From the NCBI GenBank assembly GCA_022822785.1, contig JAJEAL010000030.1:1-64000 (forward strand): 64,000 bases of DNA, given 5' to 3'. Origin of the DNA: Candidatus Poribacteria bacterium (GTDB lineage: Bacteria > Poribacteria > WGA-4E > PCPOR2b). This document shows positions 1-64,000 of the stretch, piece after piece. The notes under the pieces were generated by a model that saw only the letters and a program-made list of their open reading frames with translations, was not told where the DNA came from and made no database searches. Each line of letters begins with the position of its first letter. Positions within the stretch are counted from its first letter, which is position 1. Made by a program: the position numbers and the translations under genes.

Positions 1-43
1 AGAAAGCCATAAATTGGTTCACTGAGGTAGAACCCCCAGACAA

Positions 44-75
44 GAAACCGAGTTTTGAAGAAAAAACTCGGTTTC
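44..75. repeat. Perfect inverted repeat (hairpin) near the left edge
   Basis: The left arm GAAACCGAGTTTT (44-56) and the right arm AAAACTCGGTTTC (63-75) are perfect reverse complements around a 6-nt spacer. The hairpin lies inside a frame that stays open on the plus strand from base 3 to a TAG at 165-167, so it could sit in the last 54 codons of a gene cut by the window edge; that frame resembles nothing I recognise. The 168-297 stretch shows no gene. It may be a dispersed hairpin repeat, or a terminator for the gene on the left. Confidence 0.6.
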
Positions 76-297
76 TGGCAGCTTTTCCAGTGACTCGAGC
101 GTTTCTCGCGATAGCAAAAGCAAAATGTCAACACGCCCTAGACACTTTCGCTCCCCATGTTTGGTAGGCGCTGTTTTCAACTGCGCCGGTACAGAGTGTC
201 CAGTTAATTCTAAACTTTACCATAAAAGGGTTGAGAAACGCGAATCTCTATTCGCTGTATAACTCCCAACCCCCATACTTGTCCTTATAGGTTAAGC

Positions 298-1044
298 CTA
301 TTTGTCAGTGTTGTCAGATTTTTGTAGATATTCGGGTTCTCGTTTTGGGGTCTCGTCCGTCTTCTCTTTCATACTCGGTTCAACCAAGTATTCAACCCGA
401 AAGTCTCGGACCGAGATAACGGGATAAACGCCGTCAAAACCTGCAATCTGGCCTTTGACTTCGACCCCATGAGCACCTTTGCCCGCTTCTTGGACTAATT
501 CATCAAATTTATCACCACCGCTAAAGACGACCTTCTGGTCCGAACTCACAACCATTGCGTGGTTGATTTCTGATGTATCAGCGCGCCAACGTCGCCAAAA
601 AGGAACGTTACGTATGTAGCTCCGTGAGAACCCCGGATGTGCATAGAGATTGCCCGTGATTGTCGCTTCGGATTTGGCAACCCAAGCCCGACCGCCAATC
701 TGACTGCCCCGAAAACGTTGATCGTTCAGTTGACGGGTTATGTCGTAAATGTCAAAGGTACGACCCTCGTTATACAGGGTCTTACCCCGTCGCGGGGTCA
801 CTTCAACGACAGTTGTAAAGAGGCGTTCGCGCCCATTCTTGTCGACAGGTGAGTGAAAACTCACATTTTCCGGATCCGCCCACGGCTTCAACAGACGTCG
901 AATCTGTCGGGCGTCGTCATCATTGACGAAACCGAAAAGGTGAATTTGAATATTCTCTACCTCTGAATAACTGAGAGTGGTAAAACCAGCAAACACAACC
1001 ATGAAAACGATGAGGAGGGTGAGATGAAACTTACAGGGTAACAT
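298..1044 (-). CDS. Secreted hypothetical protein, 248 aa
   Basis: Family not recognised. An N-terminal signal peptide is clear: positive start, hydrophobic core at about residues 7-22, likely cleavage near A-G-F-T-T-L-S-Y-S. The rest is a soluble, charged domain of alternating short strands with many Arg and Asp residues, ending in a low-complexity Lys/Glu/Thr tail (about 225-248). An AAAGGAG sequence lies 8 nt before the ATG, which supports this start. No cysteine cluster, lipobox or catalytic motif is visible. It stands alone, divergent from the potassium channel gene across a 600-bp gap. Likely an exported or periplasmic protein of unknown role. Confidence 0.75.
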   Translation of the reverse strand: MLPCKFHLTLLIVFMVVFAGFTTLSYSEVENIQIHLFGFVNDDDARQIRRLLKPWADPENVSFHSPVDKNGRERLFTTVVEVTPRRGKTLYNEGRTFDIYDITRQLNDQRFRGSQIGGRAWVAKSEATITGNLYAHPGFSRSYIRNVPFWRRWRADTSEINHAMVVSSDQKVVFSGGDKFDELVQEAGKGAHGVEVKGQIAGFDGVYPVISVRDFRVEYLVEPSMKEKTDETPKREPEYLQKSDNTDK

Positions 1045-1337
1045 TTTTTGTTCACTCCTTTAATTGATATCGCCTGGTCCTGACAATTTTTCCGTCAAGA
1101 TGTTTGAAAACAATCTAAGGAACCCAATGTCAATGTGCACGAGTCCTTGGTTGACACCCGACAATCACAGCGATATTCTAGCAAATTCTGTACCACAGTA
1201 TAAACGGGGAAAGCCTCTCTTGAGATGACCTACGACAGCCATCACAAATCGATGATTCACATTCTATTCTGTATCATTTTGATAACACAGTCGCTAGTCG
1301 GACACAACTAGCTACTACTACGGATTGACGCTTCTTA

Positions 1338-1363
1338 GGACAGTGAAGTTTACTTCACTGTCC
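1338..1363. repeat. Perfect 12-bp-arm palindrome in a 596-bp intergenic gap
   Basis: GGACAGTGAAGT (1338-1349) and ACTTCACTGTCC (1352-1363) pair perfectly around a TT loop. The gap 1045-1640 separates two divergent genes (secreted hypothetical and potassium channel) and contains no credible ORF. The palindrome could be an operator for a dimeric regulator or a structured 5' leader element of the channel gene; there is no T-run, so a terminator is less likely. The rest of the gap is AT-rich and shows nothing else I can name. Confidence 0.6.
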
Positions 1364-1640
1364 AATCACAATCTAACCATTTCTCCGACTTTTTCGTTTC
1401 GTTTAATCCGTGAAATCTCTTAATTCGTCCAAATTTACAGTAATGTATCGGTTGCTTTGTCACAGAATTGATTGTCGAAATCTAGTCAAGCGCAACCAAT
1501 GAGTGTTCTGGTTCAAGTCGAGAGAACCTATGAGATTAAAAACCATTTTACATCAACTATACAATTCTACAGGGGTCGAGGCGCATGGACGAAACCCATC
1601 TGTCTCACCGTATACAACTCGTAATTAAGGAGAATATCTC

Positions 1641-2660
1641 GTGAGGTATCAACGGAACTTCATCATCGCGATGATTTCGCTGATCGTTCTTTTCATCACT
1701 GGGGTTGTCGGGTATAGGGTCATTGAAGCGGAAAATCCAGACCATGAGTGGACAATATTTGACGCCATTTTTATGACCGTTATCACACTGACAACGGTGG
1801 GATACACCGATGACAATATGTCTGAGATGGGCAGGATTTTCACTGTCTTTCTATTACTCGGTGGATTTGGTCTCTTCGTATATAGTGTCAGTGTGGCGAC
1901 TGCCTTTGTTATTGAAGGACAATTTCGCGAGGTGTTTCGACGAAGGAAGATGAGAAAATCAATCGATAAACTTTCAAATCATTATATCGTCTGCGGCATC
2001 GGAGATACAGGTGTTCATGCGCTCGACGAAATGCTCCAAATGAACATGGACTTTGTTGTTATTGAATACGAGCAGGAACGAATCGATAGTTTGTTGGAAA
2101 CAAAAGATTTCCTGTGGGTTCAGGGCGATGCGACGGAGGACGAGGTCTTGATTCGTGCAGGTATTGAACGGGCACGTGGACTGATCTCCTCACTGTCGCG
2201 CGACCAAGATAACCTATTTGTTGTGTTATCTGCAAAGCAGTTGAATCCGAAGCTGAAGATTGCCTCCAAAGCGGTCGAAGCCAATTCCCTATCGAAGCTG
2301 CAGCAAGCAGGGGCAGATGAAGTAGTCTTGTCAGATTATATCGGCGGCATGCGACTAGCTTCGACAGTCACACGTCCAATCGTGGTCAACTTTCTGGACA
2401 TTATGCTCAGGAGTCAAGTGACAACACGTTTCGCTGAATCGGTGATACAACCGGGGACACCACTTGCCGGGCTCACTTTGGAGGAGGCACGTATTCCGGA
2501 TCAAACGAACCTGATAGTTGTCGCAGTCCACAAACGGGAAGGGGATTTTATTTATAACCCCTCCGGTAAGTTAAGGTTGGAAGCTGGCGACGCCTTAATC
2601 GTCATTGCAGACAATGAGCAGCTACAAAACCTTAACAAGCTGACAGGCGAGACCGCTTAA
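1641..2660 (+). CDS. Two-TM potassium channel with RCK (TrkA-N/TrkA-C) domain
   Basis: MthK-type ion channel subunit. TM1 spans about residues 7-28, a pore helix leads to a selectivity filter at residues 51-57 (T-T-V-G-Y-T-D), and TM2 spans about 66-92. A cytoplasmic RCK_N Rossmann domain begins near 113 with G119-x-G121-x-x-G124, and an RCK_C domain fills about 255-335. Length (339 aa) is normal for the family. Start is GTG with AAGGAG 10 nt upstream. The oddity is the filter: canonical channels have GYG, here the second glycine is threonine (codon ACC), so ion selectivity may differ. RCK domains usually gate in response to Ca2+ or nucleotide; the ligand here is unknown. Its stop overlaps the stop of the convergent peptidase gene. 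Confidence 0.92.
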   Translation: MRYQRNFIIAMISLIVLFITGVVGYRVIEAENPDHEWTIFDAIFMTVITLTTVGYTDDNMSEMGRIFTVFLLLGGFGLFVYSVSVATAFVIEGQFREVFRRRKMRKSIDKLSNHYIVCGIGDTGVHALDEMLQMNMDFVVIEYEQERIDSLLETKDFLWVQGDATEDEVLIRAGIERARGLISSLSRDQDNLFVVLSAKQLNPKLKIASKAVEANSLSKLQQAGADEVVLSDYIGGMRLASTVTRPIVVNFLDIMLRSQVTTRFAESVIQPGTPLAGLTLEEARIPDQTNLIVVAVHKREGDFIYNPSGKLRLEAGDALIVIADNEQLQNLNKLTGETA

Positions 2661-3811
2661 TCGGCAAGCTGTCCGTACTCCTTCATTACACCCTTCAATC
2701 GATCCAAAGGGATAGCGTGGATCGTGTTTCCATTTCTGCCGGCGGTCGTCACGGCTGTCGTCATAGAGTTCAGGATTGCCTCTTCCGTCGCTTCAATGAC
2801 CGCTTGATACAGCGCATCCATCCGACGGTTGGCGAGCATTGTGATCGGAAATGTGCCATCGTCTGTCCGACGTGGAATCGTATTAGCGGTCGAAAAAGCA
2901 ATTACAAATTCACCGCTGCTAACCGTGCTTGGCGTTCCGGTGCGGGCAAGTCCATGGGTTACCCGCTTGGCCAGCTGCATCAGCTGACGATGTACCAACG
3001 GCGCATCTGTTGCGACAACGATGATGAACGAACCGTCCCGCCCCCGCTCCGGGGTGAGCTCCGTAATTTCTCTGCCGACAGGGACACCGTTGATCTGTAG
3101 TTGATGGCGCCGGCCACCGTTGGAGTTGACTAGCACACCGACCGTATATCCGCCCCGATTGTCGGGCAATACCCGTGAGGATGTTCCGATGCCTGCCTTA
3201 AAACTGTAACACCGCATTCCTGTGCCTGCACCCACGCAGCCCTCTGCAACGGGACCGTCCGCAGCGTTTTCTATCGCCTGAACCGCGTGGTCTGCAGTGA
3301 CGTGCAGGCCACTGATGTCATTCAATCCACCGTCATAGCACTCCGCAACGATTGGCAGAATAATGTGGTTATTTGGGTAGCGTTTAATCATATACCGCAC
3401 AACGCCATCGTGAACGGGCCCAACGCTGAGCGTATTTGTCAGCATAATTGGGGACTCGATCCACCCCGCTTCGTTTGCCCATGCTAACCCCGTTGCCTCG
3501 CCATTACCATTAATTGCATAACCCGCACCAAACAGCTTATGCGTCCAAATATCGTCACGCGGAATGACAGCAGTAACACCTGTCCGAACATTATCACCGC
3601 TTTTCAATGTAACATGTCCTACCTTCACCCCCGCGACATCCGTGATTGCATTGTGTTCACCGGGCTCGTAGATGCCGATTTTAATGCCAAGGTCTCGTGC
3701 ACGGGCCCTACCTTCAGGAACGCCAGTGCTCTGGTCGGGGTTAGCAGGTGCCAAATCCCACATTAAACACAAGCACAAGCAGAACCATAATCCTATTTTT
3801 TGTCTCCCCAT
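2657..3811 (-). CDS. DmpA/P1-family peptidase (L-aminopeptidase/D-esterase-like), exported
   Basis: Peptidase family S58/P1. These enzymes are made as one chain and cleave themselves before a serine that becomes the N-terminal nucleophile of the beta subunit. The expected G-S pair is present at G260-S261 within R-D-G-S-F-I-I-V-V, followed by the family motif A-T-D-A-P-L. Other family blocks are A-I-T-D-V-A-G-V-K-V-G-H near residue 55 and a glycine-rich G-C-V-G-A-G-T-G near 191. Length 384 aa matches DmpA plus a signal peptide (about 1-23). The gene is convergent with the potassium channel and their stop codons overlap by 4 nt. Likely a periplasmic aminopeptidase for small peptides or amides; substrate not predictable. 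Confidence 0.9.
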   Translation of the reverse strand: MGRQKIGLWFCLCLCLMWDLAPANPDQSTGVPEGRARARDLGIKIGIYEPGEHNAITDVAGVKVGHVTLKSGDNVRTGVTAVIPRDDIWTHKLFGAGYAINGNGEATGLAWANEAGWIESPIMLTNTLSVGPVHDGVVRYMIKRYPNNHIILPIVAECYDGGLNDISGLHVTADHAVQAIENAADGPVAEGCVGAGTGMRCYSFKAGIGTSSRVLPDNRGGYTVGVLVNSNGGRRHQLQINGVPVGREITELTPERGRDGSFIIVVATDAPLVHRQLMQLAKRVTHGLARTGTPSTVSSGEFVIAFSTANTIPRRTDDGTFPITMLANRRMDALYQAVIEATEEAILNSMTTAVTTAGRNGNTIHAIPLDRLKGVMKEYGQLAD

Positions 3812-3835
3812 GTTTTATTCCCTCGCTATTATACT

Positions 3836-5023
3836 TCACTTCAACTCAGGCTTTCCTGCGCGAAGCCATGCAGTATACCAGTAGCTTGCTGTTGCTGATG
3901 CCGCCTCGCTCATACGTTGCACCGCTATCCAACCACTAAATCGGAAGAACTTCTCAAGATATGGGGTGCCGTAGCTATCTTCGCCTAATTTTGCCTGGCG
4001 ATCGGCGTGGAGAAGGTTATCGGCGTACACATAGCTGTCTAGCACAATGTCGAAAGCGGTTTCCAACGGGTCTTCAATCTCTGATGCCATTTTCGGTGTG
4101 AGGTGGATCTGTTCTGTATAAGCATCCACCATATCGTCCTCGAAGCGTTGGTGCACACCATGCTGGTTGGTCAATTGGCCATTGTAATTTTTGACCACAT
4201 GCAGCGGCATGTGGATATCCTCAACGTAGTGAGCGAGCGCGCCGGCGGTTTGCACAATCTTTTCGGCGTGCCCCGATTTCATCGCCTCAGATAGCAGTTG
4301 TGTGTAATTTGCGATACGCCATGTCGCCAAACCGCGTTTTATAACGGTTCCCTCGCCAAATTTAGCAACAGCGTCGTCATAATTATGGGGAAGCTCTACA
4401 AACGGGTAGGGACCGTACAAATCAATATCAAGAAAATGCCGAGGGCCTTCGGAAGGATCTCCCGTTTTGTAGACATTTAGACTAGTTAAAGATAGCAACT
4501 TCTCCTTTGTATCAAGTACAACGTGGGTGCCTTCCTCAGATCCGAGCAGCACTGGTGCCGCACTCCGATTTTCAAGGAGATTTATTTTATCTCCTAGCAG
4601 ATATAGTTTATCCGACTCTTTCCGAATCGGATATTCCTGCTCATCTACCGTTATGAACCATCTACCATCTTTGCCACGAAGGGAGACCGATGCGTCTTGC
4701 GGAAATTCAATACCATGTGTCTCAAACAGTTGACGTAATTCCGCTGTAAACTGTCCGCTGTTCAAATCTTTTTCATATTTCAACCCAATCCGAAACAGCA
4801 GCTCCCGTCTCCATCGATCCGGATCGTTTGCATGGTAGGCGAGTTCTTGGCGATGTTTAGTGAAAAACGAAGAGATTTCTGCAGGTAGGGAATCGCAGGC
4901 AGCATCCGTCATTCGCTCGTGTGCATTGCTTCCCCACGGAAAGGCTTGAGGCGTGTGACAAATAACCGAAATTAAGAACACAAATAACCAAATAGCGGGT
5001 GACCAGATTTTTGGTTTCATCAT
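3836..5023 (-). CDS. Secreted zinc hydrolase, S1/P1 nuclease / zinc phospholipase C superfamily
   Basis: After a signal peptide (about 1-28) the mature protein would begin at W30 with H35 five residues on, the W1/H6 spacing of S1/P1 nucleases, where the free N-terminus binds zinc. H196-F-L-D resembles the next ligand block. H265-Y-V-E-D269 and H275 give the H-x3-D-x5-H signature shared by both families. The last pair is H291-x3-E295; nucleases usually have H-x3-D while phospholipase C (Bacillus cereus type) has H-x3-E. So the site mixes features of both, and I cannot choose nuclease over phospholipase. At 395 aa it is longer than P1 nuclease (about 270), with an inserted region at about 95-190. 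It is translationally coupled to the upstream DUF4416 gene. Confidence 0.8.
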   Translation of the reverse strand: MMKPKIWSPAIWLFVFLISVICHTPQAFPWGSNAHERMTDAACDSLPAEISSFFTKHRQELAYHANDPDRWRRELLFRIGLKYEKDLNSGQFTAELRQLFETHGIEFPQDASVSLRGKDGRWFITVDEQEYPIRKESDKLYLLGDKINLLENRSAAPVLLGSEEGTHVVLDTKEKLLSLTSLNVYKTGDPSEGPRHFLDIDLYGPYPFVELPHNYDDAVAKFGEGTVIKRGLATWRIANYTQLLSEAMKSGHAEKIVQTAGALAHYVEDIHMPLHVVKNYNGQLTNQHGVHQRFEDDMVDAYTEQIHLTPKMASEIEDPLETAFDIVLDSYVYADNLLHADRQAKLGEDSYGTPYLEKFFRFSGWIAVQRMSEAASATASYWYTAWLRAGKPELK

Positions 5024-5583
5024 TAAAACGGGTGAGGGCTTAGCCCAGCTGCCCTCAGCTGCTCCATATAGATATGACGGATGTGGTTAAAAATGTCTAT
5101 GTAAGTGGACGTACGATAGTCGGGGTAAGTCCACTCCCAAGCTTGGAAAGTCTTACGGTAAAATTTGAGCGTAATCTCAGCATAGATGCCATCTTGAAGA
5201 TAGATACGGTGTGCGTGGTCTTTCGTCGAGGCGAGAACCAACTTTGCTGCCGAAACGTAGCCCGGATCGAGATTAACCGGACGGGGAGCTGTCTCACCCT
5301 TTGCAAACTCGAATTCCACTGTGTTAGAAAAATGTTTAGCGGACGTGAGCTCTTCGGCGGAGATAAGTCGATCAAAACTCACGAATTGACGCTTCAAATC
5401 TGTCCCCATCTCCGCCTCATAGTAAGCAGTATAATCAAAAGGTAGCACATCACTAGCAAAATCAATCCGTCCAAATTGTTCTGAGAGTCTTTGATGCACG
5501 ATGGCAAGTATATCAGATGCCGCCGTAATAATCCCAACAATCAGCTTAACGGGTGGATGTAATCTGATTTGCCCCATAGGCAT
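5023..5583 (-). CDS. DUF4416 family protein
   Basis: The 186-aa protein carries the recognisable DUF4416 blocks: an N-terminal P-V-K-L-I-V-G-I-I, a middle block with Y-Y-E-A-E-M-G, a central V-N-L-D-P-G-Y, H-R-I-Y-L-Q-D-G-I-Y-A-E, and W-T-Y-P-D-Y-R near the end. Function of the family is unknown. It has no signal peptide or membrane segment. Its TAA stop shares one base with the ATG of the downstream zinc hydrolase (TAATG arrangement at 5021-5025), so the two are very probably cotranscribed and translationally coupled. Pairing a cytosolic protein with an exported hydrolase may be only an operon convenience. Confidence 0.85.
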   Translation of the reverse strand: MPMGQIRLHPPVKLIVGIITAASDILAIVHQRLSEQFGRIDFASDVLPFDYTAYYEAEMGTDLKRQFVSFDRLISAEELTSAKHFSNTVEFEFAKGETAPRPVNLDPGYVSAAKLVLASTKDHAHRIYLQDGIYAEITLKFYRKTFQAWEWTYPDYRTSTYIDIFNHIRHIYMEQLRAAGLSPHPF

Positions 5584-5622
5584 GTGCCCTCATGAATTGA
5601 GCCTATTGGCATGAGGTGAGAG

Positions 5623-6471
5623 TCAAGCCGCGACTACTTCCTTTCCTAACTGTTCCGCCAGCCATAACTTCAACGGTACATCTTCATCAGTTGGGGATGT
5701 ATAACCGTGCCAACTCGTGCTAGCGCCCAGCAATTGCCGTCGAATCGGATCGCAGCGATCGATAAAACTCCCAACGGTCATGTCGTCCCGTGGGCGTAGC
5801 CACCGGTAGCTGTAGCCATAAAATAGGACCTTGCGCGTAATATCCGATTCATTTGGGCTTCTTGAATGCCAGATACGCCGATCGAAAATGACAGCTGTAC
5901 CGGGTGGGACACAAACCGGAGTTGCCTCCTCCGGATCTGAAACGCCATCGGAAGGGTATTCGAGTTTGTTCTGGGTATGGCTTCCCGGAATGACATAGAA
6001 ATTTCCCCGACCTGTTTCGGTCGTATCGGTAAGGAAGTAGCCGATCTTGACCGAAATTCGTGGACGGGGATCGGTTTCCAACTCGGCGTTCAAACGTCCA
6101 CTGTCCTGATGCCAACCCAACCGTTTCCTCTCCGCCACTGCGTCAGGTGAAGGTGGCGGCGTAATATCCATGTGGGAAAGGTAAAGCTGAATGTTCCACC
6201 CCAGTATCCCCCACACTTTGGGGAAGGTCTTGTGCCAATCGAGGAGCTCCAGAAAGATCTCGTCCTGTCCCACAAAGTCTATCTTGTGCACCCATTCGTG
6301 AGCATCAACCTTCGCTTCCGCACGGTGTTGGGCATCAATCCGATCCACTGCCGCCTCAACATCAGCGGTCATCTGTGGTGTTAGCGCATCAGGAACGATT
6401 AGGAAACCGTTACGCTCGAATTCAAGGTGCTCGTCTTCAGTCAGACAGTAGTCCAAACATGCAGTGTCCAT
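5623..6471 (-). CDS. Phytanoyl-CoA dioxygenase (PhyH) family protein, 282 aa
   Basis: Fe(II)/2-oxoglutarate-dependent oxygenase of the PhyH family. The iron ligands are visible as H121-x-D123 and the distal H202, with R213 in the position that binds the 2-oxoglutarate carboxylate. Length is normal. I chose the ATG at 6471 because AAGGAGG lies 7 nt before it; a longer frame reaching 6549 lacks a ribosome site. The substrate cannot be told from sequence; in this lineage the family is expanded. It lies 176 bp downstream of the UxuA-like gene on the same strand, part of a run of catabolic minus-strand genes. Confidence 0.9.
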   Translation of the reverse strand: MDTACLDYCLTEDEHLEFERNGFLIVPDALTPQMTADVEAAVDRIDAQHRAEAKVDAHEWVHKIDFVGQDEIFLELLDWHKTFPKVWGILGWNIQLYLSHMDITPPPSPDAVAERKRLGWHQDSGRLNAELETDPRPRISVKIGYFLTDTTETGRGNFYVIPGSHTQNKLEYPSDGVSDPEEATPVCVPPGTAVIFDRRIWHSRSPNESDITRKVLFYGYSYRWLRPRDDMTVGSFIDRCDPIRRQLLGASTSWHGYTSPTDEDVPLKLWLAEQLGKEVVAA

Positions 6472-6647
6472 ATATGCCTCCTTCCGTGTTTTGCCTGTTT
6501 CGCTAGCCTCATGCCATTTCCGAATCCAGTAATTGCCTATGAAAGACAAGTAGGTATGGCTAGTAATCGATTAGAATTGATACGACAAACTGTTGATCAC
6601 ACCAACCGAGGCTTACCATCCGAAACATAATATTGGAGTTGTCCGTC

Positions 6648-7622
6648 CTATTCAGTATAGACTGCCTCAATCAATCCCTTCATATAACCGATAGCGAACA
6701 GCCGTTCCATACTATGTTCATCTGGGATGCTAGCATCGCCCATTTTCGGAAAATGGTCTGGACGGGCAACCCCTGCATAGCCAACGTCGCGGTAAGCGCG
6801 TACGCATTCTGCCATGTCAGCTTGTCCATCGTCATGGAACACCTCGACAAACTGTTCAGGTGTGCCGCGTACATCTCGGAAATGAACAAAGAAAATCTTT
6901 TCCTGTCCCCCAAAATGCCGAATCACTTCGGGCAAGTTGTCGGTCATTAGGGAAAAGTTGCCCTGACAGAGCCCAATCCCGTTGACAGGACTTGGCACCA
7001 AATCTACTAGTCTCTGATAATTCTCCACACTACTCATGATCCGGGCGACCCCTCGGATGGGCGACAGCGGTGGATCATCCGGATGCATCGCCAATTTGAC
7101 GTTGGCTTTCTCTGCAACCGGAACTACTCGCTCCAGAAAATATTTCAGATTTACCCATTGGTCCTCTTCGCTGATGACACCGTGGTCGGTTAGAGGTGCG
7201 TTCTTCAAGTAATTATGGTCGTAACCACTGACCTCAGACCCACCGCGTGAAGGAATTGTGAATGATGTTCGGAGGACAAAAAGAATCGGCATCCACGCAG
7301 GACACCACACCGGAATCCCCAATGCACCCATGTTGCGGATAAATTCACAGATAACTTCAATTTCTTCATCGCGTCCCGGCAAACCAAGCTTAATTTTCTC
7401 CATCGGGGGACGGCTCTCAATCACCTGTAGGTCAAATCCGCCATCCTCGTATGCCGCTTTCGCGCGCGCCAGTGACATATAACTCCACGGCTGCTGCTCA
7501 GGACTGGCATTCGGTATCGGATTCAAATTCATGCTACCAACCGCATATTCAACCCCCGCTTGCTTCGCTAATGTCCAGACAGGCGTCGGTTCCGGCCCGA
7601 GGGCTAAAGCAATTTTTACCAT
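6648..7622 (-). CDS. UxuA-like TIM-barrel protein (mannonate dehydratase family)
   Basis: The protein resembles D-mannonate dehydratase (UxuA), which dehydrates mannonate to 2-keto-3-deoxygluconate. Key blocks are H-P-D-D-P-P, a G-L-C-Q-G-N segment, F-V-H-F-R-D-V-R-G, and the terminal R-P-D-H-F-P, which match the metal-binding and active-site blocks of UxuA. At 324 aa it is shorter than typical UxuA (about 390 aa), so it may be a related sugar acid dehydratase or isomerase rather than the classical enzyme. A second homologue sits at 60970-61959. An AAGGGAT lies upstream of the ATG. Neighbours (PhyH, Gfo/Idh/MocA, permease) point to sugar-acid or polyol catabolism. Confidence 0.8.
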   Translation of the reverse strand: MVKIALALGPEPTPVWTLAKQAGVEYAVGSMNLNPIPNASPEQQPWSYMSLARAKAAYEDGGFDLQVIESRPPMEKIKLGLPGRDEEIEVICEFIRNMGALGIPVWCPAWMPILFVLRTSFTIPSRGGSEVSGYDHNYLKNAPLTDHGVISEEDQWVNLKYFLERVVPVAEKANVKLAMHPDDPPLSPIRGVARIMSSVENYQRLVDLVPSPVNGIGLCQGNFSLMTDNLPEVIRHFGGQEKIFFVHFRDVRGTPEQFVEVFHDDGQADMAECVRAYRDVGYAGVARPDHFPKMGDASIPDEHSMERLFAIGYMKGLIEAVYTE

Positions 7623-7748
7623 TTTTCGATCCCTTTCTTCTCAAGTGAAAAATCCGACTGCATGCTACCACATTCCTATGAATTAAAATAAATTATATCA
7701 CAATCATCAACGGCTTCAATCGAAAAAGTGTCCTGACATCTACAGGAA

Positions 7749-8330
7749 TCAACCTGACGAATCAGCGTTCAGAAGTTTAATACAGAAGTCCTCGAAGCGG
7801 ATCCAATGTTCCGCATTCGGTGGACCGTTGTAGCACTGGATGCTGACTTGGTCTTCACCCGGCGGAGGCAGTTCGCCCGTTGCCGCTGTTTGGAACGCTG
7901 TATCGCCTGATGGACAGTACTGCGCTTCCCACGAATCAGCGGTAACCAATAGGCGCAGCCGGACACTCTTTGCTGGCATCGCTGCCCTGCCGGGGATGAT
8001 GTAGAGATCTCCATCAATCAGCTCCTTGACCTCCTTAAAAACCGGCGTACCGTCGTTATACCACGTAATACCGGCTTGCTCATACTGCTGAGTGGGAAGG
8101 GTATGATTAGTGACAGTCACCTCAATAGCGTAGGTGCCATTACTGCGGTCTGGTGCGGTTCTCAACAGCGCATTCCTAACTGTATCCGCCACGCCGGGTT
8201 GGACGCGAATTTCCAGACCACCATCCCGAATACGCCAATCGTCCGGGTCTTCTCGCAGCCACGACCAACCTTCATCAAGCTGACCGTTGAAGTTATCCTC
8301 AAAGATAATCTGTTCATTAGATGAATTCAT
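7749..8330 (-). CDS. DUF1349-like concanavalin/laminin-G-fold protein
   Basis: A 193-aa single-domain protein without a signal peptide. Sequence features are those of DUF1349 / glycosidase C-terminal concanavalin-like domains: an N-terminal F-E-D-N-F-N-G block, W-x-W, a G-I-T-W-Y-N-D strand, K-E-x-I-D-G-D near the middle, and a final strand with F-E-D-F. Such domains bind carbohydrate or act as accessory modules. GGAGG lies 9 nt before the ATG. The gene lies between the UxuA-like gene and a Gfo/Idh/MocA gene on the same strand, consistent with glycan or sugar metabolism, though a catalytic role is not shown. Confidence 0.75.
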   Translation of the reverse strand: MNSSNEQIIFEDNFNGQLDEGWSWLREDPDDWRIRDGGLEIRVQPGVADTVRNALLRTAPDRSNGTYAIEVTVTNHTLPTQQYEQAGITWYNDGTPVFKEVKELIDGDLYIIPGRAAMPAKSVRLRLLVTADSWEAQYCPSGDTAFQTAATGELPPPGEDQVSIQCYNGPPNAEHWIRFEDFCIKLLNADSSG

Positions 8331-8475
8331 GCCAATACCTCCATTTGAGTGTGATCGTCAGGTCCCGGTCAGTACCAGTGTTAGACCTTAGCCGGACGCT
8401 GAGTTAGATTACAAACTTTTTTTACCCGATACGATTCCACGTGCTTGCAAGCGTTTTGATGCAACGTTCAATGCT

Positions 8476-9747
8476 TCAGGGCTTAATCCCCAACTCGCGG
8501 TTTGCAACGTTCTGATAGGTGTTGAGCTTCCCCTCTACTACTTCATCTATCCGGACAGTTCGACCTGCCTCAGAGGATTCATGACATGCCATGACCAGAG
8601 CGACAGCGGCTAACCCCTCCTCCGCTCCAACCTCAACTGACGTTCCATTATCGATAGCGTCCAAAAGTTCTGCAAGCTCCATAGCGAGGATGTTTAAGTC
8701 ACCGCCACCACCCACACCCGATCCAGACTGATCGTAGCGTATAAGTCGCTCCCCGCCAAAAAACCGAGCGGTACGCTCATCGAGCGAGAATTCCGGGACA
8801 AGTGCCAACACAGCGTCATCGTCAAGCGCGCCCTCCCGGTCATCCTGATAGAGACGTAAGGGTTGACCTGTGCGTACGGACGGCAGGTCTATCTGACCGT
8901 CACTACCAAAAATTGTGAAACGACGAAATCTGGGTCCATGCGCTGCTTGGTCATATAACCACTGTCCTAACGCTTCGCTCTCAAACTCAAGGGTCGCCAT
9001 CATTAAATCCGGCGCATCTGCCGCCTGAACGTCGGGATAAGTGTGAGCGTAGTGATCGTGAAATCCTTTTACGCGTGTTCCCTTGAAAAGTCGTTCGCGT
9101 TCTTGGAGCCTGACCTTCCCGGTTACCTGTCTAACAGGACCAACCAAATAAATCTGCATATCAGCATTGTGGACGCCAGACTCCAGAATCGCCCCACCCT
9201 GTTTGCGAAGATATTGCCAACCACCAGCGGTCGCATTCCGTCCGCCACCCGCTGAAAAATCTAGGACTGTGCGGACCTCGCCGATGGCACCCGCCTCAAG
9301 CAGTGCCTTCGCTAGACGACTTATTGGATCACGCCGATAGTTTTCCGCTATAGATAGCACTGTGCCATGTTGCTGCGCGGCGGCTTGCATCGCCCGGCAG
9401 GCTGCCACGGTCGGTGCCATCGGTTTCTCGCACATGACGTGCACACCGCTTTCCACTGCAACGTTGGCAATCGAGTGGTGTGCGGATGCCGCAGCGACGA
9501 TGTCCAGCACCTCCAGCTCACTCGAACCTGCGAGGGCATCTTCCAGCGAACGGTACACCTGTGGTCGATTACCAAAGAATTGCTCTACTTCTCCAGCGAC
9601 GAATTCGGCACGCTCTAACTCCGGATCAATTAAGGTAGTCACCTCAATTCGTCCGGGCTCGAAACTCTCCAAAACACGATATCCACGCAGGTGGCGGCGC
9701 CCCATACCGCCGCATCCCGCTAGGGCAAGCCGATGACATTTATACAT
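8476..9747 (-). CDS. Gfo/Idh/MocA family NAD(P)-dependent oxidoreductase
   Basis: The N-terminal Rossmann fold has A-G-C-G-G-M-G-R-R-H at about residues 10-19, and the family block C-E-K-P-M-A (with the catalytic Lys of the E-K-P motif) lies near residue 110. The C-terminal alpha/beta domain typical of the family follows. Length 423 aa is slightly above average because of an extended C-terminal part. The start is supported by AAGGAAA upstream. Such enzymes oxidise or epimerise sugars, inositols or amino sugars with NAD(P); the substrate is not predictable. It is in the same-strand catabolic block as the UxuA-like and PhyH genes. Confidence 0.92.
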   Translation of the reverse strand: MYKCHRLALAGCGGMGRRHLRGYRVLESFEPGRIEVTTLIDPELERAEFVAGEVEQFFGNRPQVYRSLEDALAGSSELEVLDIVAAASAHHSIANVAVESGVHVMCEKPMAPTVAACRAMQAAAQQHGTVLSIAENYRRDPISRLAKALLEAGAIGEVRTVLDFSAGGGRNATAGGWQYLRKQGGAILESGVHNADMQIYLVGPVRQVTGKVRLQERERLFKGTRVKGFHDHYAHTYPDVQAADAPDLMMATLEFESEALGQWLYDQAAHGPRFRRFTIFGSDGQIDLPSVRTGQPLRLYQDDREGALDDDAVLALVPEFSLDERTARFFGGERLIRYDQSGSGVGGGGDLNILAMELAELLDAIDNGTSVEVGAEEGLAAVALVMACHESSEAGRTVRIDEVVEGKLNTYQNVANRELGIKP

Positions 9748-9902
9748 TTTTTTCCTTCTTCCGAGACTAACTCAGATTGCTAGTGGTACCTATACGCCGT
9801 GTGCCGTAACTTCAAAAATTCATTGATGGCACCTGTTGGCTGTGAGCAATGTAACATTCGCAGAATTATTCTGCACTGCCTCTCCGCTGAAGGTCCGCAT
9901 TC

Positions 9903-11822
9903 TCACCATCGCTTAAACGCATAGGTCGGTATTCCAGTTACTAATCCAACGATTCCCCAAATGCTGCCTATAGTAAATGCGCCCAAGACCAGTCCCAGAA
10001 AGAACGGGAACATGCGACGATACGTCTGTATGCCGCCATGTCTGAGAATTAGTCCCTTTACCACCCAACTGATGAGAAACGGGAACCACAAGTGTTCAAA
10101 GGGTATATACCCCGTTATCGGATAGGCTAACGGATGCAAGGGCCACCATAAAAATCGTAGCCGCAATACTGTATTGATAAACACAACCAATGCGCCAATA
10201 CTAACCGCACTCAGCGACTGTGCATCCGGTTCTAGTGGACGTACGAGCCACCGCTCGATTACCGTATAAGCGCCAATACCGCGTCCTTCGCTGATGCCGC
10301 CCCATTTGTAGCTGAATTGCAAAAACGTCCAGAAGGTTATGATGATACCCACGATAACGGAGAACATGATGACTTTCCCCAGTTTTTGAATATCCATACC
10401 CGACCGGTCTGCCAATTTGAAACTTTCAAGCATATACGGCATCGGATGGTTCCTGAACTGTTTCGTGAACGTCCAGAAGGGTGCTGCTGCCGTCAATGTC
10501 TGGCTTTCGAGCTTACGACTGCCCACCATCGCGATGAAGAGTTGGAGTGGACCGTAGTGGAAAATCCCATGTATCGGTGGACCAAGCTCCGCTCGGGTCC
10601 GCGTGTGTGCGAACGCAATGACGAAGTAAACGCTGAAGAACGCCAATCCGAATTGAACCGTTGTTCCTGCTTGGTACGAAAAGAACACCAGAAAGCTAAT
10701 CCCTGCGATTATCCCAAGCACCGCTGTCCTATACTTCATCGGCTCCCCGGAATCGTCCGCCTCCGACCTTGCGCCGATAGCCCGCTTTATAACCTGCCAA
10801 ATCGGTTTTCGTCCTAACCAAAAGGCAACGATGGCAATGCCCAAATATCCGCCAAGTACCTGCTGGGCGACAAATGGATAGCCGGGCATGTTGATCCCCG
10901 CTATACTCCCTACCACGCGCTGTGCCTTCCAGAGTAGGAAGAAGAACCAACACGAAAAGAGGAGGTCGAGCGGAATCGCGAAAGCAAGGCCAATCGCAAA
11001 AGGATTGAACTGAGCAGGGAAGTTACCTATCGCGTTGAGCGGACGCTCTGTAAAATACGTGTTTAGATTGTATCCGAGTGGAATCTGAGGAAGCACAGGG
11101 TACAGATAGGTTGCCCCGTTAATCAGGTTGATACCAGCGGCTAACCCAAAACCCAGCCAGAGCAACTTGTTTCTGAAGAACGGGTGGTGCCCGTTGCCCT
11201 CGCGGCTCATCTCATAGGGCAGATGAACGAGTGGATAGGTCAACTTCTCCTGCTCAATCCACTGTCTTCTGATGATGATGTTCAAGCAGAACATGGTAAA
11301 CGCGACCACCGAGAGGAAAAGCGTCCACCATATCATCGGTTCAAGCCAACCTCTGATGTGAGCTGCGGTATAAAATGTCGATTCTCCTTTGTAGAACCCG
11401 TAGAGCACCTGATCATCGTTTACAGTCAGCCGCTGTGGTAGGTACTTCCAAAAGAGATTGCTCCAATCGTTCTCCGGGGTCGCAGACCAACGGGCAGTAC
11501 CGAGCGTGCAAAATATGGATTGGCTAAAATCGTGACCACTAACACAAACTGCCAAGAGTAACATCGTATAAACTGTCAGCAGCTCCTGCTGGGTCAGTGC
11601 AGCCCGCGGCAACCACCGTTTCAGCAACATGTTTACTAGGATTAAGGACAGGAAAGTGAAAACCGCGTTATAAAATATCGTCATCGTGGTCGGGTACTGA
11701 GTATTCCAAACCGTCTCCCACTGCACAACGATATAGACATTGATTGGTACAAGTGCCAAGCCGACGAGCACCGCTCGTAAGGTAACGTTGCTTGTGTTAT
11801 CATTTTTCGTCGGATGCGCCAT
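9903..11822 (-). CDS. Large polytopic membrane protein, DUF6785/DUF6784-like
   Basis: A 639-aa protein with about 13-14 hydrophobic segments spread over its length, beginning with a TM helix near residue 15 (after the chosen start) and ending with a glycine-rich pair of helices. The pattern and charged motifs (for example R-A-E-L-G-P-P-I-H-G between helices, and W-x-Q-V-I-K-R) resemble the DUF6785/DUF6784 membrane proteins seen in Poribacteria and Planctomycetes, which may be transporters. I place the start at the ATG at 11822 because GAGGAAAG precedes it; the longer frame begins with an unsupported TTG. Its place beside sugar-type enzymes suggests uptake of an organic substrate, which is inference. 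Confidence 0.75.
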   Translation of the reverse strand: MAHPTKNDNTSNVTLRAVLVGLALVPINVYIVVQWETVWNTQYPTTMTIFYNAVFTFLSLILVNMLLKRWLPRAALTQQELLTVYTMLLLAVCVSGHDFSQSIFCTLGTARWSATPENDWSNLFWKYLPQRLTVNDDQVLYGFYKGESTFYTAAHIRGWLEPMIWWTLFLSVVAFTMFCLNIIIRRQWIEQEKLTYPLVHLPYEMSREGNGHHPFFRNKLLWLGFGLAAGINLINGATYLYPVLPQIPLGYNLNTYFTERPLNAIGNFPAQFNPFAIGLAFAIPLDLLFSCWFFFLLWKAQRVVGSIAGINMPGYPFVAQQVLGGYLGIAIVAFWLGRKPIWQVIKRAIGARSEADDSGEPMKYRTAVLGIIAGISFLVFFSYQAGTTVQFGLAFFSVYFVIAFAHTRTRAELGPPIHGIFHYGPLQLFIAMVGSRKLESQTLTAAAPFWTFTKQFRNHPMPYMLESFKLADRSGMDIQKLGKVIMFSVIVGIIITFWTFLQFSYKWGGISEGRGIGAYTVIERWLVRPLEPDAQSLSAVSIGALVVFINTVLRLRFLWWPLHPLAYPITGYIPFEHLWFPFLISWVVKGLILRHGGIQTYRRMFPFFLGLVLGAFTIGSIWGIVGLVTGIPTYAFKRW

Positions 11823-12072
11823 GCTTTCCTCAATCCCGCAAACAGTCCAAGATTCAGCGAGAGCCAAAACCCTAGAATCCGCTTGACTCCAACTACGCTA
11901 TTATATCCATTCCTTTCTGCCTGTCAATCGAAAAGTGTTTGTCACTGACCGCTTTAGTCATTCGGAGATTTCTAGGTTGACGGGTAGGGGATCGATCTGC
12001 TAAACTTCTAGGCTGTGGGGCTATCGTACCGGAGAAAGATGTAGCAGGGGTTGCTTAAGTTTGGAGGGCATC

Positions 12073-12921
12073 ATGATTATTGACGTACACACACACCTTT
12101 CTACCCGTGAGCAGTGGGGCAAAGTCTTTGTCGAAGCGTTCGATCGGGGATACACCAATTACACCGGGATCGACTTAGAAGTCACACCCGAAAAACATTG
12201 GGAGGCTGTGAAGACGGCTTCGCGTGCAATTGTCTTTGGTATCAACTCTATCGCGCTAGGTATGCACACACCGAACGATGCCATCGCCGCCTACGTTAAA
12301 GCACACTCCGAAAAAATCATCGGCTTTATGTCAGTTGACCCGAACGATCCCGCTGCGTTGGAGGAGATTGATCGGTGCGTCAACGATCTTGGGCTCAAAG
12401 GCATAAAGATGAGCCCGGTCTATCAGCACTACGACCCCAACGGTGATAAGGCACGACGGGTGCATCGCCGTGCGGAAGAGTTGGGGCTCCCTATCCTCAC
12501 ACATGCAGCCTACCATGTTATCGCCAATACGCCGATGGAGTGGGCAAACCCGCTGCTCTACGACCCGGTCGCGCGTGAATTCCCACACTTGAAAATTATC
12601 CTCGCTCACATCGGACTGCCCTGGTACATTGATGCTATGGTAATGATCCGCAAGCATCCAAACGTGTTTGCCGATGTCTCCGGTGGCGTTCCCCTGCGAC
12701 CGTGGTGGGGCTATCAGGCACTAGCATTCTGTCATGAGAACCGCGTGATACACAAACTCCTTTTCGGCAGCGATTTCCCCATAGCCACCATTGAGGAAAC
12801 TATCGATGCACTCCGCACCGCGAACCGGTTCGCTGAAGGGACCGGTATGCCCCAAGTTCCGGAGGAGGACATCGAGGCACTCATCCATCGCGATTCTCTC
12901 TCCTTACTTGGGTTGGAGTAG
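12073..12921 (+). CDS. Amidohydrolase 2 family metal-dependent hydrolase
   Basis: TIM-barrel hydrolase. The metal-binding H-T-H lies at the N-terminus (I-D-V-H-T-H), with later active-site blocks T-H-A-A-Y-H, I-L-A-H-I-G-L-P-W and the terminal G-S-D-F-P, matching PF04909-type amidohydrolases/decarboxylases. Length 282 aa is usual. The start is the ATG with GGAGGG 6-8 nt upstream; a frame opening at a TTG 12 nt earlier is the Shine-Dalgarno itself. It is divergent from the large permease gene. The class includes hydrolases and non-oxidative decarboxylases of aromatic or dicarboxylic acids; no further call is possible. Confidence 0.9.
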   Translation: MIIDVHTHLSTREQWGKVFVEAFDRGYTNYTGIDLEVTPEKHWEAVKTASRAIVFGINSIALGMHTPNDAIAAYVKAHSEKIIGFMSVDPNDPAALEEIDRCVNDLGLKGIKMSPVYQHYDPNGDKARRVHRRAEELGLPILTHAAYHVIANTPMEWANPLLYDPVAREFPHLKIILAHIGLPWYIDAMVMIRKHPNVFADVSGGVPLRPWWGYQALAFCHENRVIHKLLFGSDFPIATIEETIDALRTANRFAEGTGMPQVPEEDIEALIHRDSLSLLGLE

Positions 12922-12991
12922 CTAGGTTGAACCTATCAAAGGCTGGTGACAGCGCACGGTTGATTTACACTGTTTAAGGAGACGGAGCAAT

Positions 12992-15277
12992 ATGATAGGA
13001 ACACAGTCTTACAGTAACAATCAACAAAATACAGCGATACGGCTATGCCTGCTTTTCTTAATATCTACCTGTATTTTCACTCCTCTTACAACGCTTGCCC
13101 AAGACCCACCTATTAGAGAAGATCGCATCGCTATTCAAAACGCCCACGATTTCTACTACTCCCAAGAATATTCTAAGGCAGTTGAAGCGTATGAAGCGTT
13201 ACTAGAAACGCCGCTACGCCAACATTCAACAGATGCAATCCGTATGAATTTAGGGCAGGCCCATGCCAAACTTGGTGATGATGCTCTCGCACTCCAAAAT
13301 TTCTACGCAGTAATTGATGATAATCCAAACGGTTCCTATGCGAACCAAGCGGTGCACCGAATTGGAACCCTTTTTCGTGATCGGTATCAATACAAAGAGG
13401 CGATTGCGCGATGCCGGCAGCTCGCCAGCAAATACCAAAAAACGCAAACCGCTGCAATCGCACGCTACCTAATCGCCCAATATACCTTCGCAGACGGAGG
13501 ACATGATGAGGCGATCGAAAATTATCGTAGCTTCCTAAATGATTTTCCGACCTCTCCATACCGTAATAGTGCACTCAATAGCCTTGTTCGACTATACCGG
13601 ATTCGCCATAGATATACTGATGCGGAGAATCTGATACAGGATGAAATTCGCCGGAAACCGGAGGATATCAATCTGATGGAACAGTTGGCGGACCTTTATA
13701 AAGCGCAGAGGAAATACGACGAGGCGGCATCCCTATACCGTGCTGCCCTTAATCACAATCCGAAAAATTCAGATATTCTGAAAAAGCTCGGGGAATTATA
13801 CGCAGAACGCGGTGAGCAAGAGCTCGCAGCTGAGCAGTGGGCAAAAATTGTTCAAGATGATCCTGATCAAGCCTATCGATACCAACAGCTGGGGTCAATA
13901 TATACATCTCACCAGATGTATGAAAAGGCTGTCGAGGCGTATGAAACAGCGATCACTCTTAATCCCAAATCTGCTCAATTCTACAACCGGCTTGCAGATG
14001 TTTACAAAATTCAAGGACAGATTGATATGACGGTGGACACCTATCTGCGAGCATTGAGTGTGGTGGATATTGGATACAGTGGACGCGATGTACTTGTCCA
14101 AAACATGGCGGAAATCTATGAGGGGGCGCAACAGGCACGGCTATTTGAAGGAGTAATTGACCGACTCCGAGGAATGTTGCTAACAGATTCACGCAATCCG
14201 AGCCTTGTTCTCTCTTTAGCAGAGGTCTATTTTTATAGTGGGAATTTGGATCTAGCTCTCAAAAATTTTAGGATGCTGCACCAACTATACTCCGCTGACC
14301 GTGGGCGCATCCTCGAAAAGTATGCACAAATTCTGGAACGCAACAAAAACCCGAAAGCCGCAGATTTTTACCGGGCAGTTGCTGAACTCTTTCCGAATAT
14401 GCATCTGGCGTGGACCGCACAGATGAAGTTAGTACGATTTTATGAGCGGTGGGGGCGGTGGGAGGATGCATTGGCCGTTTTAACCAATATGACGCAGCGA
14501 AGCAACCAACCCGCTGCACAACTGCGCTTAGGTGAAGTGTGGTTACGCGGAATACGGGATGCAGAGGCTGCGCTGCAAATTTACCAAAAGCTAGCCAACC
14601 AACCGCTGCCGATTAACCAAGCAACACAGGTTCAAATCGGTATAGCAACGTGTTACATCTTGCAGGGAAAATCTGACGTGGCAGAGCGCACACTTCGTCC
14701 AATCGCTGACGGAAATAGCAATTTTAAGGCGGAAGCCCAAAAACTAATCGGAGATGCACGTCTGCTTCGGGGAGATATCCAAGCCGGGATTGCCGCATAT
14801 AAGCGCGTACTTGATATTGCGATGTCCAATCCGCTGAGCAACGATTCGCTAGATAGAATCGTCCTAGTCCAGTCCAACTCAGATTACAGCAACGAACCCC
14901 TTAAACGTTACCTTGAAGCACTCCGCAGCGATTTGAGCGGAGAGACCGATGAGGCATTACAGCTCTGTCAAAAGACGATGAAGGAGTATCCGACAGCACT
15001 CATCGTTGATGACCTCTGGCTGCTGATCGGTGAAATTCATCAGCGTGAGGCGCGATACTCCGACGCTATCGCCGCATTTCAGCAGGTTGCCGCTGTGGAA
15101 GGCAGTCCAATTGCTGCGGAGGCAGCAGCGAAAATCGCAGACATCTACCGTTGGCACCTGAATGAGCTAGAAAAAGCACGGGAGACCTATTCTGCGCTTA
15201 TTCAAAATTATCCTGAGAGCGTGATTGTCGCCTATGCCCGACAGCAGCTTGACGCGCTTGGAAAAGAAAGCAAGTGA
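12992..15277 (+). CDS. Secreted tetratricopeptide-repeat protein, 761 aa
   Basis: A signal peptide (hydrophobic segment about residues 16-36) is followed by TPR-like helical repeats through almost the whole chain. The repeats have the usual Y-x-x-A and A-x-x-x-x-A-I/L-x-x-x-P pattern, for example A-x-E-A-Y-E-T-A-I-T-L-N-P-K near residue 320 and Y-S-D-A-I-A-A-F-Q-Q-V near 690. No lipobox or catalytic domain. GGAG lies before the ATG. It most likely acts as a periplasmic or outer-membrane-associated scaffold for protein-protein contacts, similar in layout to YbgF/BamD-like or Bacteroidetes TPR proteins; partner unknown. It is convergent with iscA. Confidence 0.9.
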   Translation: MIGTQSYSNNQQNTAIRLCLLFLISTCIFTPLTTLAQDPPIREDRIAIQNAHDFYYSQEYSKAVEAYEALLETPLRQHSTDAIRMNLGQAHAKLGDDALALQNFYAVIDDNPNGSYANQAVHRIGTLFRDRYQYKEAIARCRQLASKYQKTQTAAIARYLIAQYTFADGGHDEAIENYRSFLNDFPTSPYRNSALNSLVRLYRIRHRYTDAENLIQDEIRRKPEDINLMEQLADLYKAQRKYDEAASLYRAALNHNPKNSDILKKLGELYAERGEQELAAEQWAKIVQDDPDQAYRYQQLGSIYTSHQMYEKAVEAYETAITLNPKSAQFYNRLADVYKIQGQIDMTVDTYLRALSVVDIGYSGRDVLVQNMAEIYEGAQQARLFEGVIDRLRGMLLTDSRNPSLVLSLAEVYFYSGNLDLALKNFRMLHQLYSADRGRILEKYAQILERNKNPKAADFYRAVAELFPNMHLAWTAQMKLVRFYERWGRWEDALAVLTNMTQRSNQPAAQLRLGEVWLRGIRDAEAALQIYQKLANQPLPINQATQVQIGIATCYILQGKSDVAERTLRPIADGNSNFKAEAQKLIGDARLLRGDIQAGIAAYKRVLDIAMSNPLSNDSLDRIVLVQSNSDYSNEPLKRYLEALRSDLSGETDEALQLCQKTMKEYPTALIVDDLWLLIGEIHQREARYSDAIAAFQQVAAVEGSPIAAEAAAKIADIYRWHLNELEKARETYSALIQNYPESVIVAYARQQLDALGKESK

Positions 15278-15310
15278 GGGATAAGGAAAAACACCTCGCT
15301 ACGAGAGCAC

Positions 15311-15344
15311 AAAAAGGCAGGAAACATGACCCATGTTTCCTGCC
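15311..15344 (-). terminator. Intrinsic terminator for the iscU-iscA pair
   Basis: GGCAGGAAACATG (15316-15328) and CATGTTTCCTGCC (15332-15344) form a perfect 13-bp stem with a 3-nt loop. Read on the minus strand the stem is followed by five U residues (15315-15311), so it terminates transcripts leaving iscA leftward; on the plus strand there is no T-run, though the stem may also help end the TPR transcript. Confidence 0.85.
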
Positions 15345-15369
15345 TACATCTACGAAACACAAATCCGAT

Positions 15370-15711
15370 TCATACACTGAACGATTCACCACAACCACAT
15401 TCGGACCTTGCATTGGGGTTGGTAATCTTAAAACCAGATTCCATTAGACCATCCTTATAGTCCAAGATTGAGCCCGCAAGATAGAGGGTACTACGTGAAT
15501 CGATGAAGACTTTCAACCCATGCTGTTCAAAGACTTTATCTCCGCCCCGTTGCTCATCAAATCCAAGGTTGTACTGAAAACCGGAGCAACCTCCACCGAC
15601 AACCTGCATACGCAGACCGTGCTCCGCGCTAGCATCCACACCCTCTTCTGGCATTGAGCCTTGCATTAACAGTTGTGCTTTTTTTGCCGCAGCTTCAGTG
15701 ACTGTAATCAT
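15370..15711 (-). CDS. A-type iron-sulfur cluster carrier (IscA/ErpA/HesB family)
   Basis: A-type carrier that receives and delivers Fe-S clusters. The three conserved cysteines are present: C42 in G-G-G-C-S-G-F and C105/C107 in E-C-G-C-G-E-S at the C-terminus. Length 113 aa is typical. Its ATG overlaps the TGA of the upstream scaffold gene by 4 nt, so the two are coupled. All catalytic ligands are intact, in contrast with the scaffold-like partner. IscA, ErpA and SufA cannot be told apart here because no other isc or suf genes are in the window. Confidence 0.93.
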   Translation of the reverse strand: MITVTEAAAKKAQLLMQGSMPEEGVDASAEHGLRMQVVGGGCSGFQYNLGFDEQRGGDKVFEQHGLKVFIDSRSTLYLAGSILDYKDGLMESGFKITNPNARSECGCGESFSV

Positions 15712-16094
15712 TTTGATTCTCCTTCTTCATTCAGATGTGAAATATAATTATAGATTGCGGTCTTTAATACCTTCTCAGCAAGCTCAGCATACCGAGCTTT
15801 ATCCGGCGGCAATCCCCCAAGCGCCTCGTTAACCTGCTGATTTGTTACCTTCAATGCTTCTTGAATTGTACGGTCCTTGATTAGTTCTGTGATGAGGGAG
15901 CTGGCTGCGATTGCGGTTGGACAGCCAAATGCCTTAAACTTCGCATCGACAACCCGCTCTTGAGAGACCTTAATTGTCAGTTTCATCATCTCGCCACTAG
16001 CGGGTGCGCCAACAATGCCCACTCCGTCCGCATCTACTATTGTACCAACATTCCGTGGATGCTCATAATGCTCGATAACTTGTGGGCTGTGCAT
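15708..16094 (-). CDS. IscU/NifU-N-like protein missing two of three scaffold cysteines
   Basis: Clear IscU fold over 128 aa: E-H-Y-E-H-P-R-N-V-G at the start, then G-A-P-A-S-G-E, F-G-C-P-T-A-I-A and G-L-P-P-D-K-A. In IscU the cluster is held by three Cys and one Asp. Here the first Cys is S33 (codon AGT), the Asp two residues on is E35, the second Cys is kept (C58), and the third is Y102 (codon TAT). Both lost cysteines differ from a TGT codon by one base. The protein therefore probably cannot hold a standard [2Fe-2S] cluster alone. It is coupled to an intact iscA. It could be a regulator, an iron or sulfur delivery adaptor, or a degenerate copy. Confidence 0.85.
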   Translation of the reverse strand: MHSPQVIEHYEHPRNVGTIVDADGVGIVGAPASGEMMKLTIKVSQERVVDAKFKAFGCPTAIAASSLITELIKDRTIQEALKVTNQQVNEALGGLPPDKARYAELAEKVLKTAIYNYISHLNEEGESK

Positions 16095-16210
16095 ATCCGG
16101 CTCCGAAATTCAGAGTGATTCAAAAATACCACTCTATATTATATTGCACAAGTATTGTAATGTCAAATTTACTTTGACCGTGCTAGGCGAAGTTCGCTAC
16201 GTTTCACATT

Positions 16211-17572
16211 TTACGCTTCAGCACTGACGACCGCATCTTGCAGCCGACGGAGCTTGAAGATGAAGGAGTCCTCATCAAGCGTTACCATATCGTAGGTTAT
16301 CGCCTTACCTTTCCTTAAATCCGTCTTCAACTTAGCCCCCGGTGCCAACCCCAAAGGAAGCAAGTTTTCCGCGCGAGCAATCTCCGCCTTTTCAATTAAC
16401 CCGTTGACTGTATACCCACCGCCACCATCTAAAATCTCTCCCTGCCTCAGATCTCGTTTTGCGACACTGATCACCTCTGCGGTCGGTGTGGCCAAAGGGG
16501 TGCCGGTGGGCTGCCCGTAGAGGGCTGCCTTGACTATGGAAATAGGTGCCGCAACTGCTACAAGGTGATAGGGTCGATAGAGCAGAAAGTTCTTGCCGTT
16601 ACCACCCGGATAGAGATGGTAGCCGGCCAGATCTTCTTGAGTGAAGGGATGGTCAGTGCGGATAACCACAAAAACCCCCATCCGAAGCGGTGATTCCAGC
16701 ATAGTAACTCCATCCTCCGCCACACTATTGGCTAACTCAACTACCCCATGCCGGCTCAAGAGCCCACCCTCTTCTCGTAGACTGAAAGCTTGGGGAATAT
16801 AGGAGAGATTGAGAGACGGTTCGTGCATACCCCGCACATCAGGCGGTAACCCGGTCATATTAGCTAAAGCAGTCATCTCAACCTGTGCCTTGGTTCCGTC
16901 TCGGAACGAATTAAACATTTTCAAGTTAATTGTCCGTCGCTCGATTACCTCTTCGCTGAAGCCGAAGCGCTGCGGTACTGTATCCGGTGTTCCCTCTCTG
17001 TCATCACCGTAAAAAATTGTGCCGCGGCCAGCGGCGACAATTTCAAATCCGAGTGCCCTTGCCCAGTCCACGATGTTCATCGTCACACCGGGTTGATCCC
17101 CATCTACGAGAGTGTAGACGACGCCAGCGGTATCCGCTAGGCGGCTTAGATAGGCACCCACGGTCACATCAGCCTCTACATTGACCATCACTAGATGTTT
17201 GTTATGGGTCAACGTATGATATGCCATGCGAGCACCGACCTCTGGAATCCCGGTAGCTTCGACCACCACATCTATTAGATCAGATTGGGGTAGGAGCAGC
17301 CCATCTTCGGTTATCGCCCGTTTGCCGCTGTAGATAGCGTCGTTCAATCCCTCAACGGTGTTTACAACTTTTATAGCATCCACTGGTACACAACTCGCTG
17401 TGTAGGCGTGCCTCGCATGAGCCAAGTTGATATCAGCAATGGCACAGGCTTCGACGCCCTCCATCTGGGAAAGTTGTGCCACCAGTCCCGCGCCGAATTT
17501 GCCAGTTCCGATGATGCCCACACGGATGGGGTTATTTTCTGATGCACGTTTCGCTAATAATGCACTGAACAT
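16211..17572 (-). CDS. Homoserine-dehydrogenase-like oxidoreductase with C-terminal SAF domain
   Basis: The N-terminal Rossmann block V-G-I-I-G-T-G-K-F-G-A-G lies at about residues 17-28 of the chosen frame. The middle resembles homoserine dehydrogenase, and the C-terminal about 75 residues (A-K-R-D-L-R-Q-G-E-I-L-D onward) are an SAF domain, as in the COG4091 proteins. Length 453 aa fits that family. The ATG at 17572 is preceded by AAGGAG; the earlier in-frame ATG has no site and would overlap coaE. The gene starts 10 nt after coaE stops. COG4091 proteins are annotated as predicted homoserine-dehydrogenase-like; the true substrate, perhaps a branched sugar acid as in apiose-type pathways, is open. 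Confidence 0.85.
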   Translation of the reverse strand: MFSALLAKRASENNPIRVGIIGTGKFGAGLVAQLSQMEGVEACAIADINLAHARHAYTASCVPVDAIKVVNTVEGLNDAIYSGKRAITEDGLLLPQSDLIDVVVEATGIPEVGARMAYHTLTHNKHLVMVNVEADVTVGAYLSRLADTAGVVYTLVDGDQPGVTMNIVDWARALGFEIVAAGRGTIFYGDDREGTPDTVPQRFGFSEEVIERRTINLKMFNSFRDGTKAQVEMTALANMTGLPPDVRGMHEPSLNLSYIPQAFSLREEGGLLSRHGVVELANSVAEDGVTMLESPLRMGVFVVIRTDHPFTQEDLAGYHLYPGGNGKNFLLYRPYHLVAVAAPISIVKAALYGQPTGTPLATPTAEVISVAKRDLRQGEILDGGGGYTVNGLIEKAEIARAENLLPLGLAPGAKLKTDLRKGKAITYDMVTLDEDSFIFKLRRLQDAVVSAEA

Positions 17573-17582
17573 TGGAGTCTCC

Positions 17583-18215
17583 TTATTCGTTTCTAAGGCG
17601 GCGAATTTCATGCCACAGTCCATCTACCTTCTGTTCCAACTCCTCAAGCGTCCCATCATTTTCAACCAGGAAGTCTGCGTATTTTACCTTTTCGGATAGT
17701 GGCATCTGCGAATCAATCCTTGTGTGCGCCTCTGTCTGACTAAGAGAACGATTTTCCAATAGACGCTGCAATTGAATTTGCGTGGAAGCTGTAACCACGA
17801 CGATAACGTCCACCGTATCTTGTGAGTTCGCTTCAATGAGTAACGGCGCATCGATAAGGACAACGCAATTTTCGTTCTCGGCGACAAGCCTGTTTGCTTC
17901 GGAACGCGACTGCTCAACAATTGGTGGATGCATAATTGCGTTCAAACGTTCACGGGCAGCTCTGTCATTGAAGACGATTGCACCGAGCTTTTGACGGCTG
18001 ACATCACCGGATTCGTCAAGGATATCCGGCCCAAATGCCTCAAGCAACGCCCCCATGACCGGACTTCCACGTTTGAGCAGCTGATGCCCAATCTCATCCG
18101 AGTTGATTGGTATTGCTCCCTTTTCTGAGAGCAGTCTGGATACAGTCGATTTGCCACAGGCGATACCCCCCGTAACACCGACGATGATGCCGCGATTAGA
18201 AGCTATTGATTTCAT
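17583..18215 (-). CDS. coaE: Dephospho-CoA kinase
   Basis: Last step of coenzyme A synthesis, phosphorylating the ribose 3'-OH of dephospho-CoA with ATP. The P-loop G-V-T-G-G-I-A-C-G-K-S-T spans residues 13-24. The CoaE block with N-S-D-E-I-G-H follows near 38, and H-P-x-I near 96; the LID-type R-x-x-x-Q is seen in A-R-E-R-L-N. Length 210 aa is typical. There is no clear Shine-Dalgarno before the ATG. It is followed 10 nt later by the SAF-domain dehydrogenase, so the two share an operon. Confidence 0.93.
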   Translation of the reverse strand: MKSIASNRGIIVGVTGGIACGKSTVSRLLSEKGAIPINSDEIGHQLLKRGSPVMGALLEAFGPDILDESGDVSRQKLGAIVFNDRAARERLNAIMHPPIVEQSRSEANRLVAENENCVVLIDAPLLIEANSQDTVDVIVVVTASTQIQLQRLLENRSLSQTEAHTRIDSQMPLSEKVKYADFLVENDGTLEELEQKVDGLWHEIRRLRNE

Positions 18216-18272
18216 CGGATCTAAAATTTTACCTTGCTAACCTGTTATCCTTTGCGTTACAATCTTACCATC

Positions 18273-19064
18273 ATGACGAAACAAACAACACATACTACGA
18301 CTGACCCTGTTCCCCGCGCTCCCGTTCTAGTCTCTTGGTCTTCAGGCAAAGATTCCGCTTGGGCGCTTCACACCTTACGCCAACAGAACGAATGCTACGA
18401 TGTGCGCGGTATATTCACAACTGTGACCAAAACCTTTGATCGCGTCTCCATCCACTCCACGCCCGCTTGGATGCTGAAGCTCCAAGCCGAAAGACTTGGC
18501 GTGCCGTTATACGAAATACCGATACCGTACCCCTGTTCCAACGCCCAATACGAAGCCGCCATGCTACAGTTTCTGGATCAGGTGCGTGGGCTGCCCGAAC
18601 ATCTGACGACCTCACATTTCGCATTTGGCGACCTATTCCTAGAGGACATCCGTCGCTATCGTGAAGATAAGCTCAGCGGAACCGGTTTTACGCCAATCTT
18701 CCCAATATGGGGACAAGATACGTCTACACTCGCTCAAGAGATGATTGCCTCCGGCTTACGCGCCATCGTAACGGCTCTCAATCCGACCATGTTACCCGCG
18801 GAATTCGCAGGTAGATGGTTCGATTGTAAATTCCTCGCTGACCTTCCGACAGGGGTCGATCCGTTAGGGGAAAACGGCGAGTTTCACACCTGCGTCGTTG
18901 ATGGCCCGATGTTTGCGTCACCCATCGAAGCGCAGCCCGGCCGAATAGTCCAAAGGGGCATTGTTTCCACTGATGATGACGACAGGGAGGACGCGATTCA
19001 CTCAAGAAACCCATCTCCCACATATATCTATGCCGATGTAGAGTCTACTAACCCACAGCATTGA
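18273..19064 (+). CDS. PP-loop ATP pyrophosphatase, diphthine-ammonia-ligase-like (Dph6-related)
   Basis: The N-terminal S-W-S-S-G-K-D-S-A-W is the SGGKDS-type PP-loop that binds ATP and releases pyrophosphate. The rest matches the bacterial Dph6-like/COG2102 family, with P-I-F-P-I-W-G and the C-terminal block G-E-N-G-E-F-H-T used as the family signature. Bacteria lack diphthamide, so the real reaction is an unknown ATP-dependent amidation. I use the ATG at 18273; a TTG 39 nt earlier is also in frame. It is divergent from coaE across a short gap. Confidence 0.88.
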   Translation: MTKQTTHTTTDPVPRAPVLVSWSSGKDSAWALHTLRQQNECYDVRGIFTTVTKTFDRVSIHSTPAWMLKLQAERLGVPLYEIPIPYPCSNAQYEAAMLQFLDQVRGLPEHLTTSHFAFGDLFLEDIRRYREDKLSGTGFTPIFPIWGQDTSTLAQEMIASGLRAIVTALNPTMLPAEFAGRWFDCKFLADLPTGVDPLGENGEFHTCVVDGPMFASPIEAQPGRIVQRGIVSTDDDDREDAIHSRNPSPTYIYADVESTNPQH

Positions 19065-19076
19065 TACCGTCCTTCG

Positions 19077-20990
19077 TCACGGCTGCCCAAAACGACGGTT
19101 CTGATGGTAAACCCACCACTCCACAACAAGCAGCATTAGCGCGAGAAAAACCGCGTATCCCCATACCTCTTTATTCACTTCCGGCAAATTAGACTGCCTC
19201 CGTCCAAGATCCATACCCGTACTGGAATCATCCGCTAATTGGGGCGGCGAAAGATCGGATTCCTGTGGATTCAGTAGGTTGGCTGCAAACCTGCCAAGTG
19301 GTTCGCCATTAACAAACACAGTATAAGTGCCAACCTGCGTTGTTTCCGTGAAAACAATGCGAGATCCCGGCACCTGTAGATCTCGCACGGTCTTGTCAGG
19401 CATCTGGAGAGTTACCCGCTCAACTTCACCGATATGATCAAGGCGAATCTTTACAGGTTCGCCTGCCTTAACAAGGTCAGGTTGGATTACGGAGGTCGCT
19501 GAACCTAACCACTCCAAACACTGAGACACCAGAATAGGGGCTGAAGGTATAGATGCCGCAAAGTTTGAAATGTCCAGATCGAACGGATCAAACGCAAAAA
19601 CGATGATTTTACTGTCGTCCTGTTCTCCGAGCCAAATCAGCGGTGTCTGGTTCGTTTCAACAAGCGGAATTCCCCACAGCGGCAATTGTACCCGCAGCGA
19701 GGTTTTAATCTCCAAGCCAATCAATGATACATCGCGCATCACCTCGTGCGTTACGTGTTGATCAATAACCTGAATCGGCTGCCTGTTTGCTTGGACGGAG
19801 GTAAAAGGAAGGCCACCAATTGGGTTCAGGAAAACGATATTTCCTTCAGGGAGCGGTTCCGGGGCAAACCGATCAAAAATCAAGATATCGTTATCCCCTT
19901 GACCGTGATAATCCGACGGCTGGATCCGGTTCAAGTTGACATACGGATCTGTTTTGAGAATTGCATTCAGCGGTGGCTGATTTCGATCGCTGACAAGTAA
20001 AACCCTCCATTGCGGTGGCGGGTGTAAAATCGCCGCAGCGACATTATCAATGGATAGATCGTCATCAACATCAAGGCGGGCGGTGATGACTTGTCCATAA
20101 AACCGTTCGTCGTCGTCAAGGGAAAATAGGACGGAGGCTGTCTCTTTCGGTGGGAGAAAGACACTTTTGTCTTCAAAAAATGACTTCCCGTCAATTCCCA
20201 ACTCCACTTGAAACGCTTTGGGGGTGTCCGCAAAACTTTGTACGCCAACGAGCAGCTGGTAGTGATTCGGTGGGGCTAATGCACGGGTAACGCTAAGCTG
20301 GACAATTGCAACGTTCTCGCTCCGATCTCCTAAACCGATTTGTTGAACCTGAACCGGATTTACGGAATCAGGGAGCCCCCGAAAATTGTCGCTGATAAAC
20401 ACAACCCCGATCGCCCCAGGGGCCAGCGAGGCTTGAGTCCCCGACATATCCCCGTAAACAGCGACAGAATCGAACACCGCTTTGAGACTTGGAGCCGCGT
20501 GCACCACAGACAGATTCGCAACAGCTTGACGCAATTTTTCCGTATCCGACGTAAACGCTTGACGGATATTGTGGGGTGGGCGAGAGGTATCCATAATCAT
20601 CATCTGCCTATTTGCGTCAAGCTGGTCAATCAATTTTACAGCCTCCGCTTTTGCTACCTCAAGACGTGTTCCTCCTAAATCAGTTGCCCCCATACTCGCT
20701 GATGTATCAATAACGAGAATTGACTGTTCACGTAAGCCGCCTAGCTGGCGCAGCGCTGGACGGGCAACGCCACCTACCACCACTAACAAAAATAGGATTT
20801 GAAGGGGGAGTAAAAGCGAGTTTCGCAGACGTTGGAAGGGAACGTTGGCTTTCATATCCTCAATAGCTTCAAGCCAAAGCATTACGCTGGGAACAATATG
20901 GCGTTGGCGGCGCAGTTTGAGGAAATGGAGCAGCACCACAACGGGGATAAATGCTAAGAGATAAAAGGCAGAAGGGTTCAGGAAGTGCAT
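19077..20990 (-). CDS. BatA-type membrane protein with von Willebrand factor A domain
   Basis: The N-terminus has the Aerotolerance/BatA block (F-L-N-P-x-A-F-Y-L-L) with two TM helices (about 8-25 and 58-78). A VWA domain follows, its MIDAS motif being D95-T-S97-A-S99. The long middle (about 240-600) is beta-rich and extracytoplasmic, and one TM helix near 612-630 precedes a short basic tail. Length 637 aa. Proteins of this layout work with MoxR ATPases and DUF58 proteins; none is adjacent here, though a DUF58 gene is at 52.5 kb. It lies 3 nt after the small helical gene and completes a three-gene operon starting with DUF2851. Confidence 0.88.
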   Translation of the reverse strand: MHFLNPSAFYLLAFIPVVVLLHFLKLRRQRHIVPSVMLWLEAIEDMKANVPFQRLRNSLLLPLQILFLLVVVGGVARPALRQLGGLREQSILVIDTSASMGATDLGGTRLEVAKAEAVKLIDQLDANRQMMIMDTSRPPHNIRQAFTSDTEKLRQAVANLSVVHAAPSLKAVFDSVAVYGDMSGTQASLAPGAIGVVFISDNFRGLPDSVNPVQVQQIGLGDRSENVAIVQLSVTRALAPPNHYQLLVGVQSFADTPKAFQVELGIDGKSFFEDKSVFLPPKETASVLFSLDDDERFYGQVITARLDVDDDLSIDNVAAAILHPPPQWRVLLVSDRNQPPLNAILKTDPYVNLNRIQPSDYHGQGDNDILIFDRFAPEPLPEGNIVFLNPIGGLPFTSVQANRQPIQVIDQHVTHEVMRDVSLIGLEIKTSLRVQLPLWGIPLVETNQTPLIWLGEQDDSKIIVFAFDPFDLDISNFAASIPSAPILVSQCLEWLGSATSVIQPDLVKAGEPVKIRLDHIGEVERVTLQMPDKTVRDLQVPGSRIVFTETTQVGTYTVFVNGEPLGRFAANLLNPQESDLSPPQLADDSSTGMDLGRRQSNLPEVNKEVWGYAVFLALMLLVVEWWVYHQNRRFGQP

Positions 20991-20993
20991 TGT

Positions 20994-21446
20994 TTACATC
21001 GTTGCGGCTGCCTCCTCCTCAGATGAGTCGTCTTTGCCGTTCTCTTGATCCGTGAGCTTCTCCAAAACCTCCTCTGCATCCAAACGCCCGGTTTCGCCGT
21101 AGTCTGTTTTTAGCTTGTCGCACTCTTCATGGACTTTGTCATAGTCATGCAGCTCATAGTAGATATTCGCAAGGTTTTTGTGCATCTCTCTGAAAACGCC
21201 AGGCCAGTTACGCGTGGATTCTAAATTGATTAGTCGTGTTGCCCCTTGGATCGCCTTATCCACGATTTCATCAAGCTCTGCTTTCTCATCGGCCGGATAA
21301 CGACTTATATCCTCGCCGTTCTCTTGCATTTCCTTAATCCGCTCGTTATATGCCCCCAATCTATTTAGTGCCTTATCGCAATCGTTGTAGGTCCTTTCAA
21401 TACTGAGTGCACCTTCAAAAATCCGTGAGAGAAACCCCAATTTCAT
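20994..21446 (-). CDS. Small acidic helical protein, 150 aa, unknown function
   Basis: Family not recognised. No signal peptide or membrane helix. The sequence is mostly amphipathic helix, TPR-like in rhythm (E-L-H-D-Y-D-K-V-H-E-E-C-D-K-L near residue 105), ending in an acidic tail. GGAGG lies 7 nt before the ATG at 21446, so I prefer it over a start 57 nt further upstream that would overlap the preceding gene. It is sandwiched between DUF2851 (29 nt upstream) and the BatA-like VWA gene (3 nt downstream), so it is probably cotranscribed and may be a partner of the VWA protein. Confidence 0.8.
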   Translation of the reverse strand: MKLGFLSRIFEGALSIERTYNDCDKALNRLGAYNERIKEMQENGEDISRYPADEKAELDEIVDKAIQGATRLINLESTRNWPGVFREMHKNLANIYYELHDYDKVHEECDKLKTDYGETGRLDAEEVLEKLTDQENGKDDSSEEEAAATM

Positions 21447-21474
21447 AGATGACCTCCATCCAAACAGTGGTATA

Positions 21475-22869
21475 TTAGTTTTTAATGACCCCGCCTCCCT
21501 CAATGACAGGGCAGAGATCGCAGAGCTGGCTGCTACAGAAATTTCGGTGAAGATAAATTGCGCCCTGCTGCTTCTTGGCAGAAGGAGAGATGAGTTTAAT
21601 CGGTTGTTCTTGGCTGAAAATTTGTGCCTCGATTTTTTGAGTAATACGGTTCTCTTGTAGTTTCGGATAGCTATCGTACAATCGCTGAACCGCCTCTGCC
21701 AACTTTGGACTTTGCGAGTGTTCAGCCCAGACTAACGTCATCGGTAGCAGCGTGTTAACAATGATATCGGAGGCGCGAGCAGCACCAATCAACGCTGCAC
21801 CGCGTTGCGGGATACCTTTGCCGAAATGGGAATGGTCCTCCCAGTAACCGGAAGGAGCAGGGGTCAACCGTTCCTGTAATCGACGCCGAATACGCGCCAA
21901 AACACGCCTATTCGCTGCGACTGCTTCCTCAATTAGCGGCAGAAAATCCATCATCAGGGTATCTTGACAGCGACTGACAATTTGAGCGATCGCGGGGATG
22001 CGGCGAGAGGGGTAATTGGCTGGACGTATCTTGGCAAAATGCCACTGCTCTGCCGTCATGCGTGTCGGGTTTTTGTACTGTTCAGTAGATTCCCACATTG
22101 ACTCTAATCGTTCAATGAATTTCCTATCCCCATCATCCCATTCGGTCTCCTGCTGTGACTGCGACGGTAGTAATCCTGACACGCCAAACAGAATCGCTTG
22201 AATCGTTTCATCGGGCTTGCCAACTAAATCTGAAAGCGGGACCCGTTGCGCCAATTCACGGAAGGGCTTGCGGTTCTTGGTATAGCCCAACGCCTCCATG
22301 ACCCCTTCATACAGCAACTGTTCAAAGTCAACTCGATCCAGCAGGTTTTGCATCATGCCTGCTTTTTCTGTCAACCGTTCCTGACCCAGATCGTTGAAGA
22401 TTGATTGGATACGCTCAATTTTAAGTCCCTTGCCTGTCACCCGACAATCGCCCGGTGCGCTCTGATTTTCCTCTCTTGCGTCGAACAGATCGCCGATTGG
22501 TGCATCGAGCCGGTCTAGCAGTTCAAGCGTTGGAATCCGCTTCCCGCTCTGAAGCCGCGTCCGAAGATTGATGTCATCGTTCAAGAAAACGACATGTAGG
22601 ATGACACGATTGTACCTCGGGTCTAGATGATGCGCGTGATCATACCAGCTCGACGATCTGACATGAATCTCTACATCACCAGCATACAGGTCTCCACCAA
22701 TCAAAAGCTCTGCCTGCACAAAATCTGGCCCTGCATCGCTATTCCAGAAACCCGGCTTAAGCACCTGAATCGGACGACCATCTGTAGATTTGAGGTCGAA
22801 ATCGATGAACCGCTGATCGTTCCACACGGTTTGGACAAGATGCTCGTCAATATTCTTGAGGTCTGCCAT
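21475..22869 (-). CDS. DUF2851 family protein
   Basis: The first 110 residues contain the DUF2851 signature: F-W-N-S-D-A-G-P-D-F, then G-D-V-E-I-H-V-R-S-S-x-W and H-x-x-D-P-R-Y-N-R-V-I-L-H-V-V. The G-P-D-F ... E-I-H pattern is suggestive of a PD-(D/E)xK-like nuclease core, which is my inference. The C-terminus has a cysteine cluster (C-S-S-Q-L-C-D-L-C) that may bind metal. Length 464 aa is typical. GAGGTG precedes the ATG. First gene of a three-gene operon with the small helical protein and the VWA protein. Confidence 0.88.
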   Translation of the reverse strand: MADLKNIDEHLVQTVWNDQRFIDFDLKSTDGRPIQVLKPGFWNSDAGPDFVQAELLIGGDLYAGDVEIHVRSSSWYDHAHHLDPRYNRVILHVVFLNDDINLRTRLQSGKRIPTLELLDRLDAPIGDLFDAREENQSAPGDCRVTGKGLKIERIQSIFNDLGQERLTEKAGMMQNLLDRVDFEQLLYEGVMEALGYTKNRKPFRELAQRVPLSDLVGKPDETIQAILFGVSGLLPSQSQQETEWDDGDRKFIERLESMWESTEQYKNPTRMTAEQWHFAKIRPANYPSRRIPAIAQIVSRCQDTLMMDFLPLIEEAVAANRRVLARIRRRLQERLTPAPSGYWEDHSHFGKGIPQRGAALIGAARASDIIVNTLLPMTLVWAEHSQSPKLAEAVQRLYDSYPKLQENRITQKIEAQIFSQEQPIKLISPSAKKQQGAIYLHRNFCSSQLCDLCPVIEGGGVIKN

Positions 22870-22916
22870 TCAGCACCTCACCCTAAAAATGGAGTCCTTG
22901 CTTATCAACAAGGGGG

Positions 22917-23936
22917 TTACTGTCCAATTCCCAAGACTATTCCCCACTCACCGACCCCCCATCGACGGGTTTTATCTAGAGCATCAATGGCGTATAGGGG
23001 TGAGGAGTTTCCGGTCTCTTCGCGTGTCCATGTTTGTCCACCATCGGTAGTGTGTAAGATGGCCCCAAAATCCCCGACAGCCCAACCTGTTTGTGAATCA
23101 ACAAAGGCGATATCATATAAGCTATCGTAAGAATTGGTCTTCTGCTTTGTCCATGTCACACCACCATCTTGGGTGTGGAGGATTACCCCCTCTTGTCCCG
23201 ACACCCAGCCTTTGTTTTCATCGACAAAGTCTACCCCTTTCAGATTGTTGTCAACGCCAGGATCCTGGTGTTCCCATGTTTCACCACCATCGGTAGTGCT
23301 CATTATCGTTCCGAACGAACCAACTATCCAACCGCGCGTCGGTGATACAAAATAGATCCTTTCATAATTAGTACGTGGGTACCCAACCGCTACGCGCATC
23401 CCCGTGCCAGCCCAGCTTTCGCCGCCATCACTGGTTCTAATGAAGGTGTTGTTTTCGCCAACCATATATCCAATCTGTTCATCCATCATCCATGTATCTG
23501 TTAAGCGCCGACGCAGAACAGCCGGATTCCCATCCCGACCGACGCTGCCTTCATTGATTGCTATTCTGTTTTCCCATGTTTGACCACCGTCAGTTGTCTT
23601 GAAGATAGTTCCCCTCGTCCCCGTGATAAAACCGACATTTCCGTCCTTAAAATAAACATTCCAGAAGTCAATTGGACGTTCCATCTCGACGGTTTTCTGG
23701 ATCCATGTTTTTCCGCCATCCGTCGTCTGGAGAATCAATCCGGCAGACCCCACAGCCCAACCACTCATCTCATTGATAAACTCTACATCCTGAAGATGCC
23801 CTTCTACACCGTCATTACGCATAAAATCGTCATTCCGTAGAACTGTCCATTTCCCGTCGCCATAAGTGTGGGGGAGTATCAACAACCCAGATATCGTTAA
23901 AACCAGCACTAGGCTCAAAATTCTTGTTGATTGCAT
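22917..23936 (-). CDS. Secreted Ycf48-like beta-propeller (BNR/photosystem-assembly-type repeats)
   Basis: A signal peptide (about 1-26) is followed by repeated units of about 45 residues, each with the T-T-D-G-G-x-T-W signature, seen around residues 70, 109, 167, 216, 258 and 299. This is the Ycf48/BNR-type propeller, which in cyanobacteria helps photosystem II assembly but in heterotrophs is a general exported propeller. Length 339 aa gives about seven blades. AAGGAG lies 7 nt before the ATG. It ends 47 nt before the DUF2851 gene begins on the same strand. No lipobox or sorting motif is visible. Confidence 0.88.
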   Translation of the reverse strand: MQSTRILSLVLVLTISGLLILPHTYGDGKWTVLRNDDFMRNDGVEGHLQDVEFINEMSGWAVGSAGLILQTTDGGKTWIQKTVEMERPIDFWNVYFKDGNVGFITGTRGTIFKTTDGGQTWENRIAINEGSVGRDGNPAVLRRRLTDTWMMDEQIGYMVGENNTFIRTSDGGESWAGTGMRVAVGYPRTNYERIYFVSPTRGWIVGSFGTIMSTTDGGETWEHQDPGVDNNLKGVDFVDENKGWVSGQEGVILHTQDGGVTWTKQKTNSYDSLYDIAFVDSQTGWAVGDFGAILHTTDGGQTWTREETGNSSPLYAIDALDKTRRWGVGEWGIVLGIGQ

Positions 23937-24234
23937 TGTAGTCTCCTTGCTATAATTGTTTGATGCAAGTCTATTTGACGACCTATCTTGATATACATGA
24001 GACCTTGCATCGTCTCACCGGTTTTCCTAAAACAGATGTCAACAAAATTCATTTTACCCCTTTTTTTGCATTACGTCAACAAAAATTTCCCGCTGGACAT
24101 GTCTACCTAATGAACCTAGCAGATAAGAGGACTTCGTAGAAAGTATTAGGAATCCCATCAAATTTTTAGACAAAGCGTGCAACTTCCTGAATCTATTGGT
24201 GTGTTTCTAAGCGAGTACCCGCGGAGGACCGATT

Positions 24235-24840
24235 ATGCCAGATCTGGACGACGAATTGATGAAACAGTGTCAACAAGGAAATATGGAGGCATTCGATCTA
24301 ATCGTGCGCCGAAATCGGGTCCCTTTGGTCAATTTCATCGCCCGGTTCTTAGACAATCCGGACGCCGCTGAGGACTTGGCACAGGAGACATTTATTCGTA
24401 TGTTCAAAGCAATCAAACGATACAAATCCGGGGCGGCAAAGTTCAGCACCTGGATGTATCACATTGCCTCCAATCTTTGCAAAAATGAACTACGAAATCG
24501 GGGGCGGCGGGGTCGGTTCTTCGTTGATAGTGTGACTACCGAACCCTCCTCCGGTTCCGCACCCGCTGAAGAAGATCTGATTGCGACCGCCCCCGCGCAT
24601 GTCTCCCTCCAACCCGGAAACCAACTTGAACGGAAAGAACGTGAATACGTTGTGCAAGGTGCAATTTCCGAACTCCCCGAGCGATATCGATTGCCACTCG
24701 TTCTACGGGACCTGCAAGAACTGAGCTATGAAGAAATCAGTGATACCTTAGACCTTCCGCTTGGAACGACAAAATCCCGCATCAACCGCGCACGGCTTAT
24801 GTTAAAGGATAAATTGAGAAGTTTTGTGGAGGCATCATGA
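24235..24840 (+). CDS. ECF-type RNA polymerase sigma factor
   Basis: RpoE-like sigma-70 factor with region 2 (D-A-E/A-E-D-L-A-Q-E-T-F-I-R-M-F at about residues 43-58, then W-M-Y-H-I-A-S-N-L) and region 4 (L-P-E-R-Y-R-L-P-L-V-L-R-D near 148 and the L-P-L-G-T-T-K-S-R helix-turn-helix near 175). The linker of about 40 residues between the two is Pro/Ala-rich. GGAGG precedes the ATG. The stop overlaps the ATG of the anti-sigma gene (ATGA), so the pair is coupled; the third gene is an HtrA-like protein, resembling rpoE-rseA-degP/mucD-type envelope-stress operons. Confidence 0.95.
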   Translation: MPDLDDELMKQCQQGNMEAFDLIVRRNRVPLVNFIARFLDNPDAAEDLAQETFIRMFKAIKRYKSGAAKFSTWMYHIASNLCKNELRNRGRRGRFFVDSVTTEPSSGSAPAEEDLIATAPAHVSLQPGNQLERKEREYVVQGAISELPERYRLPLVLRDLQELSYEEISDTLDLPLGTTKSRINRARLMLKDKLRSFVEAS

Positions 24841-25547
24841 ACTGCTTAAACACTGAAGAACAGTTTTCTGCGTATCTCGACGATGAGTTAGATTATCAGA
24901 CGGTTAAAGCATTTGAAGCCCATTTGAGCGACTGTGAGTCGTGTCGCCGAGAGTTTACGTTATTTCGCAAATCACTCAACCTGTTGCATCAATTGCCACA
25001 GATTGAACCATCGAGAGAATTCGATATCGCCTTACAAGTCCGTCTTGCGGAGGTCCAAGTCGAAGCAATCCCTTTTTGGCAACGTGTATTACAGCCTCTA
25101 TACGGTCAAACCTGTCTGGCATTGAGTGGAATCGCAGTGCTGTTTGTCATGGCCACAGGATTTTATTTTTACCAAGAAACGCTGAGCGACCCTCAGTCGG
25201 GTGAAATTGCTGCAGCACCAGAACCCTCAAGGCGTATACCGCTTGTCGAAGGGCGTCAGACCGAATGGCAGCGGCAGCAGTTTCCTTTAGCTGTGCCTAG
25301 TCGAGAGCTGCAATCCCTAGTCAATTTTCCAGAATCTTCAGTGTTTAATCTACAACCGGTACGTCGAAGTCAACAACCACAATTTTCGGCGTTTAACCTA
25401 CAACCGGCACACAGAACTCAACAACAGCAACCCCCGGCATTTGACCTGCAACCGGCGCGTCGAATCCAGCAACCGCAGCGGCTAGAACAGAACTATATTT
25501 TGCAGACAGTCAACTACACAGAAGCGCCAACAGGTGGAGGCTTGTAA
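24837..25547 (+). CDS. Membrane anti-sigma factor with HCC zinc finger and proline/glutamine repeats
   Basis: The N-terminal zinc-finger anti-sigma domain has H29-x3-C33-x2-C36. One TM helix (about residues 95-113) follows, placing the C-terminal half in the periplasm. That half ends in three imperfect copies of a 17-residue unit built on F-N/D-L-Q-P-x-x-R-x-Q-Q-P-Q, which is unusual for an anti-sigma factor and may be a sensor or extended cell-wall-spanning part. Translation overlaps the sigma gene by 4 nt and the HtrA-like gene starts 1 nt after its stop. Confidence 0.9.
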   Translation: MNCLNTEEQFSAYLDDELDYQTVKAFEAHLSDCESCRREFTLFRKSLNLLHQLPQIEPSREFDIALQVRLAEVQVEAIPFWQRVLQPLYGQTCLALSGIAVLFVMATGFYFYQETLSDPQSGEIAAAPEPSRRIPLVEGRQTEWQRQQFPLAVPSRELQSLVNFPESSVFNLQPVRRSQQPQFSAFNLQPAHRTQQQQPPAFDLQPARRIQQPQRLEQNYILQTVNYTEAPTGGGL

Positions 25548-25548
25548 A

Positions 25549-26736
25549 ATGTCCAAAACAATTCAGATACAGAATAAGAGATGCAAGCTGTCTGCCAACT
25601 GTTTCTCAATTCACGCCTATCATAAATCACTCGTTTTCACTGTCGCCCTGTTTTCAGCCTGTTTCTTCTCGGCGATTGCGGAAGAAAGCGTGCTACAATC
25701 CATGGAACGTGAATTTCAAGCGATAGTTAAATCTGTGCAACCGTCTGTCGTTGAGGTTGTAGCGACATGCACTGTCACTACTCAAAAGATTTCGGAAAGC
25801 CAAAAGGCACTGTTAGCTGATGATTCGACCGAGGTCTTCCGGTATGAAAACATTGGGTCCGGCATTATCATCAATTCAGCCGGACACATCGTAACGACCG
25901 CAGGAGTTGTTGAAAATGCAGATGAGATTGAAGTCCTATTCGCAAATGGAGAGTGCACAGCGGCGACACTCTTCGGCGTTGATACCCTGACGGATATCGC
26001 TGTCCTCTCTGTTGAGAACAGTTATCTTCCCCAGACGAAAATTGGCGACTCCGATCAAATCCATACAGGCTCGTGGGTCATCACCGTCGGCAGCTCTTAT
26101 GGACATTCCCCAACGGTCTCTTTTGGAACGGTCAGCGGTTTAGAGATTTTACCTACACGACCATTTTACGACGCAATCCGAATCAACGCTTCCGTGAATC
26201 CGGGCAATAGCGGCGGTGCCGTCGTTAATACGTCGGGAGAAGTTGTCGGCATCATCGCGGCGAAGATGGAAGATCCTTACCTTAAACAGATAACACAATG
26301 GCTCAATTCGCCGACTCTCGAATTGTCCCAGCGACAAGCCACCATGCCAAACGCCGGAACCCACTTCGGACAGATCTGGACGCGAAGCGAGATCGGTTTT
26401 GCTATTCCGATTAATACAGTGAAGCAAGTCGCCGAACAGCTAGCTCAGCACGGTAAGGTGTCTCGCGGCTGGCTTGGGGTGTGGCTTGAACAAGAACAGG
26501 AACGCACCACCGATGTTGGAGTCCGTGTCACAAGGGTTGCCGATGGGAGTCCCGCTCACAAGTCTGGTATCAAGCACCAAGACGTTATCGTTGAATTTAA
26601 GGGCAAGCCTGTTCGCACATTCCTCGATCTCAAAAAACAGGTCGCAAGCTTCCCACCCGATACCCGCGTTACCGTTAAAATTTATCGAGATGGACAATTC
26701 CTTTTACGGGAAGTCGTGCTAGGAAACAGAGAGTAG
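25549..26736 (+). CDS. HtrA/DegP-like S1C protein with PDZ domain, catalytic His absent
   Basis: A hydrophobic signal or anchor (about residues 27-43), a trypsin-like domain and a single C-terminal PDZ domain (about 305-390) give the usual DegS/HtrA layout. Active-site blocks: Asp in D-T-L-T-D149-I-A is present, Ser in N-P-G-N-S221-G-G is present, but the His block that reads T-N-x-H-V-V in the family reads T-T-A-G119-V-V here (codon GGA). So the triad is broken and this is probably a pseudoprotease or peptide-binding sensor. The ATG at 25549 has GGAGG 9 nt upstream. Operon with the sigma and anti-sigma genes suggests it senses envelope stress. Confidence 0.9.
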   Translation: MSKTIQIQNKRCKLSANCFSIHAYHKSLVFTVALFSACFFSAIAEESVLQSMEREFQAIVKSVQPSVVEVVATCTVTTQKISESQKALLADDSTEVFRYENIGSGIIINSAGHIVTTAGVVENADEIEVLFANGECTAATLFGVDTLTDIAVLSVENSYLPQTKIGDSDQIHTGSWVITVGSSYGHSPTVSFGTVSGLEILPTRPFYDAIRINASVNPGNSGGAVVNTSGEVVGIIAAKMEDPYLKQITQWLNSPTLELSQRQATMPNAGTHFGQIWTRSEIGFAIPINTVKQVAEQLAQHGKVSRGWLGVWLEQEQERTTDVGVRVTRVADGSPAHKSGIKHQDVIVEFKGKPVRTFLDLKKQVASFPPDTRVTVKIYRDGQFLLREVVLGNRE

Positions 26737-26825
26737 CCCACCTTTCTCAGCCTTGTTTCACGCATATCACCAACCTCTCCACAACTCTGTAATTCCCCTT
26801 CTTTTGTATGTTTTCATAAATTTCT

Positions 26826-26854
26826 TTGACAATTTTTTGATAATTTGCTATAAT
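26826..26854 (+). promoter_or_regulatory. Consensus sigma-70 promoter of the cobalamin-riboswitch operon
   Basis: TTGACA at 26826-26831 and TATAAT at 26849-26854 are both perfect consensus hexamers with the ideal 17-bp spacer. Transcription would start near 26861, about 45 nt before the riboswitch aptamer. It implies strong, mainly post-initiation control. Confidence 0.88.
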
Positions 26855-26906
26855 TGATGTTGCTTCAAACAGAATCAAAGAAGCATTTCAAAACTGCATA
26901 TTTGTC

Positions 26907-27080
26907 GATTCAGGTGCCGGTAATTGATGAAGATTGCCGGAGAATAGGGAAGCGCGGTGAAAATCCGCCACGGCCCCGCCACTGTAAACGACGCAAAACC
27001 GTGTCCAGAATGCCACTGTCCCAAATTGGGATGGGAAGGTGGGCGACGCGTTGTCGTAAGTCAGGAGACCTACCTGAATC
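26907..27080 (+). promoter_or_regulatory. Cobalamin (adenosylcobalamin) riboswitch aptamer
   Basis: The conserved core is easy to follow: GGTGCC at the 5' side, GGGAA followed by GGTGAAAATCC, CCCCGCCACTGTAA, GGGAAGGTGGGCGA-type segment, and the B12 box AAGTCAGGAGACCTACCT. The closing helix P1 is a perfect 9-bp pairing of GATTCAGGT (26907-26915) with ACCTGAATC (27072-27080). A terminator follows at 27184. A second copy of AGCTTTC at 27095-27101 could compete with the terminator 5' arm and act as antiterminator. High cobalamin would be expected to stop transcription of the downstream propeller operon. Confidence 0.95.
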
Positions 27081-27183
27081 TGATTTCATATGGTAGCTTT
27101 CGCGGGAAGGCTGTGAAACGGGGTTCTTTGCCAACGCATTGTGAACATACCTGCATATTATTAAGTGTGAATGGCGGACCGTA

Positions 27184-27223
27184 CCCCAGCTTTCGGCGTG
27201 AAAGCTGGGGTTTTTTATTTTTT
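27184..27223 (+). terminator. Riboswitch-controlled intrinsic terminator
   Basis: CCCCAGCTTTC (27184-27194) pairs perfectly with GAAAGCTGGGG (27200-27210) through a 5-nt loop, followed by a T-rich tract at 27211-27223. It lies between the cobalamin aptamer and the first gene, the expected place for transcription attenuation. Confidence 0.93.
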
Positions 27224-27279
27224 GGTTGTAAAACCTACAGCTGACACCGCTATATCATTGATGAAAGGAAAGTTCAGTT

Positions 27280-28560
27280 ATGTATATACGCAGGTTCACA
27301 TTCACATTTGTACTCACAATCTTAATGTTTGCCGTCCTAAGCGTTCATGCTCAAGAAGACGTGCAAAATCTAGCTATCGTCGCTAACACCTTACGGAAAC
27401 CAGAAGCTGACATCTCCCCAACGCTCTCATTTATCGATCTGGATGAGCCCGATGTGAAAAAGGCTGTCGAGAATGAGATTCTTCCTCTTGGGCTTGTTAT
27501 ACCAAGCGATCTAGAGGTACAGGGAAATCTCCTCTACGCGCTTAACCAAGAACCGGACCCATTTTTTGATCCGCGCGGTGGGGCTATCGAAATTATTAAT
27601 CTGTTGACCCGCTCACATGTCGGCAGCATCCCCATCGATGCCGATACCACGCCAAAACAGATTGCCCTTATCCCTCCCTCCAAAGCATACGTTACAGGCT
27701 TATACAGCAACGTAATCCATGTGGTAGACCTGAACCAGAAAAGCGTTGTCAAGCGTATCCCCTGCGGTCCCATGCCCGATGGGATAACTATTCTTAACGG
27801 GAAGGCTTACATCGCCAATTCAGCGTATGTTAAGGAACCAGGTACCTGGAATGTCAGCTATGATGATACGAGCAGTGTCACAATAATTGATATAGAGACC
27901 GACACAGTCCTAAAAACCATCCCAATGCCGCTAAACACAAATGGTATTGGAAGCGATGGTGAATCTAAAGTCATTGCTGTGTCGGCAGGTATAGGTGCGT
28001 GGAATCCTCAAGGACCTGTCTCAGGAACGGTGGTGTTTATCGACGCAGTTACCGACGAAATCGAAAAAACAATCGAACTCGACGGTAGAGCAGGGGCCCC
28101 CGATATTGACAGCATGAAACGTCTCTTTATCAGCTCAGGTGGATTGCTCGTGTACGATCTGTTCACCGAACAGTGGACACACGATGCCGACAACCCACTT
28201 ACCGACTTGGGTGGTGTGGGGGCAATCGATCAGAACGATAACCTCTATATCACCCGTCCGGATTGGACAGGCGGTAGGATGGACGAGTTATATGTCGTTT
28301 CCCCCGATGGAGTACTGCTCAATACCTACCGCATTGGCCCGGGGGGCTCTGTCGTTACTGTTGCACAGGTCCAGGCGATCGGGGTGGCCGCTGCCAATGT
28401 GAACCACGATGGGATAGTCAATATCCTCGATCTTGTTATCGTTTCGAGCAACTTCGGACAGACAGGTAGAAATCTCCAAGGCGATGTTAATCGGGATGGA
28501 ATTATCGACGTCTTCGATCTTGTCCGTATTGCAAGGTATCTGGGCCAAAGTGTCCAATGA
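27280..28560 (+). CDS. Secreted YncE-like beta-propeller with C-terminal dockerin, B12-riboswitch controlled
   Basis: A signal peptide (about 1-24) precedes a seven-blade-type YncE/surface-layer propeller (about 30-365), with repeats such as I-H-V-V-D-L-N-Q-K and V-T-I-I-D-I-E-T-D-T-V. The C-terminal about 50 residues are a type I dockerin: two calcium loops, N-H-D-G-I-V-N-I-L-D-L and N-R-D-G-I-I-D-V-F-D-L. A ribosome site (AAAGGAAA) precedes the ATG. It is the first gene after the cobalamin riboswitch and terminator. BtuG of Bacteroides, a surface propeller of the same general fold, binds B12 very tightly, so a B12-capturing role is a reasonable inference. The dockerin may tether it to a cohesin partner or a surface assembly. 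Confidence 0.88.
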   Translation: MYIRRFTFTFVLTILMFAVLSVHAQEDVQNLAIVANTLRKPEADISPTLSFIDLDEPDVKKAVENEILPLGLVIPSDLEVQGNLLYALNQEPDPFFDPRGGAIEIINLLTRSHVGSIPIDADTTPKQIALIPPSKAYVTGLYSNVIHVVDLNQKSVVKRIPCGPMPDGITILNGKAYIANSAYVKEPGTWNVSYDDTSSVTIIDIETDTVLKTIPMPLNTNGIGSDGESKVIAVSAGIGAWNPQGPVSGTVVFIDAVTDEIEKTIELDGRAGAPDIDSMKRLFISSGGLLVYDLFTEQWTHDADNPLTDLGGVGAIDQNDNLYITRPDWTGGRMDELYVVSPDGVLLNTYRIGPGGSVVTVAQVQAIGVAAANVNHDGIVNILDLVIVSSNFGQTGRNLQGDVNRDGIIDVFDLVRIARYLGQSVQ

Positions 28561-28719
28561 TGAAGATGCACAAAAACATATAGGGAATGCAGATATCGGT
28601 TCTGTTTCTTCTCACAGCGGGAACATTACAAAACCGTGCCTTCCCTATAATAATTCACACTCTGAACCATTTAACCTTTAAATCCCAGTCGGTTACCCTT
28701 CAAACAATCCGTTAAAACC

Positions 28720-30726
28720 TTGAATCCTAATATCTTTTACGTTGTGCGTCTGCTATTCTTACTCTTTTGGCTTTTTTATCTCGCTTGCACGCCGACAAGT
28801 GTTGAACAAGCCCCGATTTCATGGGCTGTCACCTTTTTTTCGCTCGGTGCAAGAATTGAATTTGACGCTGCAACTCGAGAAAATGTCCAAAACATTACCG
28901 CGCTTGATTCGGAAGATAGGGTGATAACGCAACTCAATCTTGGAGGGTATTCGCGTCGCACCGAATCGCTGTACTTTCGGTGGGAAAAGGGGCGTACTTA
29001 CCGGTTTGCAGTGACCTATCAGAACGGTGAATCCACCACTCAAACGGTGCAGGCACCCCAAACGGATTCGCGAGGAGCTGTTGAAATTGCCATCCCTTAC
29101 GGCACAATTGAGGCGAAGGAAGCCGCTGATGGAAATGTTGGTGATGACTTAGTTCTACCGGCAGCGCCTACCCAAAAGGCATCGGTGGTCTTACAGGGCA
29201 TCGAAATGACGGCGACCATGCTGATCCGAAACGGGTGGGAGGCGCCCGTCAGCTTTCACATTGTGCTTGAAGTTCCTGCATCGTTTCAAGTATCGCTGCA
29301 CGATTCAGCATGGGAGAGTGCGATTGACCAAGTGGCTTTGAGTCCCAATCCAATCGGAGAGAATATTCTGTCTTACCGCTCATCAGGGAAATTCACCGTT
29401 GAATCAGAGGCTTGGTACAGCCAACTAACCTTGAAAATTCCAGATGAACCGCTCCCCGCTAATACACAAATCCGTGGTCGCGTTCTCTTTGAAAGTGCCT
29501 CGGGAGATCGGTGGGAACGAAGTGTGACGAAGCCGCTGCGTTCCGCTTCCCTCAATGAAATCGCATCGCAACTCCGGATCGAGGATATTACCATGCCGAC
29601 AGACGCAAGTGGTCTATCTGATCCGCGTCAACGGCCGGACGCTATTTCCTATCCACGTCCCCTCCTAGGCGGACTCGGTAGATGGCTCGGCGCACAAGCG
29701 AGTCCTATTGACGAGTTCCAACCCGTCACATATCAAACTGTGCAGATCCACAATCGTGGGCGCGAAACGATTCACGCAATTGTGGCATCGATGAATCGTG
29801 ATACAAAGGATGGGGAACCAATTCCTTTCCTAGCTCCCCCGGACGCTGTCAACGCTGGAACAAATCGCAGCCTCGCCTTTGTTAGTTTGATAGGAGAAAG
29901 CATTACCTCTGTTCCCCTACCAATCTATTTCAATCCACTCTCCAAATCACATCGAGATCTCACCGGAGCAGGGGATTATGAACGTGCAATCGAAGTGAAA
30001 ATTTGGGGCAGCGACGCCACGGTCTTGCACACCACACGACCCTTGCTGATCGTGACACCGAATTTTCATGCGCTCCTTGTTACAGGATTTGTAATCGTCA
30101 CAACCGGTTTAGGGGTTGGACTACTGCTCTGTTTTAACCAACAGCTGTTCAGCTACTTTTCAACGAAGCAGTTAATTCTTATCTCCCTGTTTGGCACAAC
30201 GATATTCATCGCTGTCAACGTACCATCAACGTTATTAGCCAATCTAATCTCTGCCCTGCTTGGTCCTCTCTCATCCCTCGTCACGGGGCTTATCAACGAG
30301 ATGTTGTACTACGCCTTGTTGACATCGCTGCTAATGCTCATCCCCAAATTCGGGGTGATTACCCTCGTTTCCGCAGTTCGACTCCTGTTGGGAGGTGTCA
30401 CCTTGGGAATGCTGACGCCCACTGTCCTGCTTCATGTTGTCACCGCTGTGCTGCTACTCGAAGCCGGTTTCCAGATAGCGCGGAAAATGGCTTTGGATTC
30501 CGGTGCAATTGGGGGCGCGAATCTGTTGCCTTTAGCGTTTATCTTTGGTTTATGTGACGCACTCATTGTCTACGTTGAATTCCAACTGAGTATGACACTC
30601 TACCGCCTCTTCTACGCAGATTGGTATATCCTAACGCGAATCTTAATCGACGGCTTCACCTACACATTTATCGGCGTTCTTCTGGGGAAACGACTGGGTG
30701 CTGGGTTGTGGCGGGTTGCGGAATGA
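28720..30726 (+). CDS. Extracytoplasmic domain fused to an ECF S-component-like membrane domain
   Basis: The first 20 residues are a signal anchor ending in L-F-Y-L-A-C, an imperfect lipobox. Residues about 25-435 are extracytoplasmic and beta-rich. From about 445 there are 6-7 TM helices. The last six, with A-L-L-G-P-L-S-S, R-L-L-L-G-G-V-T-L-G and the final D-G-F-T-Y-T-F-I-G-V-L-L-G, look like an energy-coupling-factor transporter S component (ThiW/YkoE/CbrT-like). This family call is by pattern only. The start is TTG at 28720 or GTG at 28744, neither with a good ribosome site. It is second in the cobalamin-riboswitch operon; no ECF T or A subunit is nearby, as is usual for S components that share a common energising module. 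Confidence 0.7.
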   Translation: MNPNIFYVVRLLFLLFWLFYLACTPTSVEQAPISWAVTFFSLGARIEFDAATRENVQNITALDSEDRVITQLNLGGYSRRTESLYFRWEKGRTYRFAVTYQNGESTTQTVQAPQTDSRGAVEIAIPYGTIEAKEAADGNVGDDLVLPAAPTQKASVVLQGIEMTATMLIRNGWEAPVSFHIVLEVPASFQVSLHDSAWESAIDQVALSPNPIGENILSYRSSGKFTVESEAWYSQLTLKIPDEPLPANTQIRGRVLFESASGDRWERSVTKPLRSASLNEIASQLRIEDITMPTDASGLSDPRQRPDAISYPRPLLGGLGRWLGAQASPIDEFQPVTYQTVQIHNRGRETIHAIVASMNRDTKDGEPIPFLAPPDAVNAGTNRSLAFVSLIGESITSVPLPIYFNPLSKSHRDLTGAGDYERAIEVKIWGSDATVLHTTRPLLIVTPNFHALLVTGFVIVTTGLGVGLLLCFNQQLFSYFSTKQLILISLFGTTIFIAVNVPSTLLANLISALLGPLSSLVTGLINEMLYYALLTSLLMLIPKFGVITLVSAVRLLLGGVTLGMLTPTVLLHVVTAVLLLEAGFQIARKMALDSGAIGGANLLPLAFIFGLCDALIVYVEFQLSMTLYRLFYADWYILTRILIDGFTYTFIGVLLGKRLGAGLWRVAE

Positions 30727-30783
30727 TAATACAATTTTCTTAACCGATTCAATTTAACTTCCTGATTGGGGGAGAAACAACCT

Positions 30784-30879
30784 GTGGCAAAGGCTTTTTT
30801 CACTTACTTGGTAACATGGTTGATATTTCTATTTTTTCTTGCGAAGTTTGTTTTATTTGTGCAGTCTGCAAACTTCTAA
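30784..30879 (+). CDS. Possible 31-residue single-span membrane peptide
   Basis: A GTG-started frame of 31 codons with GGGGGAG about 9 nt upstream. The product has basic residues at the start, one continuous hydrophobic helix (about residues 8-26) and a short polar end. It sits in the gap between the S-component-like gene and the following propeller gene in the B12 operon. Small membrane peptides accompany several cobalt and ECF transporters (CbiN, CbtB), but this one has no histidine and no clear similarity to those. It could also be chance; kept at low confidence. Confidence 0.35.
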   Translation: MAKAFFTYLVTWLIFLFFLAKFVLFVQSANF

Positions 30880-30901
30880 TACACGCCAATGGAGGTATAT
30901 T

Positions 30902-32632
30902 ATGAACATGCAAAAGTCGCGATTGGGTATATTTCTTGGTCTACTGATTTATCTTTTCGTCCCAACGGGTGCTGTGGCGCAGTCCCTTAACGGTAACGTT
31001 ATTTTTATCCGTGACGGTATCGTGGTTGAACTGGAAGAACGTCTTAAAAGTACCAATCAACCGGATCCGTTGAATCCTGAGCCAAGTTTGGTTATACACG
31101 AAGCCTCCCAACTTGGGGAAGAAATCTTTCCCTCCTGGATCGATGACCAACGAGCACTTGCAACTTACGATTGGAAACCCCAAACGGACTATCACATCAC
31201 GCTCCGATGGACTGACGGCAGTCTATTCGAGATTCACACTACGGCACCGCTCAAGCCCCTCCCGTATCGCATCCGTACTGTCGAATTAGAGGAGCCGCTG
31301 TCGCTGCTAGCGAACCTACAACGTCCGGCGACACCGACAACCGTTGCTTTTTCCTCCAATGGTGAGCAACTCGCGGTTGGAACAAACGCTGGACATGTGG
31401 CAATTATCAACCCGCTCACGGGGGATCGCATCTGGAAAACACGCATCTCCGAAGGTTACGCCAAACACGCAGCCTTCAGTCCAGATGGCAAGCGTTTCTA
31501 CATCGGTGAGCAATCCCCTGATGGCTTCATCTATGCCTATGATCTCTCAACGACACAGCCCACGCTGTTATGGAAATATCGCATGGCAGATGATATCGAC
31601 ACCTCTGTCCCGCAGAATCCGGACGATGTGTACGCATGGGTGCAATACCCGGGACCCTATCGAATCTCGGCAACGGAGGAGGGTGACCTGCTTGTGGCGG
31701 GAAATCACTCTTGGACGAAGGACGGTGTGGCTTTGAAAAAGGCTCAACTCTACCGCTTCGATGGGGAGACGGGAGCGGTCAAATGGAAGTGGCCCCCCGA
31801 TCAGACGCTTCCAATGACCATCAGTTGGTTCGATTATAGCCGTGATATAAAAACAGTCGCAACCCTCGGTTACATCAGGGGAGATGGGGACACCGGAGGT
31901 TTCAGATCCGGCACGTTGTACGTCATCAACGGTGAGACAGGTGAAATGGCGTGGGAGTATACCTTCGATCCACTTAAACCATACTTTGAGGAGGTGACGT
32001 TCTGGCGTGGCGTGAGCGTCTCACCTGATGGTGGATTCATCAATGTCACAGCCGATGACGGACGGGCATTCACTTTTAATGCGGCATTGATGCCAGAAGG
32101 AACTAAGCCGCTATGGGAAGCTAACCTCACGACACCGCTTGAAGTCAGCGGCATCCCAATCATCGCCACCAACGGAACAATCGCCGCTACCAACGACTTC
32201 GCGCTCTTTGTGACGGGCGACACTTTTATTCCGTACCATTTGCAGAAAGGCGCGCAGCGTCCTCCTTCAGCCCACCCGAACGGGATGACCCTGTTCGCTC
32301 ACGCTTGGTCAGGAGAAAAGGTGTGGCAGTGGACGTTGGAGAACATGCCTCAAGATCTCGGAGTTGATGGAACCGGACGATATGCCGTTATCAGCGTGTC
32401 CAAGCGGGGACAAAACGTTGAGGACCAACTTCACGGCGTTTCTGTCTTTGACCTCACCGCTGAGGGAGGTGGTCTCTCCAAATATCTCTATACCTATCGC
32501 ACGGAGGGGCAGCTCCCCTACGATACCATCGACATCAGCGCGGACGGACGGTTCATCGCCCTCATCGAAACGCCGATTGCGATGCCGGATGAAACGCTCC
32601 GAGGCGGGAATCGGGTGCATATTATTCGATAG
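30902..32632 (+). CDS. Secreted PQQ/WD40-type beta-propeller, last gene of the B12 operon
   Basis: A signal peptide (about 1-26) is followed by an N-terminal beta domain (about 27-110) and then a propeller with W-K-T-R-I, F-S-P-D-G-K-R and Y-A-Y-D-L-S-type strands typical of PQQ/WD40-like blades. The start at 30902 has GGAGG 7 nt upstream; a longer TTG frame exists but is unsupported. Its N-terminal domain ends in a W-x-x-x-x-x-Y-H-I-T-L-R-W-x-D-G-S ... T-A-P strand pair that resembles W-x-x-G-R-T-Y-R-F-A-V-T-Y-x-N-G-E ... Q-A-P in the preceding gene, so the two may share a domain. Probably cotranscribed with the B12 operon, 175 nt after the S-component-like gene. Confidence 0.85.
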   Translation: MNMQKSRLGIFLGLLIYLFVPTGAVAQSLNGNVIFIRDGIVVELEERLKSTNQPDPLNPEPSLVIHEASQLGEEIFPSWIDDQRALATYDWKPQTDYHITLRWTDGSLFEIHTTAPLKPLPYRIRTVELEEPLSLLANLQRPATPTTVAFSSNGEQLAVGTNAGHVAIINPLTGDRIWKTRISEGYAKHAAFSPDGKRFYIGEQSPDGFIYAYDLSTTQPTLLWKYRMADDIDTSVPQNPDDVYAWVQYPGPYRISATEEGDLLVAGNHSWTKDGVALKKAQLYRFDGETGAVKWKWPPDQTLPMTISWFDYSRDIKTVATLGYIRGDGDTGGFRSGTLYVINGETGEMAWEYTFDPLKPYFEEVTFWRGVSVSPDGGFINVTADDGRAFTFNAALMPEGTKPLWEANLTTPLEVSGIPIIATNGTIAATNDFALFVTGDTFIPYHLQKGAQRPPSAHPNGMTLFAHAWSGEKVWQWTLENMPQDLGVDGTGRYAVISVSKRGQNVEDQLHGVSVFDLTAEGGGLSKYLYTYRTEGQLPYDTIDISADGRFIALIETPIAMPDETLRGGNRVHIIR

Positions 32633-32666
32633 GTCACTGCCCCCTCACATCATCCTCAATGTTGTT

Positions 32667-32789
32667 TTACCGGATACGCTTGACTTTCCCCCATAAGGTT
32701 GCCAATTTTCCCTCTGATGCAACACAAGCGTATTGGGTCACCGCAATCACAGCGATAAGGGTAAAGATGGTGTGCCTAATGGTTTTCAT
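32667..32789 (-). CDS. 40-residue remnant of a TolB-like array member (signal peptide plus tail)
   Basis: The frame encodes a signal peptide (M-K-T-I-R-H-T-I-F-T-L-I-A-V-I-A-V) joined directly to the array-specific C-terminal tail K-L-A-T-L-W-G-K-V-K-R. The propeller is entirely missing. AAAGGAG lies 7 nt before the ATG, so it could still be translated. It is the 3'-most unit of the array and most likely arose by an in-frame deletion that removed all blades. If expressed it would deliver only the tail peptide to the envelope. Confidence 0.6.
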   Translation of the reverse strand: MKTIRHTIFTLIAVIAVTQYACVASEGKLATLWGKVKRIR

Positions 32790-32824
32790 CGTTTCTCTCC
32801 TTTGTGCTAAGCGCCTTCCACATT

Positions 32825-33892
32825 TTATTTCGCTCTGTAGGTACTGCTGCATTTAATTCCGCCCCATAAGGTTGCCAATTTTCCCTTTGATGCAACGCTT
32901 AAGGTGGGGGCAGGTCCCCATGCAGGGCCAGTGTCCCATGCCTTGTGATTGGTCAAGTTAATAGGATTCGCTCCGTCAGCGTCCATCACAAAAATTTCCC
33001 AATTGTCATTAGGTTCCTTTTCCTAATCCCCATCACGATTAGAGGTAAATGCAATCCGTCTCCCGTCCGGCGACCAATCGGGGTGACGGTCATCAGCCAA
33101 GTGATTGGTAAGATTGATGGGGTTAGTTCCATCAGCATTCATCACATAGACTTCCCGGTTCCCATCACGGTTAGAGTAAAAGACAATCTGTTGACCGTCC
33201 GGAGAATAATCCGGGTTCCGGTCAACAGCCGGGTGATTGGTCAGGTTAATGGGATTGGCTCCGTCGGTGTTCATTACATAGATGTCCATATTCATCAAGT
33301 GGTGCTCAAATTCCCAGTCTTTGTTTCGATCAGAATGAAATACAATCTGCGTTCCGTCCGGAGACCAATCCGGAGAAAGGTCTCTAGCGTTATCGTTGGT
33401 CAGGTTACGTGGGTTCCCTCCATCTGCATCCATCACCCAGATGTCCCCGTGGTGGCCACCGTCCCTGTTGCGTCCGACTGAACTAAAAACAATCTGTTTT
33501 CCATCCGGAGACCATGAGGAAGCACGATCCTTTCTTCCTGGTGATTGAGTCAGGTTAATAGGATTGGCGTCATCGGGGTTCATCACGTAGATTTCCCAAT
33601 CATGTTGATCCCTATCAGATATAAAAGTAATTTTCTGACCATTAGGGGACCATGCAGGCACCCCGTCATATTGAGGGTGTTTGGTTAGTCGCCGAACCCG
33701 TTTCCCGTCGGAGTTCATCAGGTAAATCTCACTGTTCCTCCCGTCGCTGCGGTTGGAATAAAAGGCAATCCTTGTCTCATCAGCTTGTGATAGGCTTGCC
33801 GATGCCAAGAAGAAATTCACAGCAAGTGCCAAAAGTCCCCCGCAAAGATAGCAAGTTTGTATCCGTAGTTTCAGCAATGAGACTTTCATCAT
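32825..33892 (-). pseudogene. TolB-like propeller gene interrupted by an in-frame amber codon
   Basis: From the ATG at 33892 the frame runs 289 codons and meets TAG at 33023-33025. Beyond it the same frame stays open for 65 more codons to a TAA at 32825-32827 and encodes the missing last blade and the tail (K-L-A-T-L-W-G-G-I-K). The full length of about 355 codons equals that of the intact neighbours. In the paralogue at 39488 the aligned residue is Trp (TGG, in D-G-N-W-K-K-K-P-N-D-N-W-E), so one base change explains the stop. The N-terminal part has a signal peptide and five or more PD40 blades (S-W-S-P-D-G-K-Q-I type). It may be a recent null or produce a tail-less protein. Confidence 0.85.
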
Positions 33893-33924
33893 TTTTCTCC
33901 TTTATGCTAAGTTCCTTACAGATT

Positions 33925-34983
33925 CTACCTTCCACTGTAGGCGTTGCTGCGCTTGACGTTCCCCCATAAGGTCGCCAATTTTCCGTTTGGGGCAACACTT
34001 AAACTAGCGGCAGGGCCCCACGAAGGTTCAATGTCCCAGGCACGGTTTTGGGTGAGATTGATGGGGTTAGTCCCATCAGCGTTCATCACATAGATTTCAT
34101 AATTATAGTCTCTGCCTAGAATAAGATCACGATCAGAGTCAAAAGCAATCCGCGTCCCATCCGGCGCCCAAGAAGCGTGATTGTCTTCAGCCGGATGGTT
34201 GGTCAGGTTAATGGGATTAGTCCCGTCAGCATTCATTACATAGATCTCTAAGTTTCTGTCACGGTCAGAAGTGAAGGCAATTTTATTCCCGTCCGGTGAC
34301 CAATCCGGTCTGCCATCTCTCGCTGGGTGATTGCTGAGGTTTGTGAGGTTGGCACCCTCTGCATTCATCACGTAGATTTCCCAGTTCCCATCACGGAGAG
34401 AGGAGAATGTAATACGATTCCCGTCAGGAGACCAGGCGGGGGCCTGATCTAGGGCGTCGTGGTTGGTCAGATTGATGGGATTAGCACCATCTGCCTCCAT
34501 TACAAAAATGTCCGAGTTGAGGAGAATATTATCATTGAAGAGTTCCCCTGATGAAAAGGCAATCTGTTTGCCATTAGGGGACCAAGAAGAAACTCCATCT
34601 GGTCTTTCTGGCGATTGAGTCAGATTGATAGGATTTGAGCCATCGGCGTTCATCAAATAGATTTCACCAAGGAATATTTCACGTTCAGGAATTAGTTCCA
34701 GATCCCGATATGACACAAAGGTAATTTTCTGCCCATCAGGAGACCAAGCAGGTTCGCCATCGTATTTGGGCTCATCGGTGAGTTGACGGATTTGTTTCCC
34801 ATCAGGGTTCATCAAGTAAACTGCGGCCCAATCCACGTCACGATTGGATGTAAAGGCAATCGTTGTGTCGGCAAGTTGTGCTAAACTGGGTTGATGCCAA
34901 AAAAAACTCACGGTGAGCACCAAAAACCCACCGTGAAGACAGCAGGCTTGTATCTTGCGTTGGAGCGATGCGAGTTTCATCAT
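33925..34983 (-). CDS. Secreted TolB-like (PD40) beta-propeller, array member, 352 aa
   Basis: A signal peptide (about 1-35) is followed by six PD40/TolB-like blades of about 45 residues, each with x-W-S-P-D-G-x-x-I-A-F and E-I-Y-V-M-N-A-D-G-T-N-P-I. The tail K-L-A-T-L-W-G-N-V-K-R and an Arg-terminated end follow. TolB-like propellers bind peptides or proteins in the periplasm; no Pal or Tol genes are near, so a Tol-system role is unlikely. Starts at an ATG with AGGAGG-type site. Intact and full length; 32 bp separate it from the amber-interrupted copy. Confidence 0.9.
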   Translation of the reverse strand: MMKLASLQRKIQACCLHGGFLVLTVSFFWHQPSLAQLADTTIAFTSNRDVDWAAVYLMNPDGKQIRQLTDEPKYDGEPAWSPDGQKITFVSYRDLELIPEREIFLGEIYLMNADGSNPINLTQSPERPDGVSSWSPNGKQIAFSSGELFNDNILLNSDIFVMEADGANPINLTNHDALDQAPAWSPDGNRITFSSLRDGNWEIYVMNAEGANLTNLSNHPARDGRPDWSPDGNKIAFTSDRDRNLEIYVMNADGTNPINLTNHPAEDNHASWAPDGTRIAFDSDRDLILGRDYNYEIYVMNADGTNPINLTQNRAWDIEPSWGPAASLSVAPNGKLATLWGNVKRSNAYSGR

Positions 34984-35021
34984 TTTCCTCCTTTATCTAT
35001 CTGCCAAGTTTCTCACAGATT

Positions 35022-36056
35022 CTACCTCACTCCATAGGTATTGGTGTGCTTGACGTTTCCCCATAAGGTTGCCAATTTTCCCTTTGCGGAAACACTTAGG
35101 ATGGGGGCAGGTCCCCATGACGGGGAAAGGTCCCAATCATCGGGGTTTTGAGTGATGTTAATGGGGTTCGTCCCATCGGCTTTCATCACGTAGATTTCCC
35201 CGAATGGGTCATCCCGGTTAGAGTCGAAGGCAATCCGCGTTCCATCCGGCGACCAAGAAGATCTATTGTCTTCAGCCGGGTTCTGGGTGATGTTAATGGG
35301 GTTAGTTCTGTCAGCGTTCATCACGTAGATTTCTAAGTTGCCGTCACGGTCAGAAGTAAATGCAATCTGATTACCGTCCGGCGCCCAATCGGGTCTGCCC
35401 TCTCTCGCCGGGTTCTGGGTGATGTTAATGGGGTTAGTTCCGTCAGCGTTCATCACGTAGATTTCCCAGTTTCCATCACGATTGGAGGAGAAGGCAATCC
35501 AGTTCCCGTTTGGCGACCAATCTGGGGTCTGGTCTAGGGCGTCATGGTTGGTGAGGTTAATGAGATCCCCTCCATCTGCCTCCATCACGAAAATATCCGA
35601 ATTGACGAGGGTATGCCCATTGAATAGTTCAGCCGATGTAAAGGCAATCTGCTTCCCATCGGGGGACCAGGTGGAAACCCGCTCCGCTTTTTCTACAGAT
35701 CGAGTCAGGTTGATGGGATTGGTGCCATCGGCGTTCATCACATAGATTTCCCCGCGGATAACTCCACGTTCAGGAATTCGTTTTAGATCCCGATATGACA
35801 TAAAGGTAATCCGCTTCCCATCAGGGGACCAAGCTGGTTCGTCATCAAATTTCGGTTCGTCAGTGAGTTGGTGAATGTGTTCTCCGTTGGGATTCATCAC
35901 GAAAATTTCGGCAGTCCAACCGGACGTGAAGGCAATCCTTGTGTCGTCGAGTTGTGCCAAACTTATTGATGTTAAGAGAAGGTTTACAGCGAGAGCAAAA
36001 AGACCTTTATAGAGATAGCCGGCATGTATTTTTCGTTTGAGCCATGCGAGTTTCAT
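35022..36056 (-). CDS. Secreted TolB-like (PD40) beta-propeller, array member, 344 aa
   Basis: Same layout as its neighbours: signal peptide (about 1-35), six PD40 blades, and the tail K-L-A-T-L-W-G-N-V-K-H. Distinctive is that three successive blades carry N-P-I-N-I-T-Q-N-P instead of the N-P-I-N-L-T-N-H-P used in the other members. That points to blade duplication or homogenisation within this gene after the array formed. The first blade is slightly shortened (T-S-G-W-T-A-E-I-F). Ribosome site GGAGG precedes the ATG. 38 bp separate it from the next unit. Confidence 0.9.
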   Translation of the reverse strand: MKLAWLKRKIHAGYLYKGLFALAVNLLLTSISLAQLDDTRIAFTSGWTAEIFVMNPNGEHIHQLTDEPKFDDEPAWSPDGKRITFMSYRDLKRIPERGVIRGEIYVMNADGTNPINLTRSVEKAERVSTWSPDGKQIAFTSAELFNGHTLVNSDIFVMEADGGDLINLTNHDALDQTPDWSPNGNWIAFSSNRDGNWEIYVMNADGTNPINITQNPAREGRPDWAPDGNQIAFTSDRDGNLEIYVMNADRTNPINITQNPAEDNRSSWSPDGTRIAFDSNRDDPFGEIYVMKADGTNPINITQNPDDWDLSPSWGPAPILSVSAKGKLATLWGNVKHTNTYGVR

Positions 36057-36097
36057 TGTTTACCTCCTTTATCTATCTGCCAAGTTTCTCACAGATT

Positions 36098-37177
36098 CTA
36101 CCTCCCATTGTAGGTATTGACGCGCTTGACTTTTCCCCATAAGGTAACCAATCGCCCCTTTGAGGAAACTCCTAAGGGACGGACGGATCCCCATGAAGGA
36201 CTACCGTCTATCGCTGGATGATTGGTGAGGTTAATAGGGTTGGTTCCATCAGCGTTCATCACATAGATTTCTACGTTTTTGTCATCATCTTTTCTGTCAC
36301 AGTCAGAAGTGAATACAATCTGTCTTCCATCCGGTGACCAATCGGGACTATCGTCCGCAGCGGGGTGATTGGTGAGGTTGATGGGGTTAGTCCCGTCAGC
36401 ATTCATTACATAGACCTCTGTGTTTCCGTCGCGATTAGAAACGAATGCAATTTGCAGCCCGTCCGGCGACCAAGCGGGTCTACCGTCTCCAGCGGGGTGA
36501 TTGGTGAGGTTGATAAGGTTTGCCCCGTCAGTGTTCATCATATAGACTTCCCAATTCTTCTCTTGGACATCAAATTCCCAGTCCTTGTTGCGGTCAGAGT
36601 GGAAAGCAATCTGCGTTCCATCCGGCGACCAATCCGGAGATGAGTCTTGGGCATGATGGTTGGTCAAGTTATCGGGATTGCCGCCATCTGCATCCATCAC
36701 CCAGATATCCGAGTGGAAAAGATTATCCCACCTGAAGTAGTTGGCAGATCTAAATGCAATCTGTTTTCCGTCCGGTGACCAAGAGGGAGAACCATCGGGG
36801 CTTTCTAGCGATTGAGTCAGGTTGATAGGATTGGTCCCATCGGCATTCATCACATAAATATCACCGAGGATGATTCCGCCCACCTGAATTCGGTGCTCAT
36901 CCCGAAATGACACGAAGGTAATTTTCTGCCCATCAGGGGACCAGGCGGGTGCGCTGTCATATTCGGGATCTTTGGTGAGGCGACGAACTCTTTTTCCATC
37001 GGGGTTCATCTGGAAAATTTCGCCATTCCTTTCGCTGCGGGTGGACATAAAGGCAATTCTCGTGTCAGCAGCTTGCACCAGACTTACTGATGCCAAGAGA
37101 AGGTTCACAGCGAGAACCAAAAGCCTGCTACGCAGATAGCAGGCTTGTATCTTCCGTTTGAGCGATGCGAGCTTCAT
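36098..37177 (-). CDS. Secreted TolB-like (PD40) beta-propeller, array member, 359 aa
   Basis: Signal peptide (about 1-35), then blades with M-N-P-D-G-K-R-V-R-R-L-T near the start and repeated W-S-P-D-G-x-Q-I-A-F. Two blades have inserts of charged residues (N-K-D-W-E-F-D-V-Q-E-K-N-W-E and D-R-K-D-D-D-K-N-V-E), also seen in the neighbour at 37219, so these two members are close sisters. The tail is R-L-V-T-L-W-G-K-V-K-R. Full length with GGAGG before the ATG; the spacer to the next unit is 41 bp. Predicted exported; ligand unknown. Confidence 0.9.
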   Translation of the reverse strand: MKLASLKRKIQACYLRSRLLVLAVNLLLASVSLVQAADTRIAFMSTRSERNGEIFQMNPDGKRVRRLTKDPEYDSAPAWSPDGQKITFVSFRDEHRIQVGGIILGDIYVMNADGTNPINLTQSLESPDGSPSWSPDGKQIAFRSANYFRWDNLFHSDIWVMDADGGNPDNLTNHHAQDSSPDWSPDGTQIAFHSDRNKDWEFDVQEKNWEVYMMNTDGANLINLTNHPAGDGRPAWSPDGLQIAFVSNRDGNTEVYVMNADGTNPINLTNHPAADDSPDWSPDGRQIVFTSDCDRKDDDKNVEIYVMNADGTNPINLTNHPAIDGSPSWGSVRPLGVSSKGRLVTLWGKVKRVNTYNGR

Positions 37178-37218
37178 TGTCTTCCTCCTTTACTTATCTG
37201 CCAGATTTCTCACAAATT

Positions 37219-38304
37219 CTACCTTCCACCGTAGGGGCCCGTGCGCTTGATTTTTCCCCATAAGGTCGCCAATTTCCCCTTTGAGGAAACCTTCAAGGTG
37301 GGTGCCGGTTCCCATGAGGGGCCCCTGTCTATAGCTGGATGATTGGTGATGTTAATGGGGTTAGTCCCATCAGCATTCATCACATAGATTTCTACATTTT
37401 TGTCATCGTCATCTTTCCTGTCACGCTCAGAGTGGAAAGCAATCTGCTTCCCATCAGGGGACCAAGCAGGTCCCTTGTCTTCAGCGGGGTGATTGGTCAG
37501 GTTGATAAGGTTAGTTCCGTCAGCATTCATCGTATAGATGTCCATGTTTCCATCCCGGTCAGAGGAGAATGCAATCTTCCTCCCGTCTGGTGACCAATCG
37601 GGCTGACGGTCTTCAGCGGGATGATTGGTAAGGTTGATGAAGTTGGTGCCATCAGTGTTCATGACATAGATTTCCAAATTCTTTCTCTGGATATCGAATT
37701 CCCAATCTCTGTTGCGTTCAGAGTGGAATGCAATCTGCTTCCCGTCCGGCGACCAGTCGGGATTCCCGTCACCGGCAGTATGGTTGGTTAGTTTACGGGG
37801 GTTGTTCCCATCTGCATCCATCACCCAAATATTCCAGCGATATCCACCGCGATGCTTGAAGTGCTCACCGGCTGTAAAGGCAATCTGTTTTCCGTCCGGT
37901 GACCAAGAGGAAACCCCGTCCGCTCTTTTTGGTGATTGAGTCAGGTTAATGGGATTGGTCCCATCGGGGTTCATCATATAAATCTCAGCAAGAATCATGC
38001 CGCCACCCTGAAATCGGTTCAAATCTCGAAATGATGCAAAGGTAATTTTCTGACCATCAGGAGACCATGCAGGGGCCGCGTCAAATTGAGGGTGTTCGGT
38101 GAGGCGGCGCACTCGTTTCCCATCGGAATTCATCAGGTAAATTTCACCATTCCTCTCGTCATGTCGGTTGGACATAAAGGCAATCCTTGTATCAGCGGCT
38201 TGTGCGAATCCCGATACATCGGGAAGGAAGCATACAGCGAGTGCCAAAAGCCTACTGCAAAGATACCAAGCTTGTATCCGCCATTGGGGCAGTGTAAATT
38301 TCAT
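37219..38304 (-). CDS. Secreted TolB-like (PD40) beta-propeller, array member, 361 aa
   Basis: Signal peptide (about 1-36), six PD40 blades and the tail K-L-A-T-L-W-G-K-I-K-R. It shares with the 36098 member the inserts N-R-D-W-E-F-D-I-Q-R-K-N and D-R-K-D-D-D-D-K-N-V-E and the N-terminal R-V-R-R-L-T segment, so the two form a subgroup. A G-G-Y-R-W-N-I-W-V-M-D-A-D segment in blade three matches the W-V-M-D-A-D variant of the same subgroup. Full length; 41-bp spacer to the next unit; GGAGG before the ATG. Confidence 0.9.
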   Translation of the reverse strand: MKFTLPQWRIQAWYLCSRLLALAVCFLPDVSGFAQAADTRIAFMSNRHDERNGEIYLMNSDGKRVRRLTEHPQFDAAPAWSPDGQKITFASFRDLNRFQGGGMILAEIYMMNPDGTNPINLTQSPKRADGVSSWSPDGKQIAFTAGEHFKHRGGYRWNIWVMDADGNNPRKLTNHTAGDGNPDWSPDGKQIAFHSERNRDWEFDIQRKNLEIYVMNTDGTNFINLTNHPAEDRQPDWSPDGRKIAFSSDRDGNMDIYTMNADGTNLINLTNHPAEDKGPAWSPDGKQIAFHSERDRKDDDDKNVEIYVMNADGTNPINITNHPAIDRGPSWEPAPTLKVSSKGKLATLWGKIKRTGPYGGR

Positions 38305-38345
38305 CGTTTCCCTCCTCTATCTATCTGCCAAGTTCTTCACAGATT

Positions 38346-39446
38346 CTACCTCTTACCATAGGTATTGCTACGCTTAACTTTTCCCCATAAAGTCGCCAAT
38401 TTCCCGTTTGAGGCAATGCTTAGGATAGGGGTGGGGCCCCACGAAGGACTATCGTCCCATTCAGGGTGGTTGGTGAGGTTTATGGGGTTGGCACCATTAG
38501 CATTCATCACATAGATTTCCCAGTTACCGTCACGGATAGAGGAGAATGCGATTCGCAGCCCGTCCGGTGACCAAGAAGCGTGATTATCTTCAGCTGGGTG
38601 GTTAGTGAGGTTAGTAGAGTTAGTTCCATTAGCGTTCATCACATAGATTTCTAAGTTTTCGTCACGGTCAGAAGAGAATGCAATCTGATTCCCGTCCGGT
38701 GACCAATCGGGTCTACCGTCTCTTGCTGGGTGATTAGTGAGGTTAATAGGGTTAGTCCCGTCAGCATTCATCACATAGACTTCCCAATTGCCATCACGGT
38801 TAGAGGAGAATGCGATTTGCAGCCCGTCCGGTGACCAATCTGGAGTCTCGTCTAGAGCATCATGATTGGTGAGGTTAATGAGATTGCCCCCATCTGCATC
38901 CATCGCGAAAATATCCGAGCTGGCGAGAATGTCCTCGTTAAAGAGTTCGGCAGATGTAAATGCAACCTGTCTTCCGTCCGGTGACCAAGAGGAAACACCA
39001 TCTGCCCTTTCTGGCGATTGAGTTAGGTTGATAGGATTGGTGCCATCGAGATTCATCAGATAGATTTCACCGCGCCAGATTCCACGTTCAGGGATTTGTT
39101 CTAGATTTCGAAATGACACAAAGGTGATCTTCTTCCCATCAAGGGACCAAGCAGGCTCCTCGTCATATTGAGGGTGTTTGGTGAGTTGGCGGATTTGTTT
39201 CCCATCGGGGTTCATCAGGTAAATTTCGCCATTCCTCCAGTCACTGCGATTGGACATAAAGGCAATCGTTGTGTCAGCGGCTTGCACTAGACTTGCCGAT
39301 GCCAAGAGAAGGTACACAGCAAGTGCCAGAAGTCCACGGTGAAGACCAGGTTCCGATTTATCGAAATCCTCGTCGTTGTTTGGACCCCGATTCCACCAGG
39401 ATAACGTCGGAACTTGTGTATTCTGTTTGAACAGTGCAGGTGTCAT
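38346..39446 (-). CDS. Secreted TolB-like (PD40) beta-propeller, array member with unusual N-terminus, 366 aa
   Basis: The mature part matches the array family: blades with W-S-P-D-G-x-Q-I-A-F and N-A-D-G-T-N-P-I, tail K-L-A-T-L-W-G-K-V-K-R. The N-terminus differs. About 30 polar residues (including G-P-N-N-D-E-D-F-D-K-S-E) precede the hydrophobic segment G-L-L-A-L-A-V-Y-L-L-L, so the signal sequence is pushed to about 35-53 and may act as an uncleaved anchor, unless translation starts later. No alternative ATG with a ribosome site is apparent. GGAGG lies before the annotated ATG. 41-bp spacer to the following unit. Confidence 0.87.
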   Translation of the reverse strand: MTPALFKQNTQVPTLSWWNRGPNNDEDFDKSEPGLHRGLLALAVYLLLASASLVQAADTTIAFMSNRSDWRNGEIYLMNPDGKQIRQLTKHPQYDEEPAWSLDGKKITFVSFRNLEQIPERGIWRGEIYLMNLDGTNPINLTQSPERADGVSSWSPDGRQVAFTSAELFNEDILASSDIFAMDADGGNLINLTNHDALDETPDWSPDGLQIAFSSNRDGNWEVYVMNADGTNPINLTNHPARDGRPDWSPDGNQIAFSSDRDENLEIYVMNANGTNSTNLTNHPAEDNHASWSPDGLRIAFSSIRDGNWEIYVMNANGANPINLTNHPEWDDSPSWGPTPILSIASNGKLATLWGKVKRSNTYGKR

Positions 39447-39487
39447 TGTTTTCCTCCTTTATCTGTCCGCTGAGTTCCTCACAAATT

Positions 39488-39853
39488 CTACTTCACACCG
39501 TAGATATTGCTACGCTTGACTTTTCCCCATAAGGTTGTCAATCTTCCGTTTGGAGCAACGCTTAAGTTTGGTGTCAGTTCCCATGAAGGCTGACTGTCCC
39601 ATGCAGGGTGATTGGTGAGGTTAATGGGATTAGTCCCATCGGCATTCATCACATAGACTTCCCAATTATCGTTAGGTTTCTTTTTCCAATTCCCGTCACG
39701 GTTAGAGGAGAATGCAATTCGTAGCCCATCCGGTGACCAATCAGGGTAACCGTCTAAAGCATCATGTGCTAAGAGGAAGCACACAGCGAGCACCAAAAGT
39801 CCGCTATGAAGATAGCAGGCTTGTATCTGTCGTTTGAACCATGCGAGTTTCAT
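39488..39853 (-). CDS. Internally deleted TolB-like array member, 121 aa
   Basis: The signal peptide (M-K-L-A-W-F-K-R ... C-F-L-L-A) is fused directly to H-D-A-L-D-G-Y-P-D-W-S-P-D-G, which in the 35022 member lies in the fourth blade (N-H-D-A-L-D-Q-T-P-D-W). So about 160 codons are missing in frame. Two blades and the tail R-L-T-T-L-W-G-K-V-K-R remain. GGAGG precedes the ATG. It is the first unit of the array on its strand and the nearest to the putative control region and SgrR-like gene. It could not form a closed propeller alone; it may be a remnant or could pair with another member. Confidence 0.8.
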   Translation of the reverse strand: MKLAWFKRQIQACYLHSGLLVLAVCFLLAHDALDGYPDWSPDGLRIAFSSNRDGNWKKKPNDNWEVYVMNADGTNPINLTNHPAWDSQPSWELTPNLSVAPNGRLTTLWGKVKRSNIYGVK

Positions 39854-39982
39854 CGTTTCCCTCCTTTATCCATACGCTCAAAGTCAGACGAATATGAACC
39901 GTGGAATCGGTTCAAGACCTATCTGTTCCCATTGTAATTATAAGAATACCAATCAATCACACAGAAATTCCAGTCCCTTTTG

Positions 39983-40011
39983 GAAGTATGGACATGATAT
40001 GTCCATACTTC
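39983..40011. promoter_or_regulatory. Perfect 13-bp-arm palindrome between the array and the SgrR-like gene
   Basis: GAAGTATGGACAT (39983-39995) and ATGTCCATACTTC (39999-40011) are perfect reverse complements around GAT. It lies in the 209-bp region from which the propeller array and the SgrR-like regulator diverge, so it is a good candidate operator for that regulator. A weaker 7-bp palindrome (TGAACCG / CGGTTCA, 39895-39914) is closer to the array start. There is no T-run after the stem on either strand. Confidence 0.55.
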
Positions 40012-40062
40012 TAAAAAACTGGTTGCAAATCGAAAGCAAGGAGGTTTATACTGTGAACTGTT

Positions 40063-41859
40063 TTGGATGGAGGCAATCAGGGTCCCCTTGACATGGAGGG
40101 TTGTCGAAACGCTGTTCCTATACAGATCACCGTTGACAAAAACCAAAAATGTCTAGAAATTCGGTCACTGATATCAGGTGAGTTGCCCTATCTGTGGGAG
40201 GATGTTTCCAAAGATGGGGTTGAATTGGTAGGTGCACAAATGTCCAAAGTCGATACGCTTCTCAAACTCATTGCTTATCAAAAACAGCACCCCCAAGCCG
40301 ACGATGCGGAAATTGCCGAGGGGATTGGAATTTCGTCGCGACATGTCAGACGCTGCAAAAAGGAGGTAAATCTGCTCAGACATCAGTTGACTAAACGCTC
40401 CTTGCAGCCGGGGCAGATCCAATTTCTGCTATCACTGCTGAATCAGTGGGCACCCGATCAGCAGGAGATTGCCCAACACCTTCAAGAGCAAATCGGTATC
40501 TCCTATACCGGAAGCCTTCGTATCAAGCACCCCGACGAGTGGACCCCTCTGAGTTGGCTCGAAATCGGGGAATTGACGGACATCAAATTGGGATCTTTAG
40601 ACCAACCGGACCCGATGCTGTTTTCTTGGCTTCAGTTCCTATGCTATGAGCCTCTCCTAATGTCCTACCAAAACGGGGAGGTCGAAGAACGGCTTGCAAT
40701 CGGTTGCGAAGCGGTAAAAGGACATTCGGAGTGGCAGCTGACCTTGAGAGAGGATCTTCGTTGGAGCGATGGGAAGCCGATTACTTTTGAAGAGGTCATT
40801 GAGGCGTTTTCCGCAAGCCGTATCGCTCCGATTATCACAGAGATTAAACCTGATGGCAAGACCCAACTCCGCATTCGACTGTCCCAAGCGGAGGCGCTCT
40901 TTCCCTTTTGGCTGCGCTATATCTGCCCGGTCCCTTCCCACTCAACCCAACCCTATCGTGTGACTTCCGGTGCCTATCGATTGAACCGTTACCGTCCGGA
41001 TACCATGACCCTTTACTTCGAGCACAATCGAGATTATTATCGTGGCGAGAATACCTGTATCGATTGGTTGACCATGAAACGTTTCACACGACCCGCCAAT
41101 GCCGTTAAGGCAATCGAGGATGGGACAATTGATCTGCTCTATCTCTATATCCATGCGCTACAGCCGCTCTACCAATTTTCAACGACAGCCCCTTGTCAAC
41201 AGTGGACCTTTTTTCAGGATAACTACTACGCCCTACTTCTTAACCGTCACCACGGCCTTTTCTCGGATAAACGGAACTGTAGTTTGCTTAAGGGTGCCAT
41301 TGATTATCGAGCGATCAACTTTTATCTGCGCATGGGCGAAGTCACTGAGGAACCGGAGATTGTACCGCCTTCTCAGTCTCTTGATATTCGGGTAGCCTGT
41401 TCGAGGGTGGAGGACGCTGCGGGAGGGACGTTACGCCACTTGGCTCAACTCATTGGACAATCAGCGGGCTCCACTGTGGAGAATCCTATCTCTGTCAAAG
41501 GAGAGATGCGGGAAGAAGTAGATGTCCTTTTAACTCAACTCTTTTTGGGTTTGGAGTACAACCGCCTGTCACGATTCTTCCATTCCGATGGGAAGTATAA
41601 TTTTTTTCAATACGCCAACCCCCAGGTTGATGCGCTGCTCTCTCAACTGGACCACACTACGAACATGGCAGCAAGAAGGAGGATTGGGAGACGCGTGCTG
41701 TCTTTGCTGCAGGAAGATTTTGCGGTGATTCTGCTGGCGCCCTGTTTTGAATACACAGTCTCGCCGTTAGAAATCCAGTTCGACGATAACCTCACCAGTC
41801 TCCTTGATTTGCTTCAAAATATGAACCAAGTTACCGTTGAGCGCCATCAATCCAGTTAG
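40063..41859 (+). CDS. SgrR-like regulator: N-terminal HTH plus solute-binding (SBP_bac_5) domain
   Basis: Residues about 60-105 (V-D-T-L-L-K-L-I-A-Y then E-I-A-E-G-I-G-I-S-S-R-H-V-R-R) form a winged-helix/HTH; from about 185 the chain matches family 5 extracytoplasmic solute-binding proteins (Y-E-P-L-L, W-Q-L-T-L-R-E-D-L-R-W-S-D-G-K-P-I-T-F-E). There is no signal peptide, so the sensing domain is cytoplasmic, as in SgrR of enterobacteria. The frame opens at a TTG; ATGs at 40093 and 40240 are possible starts and none has a strong ribosome site. It is divergent from the propeller array and its stop overlaps the convergent PhyH-HEAT gene. Likely controls transport or array genes in response to a small solute. 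Confidence 0.8.
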   Translation: MDGGNQGPLDMEGCRNAVPIQITVDKNQKCLEIRSLISGELPYLWEDVSKDGVELVGAQMSKVDTLLKLIAYQKQHPQADDAEIAEGIGISSRHVRRCKKEVNLLRHQLTKRSLQPGQIQFLLSLLNQWAPDQQEIAQHLQEQIGISYTGSLRIKHPDEWTPLSWLEIGELTDIKLGSLDQPDPMLFSWLQFLCYEPLLMSYQNGEVEERLAIGCEAVKGHSEWQLTLREDLRWSDGKPITFEEVIEAFSASRIAPIITEIKPDGKTQLRIRLSQAEALFPFWLRYICPVPSHSTQPYRVTSGAYRLNRYRPDTMTLYFEHNRDYYRGENTCIDWLTMKRFTRPANAVKAIEDGTIDLLYLYIHALQPLYQFSTTAPCQQWTFFQDNYYALLLNRHHGLFSDKRNCSLLKGAIDYRAINFYLRMGEVTEEPEIVPPSQSLDIRVACSRVEDAAGGTLRHLAQLIGQSAGSTVENPISVKGEMREEVDVLLTQLFLGLEYNRLSRFFHSDGKYNFFQYANPQVDALLSQLDHTTNMAARRRIGRRVLSLLQEDFAVILLAPCFEYTVSPLEIQFDDNLTSLLDLLQNMNQVTVERHQSS

Positions 41860-43241
41860 CAACCGCGCTCCAAGGCGATGGCAGCCCATGAGCGAATGTA
41901 CTGATTCTCGTCTTGCAATGCTTCTTCCATTACAGGAATGGCACTCTGAGGGAGTTTCCCCATCTTCGCCAATGCGATCGTAGCGTTTTCCCGCAACGGT
42001 GCATCCGAGAGAGACCAACGCGATACCGGTCTGTTATCACCCCAAGCCTCGATCAGTGCTGGCACAGCCGACCGAGCCGACGGACCGATATTCCCAATTG
42101 TATCCGCTGCATTTCGGCGAACCCACTCAGAATCATCCTTCAGAGCCTCGATTAACGTGGGGACAGCACCGTGTGCAGGTTCACCCATACACCCCAACGC
42201 GGCAGCAGCCCCTGCACGTGTCCACCAGTCTGCATCAGCCAACGCTTCAGTCAGTGCAGGCACGGCAGACTCACCTACGGCAGCCAGTCCGTAGATGGAA
42301 TCGAGTTGGCTCGGATTGGTAAAGTCTCCGCGGTCTATATTCCGATTCCAAGCGGCTTTCGACTCTTGTCGTAGTGCCTCTATCAATGTCGGTATCGCAG
42401 GTTCGCCAATATTTCCCAACGCATACGCTGAATTGAGACGCGTCGCCTCATTTTCATCGTTCAGCCCGTTCTGCAACCTCCGCATCAATTTTGAAAGGTC
42501 TTTGGGAACGGATCCTGCTGTCGGATGCCTCCCCCCGTTTTGCACCCCATGATGCCATTTCCAAAGGTGCTCCCATACCTCTTGATGTTCGATAGGAGCG
42601 GTCTGATTGGGTTCCCAGTTCGGATTTTCCGTATTCCATGAGGGTTGTTGCGGCTCCTCTGTACGGCAAAAGAGAAACTTCAGCATGAACCGAACCTTGT
42701 CGCTTCGATTTTCCGTTGCTCGATGCCAAAGTTCATAATGCACGATTGTCACTGTGCCCGCTTCACCGCAAAGAGATAACCCGGCATCCTCCGATGGCGT
42801 CATATAGTATTGTGTAGCAGGCTGAATCGCTGTGGGTCCCATATCTGCGGTGACATCTTGCGGATAATAAAAAGCCATCGCCAATCGTGTCCGGTGGTAT
42901 CGCACATTCCCACCTAACGGATAGTCCTTATGCCAGTCTTGCGCCTGACTGCCCGGTGGGTGGTAGTGACAGGCGCAGTGTTGATTCATGACATAGTTTT
43001 GGCCCAGAATGCTGATGAGCGTGCCGTGGACTGTCGGATCGTCGAACACCTGCTGGAGCATGGGGACTTTGGAAAGCAGCAGATTATTCCCCAGATGCTC
43101 TCCTTTTTCAATTGCCGCTAACGTCTGCTGGAAAGCAGATTTGTGAAAGTCAGGAGGGAGCGCCGGCTTCACTACCACATACCCGTTGATAATGAAGTCC
43201 CGCATCGCATCATCGTTCAGGAGGTACTGCTTATCAACCAT
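41856..43241 (-). CDS. PhyH-type dioxygenase fused to HEAT repeats, 461 aa
   Basis: The first 225 residues are a PhyH domain with iron ligands H104-x-D106 and H173, and R184 at the 2-oxoglutarate position. After a linker the C-terminal half (about 255-461) consists of five or six HEAT/PBS-type repeats (A-I-P-T-L-I-E-A-L, A-A-A-A-L-G-C-M-G, R-R-N-A-A-D-T-I-G-N-I-G). Such a fusion is unusual: the HEAT solenoid may dock a protein substrate or partner. All catalytic residues are present. The stop overlaps that of the SgrR-like gene by 4 nt. Substrate unknown. Confidence 0.9.
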   Translation of the reverse strand: MVDKQYLLNDDAMRDFIINGYVVVKPALPPDFHKSAFQQTLAAIEKGEHLGNNLLLSKVPMLQQVFDDPTVHGTLISILGQNYVMNQHCACHYHPPGSQAQDWHKDYPLGGNVRYHRTRLAMAFYYPQDVTADMGPTAIQPATQYYMTPSEDAGLSLCGEAGTVTIVHYELWHRATENRSDKVRFMLKFLFCRTEEPQQPSWNTENPNWEPNQTAPIEHQEVWEHLWKWHHGVQNGGRHPTAGSVPKDLSKLMRRLQNGLNDENEATRLNSAYALGNIGEPAIPTLIEALRQESKAAWNRNIDRGDFTNPSQLDSIYGLAAVGESAVPALTEALADADWWTRAGAAAALGCMGEPAHGAVPTLIEALKDDSEWVRRNAADTIGNIGPSARSAVPALIEAWGDNRPVSRWSLSDAPLRENATIALAKMGKLPQSAIPVMEEALQDENQYIRSWAAIALERGC

Positions 43242-43500
43242 GTTTTTCCCTTCCTGCTAAGTATAGTTTCGTCTCAGGCTGAATCTAAGTCTGTAGCTAA
43301 ACATCTATCGTCGTTGGATGTCGTAGCCGAATTCGCCCGGATTGATAAACAACAATTCGTGGTGGTGTCCAATCGATTTCCGTGTTGAGAAGATCTTGCA
43401 AGGCACCTCTCTTGAGAAATTTTAGGTTATGATTTCCGCCTTTAATGGTAACACAGACTTAGTATCAAACGTTAGATATTTTTCTTTTTATCATGTAAGT

Positions 43501-45129
43501 TCAACCTTGCACGGTCGCTCTCAGCCACAGGGTGAAGGTTGCACCACCGTAATCGGGTTCAGCGTCCTCAAGGCGAATATCTCCACCGAGATCTGTCATC
43601 ACCTTCTTAACAATCGCCAACCCAAGCCCCATACCGTCCCGCTTGGTGGAAACGTGCGGGGTGAACAACTTTGGTCGGACTTCGGGGGAGATGCCCGGTC
43701 CGGTATCGGTGAATTGCACGAAGACTTTGGATTGGTCGGTTGACGCAAAAGCACGAATTGTCAAATACCCTTTCTTCTCTCCTTCTTCCGACATCGCTTC
43801 AAGGGCATTATTGATAAGGTTGAGAAATGCTCGCTTGAGGTGGTCTGCATCTGCGCTGGCGGGAGGGAGATCAGCGGGGAAGTCGACTTGACAATCGATA
43901 TGCTCGGGGAATTCGTCGAAGAGCATTAATGTCGCATCGAGCGTCTCGCGCAAGTTGACGGGGGAGAGCTCCGGGGCGGGCATCTGGGCGAGCACAGAAA
44001 ACTCATCGAGCAAACGACGCAATCCCTCAACTTCAGTAATGATTGTTTGGGTGCAGCGTTCCAGAAGTTCGGAGAGGTCGTCAGGGTTATTGCGGTAACG
44101 ACGTTGCAGCCGCTGCGCCGACAACTGAATCGGTGTCAGTGGGTTCTTAATTTCATGCGCCAATTTCTGTGCGATATCCTGCCACGCCGCGATTTTTTCG
44201 GCACGCCGTAACTCCTCGGTACGTGCTTTCAAGTCGGAGACCATCCGGTTGAAGGCATCGGCTAAGAGGGCGAACTCATCATCAGTCTGCACTGCTACCT
44301 GATAGTCAAGGTTTCCATTGGAGATCTGCTCTGTGCCAGTGACTAGTGACCGAATCGGCGTGTTAATTCCCTTTGCGAGAATCCTGCTGACAAAAAAGGC
44401 AACGACGACAATCAGTGCTGCCGTAATCAATAGTGCAATAACGGTTGTTCGTATTTCCGTTCGACGGTACGCGGTGCCTTCCGCATCAATATCCGTTTCC
44501 AGACGGTTTAGTTTGTTTTGGACGGCTGACATCTGGGCTCGCATTTGGGCGGGTGTCAATGGCATAGATTTCCCAACTACTATTGCTCCCAAGCGTTTCT
44601 TTCCATCCTCTGAGAAGATTGGCACCCCACATATCAAAAAGCCGTGGTCTGCCAATTCGTCCGAAATGGTTGGGCCATCGGGCAGCGCGTCCAAGGGTCC
44701 TAAAAAAGTGGTGAGTGTTTCGGGCGGGTGATTCGGGTCGGTGCTAAAAACGAGATGGCCGTCCCAGTCATAAACAGCGATGAGATAACCGCCATAATTA
44801 TCTGCAAGTTCTGTTGCCCGTATCTGGATAGCTTCCGAATCAAAAGCATCCAATACGACAACTAAATCCTCATCAACTGCCAAAAGCTCGGCGGTATCCG
44901 TCAACGGTAGGTTTTCATAGAGTTCTAGCGTGTGCGCGAGCTTACCGGCATCTTCGATAATCGCCGCGGAATTCGTAAGCATCAACGCAATCTGATGGTT
45001 CGCCCAACGTTCCACGCTTCGACTAATAAGATGATAGGAGACGAGGAGGAGGATCACCGTGGGTAGCAGCGCCATTCCCACAAAAAGAATCATCAGTTTG
45101 CGTTGAAACTTCAGGCGATTCATGACCAT
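43501..45129 (-). CDS. Sensor histidine kinase, NtrY-like
   Basis: Membrane sensor kinase: TM1 about residues 9-30, an extracytoplasmic sensor domain, TM2 about 225-248, HAMP to about 300, then HisKA with the H-box K-L-A-H-E-I-K-N-P-L-T-P-I-Q-L-S, and HATPase_c with N-box F-L-N-L-I-N-N-A-L-E and D-T-G-P-G-I and G-M-G-L-G-L-A-I-V. The H-E-I-K-N-P-L-T-P-I block is typical of NtrY-type kinases. No response regulator is adjacent, so its partner is elsewhere. The start is uncertain (ATG at 45129, a further ATG 6 nt later, or GTG at 45153); none has a good ribosome site. Confidence 0.9.
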   Translation of the reverse strand: MVMNRLKFQRKLMILFVGMALLPTVILLLVSYHLISRSVERWANHQIALMLTNSAAIIEDAGKLAHTLELYENLPLTDTAELLAVDEDLVVVLDAFDSEAIQIRATELADNYGGYLIAVYDWDGHLVFSTDPNHPPETLTTFLGPLDALPDGPTISDELADHGFLICGVPIFSEDGKKRLGAIVVGKSMPLTPAQMRAQMSAVQNKLNRLETDIDAEGTAYRRTEIRTTVIALLITAALIVVVAFFVSRILAKGINTPIRSLVTGTEQISNGNLDYQVAVQTDDEFALLADAFNRMVSDLKARTEELRRAEKIAAWQDIAQKLAHEIKNPLTPIQLSAQRLQRRYRNNPDDLSELLERCTQTIITEVEGLRRLLDEFSVLAQMPAPELSPVNLRETLDATLMLFDEFPEHIDCQVDFPADLPPASADADHLKRAFLNLINNALEAMSEEGEKKGYLTIRAFASTDQSKVFVQFTDTGPGISPEVRPKLFTPHVSTKRDGMGLGLAIVKKVMTDLGGDIRLEDAEPDYGGATFTLWLRATVQG

Positions 45130-45162
45130 AGGACGTGGGGATAGTTTACACACATCTTGGTA

Positions 45163-46107
45163 TCAGAATTCGTTCTGCAATCGCTGCAAAATGTGCGGTG
45201 GCAGCGCGGGAAGGCCTGCTGTGGCAACGCCATCGTCCACCTGTGCGGTCGTCATCATGCCGGGGACAACTGCGCTGATAGCTGGATGGGCAAGGATAAA
45301 TTTGAGGGCAGCTTGTGGAAGGGTCTCGGTTGCGTCGCCGACAATCTCTTTGACGGTCTCCACCTGTTGCAGGTCGTTATGAAGCTGTTCAGAGCCCCAG
45401 GTTTTTCGATAATCATTATCGGCAAATTTTGTGTCCGGCGTTAGTTGTCCAGACAGCAGTCCCGATGCAAGCGGTTGTCGGATGATGATACCCACACCTT
45501 TGGATTGCGCTGCCGGCAGCACCGTTTCAGCCATAGATTGGTTCAGGATGTTGTAGGTCAGCATCATTGTGGAGATGCCGGTCTCCTCAATTGCTTTCAG
45601 GGCTTGTGCCTCGCTACCGAGGGCCATGCCGTAGAAACGTATCTTCCCCTCAGCTTTGAGTTGCTCCATTGTCTCGAAAGCTTCAGCCCACTGTTCAGGA
45701 GCCGGCGGCGCGTGAAATTGATAGGTGTCTATCGTTTCGCGTCCCAATCGTTGTAAACTCCCTTCCACGGAGGTGCGAATATAGTCACGGGAAGCGCTAT
45801 ACGATGGTCGTTGTTCCCACCCCTGACTGACCCAACCATCGGAGTCTATTTCATAGCCGACCTTCGTGGCGATAACCACTTTATCCTGCATGTTAGCGAA
45901 AGCCTGTCCGAGCAATCGTTCAGAGCGACCGCCGCCATACTGATCAGCAGTATCGTACAGAGTGACCCCCTGTTCATACGCATACTGAAGCAGACGGATT
46001 GCTACTGTTTCGTCTATATCGCCCCATTCTCGTCCACCGAGCTCCCACGTTCCCATGCCGATTTCAGAAACGATCAAGCCTGTCGTTCCCAACTCACGAT
46101 ATTGCAT
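45163..46107 (-). CDS. Aldo/keto reductase
   Basis: NAD(P)H-dependent oxidoreductase with the family tetrad D52 (Y-D-T-A-D-Q-Y), Y57, K82 (A-T-K-V-G-Y) and H132 (Y-Q-F-H-A). The first block G-M-G-T-W-E-L-G-G and the length of 314 aa are normal. The ATG at 46107 has GGAGA 8 nt upstream; an earlier frame start is unsupported. It follows dapA on the same strand after a hairpin and precedes the sensor kinase. Substrate unknown, probably a sugar or small aldehyde. Confidence 0.92.
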   Translation of the reverse strand: MQYRELGTTGLIVSEIGMGTWELGGREWGDIDETVAIRLLQYAYEQGVTLYDTADQYGGGRSERLLGQAFANMQDKVVIATKVGYEIDSDGWVSQGWEQRPSYSASRDYIRTSVEGSLQRLGRETIDTYQFHAPPAPEQWAEAFETMEQLKAEGKIRFYGMALGSEAQALKAIEETGISTMMLTYNILNQSMAETVLPAAQSKGVGIIIRQPLASGLLSGQLTPDTKFADNDYRKTWGSEQLHNDLQQVETVKEIVGDATETLPQAALKFILAHPAISAVVPGMMTTAQVDDGVATAGLPALPPHILQRLQNEF

Positions 46108-46135
46108 TGCTGCTTCTCCGATTGACAATTCGTCA

Positions 46136-46179
46136 GATAGCCTGTCAATCTGTTCCCTAACGTTGACCGACAGGCTATC
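46136..46179 (-). terminator. Hairpin between dapA and the aldo/keto reductase gene
   Basis: GATAGCCTGTC (46136-46146) and GACAGGCTATC (46169-46179) pair perfectly around a 22-nt loop, just downstream of the dapA stop. No T-run follows on the minus strand, so it may be a pause, processing or attenuator-like element rather than a full intrinsic terminator. Confidence 0.5.
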
Positions 46180-46205
46180 GATATTAAGTCAAAGCTAACC
46201 CATTA

Positions 46206-47084
46206 CTAGTCAATCAAACCCGCATCTTTCAACGTTTGACGCAGCGTCTCTTGATTGGCAGGAGTAAGTGGTGCAAGCGGGAGCCGCAGCTTGCCGTTGA
46301 GTTTCCCCATCAGCATGAGAGCTGTTTTCGCGGGGATGGGATTGGTCTCAATAAAGAGGTCTACCGCTAACTGCATAGTTTTATAGTGGAGTTTTCGAGC
46401 GAGCTCAATATTGCCCGCTTTGAAGGCGTTGCACGTTTCAGCAATATCGGCGGGGACCACATTCGCAACGACCGAGATTACCCCCTTTCCACCGACAGAA
46501 AGGATTGGCAGGGTATTGATGTCATCGCCTGAAAGTACGACGAAATCGTCGGGACACATTGATACCAATTCGCTGGAACGTTTAAGCTCACCGGTTGCCT
46601 CTTTCAGTCCCACGATATTCGGATGCTCAGCGAGTTCAGCGACAGTGTCTGAAAGAATGTCTGTCCCACAACGGCCAGGAACGTTGTAGATAATAATCGG
46701 GATGTCAACACTATCGGCGATTTTCATGTAATGCGCGTACAATCCCTGTTGGTTCGGCTTGTTATAGTACGGCGTTACAATAAGCGCAGCGTCAGCACCG
46801 GCGGCGGCAGCGTGCTCCGTTGCGCGTAACGTCCGTGCTGTCGAATTAGAGCCGGTCCCCGCAATGATTGGCACCCGACCATTTACTGTCTCAACGGTGA
46901 GTTCTATCACCCGGTCATGCTCATCCTCTGAAAGGCTGGGAGACTCACCAGTAGTACCACACGGAACGATGCCGTGGGTGCCCCCATCGATCTGAAATTC
47001 GATTAGCTCTTTGAGTTTGGCTTCATCAAGGGATTCGTCATCTTTGAATGGTGTCACGAGCGCGACAAAGGATCCTTCAAACAT
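46206..47084 (-). CDS. dapA: 4-hydroxy-tetrahydrodipicolinate synthase-like aldolase
   Basis: Class I aldolase that condenses pyruvate with aspartate semialdehyde in lysine and diaminopimelate synthesis. The catalytic residues T44-T45 (in G-T-T-G-E-S), Y133 (Y-N-V-P-G-R-C-G) and the Schiff-base K161 (V-G-L-K-E-A-T-G) are all present. Length 292 aa is standard. AAGGAG precedes the ATG. Genes of this family also include N-acetylneuraminate lyase and other pyruvate aldolases, but the Y-N-V-P-G-R block favours dapA. Followed by an aldo/keto reductase on the same strand. The 283-bp gap upstream (47085-47367) shows no feature. Confidence 0.9.
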   Translation of the reverse strand: MFEGSFVALVTPFKDDESLDEAKLKELIEFQIDGGTHGIVPCGTTGESPSLSEDEHDRVIELTVETVNGRVPIIAGTGSNSTARTLRATEHAAAAGADAALIVTPYYNKPNQQGLYAHYMKIADSVDIPIIIYNVPGRCGTDILSDTVAELAEHPNIVGLKEATGELKRSSELVSMCPDDFVVLSGDDINTLPILSVGGKGVISVVANVVPADIAETCNAFKAGNIELARKLHYKTMQLAVDLFIETNPIPAKTALMLMGKLNGKLRLPLAPLTPANQETLRQTLKDAGLID

Positions 47085-47367
47085 TTTTTTCTCCTTATAG
47101 TCAGGATGGTGTTTTGGCGAGTGAATTTTACTAACCTCTCGGTTTTTTCAGTATTGACTCTCAAGCAACTCGGGGTTCAAATTGGGGTTATTTTAACCCA
47201 TCTTAGTTAGCGTGTCAATCCTAATGTTAGTTTGATTCCTAACCTTCCCGCCCTAGAAAAACAGCGTGTAAGAAGAAATCGTCTAGGCATTACGTACTGT
47301 GCATTACCGCGTTAGTCGTAATCTACATTATTGTGTTTGGCTTTTGAGGGCACGTCTATCTATTGTC

Positions 47368-49035
47368 TTATTCTTGCTCCATATATTGTCCATCCAGATA
47401 CCCAATCCCTCCAAGTTCTGTTGGAACGTGAATAAAGGTAACTGTATCCGCAGCTAACCCCCGCTCAATCGCCGGTCTAAGCTGGTCGGGATGCTCAATA
47501 TATACCCCGCGCCCACCAAGTGCTTCAGCAACGCGGTCAAAACGGATTTCGCCGAACACTGTTCCCATGCGACGCTCCGGCGAACGAGAATCCGCTTCTA
47601 TGCCCCATGCACTATCGTGTGCAACAACGGCAACGTAAGGCGTATTGAACCGCAACGCCGTTTCGATTTCCGTAATCGTAAAGCCTGCCGAACCATCTCC
47701 ACTCAAGAGCAGCACCGGCTTTTCCGGTCGCGCCAACTTCGCAGCAACCGCCCCCGGTACTCCCCAGCCGACAATTCCACTTGTGCCACAGGTGAACCAG
47801 TGCGCGGGGTGACGGTTCCAGAGGGTCATGTGCGCCCAGCGTCCGATGTTTCCGCCATCGAGCAGAAAGGTCACGTCCTGATCCAGAAACGGTTGAATCT
47901 CCCGACAAATTCGTATTGAAGCAAGTGGGGTTACATCCTCACGTCCGCGTGTCGCCCACTTTGCTAATAGCGTTTCGCGGCTGTGACACACCTTTGCGAG
48001 CCACGCTTGATGGTTCCACTGACGACTTTTTCCTGCATCGTTCATCTTCTCAAGGACGGATCGCGGATCGCCGACAATCCCAATCTCCGGCTCAATCGTC
48101 TTTGACAACTCATTCGAGTCCACATCAACACGGATAAAACGGGTCGACTCAGAAAAGACAGGCGGACGACCATATCCCAACCGATAATCGACCTCCGTGC
48201 CCAACACCAGCGCAAGATCAACCTCCGCAAGGCTAGCGAATGCGCCGTTGGTTTCGCCGCCGAAGGTTGTACCAACATACGCATCCAACGGCTTTTCAAT
48301 ACACCCCCGCGACCACATATTTGAGAAAATTGGAATGTGCGTTAAATTAGCGAATTGGGCAAGAGCATCACCGGCATCAGCGTAAAACGCCCCATTGCCG
48401 ACAATAATGACGGGTTTCTCTGCGTTATGTAACTGTTCGACTGTATCGCAAATCAAATCTGAATCGCCGGCAGCTTGTGGGTTGACATGGCTGATAGTGG
48501 GTGGGGCGCCCTGCAAGCGAGCGGCGGCTGAATCCGGCATTTGTGCGCTAAAGACATTACTCGGTATAGTCAGGTGCACCGGCCCCGGACGTCCAGCGAA
48601 TGATGCCCCTAAAGCATTGGTAAATTCATGCTCCAAGACATCAACACAATCGACGAACCGCGCATATTTACAAATGGGTGCTACCATACCGACCTGATCC
48701 AACTCTTGGAAATGTCCCATACCGCGGGTGTCCGTGGTAGCGCAGCCGCTAATCAGCAGCATGGGTCCACCGTCCCAGAAGGCGTTGGCAACTCCGGTGA
48801 GTGCATTCGTATGTCCTGGTCCGGCGCTTACCGCGACCACCCCAAGCCGTTTGGTCATCCGTCCCCACGTATCCGCCATATACGCGGCGGATTGCTCGTT
48901 CCGCACGTCAATCACCGGCATCTGTAAATCCACACATGCGTCGAGAAACGGTTTGAGTCCGTTGCCACAAAGCGCGAAAACATATTCCACACCGCGCCGT
49001 TGAAGCGTTTCAACCAACCAATATGCACCGTTCAT
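47368..49035 (-). CDS. Thiamine-diphosphate-dependent enzyme, acetolactate-synthase-like
   Basis: Three-domain ThDP fold: the N-terminal PYR domain has the conserved Glu (E47 in R-N-E-Q-S-A-A-Y), the central domain contains the FAD-binding-type region, and the C-terminal PP domain has G-D-G-S-A-G-F followed by about 25 residues to A-H-D-S-A-W-G. The usual metal-binding Asn is replaced by an H-D pair, as in some benzoylformate-, oxalyl- or acetolactate-like branches. Length 555 aa is normal. The ATG at 49035 has AGGAGG 7 nt upstream. The ribokinase-like gene lies just upstream on the same strand, suggesting sugar-derived ketoacid chemistry. Confidence 0.88.
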   Translation of the reverse strand: MNGAYWLVETLQRRGVEYVFALCGNGLKPFLDACVDLQMPVIDVRNEQSAAYMADTWGRMTKRLGVVAVSAGPGHTNALTGVANAFWDGGPMLLISGCATTDTRGMGHFQELDQVGMVAPICKYARFVDCVDVLEHEFTNALGASFAGRPGPVHLTIPSNVFSAQMPDSAAARLQGAPPTISHVNPQAAGDSDLICDTVEQLHNAEKPVIIVGNGAFYADAGDALAQFANLTHIPIFSNMWSRGCIEKPLDAYVGTTFGGETNGAFASLAEVDLALVLGTEVDYRLGYGRPPVFSESTRFIRVDVDSNELSKTIEPEIGIVGDPRSVLEKMNDAGKSRQWNHQAWLAKVCHSRETLLAKWATRGREDVTPLASIRICREIQPFLDQDVTFLLDGGNIGRWAHMTLWNRHPAHWFTCGTSGIVGWGVPGAVAAKLARPEKPVLLLSGDGSAGFTITEIETALRFNTPYVAVVAHDSAWGIEADSRSPERRMGTVFGEIRFDRVAEALGGRGVYIEHPDQLRPAIERGLAADTVTFIHVPTELGGIGYLDGQYMEQE

Positions 49036-49095
49036 ATAACCCCTCCTGATAATCCTTCCAGAAAAGTTAGAGTTCAAGAATTTCAACGCTGCGTT

Positions 49096-50028
49096 TCATT
49101 GTGCCGCCCCACGAAACGCTTCCACCTGTGCCGCAGTTGGCATAGATGGAGCTGCACCCAGCATAGTTACGGCTAGGGCAGCGGCGGCGTTGGCAAAAGC
49201 CACCGCATCCACAAGATTTTCACCCCGTCCTATCCCTGTTGCTAGTGCACCGCAGAAGGCATCCCCCGCTGCGGTCGTATCCACCACCGCGACAGCATAA
49301 GCTGGAACCAGTTGCGTCAGATCGGAGGTCAACAGTAGTGCTCCTCGCTCGCCAAGTGTCAAAATTACGGCAGAAAGTCCCCTGTCTAACAGCACTTTGG
49401 CGGCGCATTCTGCGTCCGTCGTAGTGGAAACCCTGATACGTGACAGCGATTCAGTCTCCACTTCGTTGGGAGTGAGAAGGTCTACCTGCGCCAAAAAGTC
49501 CGTCGGCAATTCCTGTGCCGGAGCGGGGTTGAGCACCACCGTTGCGCCATTGGCTTTCGCAATCTCTGCGGCACGTTGGGAAGCGGCAATCGGCACTTCT
49601 AACTGCAAAAGGAGTACATCCGCATCAGCAATAGACTCTGAAGCACGTTCTATATCCTCAACGCTCAGACGCATATTCGCCTGCGGGACTAGCACAATAC
49701 TATTATCGCCGTCAGCGTCAATCCATATCGACGCAACCCCTGTTCCAGCCTCCGTGTCTTGGATGACATAATCCGTGCAAATCCTCTCCTCCGTGTGGGC
49801 AGCCATTAACGTATCTCCAAAAAGATCCGTTCCGAGCCTGCCTATCATCGTCACATCCGCTCCTAAACGTGCAGCAGCTATCGCTTGATTGCTACCCTTT
49901 CCCCCAATGAACATGCCAAACGCTTCCCCCATAAGCGTCTCGCCTGTTTGTGGACGGCGTCCCGCTTTAACCACCAAGTCCATGTTAAAACTTCCGACAA
50001 CCACAACTTTTGGATTCCGTTTGTTCAT
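49096..50028 (-). CDS. Ribokinase-like PfkB family sugar kinase
   Basis: PfkB signatures are clear: V-V-V-G-S-F-N-M-D at the N-terminus, G-G-K-G-S-N-Q-A-I-A-A-A-R-L-G (the PfkB signature 1 region), and the C-terminal D-T-T-A-A-G-D-A-F-C-G-A-L-A with the catalytic Asp. The combination and the 310-aa length match ribokinase best. It phosphorylates a furanose sugar, probably ribose, at the 5-hydroxyl. No ribose transporter is adjacent. It ends 61 nt before the ThDP enzyme on the same strand. AGAGGG precedes the ATG. Confidence 0.9.
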   Translation of the reverse strand: MNKRNPKVVVVGSFNMDLVVKAGRRPQTGETLMGEAFGMFIGGKGSNQAIAAARLGADVTMIGRLGTDLFGDTLMAAHTEERICTDYVIQDTEAGTGVASIWIDADGDNSIVLVPQANMRLSVEDIERASESIADADVLLLQLEVPIAASQRAAEIAKANGATVVLNPAPAQELPTDFLAQVDLLTPNEVETESLSRIRVSTTTDAECAAKVLLDRGLSAVILTLGERGALLLTSDLTQLVPAYAVAVVDTTAAGDAFCGALATGIGRGENLVDAVAFANAAAALAVTMLGAAPSMPTAAQVEAFRGAAQ

Positions 50029-50258
50029 CCCTGCCCTCTTCCATCAACGGCGTGCCTAAACCTATGCAACAATCAAACTGGGTAGATTATAGTCTGACCG
50101 ATTCCGTTTGTCAATAGCGTTAGTCGGTTTCCGCTAACCCCTGTAAGCCCAATACCTCTGATATGCACAGCAAAAAAAACGCTTGTCGCACACGCCTGAT
50201 TGTGATAGAATGAAATCACAGTTGAGCGTTATAGATCTGGAACTTGGAGGCAATTATA

Positions 50259-51629
50259 ATGAATCTCATCGTTATTGTACTGGATAGTTTCCGTCAAGAC
50301 CACGTCAGTGCTTATCACAAAGGCACTCCCCCATTTGAAGGCATCACACCGTGTCAAACCCCTAACATCGATCAGTTTGCGGAGGAGTGCATTGTTTTCG
50401 AGAACGCTTATCCCGAAGCTCTACCCACAATCCCAATCCGCACCCAACTGATGACAGGACAGCGGACGCTCCCGTATCGTCCTTGGCAGCCGTTGACCCC
50501 GGAAGATATAGCAATCGCACAAATCTTAAGCCAAGAGGGGTACGTTTCTGGACTCATCTCGGATACCTATCACTACCGTGCGCCGAGAATGAATTTTCAC
50601 CGCGATTTTCATTCCTACCGTTGGATCCGCGGACAGGAGTACGATCCCTATGTATCTGCCCCACTAAAACGGAATCTCAATGACTATGTCAACGAGAATT
50701 TCCCCCAGCAGTGGTGTAATCGTATCACTCAGTTTCTGGCAAACACCGACCAATTCGCAGGTCCAGAAGATTGGTTTGCCCATAAGGTGGTGGATGAAGG
50801 GGTTGAGTGGCTTGAGAGTAATCGTCCACATGAGAAGCTTTTCCTCTGGATCGATTCCTTTGACCCCCACGAACCGTGGGATCCGCCGGATCCGTGGGAT
50901 ACCTATACCGATCTGAATTATAGTGGGCCCCGTATCGTTATGCCGATGGGGGGTATGGCAAGCGATTGGGCGAGCGATGCAGAGATTAAGCATATCCAAG
51001 GGCTTTACGCTGGCGAGGCAGCTTTTGTGGATCACTGTCTTGGCAGACTTTTTGGCCAGTTGAAACAGCTTGGATTTTACGACGATTCGTTAATTTTCCT
51101 GCTCGCAGACCACGGGCATCCCCTCGGAGATCATGGAAAGTTCCTCAAAGGTGCAGACCGGATGTACAACGAGCTCCTCAAAATCCCCTTTATGGTGCGT
51201 CTACCGAAAGGCGAGGGTGCACGCCGAACCGATGCAATTGTACAGTTTCAAGATTTCCTTCCCACAGTGCTCGAAGTACTCGGATTTGGGAATAACATCT
51301 CGTCGATGCACGGGGATAGTTTCCTTAGTGTCCTTAAAGGAGACAGTGACTCGCACCGTGATACTATTATCACGGGATACCATGAGGGGGCGGATCGGTG
51401 TGTGCGGGATGCGACATGGAGCTACATCCAGCGCCCCGAAGGCGAGCCCGATGAGCTCTACAATCTCATTGAAGACCCACGTGAGCGGAACAATCTTATC
51501 GATCAGCAATCGAATGAGGCTCTCCGTCTAGCATCACAGTTTGGGAACTACTTCTGGCGGCACGGCAGTGCAACTGCAGTCAAAGGGATCCAAGGCAAGT
51601 ACGAATTGGCTTCCGGGCGAGTAGAATAG
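50259..51629 (+). CDS. Sulfatase-fold hydrolase with Thr in place of the formylglycine Cys/Ser
   Basis: Alkaline-phosphatase-superfamily fold: metal ligand D9 in V-L-D-S-F-R-Q-D-H, later F-L-L-A-D-H-G-H-P-L-G-D-H-G. The active-site strip that reads C/S-x-P-x-R in sulfatases reads T57-I-P59-I-R61, followed by the normal M-T-G. Formylglycine is made only from Cys or Ser, so this is unlikely to be a classical sulfatase; Thr nucleophiles occur in phosphodiesterase and phosphatase members. Length 456 aa. The ATG at 50259 has GGAGG 8 nt upstream. No signal peptide, so cytoplasmic. It precedes the MetH-activation gene by 7 nt. Confidence 0.87.
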   Translation: MNLIVIVLDSFRQDHVSAYHKGTPPFEGITPCQTPNIDQFAEECIVFENAYPEALPTIPIRTQLMTGQRTLPYRPWQPLTPEDIAIAQILSQEGYVSGLISDTYHYRAPRMNFHRDFHSYRWIRGQEYDPYVSAPLKRNLNDYVNENFPQQWCNRITQFLANTDQFAGPEDWFAHKVVDEGVEWLESNRPHEKLFLWIDSFDPHEPWDPPDPWDTYTDLNYSGPRIVMPMGGMASDWASDAEIKHIQGLYAGEAAFVDHCLGRLFGQLKQLGFYDDSLIFLLADHGHPLGDHGKFLKGADRMYNELLKIPFMVRLPKGEGARRTDAIVQFQDFLPTVLEVLGFGNNISSMHGDSFLSVLKGDSDSHRDTIITGYHEGADRCVRDATWSYIQRPEGEPDELYNLIEDPRERNNLIDQQSNEALRLASQFGNYFWRHGSATAVKGIQGKYELASGRVE

Positions 51630-51636
51630 AAAACGG

Positions 51637-52503
51637 TTGTTAATTCCGATAAACAAAGACAGGATTCACACCTTGCGGTTCACCTCTCACTTCCCCATAC
51701 CAACGCCACCATTCTACGGGGCAAGGGTCGTCACTGACATCTCGTTAGATCAGGTCTACAACTATATCAACCCTGTGGTCCTGTTCCGTGTCCAATGGCG
51801 CTATCGCCGTCAGCAAGGCATGTCACAACATGAATATGACCGTTTTATCGAACGGGAAGTTGTGCCGATATATCAGCATTACAAGCAGCGCTGCATGGAT
51901 AACGGTTGGTTACGCCCATTGGTAGTGTACGGCTACTTCCATGCACGGTCAGATGGCGACGACCTCATTATCTACCATGCTGACGCCCAGACCGAATGGG
52001 TCCGTTTCACCTTTCCTCGTCAGACGCATACCGAAGAGCAACGCTGCATCACCGATTATTTTGCCAGCGTTGATTCTATTCAGATGGATGTTGTGGGGTT
52101 TCAGCTTGTCACCGTTGGCTCCACAATTACGGAGGTGATGCAGCAGGCGATGACTGAGGGCAACGAAAGGCAATATCTGCATCTACAGGGGATGGCTATC
52201 GAAACGACTGAAGCCCTAGAGGAGTATGCCCACAGACAGATTCGCCTCGAACTTGACATCGCTGCAGAAGATAGCCCTTATGTTCTTGACCTTTTTCACG
52301 GGAGCTATCAAGGAGCACGTTTTCGTTTCGGGGATGCCGCCTGTCCGGACTTAGCAGCACTTAACAAACTATGGCGCCTGCTTGAGCCGGGACGGATTGG
52401 TGTCGAACTTTCGGGGGATTTTCAACTAACACCTGAGAATTCAGTCGCTGCGATTATTCTGCATCACCCGGAGGCGAGAATTTTCAACGTAAAGCCATCT
52501 TGA
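51637..52503 (+). CDS. Stand-alone MetH (B12-dependent methionine synthase) activation domain
   Basis: The whole protein matches the AdoMet-binding activation domain of MetH: I-P-T-P-P-F-Y-G-A-R-V, I-S-L-D-Q-V-Y-N-Y-I-N, Y-G-Y-F-H-A-R-S-D-G-D-D-L, D-V-V-G-F-Q-L-V-T-V-G, E-T-T-E-A-L-E-E-Y, and near the end R228-F-R-F-G232-D-A-A-C236-P-D238. In canonical proteins this last block is R-x-x-x-G-Y-x-A-C-P-D, so Tyr is Asp here. This domain re-methylates inactive cob(II)alamin using AdoMet. No catalytic MetH domains are attached. The start is a TTG (51637) or a TTG 36 nt later with AGGA. It sits between a sulfatase-fold gene and a DUF58 gene. Confidence 0.9.
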   Translation: MLIPINKDRIHTLRFTSHFPIPTPPFYGARVVTDISLDQVYNYINPVVLFRVQWRYRRQQGMSQHEYDRFIEREVVPIYQHYKQRCMDNGWLRPLVVYGYFHARSDGDDLIIYHADAQTEWVRFTFPRQTHTEEQRCITDYFASVDSIQMDVVGFQLVTVGSTITEVMQQAMTEGNERQYLHLQGMAIETTEALEEYAHRQIRLELDIAAEDSPYVLDLFHGSYQGARFRFGDAACPDLAALNKLWRLLEPGRIGVELSGDFQLTPENSVAAIILHHPEARIFNVKPS

Positions 52504-52538
52504 GCCTCAAACTTGTCCCTAAAGGAACGAAAAAAACC

Positions 52539-53429
52539 ATGAGAACATCTCACAGATACCTGGACCCCACAGCCCTTTCCCGACTCGGCGGCATGGAATT
52601 GGTCGCTCGGCTTGTTGTGGAAGGTTTTATCACGGGGCGGCACAAGAGCCCCTATCAGGGGTTCAGCGTTGAATTTGCGGAACACCGCCAATACATGCCC
52701 GGCGACGCTATCCGTTACATCGATTGGAAGGTATACGGCAAATCTGACCGGTACTATATCAAAAAGTTCGAGGAGGAAACTAACCTCCGCGCCTATATCC
52801 TGCTTGATGCTAGCGGATCCATGAACTACAAGTATGATGACAACGGCATTACCAAGTTTGAATACGCCTGTTATCTCGCTGCGTCACTGACGTACCTGAT
52901 GCTCAAGCAGCGGGACTCTGCGGGTTTAGCGGTCTTTGACACACATATCAGGCAATATATCCCACCGCGTGGGGCTGCACACCACCTGCACGCCATCATG
53001 TCCACTTTGGAAAGCATTCAGCCGGGCGAAGAAACGAGCATCAGCGAAACATTCAACGAACTTGCCAAACGAATTATTCGTCGTGGATTGGTTATCGTAA
53101 TCTCTGATCTCCTAGATCAGCCATCAGAAGTTCTCTCCGCCCTTAAGCATTTTCGCCACCGCAAGCACGAAGTCATTGTGTTTCATCTGCTCGATAGAGC
53201 CGAGATGACATTTCCATTTGAAGGTCCAATTGTCTTCAGAGATATGGAGACAGATAGCACCCTCTCAACACAGTCAGAAGCACTCAAAGCCGGTTATCTG
53301 GAACAACTGAATGAGTTCATTCAAGCCTATCGCCGGGGATGTGGTGCCAGTTTAATCGACTATGTGCAAATCGATACAGCAACGCCGTTTGATTATGCGC
53401 TATCATCCTACCTGTCACGCCGAAAATAA
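52539..53429 (+). CDS. DUF58 (VWA-like) protein
   Basis: DUF58 proteins pair with MoxR ATPases and BatA-type proteins. The signature blocks are P-G-D-A-I-R-Y-I-D-W-K-V-Y-G-K-S-D-R-Y-Y and the MIDAS-like L-L-D-A-S-G-S-M. Length 296 aa from the ATG at 52539 (AAGGAA upstream); a TTG 39 nt earlier would overlap the MetH-domain stop. No TM helix. No MoxR gene is adjacent here; a BatA-like protein is at 19 kb. It starts 35 nt after the MetH-activation gene and is followed 5 nt later by the epimerase gene, so the three probably share a transcript. Confidence 0.9.
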   Translation: MRTSHRYLDPTALSRLGGMELVARLVVEGFITGRHKSPYQGFSVEFAEHRQYMPGDAIRYIDWKVYGKSDRYYIKKFEEETNLRAYILLDASGSMNYKYDDNGITKFEYACYLAASLTYLMLKQRDSAGLAVFDTHIRQYIPPRGAAHHLHAIMSTLESIQPGEETSISETFNELAKRIIRRGLVIVISDLLDQPSEVLSALKHFRHRKHEVIVFHLLDRAEMTFPFEGPIVFRDMETDSTLSTQSEALKAGYLEQLNEFIQAYRRGCGASLIDYVQIDTATPFDYALSSYLSRRK

Positions 53430-53434
53430 AAAAG

Positions 53435-54487
53435 ATGGATACAATAGAAACAGTCTCACAGCTCCAATACATTGAAGATTCAGAACAACTTGAGGAAGTA
53501 ATGTCCCGACCGACGCCGGAGGTCGTTGAAGCAATAGGGAGAATAGCGGGCGACCTGCTTATACTCGGCGTGGGTGGAAAGATGGGGCCGACGCTGGCAA
53601 AATTAGCAAAACGTGCCATTGACGAATCAGGTTCAAGTAAGCGGGTGATTGGGGTGTCCCGTTTCTCATCACCGGGCTTACAAGCAGATCTGAATCGGGC
53701 TGGCATTGAGACTATTTCGTGTGATTTACTCAATGAAGCTGAATTGCAAGCGTTGCCGGAGTTCCCCAATGTAATCTTCATGGCAGGCAGGAAATTTGGT
53801 GCTACAGGGAATGAATCCCTGACATGGGCGATGAATACCTATCTGCCCGGACGGGTTGCCGAAAAATATCGGAACTCTCGGATCGTCGTCTTTTCGACAG
53901 GCAACGTCTATCCATTAACCTCCATTTCCCACGGCGGCGCAACAGAGACACATCCTGTCGATCCCATCGGCGAGTATGCACAATCCTGTCTCGGTCGTGA
54001 GCGGGTATTTGAGCATGCTTCTAATCAGTTTCACACCCCCGTTGCAATCCTCCGTTTGAACTACGCCATCGATTTGCGGTACGGCATCCTGCTGGATACC
54101 GCGGAAAAGGTTTACGGTGAACAGCCTGTAGATCTGACGATGGGTGCCGCTAACGTTATCTGGCAGGGAGACGCAAACGCAGTCGTGCTGCGGTCCCTCC
54201 GCCACTGTCAAAGCCCACCGATGCTTCTCAATCTCACAGGACCGGAAACCGTTTCGGTTCGCTGGCTTGCTACCCGGTTTGGTGAAATTTTCGGGAGAAC
54301 ACCTGTTTTTACAGGAGTGGAGGCGGAGACCGCACTCCTAAACAATGCCGCTCGCTGTCATCAGCTTTTTGGTTATCCACGAATTTCACTTGAACAGATG
54401 GTACAATGGGTGGCGCATTGGGTAGAAATCGGAGAGGCGACTCTTGGAAAACCGACCAAATTTGAAGTGCGAGATGGCAAGTTTTAA
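53435..54487 (+). CDS. NAD-dependent epimerase/dehydratase-like protein lacking the catalytic Lys
   Basis: A Rossmann start (L-I-L-G-V-G-G-K-M-G at about residues 42-51) and a later S154-T-G-N-V-Y-P block are typical of extended SDR enzymes. In the Y-x-x-x-K motif the tyrosine is present (Y181) but position 185 is Cys in Y-A-Q-S-C, so the Lys is missing. It may be a binding protein, or a reductase with altered chemistry. Length 350 aa is normal. The start is an ATG just after the DUF58 stop with no strong ribosome site, so translation may be coupled. Sugar or mevalonate-type substrates are possible; not determinable. Confidence 0.82.
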   Translation: MDTIETVSQLQYIEDSEQLEEVMSRPTPEVVEAIGRIAGDLLILGVGGKMGPTLAKLAKRAIDESGSSKRVIGVSRFSSPGLQADLNRAGIETISCDLLNEAELQALPEFPNVIFMAGRKFGATGNESLTWAMNTYLPGRVAEKYRNSRIVVFSTGNVYPLTSISHGGATETHPVDPIGEYAQSCLGRERVFEHASNQFHTPVAILRLNYAIDLRYGILLDTAEKVYGEQPVDLTMGAANVIWQGDANAVVLRSLRHCQSPPMLLNLTGPETVSVRWLATRFGEIFGRTPVFTGVEAETALLNNAARCHQLFGYPRISLEQMVQWVAHWVEIGEATLGKPTKFEVRDGKF

Positions 54488-54744
54488 GTTTCGGAACACC
54501 TAGCAAAATTGAAGTCATCATGGTGATTTTTGGTGCACCTTCGAGGATGCTGTACGTTGACATCCATCACATTGATTTCAACTGCCTTTCTCTATCATAC
54601 ACCGACTGAATCTCTATATGCGCGATAAACCTCACTAGCAACGACCTCAGGCCCAAGTGTGCTTAGTGATTATCCTTAGATTTTTCTTGATCGCTTCACA
54701 AATATATGCTACATTGGAATAGTGTCTGGAGAGGAGGTCGTCCA

Positions 54745-56640
54745 ATGAGGGAATCGCAAGCCATTGTCGAAAAACGCTATCGCGATGCACTAGAAACCTT
54801 GGTTGCACAGGTCAAGAAAGATCGAAATATTATTGCCGCTATCCTGTGCGGTAGTATGTCCTACGACCAGGTCTGGGATAAGTCTGACATCGACCTACTG
54901 CTCGTTCAACGGGAGGGAAAGGGTGACCCCAGAGGTTACACGTTAGCAGAAAACGATGTCAATATCCATGCGGAAGTTGTTCCAAGGAGTCAATTAAGAC
55001 GATGGCAGGAGGCAGCACTTCAAGGTTCATTTGACCACTCCTTCTTTTCCCGCAGTACCCTCCTTTTCTGTAGTGATGAATCTGTCAAGACATGGTATCA
55101 AAATGCCAACCTACATAACATCGGCGCGAGAGATAGGACACTTCTGCTCCTCATTGTTGCCACCGGATTGCTTCCCACCTTCAAGTATGCCGAAAAGCAG
55201 TTCCATGTCAACAGAGACCTCAATTATAGTTTTCTCTCTATTCTACGGACAGTGGAGAGCTTGGCAAGAATTGAAGTCATCCTGAATGATGAGGTGCCGT
55301 CACGAGAGGTTATCCAACCTGCACTTGAATACAATCCTGACTTCTTTCGTATCACCTACTCAGATTTGATTAATTGTGATAAAGATGAAGAGGTTCTCCA
55401 AAACGCGTTGAATACCATCAATACCTACCTTGATGAGAAACTGTTTATCTTCCAGCCGATCTTAGATTTCTTAGCTGAAGCGAACGGTCCCCGATCTACG
55501 ACGGAATTGAATAGCTATTTCCAAAAGAAGATTGGTGACAATCGTCTTGACGCCGCCTATATATGGTTAGCGCAAAAGGGTATCATTCAGCAGATATCTG
55601 CCCCTGTGAAGCTCACGCTGAAAAGTCAGGTTGAGATGGAAGAAGCTGCCTACTATTACGACCGGGAAACGGCTACCACAATGGGCGAATTGCATCCCTC
55701 GCAGTTGAAAAAGAACGCCCACCCACGGATCATGAATGCGCTGAGGACCTTCGTGGATAAAGTCAGGAACGATCGGTATATCATCGCCGCAATCCTTACC
55801 AGTAACCTTGCAGTTGATAACGTTTGGGAGCATACCAATATCAACCTCATCCTCGTCGGACGAGATGACGCGAAATTTGATGAACGCTATAGCCTCGTAG
55901 AAGACGGTGTGCATATTGATGTGACGATATACCCGCGCAAACGATACCAACAGATAATAGAAGGTCGGTTACAGGGGTGTGAATTGCATTCGATTCTGTC
56001 CAGAAGTCGGGTGCTCTTTTCTAGAGATGAAGCCATTGAGGAATGGCATAGCGATCTGAAACACATCGGTCAGAGAGACCAAGAAACACAACTAATAAAC
56101 GCCGGCAACGGTATTTTCGCCCTATTGACGAAGGCAGAGAAGTGGTGCTATGTGAAACAAGATTTCAACTATAGCTTCTTATACATCATGTCTGTGGTCG
56201 AGCAGCTGGCACGTGTTGAAACCATCATGCACGGAGAAGTACCACAACGAAAAGCCGTTTATCAAGCGAGGGTGCATAATCCCGATTTCTTTGACGCAGT
56301 TTTTACGGACCTCATTGATAAAGACAAAGATGAGAGGACAGTCCGTAGGACACTTGAGATGATTGATCGCTATCTAGAAGATCGAACCTTCACCCTTTTC
56401 CAACCGCTTTTCGATTTCTTGATGAGTGCAGGCGGTACGCGCACCGCCACTGAGTTGAGTGACCACTTCGGGGTGCGGCAGGCTTGGGTCGGGCTGGTCT
56501 GCGAATGGTTGGCTCAAAAGGGAGTTATCGAGCAGTTTGCTTCCCCGCTGCGGCTCACCAAAGAGAGTCAAATCTCGGTTGAAGAAGCTGCGTATTACTA
56601 CGATGAGGCCAATCCTTTTTTGCAAGAAATTAAGGGGTGA
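54745..56640 (+). CDS. Tandem-duplicated nucleotidyltransferase-domain protein, 631 aa
   Basis: Two homologous halves (about 1-310 and 320-631) each start with a nucleotidyltransferase-like domain followed by a helical part, a winged-helix-like end and the same A-A-Y-Y-Y-D closing block. Half 1 has the catalytic G36-S37 and D48-x-D50 (S-D-I-D-L-L-L-V), but the third acidic position reads His (H75). Half 2 has T352-S353 and N365-x-N367, so the D-x-D pair is lost, yet keeps an Asp (D392) at the third position. The active-site carboxylates are thus split between the halves. The ATG at 54745 has AGGAGGT 6 nt upstream. Could transfer a nucleotide to a protein, antibiotic or RNA; no cognate partner seen. 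Confidence 0.85.
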   Translation: MRESQAIVEKRYRDALETLVAQVKKDRNIIAAILCGSMSYDQVWDKSDIDLLLVQREGKGDPRGYTLAENDVNIHAEVVPRSQLRRWQEAALQGSFDHSFFSRSTLLFCSDESVKTWYQNANLHNIGARDRTLLLLIVATGLLPTFKYAEKQFHVNRDLNYSFLSILRTVESLARIEVILNDEVPSREVIQPALEYNPDFFRITYSDLINCDKDEEVLQNALNTINTYLDEKLFIFQPILDFLAEANGPRSTTELNSYFQKKIGDNRLDAAYIWLAQKGIIQQISAPVKLTLKSQVEMEEAAYYYDRETATTMGELHPSQLKKNAHPRIMNALRTFVDKVRNDRYIIAAILTSNLAVDNVWEHTNINLILVGRDDAKFDERYSLVEDGVHIDVTIYPRKRYQQIIEGRLQGCELHSILSRSRVLFSRDEAIEEWHSDLKHIGQRDQETQLINAGNGIFALLTKAEKWCYVKQDFNYSFLYIMSVVEQLARVETIMHGEVPQRKAVYQARVHNPDFFDAVFTDLIDKDKDERTVRRTLEMIDRYLEDRTFTLFQPLFDFLMSAGGTRTATELSDHFGVRQAWVGLVCEWLAQKGVIEQFASPLRLTKESQISVEEAAYYYDEANPFLQEIKG

Positions 56641-56856
56641 CGTTGCTGTTCCTTTCAATTTACCGATGGTTTGAGCGGTTTGTACCCAACGTCCTATGTT
56701 CAGGGCGTATTTAGTAGTCGCTTTCAGTGTTCACCTATGTTATAATGCCATAATTTTTCGAGATAAGCCGGCTAAAGTTACCATGGCAAGGCAATCTCAG
56801 CGCATTTGGATTTGGTTTGAATTTTTACCTATCATATATCACGTATCAAAGAAAAT

Positions 56857-57951
56857 ATGAAAATCACCGAAGTCAAGACCTACAATCTCAGGTATCCCTT
56901 GGTTCAGCCATTTGCCAACTCACAAACGTGGTCAAAGGCGAGGCGTGCTGGTATTGTGGAGATTCGCACCGATGCCGGTATTACGGGTTGGGGAGAAGGA
57001 TCAAGCACGCCATCGCAAGCTGCAATCGACACCTGTTTGATTGGAAAAGATCCATTTGATATAGAGGTCATCTGGAATACGATGCACCAACGCGGCGGGA
57101 GCAATCCGGCTGCTATAAGTGGCGTAGACATTGCGCTGTGGGACATTCTAGGCAAAGCATTAGACCAGCCTATTTATCGTCTTCTCGGCGGTGCGTTCAG
57201 AGATCGTATGCCCGCCTATGCCTCCGGGCTTTTCAAGAAAGCGGTGCCCGACATCACCCAAATCTTGATGGACGAAGCGAAAGCCTACGTTGATCAGGGG
57301 TTTTCCGCCGTGAAAATGAAAATTGGATTCGGGGAAGCTTACGATGTTAAAAACGTCACCGCTGTGCGGAGAGCGGTTGGAGATACGATTATCCTTGCAG
57401 TCGATGCTAATTGTGGTTATGATGTTGGGACAGCCATTGATATTGGGCAGAAAATCGCTGCCAATGACCTCTTCTGGTATGAGGAACCAATCACGACAGA
57501 TGATGTGGATGGGTATGTTGAGATTCGCCGGGCGCTCAACATGCGAATTGCCGGTGGCGAGGGATTGCAAGGCCGCTGGGCGTTCCGGGACCTTATCCAA
57601 AAGCGGGGATATGACATCGTGCAGCCCGATGTTAGTATTGCCGGCGGGTTCACGGAGTGCCGCAAGATCGCGGCGATGGCAAGTGCCAATCATCTCCGTG
57701 TACTGCCGCACATGTGGGGAAGCAGCATCCGTCTCGCTGCCACATTGCATTGGCAAGCGACAATTCCAGATGCACCAGAGGTGCTGAACCCTATTCCTTC
57801 GCTGTTTGAGTTCGACATGACGGAGAACCGTCTCCGCACTGATCTCGCGGAAGTACCGATTCGGGCCGTTGAGGGATATGTTCCTATTCCGCAGGGGCCG
57901 GGCTTGGGAATTGAGATTAATCGCGCTGTGCTGGAGAGATATGCGTCATAA
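56857..57951 (+). CDS. Mandelate racemase / muconate lactonizing enzyme family (enolase superfamily)
   Basis: Enolase-superfamily enzyme with all expected residues: K153-x-K155 as general base, metal ligands D183, E209 and E235, D258 in the Q-P-D-V block, and H285 (L-P-H-M-W-G). The layout favours an acid-sugar dehydratase or racemase of the mandelate racemase subgroup. Length 364 aa is typical. There is no strong ribosome site before the ATG. The DUF547 gene starts 21 nt after it. With the UxuA-like and Gfo/Idh/MocA genes nearby it fits sugar-acid catabolism. Confidence 0.92.
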   Translation: MKITEVKTYNLRYPLVQPFANSQTWSKARRAGIVEIRTDAGITGWGEGSSTPSQAAIDTCLIGKDPFDIEVIWNTMHQRGGSNPAAISGVDIALWDILGKALDQPIYRLLGGAFRDRMPAYASGLFKKAVPDITQILMDEAKAYVDQGFSAVKMKIGFGEAYDVKNVTAVRRAVGDTIILAVDANCGYDVGTAIDIGQKIAANDLFWYEEPITTDDVDGYVEIRRALNMRIAGGEGLQGRWAFRDLIQKRGYDIVQPDVSIAGGFTECRKIAAMASANHLRVLPHMWGSSIRLAATLHWQATIPDAPEVLNPIPSLFEFDMTENRLRTDLAEVPIRAVEGYVPIPQGPGLGIEINRAVLERYAS

Positions 57952-57971
57952 ATGGATTGAGATGAGATGTC

Positions 57972-58811
57972 ATGAAATCAACGACACGCTGGTTAATTGG
58001 TGGGGTTGCCCTTTTATGTGTCTTGGGTGGGCGATTTCTGTATCAGTATCGGGTAGAAACCGAAGAGCGGGTCGGGCAAAATACTCAGGCAGTTACAACT
58101 GAGGGTGAATTCAGCCACCAGTTGTTTGACCAAGTCTTACAAAAATATGTCAGCTCGCAAGGACGGGTGGACTACGCGGGGCTCAAAAGTAATCCAGGAA
58201 CTTTAGAACCCTACCTAGATTTACTTGCCGTGAACGTGCCCGACGATGAAGCAACCTTTCAGACTGGACTTGCCTTTTGGATCAACGCCTACAATGCACT
58301 GACAATAAAGGGCATCCTAGATCGCTATCCAATAACAAGCGTTCGTAAAGTTAAGCCATTTAGCGGTTTCTTTTCCCGTATCAAATTTGAAGTTGGTCGG
58401 CGTAGCTACACCTTAGATGACATTGAACACGGTATCATCCGATACGAATTTGGCGATCCGCGTGCCCATTTTGTGCTCATTTGTGGGTCGATCGGATGTC
58501 CGATTATGGAGAATCGGGCGTTTTTACCAGAAACGCTTGAGGAACGGCTCGATATCGCCACGGCGAATTTTATTAATAATCCAGACAAAGTGCGTTTAGA
58601 TCGTGAGAACGGTATATTATACCTTTCACAGATTTTTGAGTGGTACGCCGAAGACTTCGAGGAGACCCACGATAGCGTCATCGATTTCATCACGGAATAT
58701 CTGCCGGAAGGTGATGCTACTTTTCTTAAACAGGAAACGGTACAGATTCAATATTTGCATTATGATTGGGGACTCAACGCACAGCCAGAGGTAGAATCAG
58801 AACAAAAGTGA
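57972..58811 (+). CDS. DUF547 family secreted/anchored protein
   Basis: An N-terminal hydrophobic anchor (about 8-26) is followed by a DUF547 domain: W-I-N-A-Y-N-A-L-T-I near residue 107, then L-D-D-I-E-H-G-I-I-R and I-C-G-S-I-G-C-P near 175. The N-A-Y-N and C-x-x-x-x-C-P features define this family, thought to be papain-like in fold; no activity is established. Length 279 aa is normal. It is 21 nt downstream of the MR/MLE gene and likely cotranscribed, though functional connection is unclear. Confidence 0.9.
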   Translation: MKSTTRWLIGGVALLCVLGGRFLYQYRVETEERVGQNTQAVTTEGEFSHQLFDQVLQKYVSSQGRVDYAGLKSNPGTLEPYLDLLAVNVPDDEATFQTGLAFWINAYNALTIKGILDRYPITSVRKVKPFSGFFSRIKFEVGRRSYTLDDIEHGIIRYEFGDPRAHFVLICGSIGCPIMENRAFLPETLEERLDIATANFINNPDKVRLDRENGILYLSQIFEWYAEDFEETHDSVIDFITEYLPEGDATFLKQETVQIQYLHYDWGLNAQPEVESEQK

Positions 58812-58927
58812 TTACAGTTTGCGTTTTACGCTTACACCTTATTCTAGTAGTTGAAGGGCAACCGGCGTAGGATTATACAGTTTTACGCCGCTGTCGCCGT
58901 GACAACTAAATTCTTCCCAAAGTCAGA

Positions 58928-59764
58928 ATGACGATTGAGAAGGGAAAGATGGCTACACAATATCATTTTCTTGTTTCTTGCAAAAAAATAACAGACACAG
59001 AATGGACGATGGAAATGCAAGCGGACAGCGGAGAGATTCCGATGTCAATTGCTCAACCGGACTCCGATACAGATGCAGTGTTAACAGCAAATCCAATCAC
59101 ACAAACGATTGCCTCACCAGGGGCTATGACGAACTACCTTCGTCAATTAAACCGTCATAGCGGCAGAGGGACTGCTGGGCACAACGACTCAGTAATCCGG
59201 AACATTAACCAACGCCTTTCGCAGTTGCAACTTGGACAACAGCTTACCGTAAAAATCTCTTATTTCGAGTATAAGGGATTAAGGTCAGGGCTATACGAAA
59301 TCAATTCGCTTGGCGTCTTTCCCCCGGTCAACCGTGCCCGGCCCCTAATAGCACCACTTTCACAGGAACAAAGGGCACGGGTTCCCCAAGCAGTCGTTGA
59401 TGCGATTACTAGCTTAGGAAGCCACGTTGAAACCTTGCAGCGAGAGCTTCACGCGGCACAGAGAATTTTACGGGAATATGGCATGCAGCTAGAAGCACAA
59501 GAAAAACAGATCCAACAACTGACAACTGAGAATCGCCAACTGAGAGAAAACCAGGCTTCACAAACAACGCCCACCCAATCAAGCGGCCCACGCCCCCAAG
59601 AAACAGCTGCATCACAACCGTCCTCATCAGCTGAGGAGGTGGATGAGGACTACACTGATACCGAAGCCCAAGGGCTATTTCCGCAGTTTATCAAAACCTC
59701 AAAGTCCTCGAAAACTCAGAATGCAGCCGATTCTGTCCCCAAAAAACGCGGCACAGGGAAATAG
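58928..59764 (+). CDS. Hypothetical protein with coiled coil and acidic C-terminus, 278 aa
   Basis: Not recognised. The first about 140 residues look like a compact beta-containing domain. Residues about 150-205 form a long coiled coil (V-E-T-L-Q-R-E-L, A-Q-E-K-Q-I-Q-Q-L-T-T-E-N-R-Q-L), and the end is low complexity: Ser/Thr/Pro/Gln-rich then acidic and Lys/Ser-rich. No signal peptide or TM helix. The ATG could be at 58928 or at 58949 where AAGGGA precedes it. It stands alone between the DUF547 gene and the convergent cytochrome. Perhaps a cytoplasmic structural or scaffold protein. Confidence 0.75.
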   Translation: MTIEKGKMATQYHFLVSCKKITDTEWTMEMQADSGEIPMSIAQPDSDTDAVLTANPITQTIASPGAMTNYLRQLNRHSGRGTAGHNDSVIRNINQRLSQLQLGQQLTVKISYFEYKGLRSGLYEINSLGVFPPVNRARPLIAPLSQEQRARVPQAVVDAITSLGSHVETLQRELHAAQRILREYGMQLEAQEKQIQQLTTENRQLRENQASQTTPTQSSGPRPQETAASQPSSSAEEVDEDYTDTEAQGLFPQFIKTSKSSKTQNAADSVPKKRGTGK

Positions 59765-59818
59765 TGCCCTATCGTTCGCGCCGTCAAGCAGATCGCTTGC
59801 GGATTGTGTAGTGATCCC

Positions 59819-60586
59819 CTATTTCTGTTCCTCAACCAATTTAGCTATAAATGCCACGATATCGGCGATGTCCTGATCTGATAACCGATCTTCCGCGAAG
59901 AAGGGCATGACAAAACCACCCTTGCGGACGTAAGTGGCGATTTGGTGTTTACGTTTCTCTAAGTCTCGTGGTGGTCTCCTTCTGACAAGTTGAGAACCGA
60001 TACCTGACTTTTTAGCCGTTGGATGGCAGACGTTGCATGCCTGACCATATAATTTCCAGCCTCTCTGTGAGTCTCCTTCCATTGCAATAATCTTCTCGGC
60101 AGCTGCGCTCGCAGCGTCTTTATCTAGCATCGCAATCTCGAACTCAGGGCCTCTATTATCTCCCGATACATGTCCGAAGTAAGCCATTAAAGCTTCAGCT
60201 TGATCTTCTGGAATTGCAGTCGGGTCAACTTTGTCGGAAGGAATTTTCTGCAAAAAATGCTGGTAACAGAAACCACCACCACCAGCAGTCCGTGCGAACA
60301 TTTCCGCGGTAATCATACCCCCTTTTGCTTCTCCACGATGTGGTACACCGACGATGCTGTGTCCTGCGCGTATCCGACCGTCCGGGGTTGCCGATTCGTC
60401 AAAATCTGCATGGCAATCTGAGCAGGACATCCCACTAGCTTTGGCAGGATCGAGCGTTCCGCCAAAAGATGGATCGCTGAAAAGTTCCCGCCCCATCTGG
60501 GCTTTTTCAGACATTTCCGCGTTTGCTATTATTGCGAGTGAAAACGTTAAGAGTGCTGTTAAGCCAAAAACAACAATGCGATACAT
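59819..60586 (-). CDS. Periplasmic diheme cytochrome c
   Basis: A signal peptide (about 1-23) precedes two heme-binding CxxCH motifs: C55-S-D-C58-H59 and C184-N-V-C187-H188. M227 in F-V-M-P-F is the likely axial ligand of the second heme. The first half resembles di-heme cytochrome peroxidase/MauG-like N-termini (G-R-E-L-F-S-D-P-S-F-G-G), while the second half is an ordinary cytochrome c. Length 255 aa is short for a peroxidase (about 320), so it is better seen as an electron carrier. GGAG precedes the ATG. Convergent with the coiled-coil gene; heme attachment would require the Ccm system, not seen here. Confidence 0.92.
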   Translation of the reverse strand: MYRIVVFGLTALLTFSLAIIANAEMSEKAQMGRELFSDPSFGGTLDPAKASGMSCSDCHADFDESATPDGRIRAGHSIVGVPHRGEAKGGMITAEMFARTAGGGGFCYQHFLQKIPSDKVDPTAIPEDQAEALMAYFGHVSGDNRGPEFEIAMLDKDAASAAAEKIIAMEGDSQRGWKLYGQACNVCHPTAKKSGIGSQLVRRRPPRDLEKRKHQIATYVRKGGFVMPFFAEDRLSDQDIADIVAFIAKLVEEQK

Positions 60587-60969
60587 TCAAAATCTCCTTT
60601 CGGGTGTTATAAGTTCCAATTCGAGTAGTAGACATACTCCGTATGCTATGCTGCGTCCAAAACAATCGTATTAAGTTGTGCATTGGTCGTCAATGCAAAT
60701 CAATTGAATCTACAAGGTAATCGCATCTAAATACTGTGAAGAACTTACGCACTCAGACTGCGAGACCCTTATCCTATTGCGGGCAATCGCTGCCCATGAC
60801 TTTATCAATCTTGCTGACAAACCCGCGCAGTCCAAACCCTTTAGGGTGTGGGAGTACGTCAAACGACAATGATAATCTAATCATTGACATAGAACTTGCG
60901 CTTGATGAAATTGGGGTTAGCACGCCCTGATTGGGGAGGAAAAACTGTTTCCACTTCGTTTTCCAAGTG
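60587..60969. other. 383-bp gap without a credible gene
   Basis: The gap lies downstream of the UxuA-like gene and upstream of the cytochrome, both minus strand. It holds only a weak inverted repeat (CAATGAT 60867-60873 / ATCATTG 60880-60886) and two short frames (64 and 69 codons) with neither ribosome sites nor recognisable families. It may hold the cytochrome promoter, but I cannot point to it. Confidence 0.6.
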
Positions 60970-61959
60970 TTATGGTGTTGCATTCACCGCTTGGATGAGC
61001 GCAATGATATAGCCGAACTGAAATGCCCACGCTTGACGCACTCGACCCGAAACCCCCGGCGGGGAGGTGTCATCCGGATGGTGCGGTGCATGGTCAGGCA
61101 TCAGCATGTAGGGGTATCCCACATCTCGAAGTACCTGTGCTACTTTGTGCATGTCCACATCCCCTTCATCGGGCCAAACCTCCTGAAAGTTGTGCAGACC
61201 ACCACGGATATTACGAAAATGGATGTTAAACAACTTCCCCCGTTCTCCGAAATACCTTACAATCTCGTACAACTCTTCGCCCGGTTTGTCCAATCCTTCC
61301 GAAGCGGTTCCACAACAGAAGTTGAATCCATGGTAAGGACTATCCACTAGTTCAACAAAACGCTTTAATCCCTCAAAGACCGGGTAATTCCACCGTTCAA
61401 CACCCCTTAAAACCGGAGCCGGTGGATCATTAAGGTGACAAGCTAGCTGTACCTTGTTCGCCTCTGCCACCGGAATCACCCGCTCCAAGAAATAGGCGAT
61501 CCGTTCAAACGCTTCATCTCGACTTACCCGACCGGCTTCAGTCAACGCTTCATTGTCGAACTCTGAAAGGTTGAAGGTGCTGTAAGAAGTTCCACCCCGT
61601 CCGGTTGTGCGTTCCGTCCGTTGATGTTGAACAATACAGAAGTTATAGTTTAATCCACGAAGCCCAGCTTTGCCTGCGTTTTCGATAGTTTCGCAAACTG
61701 TATCGAGGTCACGGTCCCGCTGCGAATCTTGAGCAAGAGGGATACTTCTCGGGAGACCAATGTGAATCATCTCAAGGCTAACGCCTTCGGATGCAGCTGC
61801 TTCCTTGTGTCGAAGCAGTGTTTCTGCCTCTGTGTCCTCAACCGAGGCATCCATGTGTGTTACACCATGCCGGACAAGAAATTCCAATTCTAGCTTTGAC
61901 GTTCCTATACCTTGAACGCCCACGTGCATTTTCGCTTTCTCTGGTTGTGGTTGATTCAT
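60970..61959 (-). CDS. UxuA-like TIM-barrel protein (mannonate dehydratase family), second copy
   Basis: Homologue of the gene at 6648-7622. Matching blocks are C-H-L-N-D-P-P (H-P-D-D-P-P in the other copy), F-N-F-C-C-G-T, F-N-I-H-F-R-N-I-R-G, and the terminal L-M-P-D-H-A-P-H-H. The Asn replacing one Asp in H-L-N-D-P-P is a visible difference from the first copy and from UxuA. Length 329 aa is again shorter than UxuA. AAGGAG lies 9 nt before the ATG. Divergent from the PhyH gene; together with it and the Gfo/Idh/MocA gene it forms a second catabolic cassette like the one at 5.6-12 kb. Confidence 0.8.
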   Translation of the reverse strand: MNQPQPEKAKMHVGVQGIGTSKLELEFLVRHGVTHMDASVEDTEAETLLRHKEAAASEGVSLEMIHIGLPRSIPLAQDSQRDRDLDTVCETIENAGKAGLRGLNYNFCIVQHQRTERTTGRGGTSYSTFNLSEFDNEALTEAGRVSRDEAFERIAYFLERVIPVAEANKVQLACHLNDPPAPVLRGVERWNYPVFEGLKRFVELVDSPYHGFNFCCGTASEGLDKPGEELYEIVRYFGERGKLFNIHFRNIRGGLHNFQEVWPDEGDVDMHKVAQVLRDVGYPYMLMPDHAPHHPDDTSPPGVSGRVRQAWAFQFGYIIALIQAVNATP

Positions 61960-62274
61960 GGTTGAGTTCTCCTTTTTTTTCGCCGGTAGACTTATCCAAC
62001 CGGCCTTAAAAGCTGTTTCGCTATCAGGGTGTGTTTAGCGCGTCTAATTGCCAATTCCTATTGTATCTTCAGCGTCAAGCTAAGGACATGGGGTTGACAA
62101 CCGGGTACTCATCAGTCTTCCCATAGATGAAAACCGTAAAATATTGTAACCAAGACCTGCTATTGGCGTCAATAAAAAAGAATTGACCTTGATTGTAAGG
62201 ATATGATACACTCGTCTACGGTGTTTTATGGAGGAGACTATGGACGTTGATATCAAAATGGGAGGGTGAAACGT

Positions 62275-63000
62275 ATGGACATTGAACGGTTGAAAGTCGA
62301 GCTGGAGGAATATGGCTTCGTCGTCATACATAACCTAATTCCTACCGATCAAGCAGAACACATGACGAACCGTCTGATAGAAATCATGCGTCAGCAGCCG
62401 GACAGAGATATGCCCAATCAGAATCTGCGCGGTGTGTTTAATTATGACGATCGAGATACGTTCATCCCACTCGTTACCCACCCCGTTTACTTGGAGCTAG
62501 CAGCACATATGCTCGGTCCCGGTTTCCAGATGGCAGAGGTCGGTGCTCGTTGGATTAAGCCGGGAGCAGAAGCGCAAAATCTCCATGCAGATGTACCAAT
62601 CGGTTGGTTCCCCCAATCCGGCTTAGCCATACCGGACGCCTGTTTCCTTGTCAACTGTATCTGGATGCTAACCGATTTCACGCTCGAAAACGGTGCCACT
62701 CAAGTGATGCCGTTCAGCCATCATTCGCGCCGAACCCCACGTTCGGGAGTGGACTACAACTATCTAGTGACCGCCGAAGGTCCGGCAGGATCCATTGTTA
62801 TCTTTCATGGAGCCATCTGGCATCGTGGAGGTGCCAACATCACTACGGACGAGCACCGCATGGGGGTATCGAGTGGATTCCACGCCTCCTGGATGGATCC
62901 GGCAGCCGGCGGATGGTATCTGATGAAGAGAAGTGTGCGTGACCGGCTGCCGCCAGAAATCCGAGCGATGAATCGGCATGTGGTTGAGGATGAACACTGA
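62275..63000 (+). CDS. Phytanoyl-CoA dioxygenase (PhyH) family protein, 241 aa
   Basis: Fe(II)/2-oxoglutarate oxygenase with iron ligands H104-x-D106 (L-H-A-D-V) and H183 (I-W-H-R-G), and R195 as the expected 2-oxoglutarate anchor. Length is normal to slightly short. The ATG at 62275 has GGAGG 9 nt upstream; a GTG 9 nt earlier is less likely. It is divergent from the UxuA-like gene and precedes the Gfo/Idh/MocA gene by 73 bp on the same strand. Third PhyH-type protein in the window, sequence-divergent from the others. Substrate unknown. Confidence 0.9.
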   Translation: MDIERLKVELEEYGFVVIHNLIPTDQAEHMTNRLIEIMRQQPDRDMPNQNLRGVFNYDDRDTFIPLVTHPVYLELAAHMLGPGFQMAEVGARWIKPGAEAQNLHADVPIGWFPQSGLAIPDACFLVNCIWMLTDFTLENGATQVMPFSHHSRRTPRSGVDYNYLVTAEGPAGSIVIFHGAIWHRGGANITTDEHRMGVSSGFHASWMDPAAGGWYLMKRSVRDRLPPEIRAMNRHVVEDEH

Positions 63001-63073
63001 TTCGCCTTGATAGTTGAACCATGGGTTGCTTTGAATCCGGTTTTATCGGGGATAAATCGACAAGGAATAGGTC

Positions 63074-64000
63074 ATGGCAGCACAGCAAGCATGTTGGGGA
63101 TTGTTAAGTACTGCTCGAATCAATGAGCGATTGATACCTGCCATCCGTGCTTCGGAACGAAGCGAACTCTTAGCGGTGGCGAGTCGTAGTAAAGCAAAGG
63201 CACAGGCTTATGCTCAACAGTGGGACATTCCCCAGACCTACGGCACGTATGAACAGATGCTTGCCGATCCAGCAATCAATGTGGTTTACCTCTCCCTGCC
63301 CAACCACCTGCACGCCGAATGGGCTATAAAGTGCACAGAAGCCGGAAAGCATGTTCTGTGCGAAAAACCAATCGCCCTTACAACTGCGGAAGTGGCGCGT
63401 ATGGCACAGGCGGCTGAGAAAAACGGCGTCATCATACAGGAAGCCGCGATGATGCGCTTCCACCCGCAGACCCAGTATCTACGCGAGTTGGTTGCCAACG
63501 GGAGCATCGGTGAGGTCCGTCTGATTCGGGGCGTTTTCACCTTCACCCTTGAAAATCCGGGGGATATCCGATTAGACGTGAACATGGGCGGCGGATCACT
63601 GTGGGATCTGGGTAGCTATTGCGTGAGCTTTGCACGGACGGTGTTACAGGCGGAGCCGATTGAAGTCAGTGCCTATCACGTCGGTGGCGATACCGGCGTT
63701 GATTTGAGCTTCACAGCACAGATGCAATTCTCCACCGGTACACTCGTCCATTTTTTTTCTAGCTTTCAATCATTTGCTCATATTGAGGCTGATTTGCTTG
63801 GTGCTCAAGGGCGGGTTTATGCGGATATACCGTGGGCTAACCATATCGGTGCGTCAGCCAACGTGTGGGTTACGCGAAGCGGCGCTATCGAAGAAACATC
63901 GACTTTCAGTGACAGTATGGAGAGTCACACGACTGATACAAAGATATATGAAAATATCAACGCCTACCAATCCGAGGTAGATTCGATGGTGGAGAGTGTT
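63074..64000 (+). CDS. Gfo/Idh/MocA family oxidoreductase, cut by the window edge
   Basis: From the ATG at 63074 (AAGGAA upstream) the frame stays open for 309 codons to the end of the window, so the C-terminus is missing. The N-terminal Rossmann fold has G-L-L-S-T-A-R-I at about residues 9-16, and the family block C-E-K-P-I-A lies near residue 98. A later D-L-G-S-Y-C block is typical of the glucose-fructose/xylose dehydrogenase-like branch (G-G-G-S-L-W-D-L-G-x-Y). It lies 73 bp after the PhyH gene on the same strand. NAD(P)-dependent sugar or inositol dehydrogenase; substrate not predictable. Confidence 0.92.
   Translation, partial: MAAQQACWGLLSTARINERLIPAIRASERSELLAVASRSKAKAQAYAQQWDIPQTYGTYEQMLADPAINVVYLSLPNHLHAEWAIKCTEAGKHVLCEKPIALTTAEVARMAQAAEKNGVIIQEAAMMRFHPQTQYLRELVANGSIGEVRLIRGVFTFTLENPGDIRLDVNMGGGSLWDLGSYCVSFARTVLQAEPIEVSAYHVGGDTGVDLSFTAQMQFSTGTLVHFFSSFQSFAHIEADLLGAQGRVYADIPWANHIGASANVWVTRSGAIEETSTFSDSMESHTTDTKIYENINAYQSEVDSMVESV

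Follow-up and report, generated by a model that had tools for sequence, protein, structure and literature searches.

The S component YkoE of Bacillus subtilis, which we take to be the protein of PDB entry 5edl, belongs to the Pfam family PF09819 and carries thiamine as part of YkoEDC, a group I ECF transporter under TPP riboswitch control; S components of this group normally share an operon with their ECF module. YkoD, the ATPase with which YkoE works, is a fused double ATPase (PMC5037267). Cobalamin is handled in Lactobacillus by ECF-CbrT, with a bare S component that has no ectodomain, and in Gram-negatives by BtuM, a small solitary S component that also lacks one; a conserved and essential cysteine of BtuM (Cys80) ligates the cobalt of cobalamin, and BtuM-type proteins are almost restricted to organisms without an ECF module (PMC6072759). 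For the many Gram-negative B12 auxotrophs that do not possess BtuCDF, no importer of the inner membrane is known (PMC6072759). Bacteroides species use BtuG, a surface lipoprotein with a YVTN/YncE-type propeller, together with BtuB (the BtuG structure codes used here were taken from PMC10404256), whereas the BtuFCD system has a FecCD-type permease, BtuC. In Poribacteria, abundant sponge-associated symbionts, B12 import was earlier proposed to proceed via TonB systems only, with no importer identified (PMC5087111). A literature search found no report of a poribacterial cobalamin riboswitch.

The window analyzed here (the whole stretch of 64,000 nucleotides) is Candidatus Poribacteria DNA from one contig (C145) of a 5.6-Mb genome (G000), and the named relatives of its P2 protein all come from Candidatus Poribacteria (60/60). 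On its plus strand, the unit at 26826–32632 comprises a promoter, a cobalamin riboswitch and an intrinsic terminator followed by three genes, P1, P2 and P3 (Table 1). The aptamer, the only RF00174 copy in this genome, covers the full length of the model and lies far above the gathering cut-off of 31.5 bits. The terminator is kept in position and with related sequence in 27 of 30 relatives, 75–138 nt 3' of the aptamer with one weak outlier, although a hairpin of this kind is also obtained from 32 of 150 shuffled sequences. Since it recurs at a similar distance and with related sequence, the conserved terminator points to riboswitch control by termination, as far as sequence alone can indicate. 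The consensus promoter, cobalamin aptamer and terminator of the initial annotation are thus all confirmed, as are its secreted propeller-dockerin protein and its second secreted propeller, given the Pfam matches over cut-off in P1 and P3. The small membrane peptide that it had placed between P2 and P3 did not survive: the 31-aa ORF exists but is matched in only one other locus, and the P2–P3 gap measures 21–46 bp in 14 of 55 loci, so that the ORF was rejected as an operon component.

Table 1. Features of the riboswitch-controlled unit; positions are numbered from the first letter of the window.
Feature	Position	Strand	Support
Sigma-70 promoter, TTGACA-N17-TATAAT, extended -10 (TG before -10)	26826..26854	+	12/12 consensus matches
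Cobalamin riboswitch aptamer, RF00174	26895..27091	+	114.3 bits, E 6.6e-28, model 1-189/189
Intrinsic terminator, probable riboswitch expression platform	27183..27211	+	13-bp stem then T run
P1, secreted YVTN propeller, BtuG-like, ending in a type I dockerin	27280..28560	+	PF00404 over cut-off, TIGR02276 repeat
P2, 668-aa probable lipoprotein (Cys23) with tandem Ig-like ectodomain and C-terminal S-component-like membrane domain	28720..30726	+	AF2, Foldseek, Cys23
P2 residues 446-668, membrane domain modeled for the fold search	30055..30723	+	AF2 model, Foldseek
31-aa hydrophobic ORF, probably not a gene	30784..30879	+	Not conserved
P3, secreted WD40/PQQ-like propeller	30902..32632	+	PF13360 over cut-off

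The family profile of P1 matches BtuG1 in a single alignment of 257 columns (E 6.5e-14) and the BtuG2 and BtuG3 structures with E of about 1e-6 to 1e-7, whereas E. coli YncE is reached with E 0.14 only, over about 65 columns; the best E-value belongs to 1l0q, a repetitive surface-layer propeller that aligns piecewise. Judged by these profile comparisons, P1 is far nearer to BtuG than to YncE, and the analogy with BtuG drawn in the initial annotation has gained sequence support; capture of B12 by P1 is a proposed role. Unlike the BtuG lipoproteins, P1 begins with an ordinary signal peptide without the BtuG lipobox, it ends in a dockerin or another tail, and no BtuB is encoded in the operon. Cohesin domains number 6–20 per genome, and in four loci the dockerin is swapped for another C-terminal tail. 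Within the window itself, tandem genes for TolB-like propellers on the minus strand (32711–39547) encode proteins ending in G(K/R)L(A/T)TLWGxxK plus 6–11 residues (7 occurrences), and a tail of this type stands in place of the dockerin in the P1 homologs of two loci (L085, L086) and, more weakly, of two others (L127, L130). Because a similar tail replaces the dockerin in these homologs, a function in sorting or anchoring is possible; the tail corresponds to no listed family. As for P3, a full-length homolog adjoins P2 in nearly all loci, and no specific relative was found beyond the WD40/PQQ-like propeller class; the propeller classes of both P1 and P3 are abundant in Poribacteria. One relative carries P3 in tandem duplicate behind P2 (L063:5484-9418, G002:C49), the copies being 85% and 86% identical to the P3 of the window.

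The sequence of P2 gave nothing significant against the PDB or against Pfam/NCBIfam. Its Cys23 is kept in every homolog (59/59), in surroundings that resemble a lipobox, which makes P2 a probable lipoprotein. Modeled in full length by AlphaFold (AF2; mean pLDDT 80.3, pTM 0.68), it consists of beta-rich domains from about residue 36 to 445 followed by seven predicted transmembrane helices in the C-terminal third. Foldseek of this full-length model against the PDB returned only generic Ig-like/FnIII proteins with low TM-scores, a result that offers no clue to a ligand of the ectodomain and on which its interpretation as a stalk rests. The membrane domain modeled alone (pLDDT 83.9, pTM 0.78) has a single confident PDB match, 5edl, listed in the Foldseek output as an ECF transporter S component (prob 1.00, TM 0.56/0.63, with a modest E-value of 0.025); the remaining matches have a prob of 0.25 or less. 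The domain is thus predicted to adopt the six-helix S-component fold with one extra N-terminal helix (residues 449–471) before the core and the N-terminus outside. The resemblance to an S component suggested by the initial annotation is therefore upheld as a predicted fold, with the qualification that the closest structure is YkoE and not CbrT, which had been named for comparison.

Independently of the fold comparison, when PF09819 was searched in Poribacteria genomes the best matches were P2 genes, namely those of G011 (E 0.0019, positions 2–118 of 121, 117 covered) and G012 (E 0.09, positions 3–119). All of these scores are under the Pfam cut-off and formal membership of an S-component family is consequently not claimed from sequence. 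The AXXXA site of helix 1, the canonical motif for docking on EcfT, reads A/S489-xxx-T493 in most of the 59 P2 sequences, with alanine at 493 in five; the motif of YkoE itself is S/AxxxI/V (PMC5037267). P2 differs further from YkoE in its extra N-terminal helix, Ig-like ectodomain and lipid anchor, and in standing behind a cobalamin riboswitch. Inside the membrane helices the polar residues N526, E527, R554, E581, D613 (59/59) and Q622 are invariant and Cys612 is kept in 58/59 homologs, a pattern of conservation that suggests a functional core. By analogy with Cys80 of BtuM, Cys612 is possibly a cobalt ligand, its position relative to the pocket not being established.

Conservation was surveyed in 59 genomes of the order to which the window belongs, with stricter filters for the riboswitch search. 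P2 is present in 56 of them, the cobalamin riboswitch was detected in 57 and P3 is present in all 59, in a few as weak or partial matches only. A same-strand riboswitch lies upstream of 53 of the 56 P2 genes, typically about 1.3–2.1 kb away and with P1 in between, and the order riboswitch-P1-P2-P3 recurs while the neighboring genes vary among the families f1, f2, f3 and f4. The three P2 genes without a linked riboswitch come from operons on other or truncated contigs: in G002 the operon is divided between contigs C9 and C49, in G045 P2 lies about 1 kb from the contig start, and in the fragmented assembly of G008 the riboswitch was detected on a different contig from P2. The search among relatives advised at the outset thus showed that the gene order behind the cobalamin riboswitch is kept; the large majority of genomes have the riboswitch at the P1-P2-P3 locus and nowhere else, and more than one copy was detected under these stricter filters in G006 alone (two). 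Riboswitches without a downstream P2 mostly precede P1 and then another exported protein, so that the riboswitch is as tightly linked to P1 as to P2; in three such loci (G002, at a contig end, G004 and the second locus of G006) a cohesin-domain protein follows P1. The second riboswitch of G006 (L067:4945-8364, G006:C19) precedes a P1-like propeller and the cohesin protein without P2 or P3. The riboswitch of G008 lies on a 5.3-kb contig (L069:1263-4846, G008:C394), where it precedes genes for an RRXRR/HNH protein and for a fusion of Cas4 with Cas1, a context that may reflect a rearrangement, a chimera or a contaminant. In family f4, a gene for the epoxyqueuosine reductase QueG (TIGR00276 over cut-off) is found just upstream of the riboswitch (L072:4195-5379, L073:10957-12141); QueG is a cobalamin-dependent enzyme.

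None of the 21 genomes searched has CbiC, which marks synthesis of the corrin ring, and proteins with a B12-binding domain are encoded in 9/9 genomes tested, with five such proteins in the genome of the window; one B12-binding-domain protein is interpreted as MetH's C-terminal half. Unlike organisms with BtuFCD, neither this genome nor its single-contig sister (G001) yielded a FecCD/BtuC permease. Full-length FecCD occurs in about half of the relatives; it was not accepted as BtuC, the only system read (G002) having an ATPase over the heme cut-off. The genome of the window encodes TonB-dependent receptors (12 plug domains), none within the operon, and BtuB was rejected among the nine of the 12 that were tested, the highest score being 106 bits where the cut-off is 600. 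The absence of classical uptake genes stated in the initial annotation accordingly stands at genome scale for the inner membrane, with no FecCD/BtuC in these two genomes; in the outer membrane TonB receptors do exist, and none of the nine tested comes near the BtuB cut-off.

The genome of the window and several relatives encode an ECF module. EcfT (PF02361) is present in exactly one copy in 28 of 30 genomes, and in the genome of the window it overlaps the gene for a double ATPase (583 aa) that exceeds both curated ECF cut-offs (TIGR04520, 428.6 bits against a cut-off of 315; TIGR04521, 410.7 against 330), a fused EcfA1-EcfA2 like YkoD. Reading of this neighborhood disclosed no S component beside EcfAA-EcfT; directly upstream lies a B12-binding radical SAM gene (PF02310, Radical_SAM, DUF4070; L149:5422-10016, G000:C39). 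The same trio recurs in G001, G006, G009 and G021, in G006 with one gene between EcfAA and EcfT. EcfAA is established only for genomes whose EcfT neighborhood was read, and EcfT stands without an adjacent EcfA in G011, G014, G016, G019 and G026. In the loci examined P2 never adjoins ECF genes, the two lying on different contigs or loci. P2 was not found in three genomes that bear EcfT, G004 (88% complete), G016 (80% complete) and G007 (910 contigs), and EcfT was not found in G008 and G028, which bear P2. No S component of the PF12822 type was found in 21 genomes (a search that did not extend to BioY, CbiM or other S families). Since no PF12822 S component was found and the module has none beside it, P2 is inferred to be the client of EcfAA-EcfT by elimination and by family resemblance, within the limits of that search.

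This pairing has to be weighed against the possibility that P2, in the manner of BtuM, functions alone and without an ECF module, and that EcfAA-EcfT serves another substrate. The predicted S fold, the Gram-negative-like setting and the nearly invariant Cys612, which recalls the essential Cys80 of BtuM, would all suit such a protein, as would the separation of P2 from ECF genes in the loci examined and the two genomes in which P2 was found and EcfT was not. BtuM is, on the other hand, small and without an ectodomain, and hardly any of its relatives come from organisms that have an ECF module (PMC6072759). One EcfT is present in nearly all of the genomes here, and the search for a client of it revealed none of the PF12822 type, BioY and CbiM again being outside that search; a solitary P2 is considered unlikely. 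It is very unlikely that P2 is a corrinoid sensor or receptor and not a transporter. Such a role could be imagined from the 5TMR histidine kinases, in which a further helix, H0, precedes the S-component fold (PMC11109136), and the seven helices, outside N-terminus and large ectodomain of P2 are in keeping with it. P2 nevertheless terminates just past its last helix without a cytoplasmic output domain, and a sensor would leave the genome of the window, with its B12-dependent enzymes and without CbiC, with no known importer.

Cobalamin riboswitches can also control B12-independent isozymes, and the operon might be B12-regulated and yet do another job, such as supplying a B12-independent substitute, taking up another vitamin (e.g., thiamine) or assembling surface proteins. 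The closest fold to the P2 membrane domain is indeed that of a thiamine S component, and P1 and P3 come from propeller classes that are common in the phylum; the profile of P1 is nevertheless specifically BtuG-like, and B12 is needed by genomes in which neither CbiC nor a known importer of the inner membrane was found, which leaves another job rather improbable.

Corrinoid uptake remains the most economical reading because the anatomy of the operon, its conservation and the genome-wide absences all bear on it, and that the operon as a whole serves this purpose is considered highly probable, ligand binding and transport being inferred. More specifically, a corrinoid importer in which P2 is an S component on an Ig-like lipoprotein stalk, driven by the ECF module, appears fairly probable; the ligand and the P2-ECF pairing are again inferences. 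The B12 capture and uptake proposed in the initial annotation is therefore supported by the kept operon order, the predicted S fold and the BtuG-like P1, without B12 binding, transport or the pairing having been demonstrated; of the two outcomes that the annotation had named as refuting it, neither was observed. Several points count against the importer. The Foldseek E-value (0.025) is modest, PF09819 remains below the Pfam cut-off and the AXXXA site is mostly A/S-xxx-T. YkoE carries thiamine and, as a group I component, is normally encoded with its ECF module, which P2 is not. EcfT and P2 were each found without the other in the five genomes named above, and five EcfT genes stand without an adjacent EcfA. 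There is no ligand evidence, P1 lacks the BtuG lipobox and the operon has no BtuB.

If this importer operates as its anatomy implies, scarcity of B12 would cause the riboswitch to let transcription through the terminator, and the three exported proteins would be made. P1, as a BtuG-like propeller, would capture the corrinoid outside the inner membrane, and its dockerin would presumably attach it to surface proteins with cohesin domains, a different C-terminal tail taking over this task in some lineages. The outer-membrane route would be an unidentified TonB receptor, and P3, the second propeller, would probably be a periplasmic partner. P2, with its N-terminal lipid anchor and its Ig-like stalk presumably in the periplasm, would bind the corrinoid in the inner membrane by its seven-helix C-terminal domain and dock on the separately encoded EcfA1-EcfA2 and EcfT, where ATP would drive import. 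The proposed job and energy source are those of ECF-CbrT, from which P2 differs by its ectodomain and Poribacteria by the lack of any PF12822-type S component found.

A bolder proposal, advanced only tentatively and perhaps not the likelier outcome, is that P2 founds a class of B12 transporters in which an S component on a lipid-anchored stalk takes the corrinoid directly from dedicated propellers, with Cys612 as a possible cobalt ligand, and that it is the sole B12 route of a sponge-symbiont phylum. The riboswitch, the predicted fold and the genome-wide absences converge on one importer candidate for Poribacteria. If the candidate proves true, ECF-type B12 uptake would extend to Poribacteria, its S component would stand on a large stalk in the periplasm, and capture proteins of the BtuG kind would be found outside Bacteroides.
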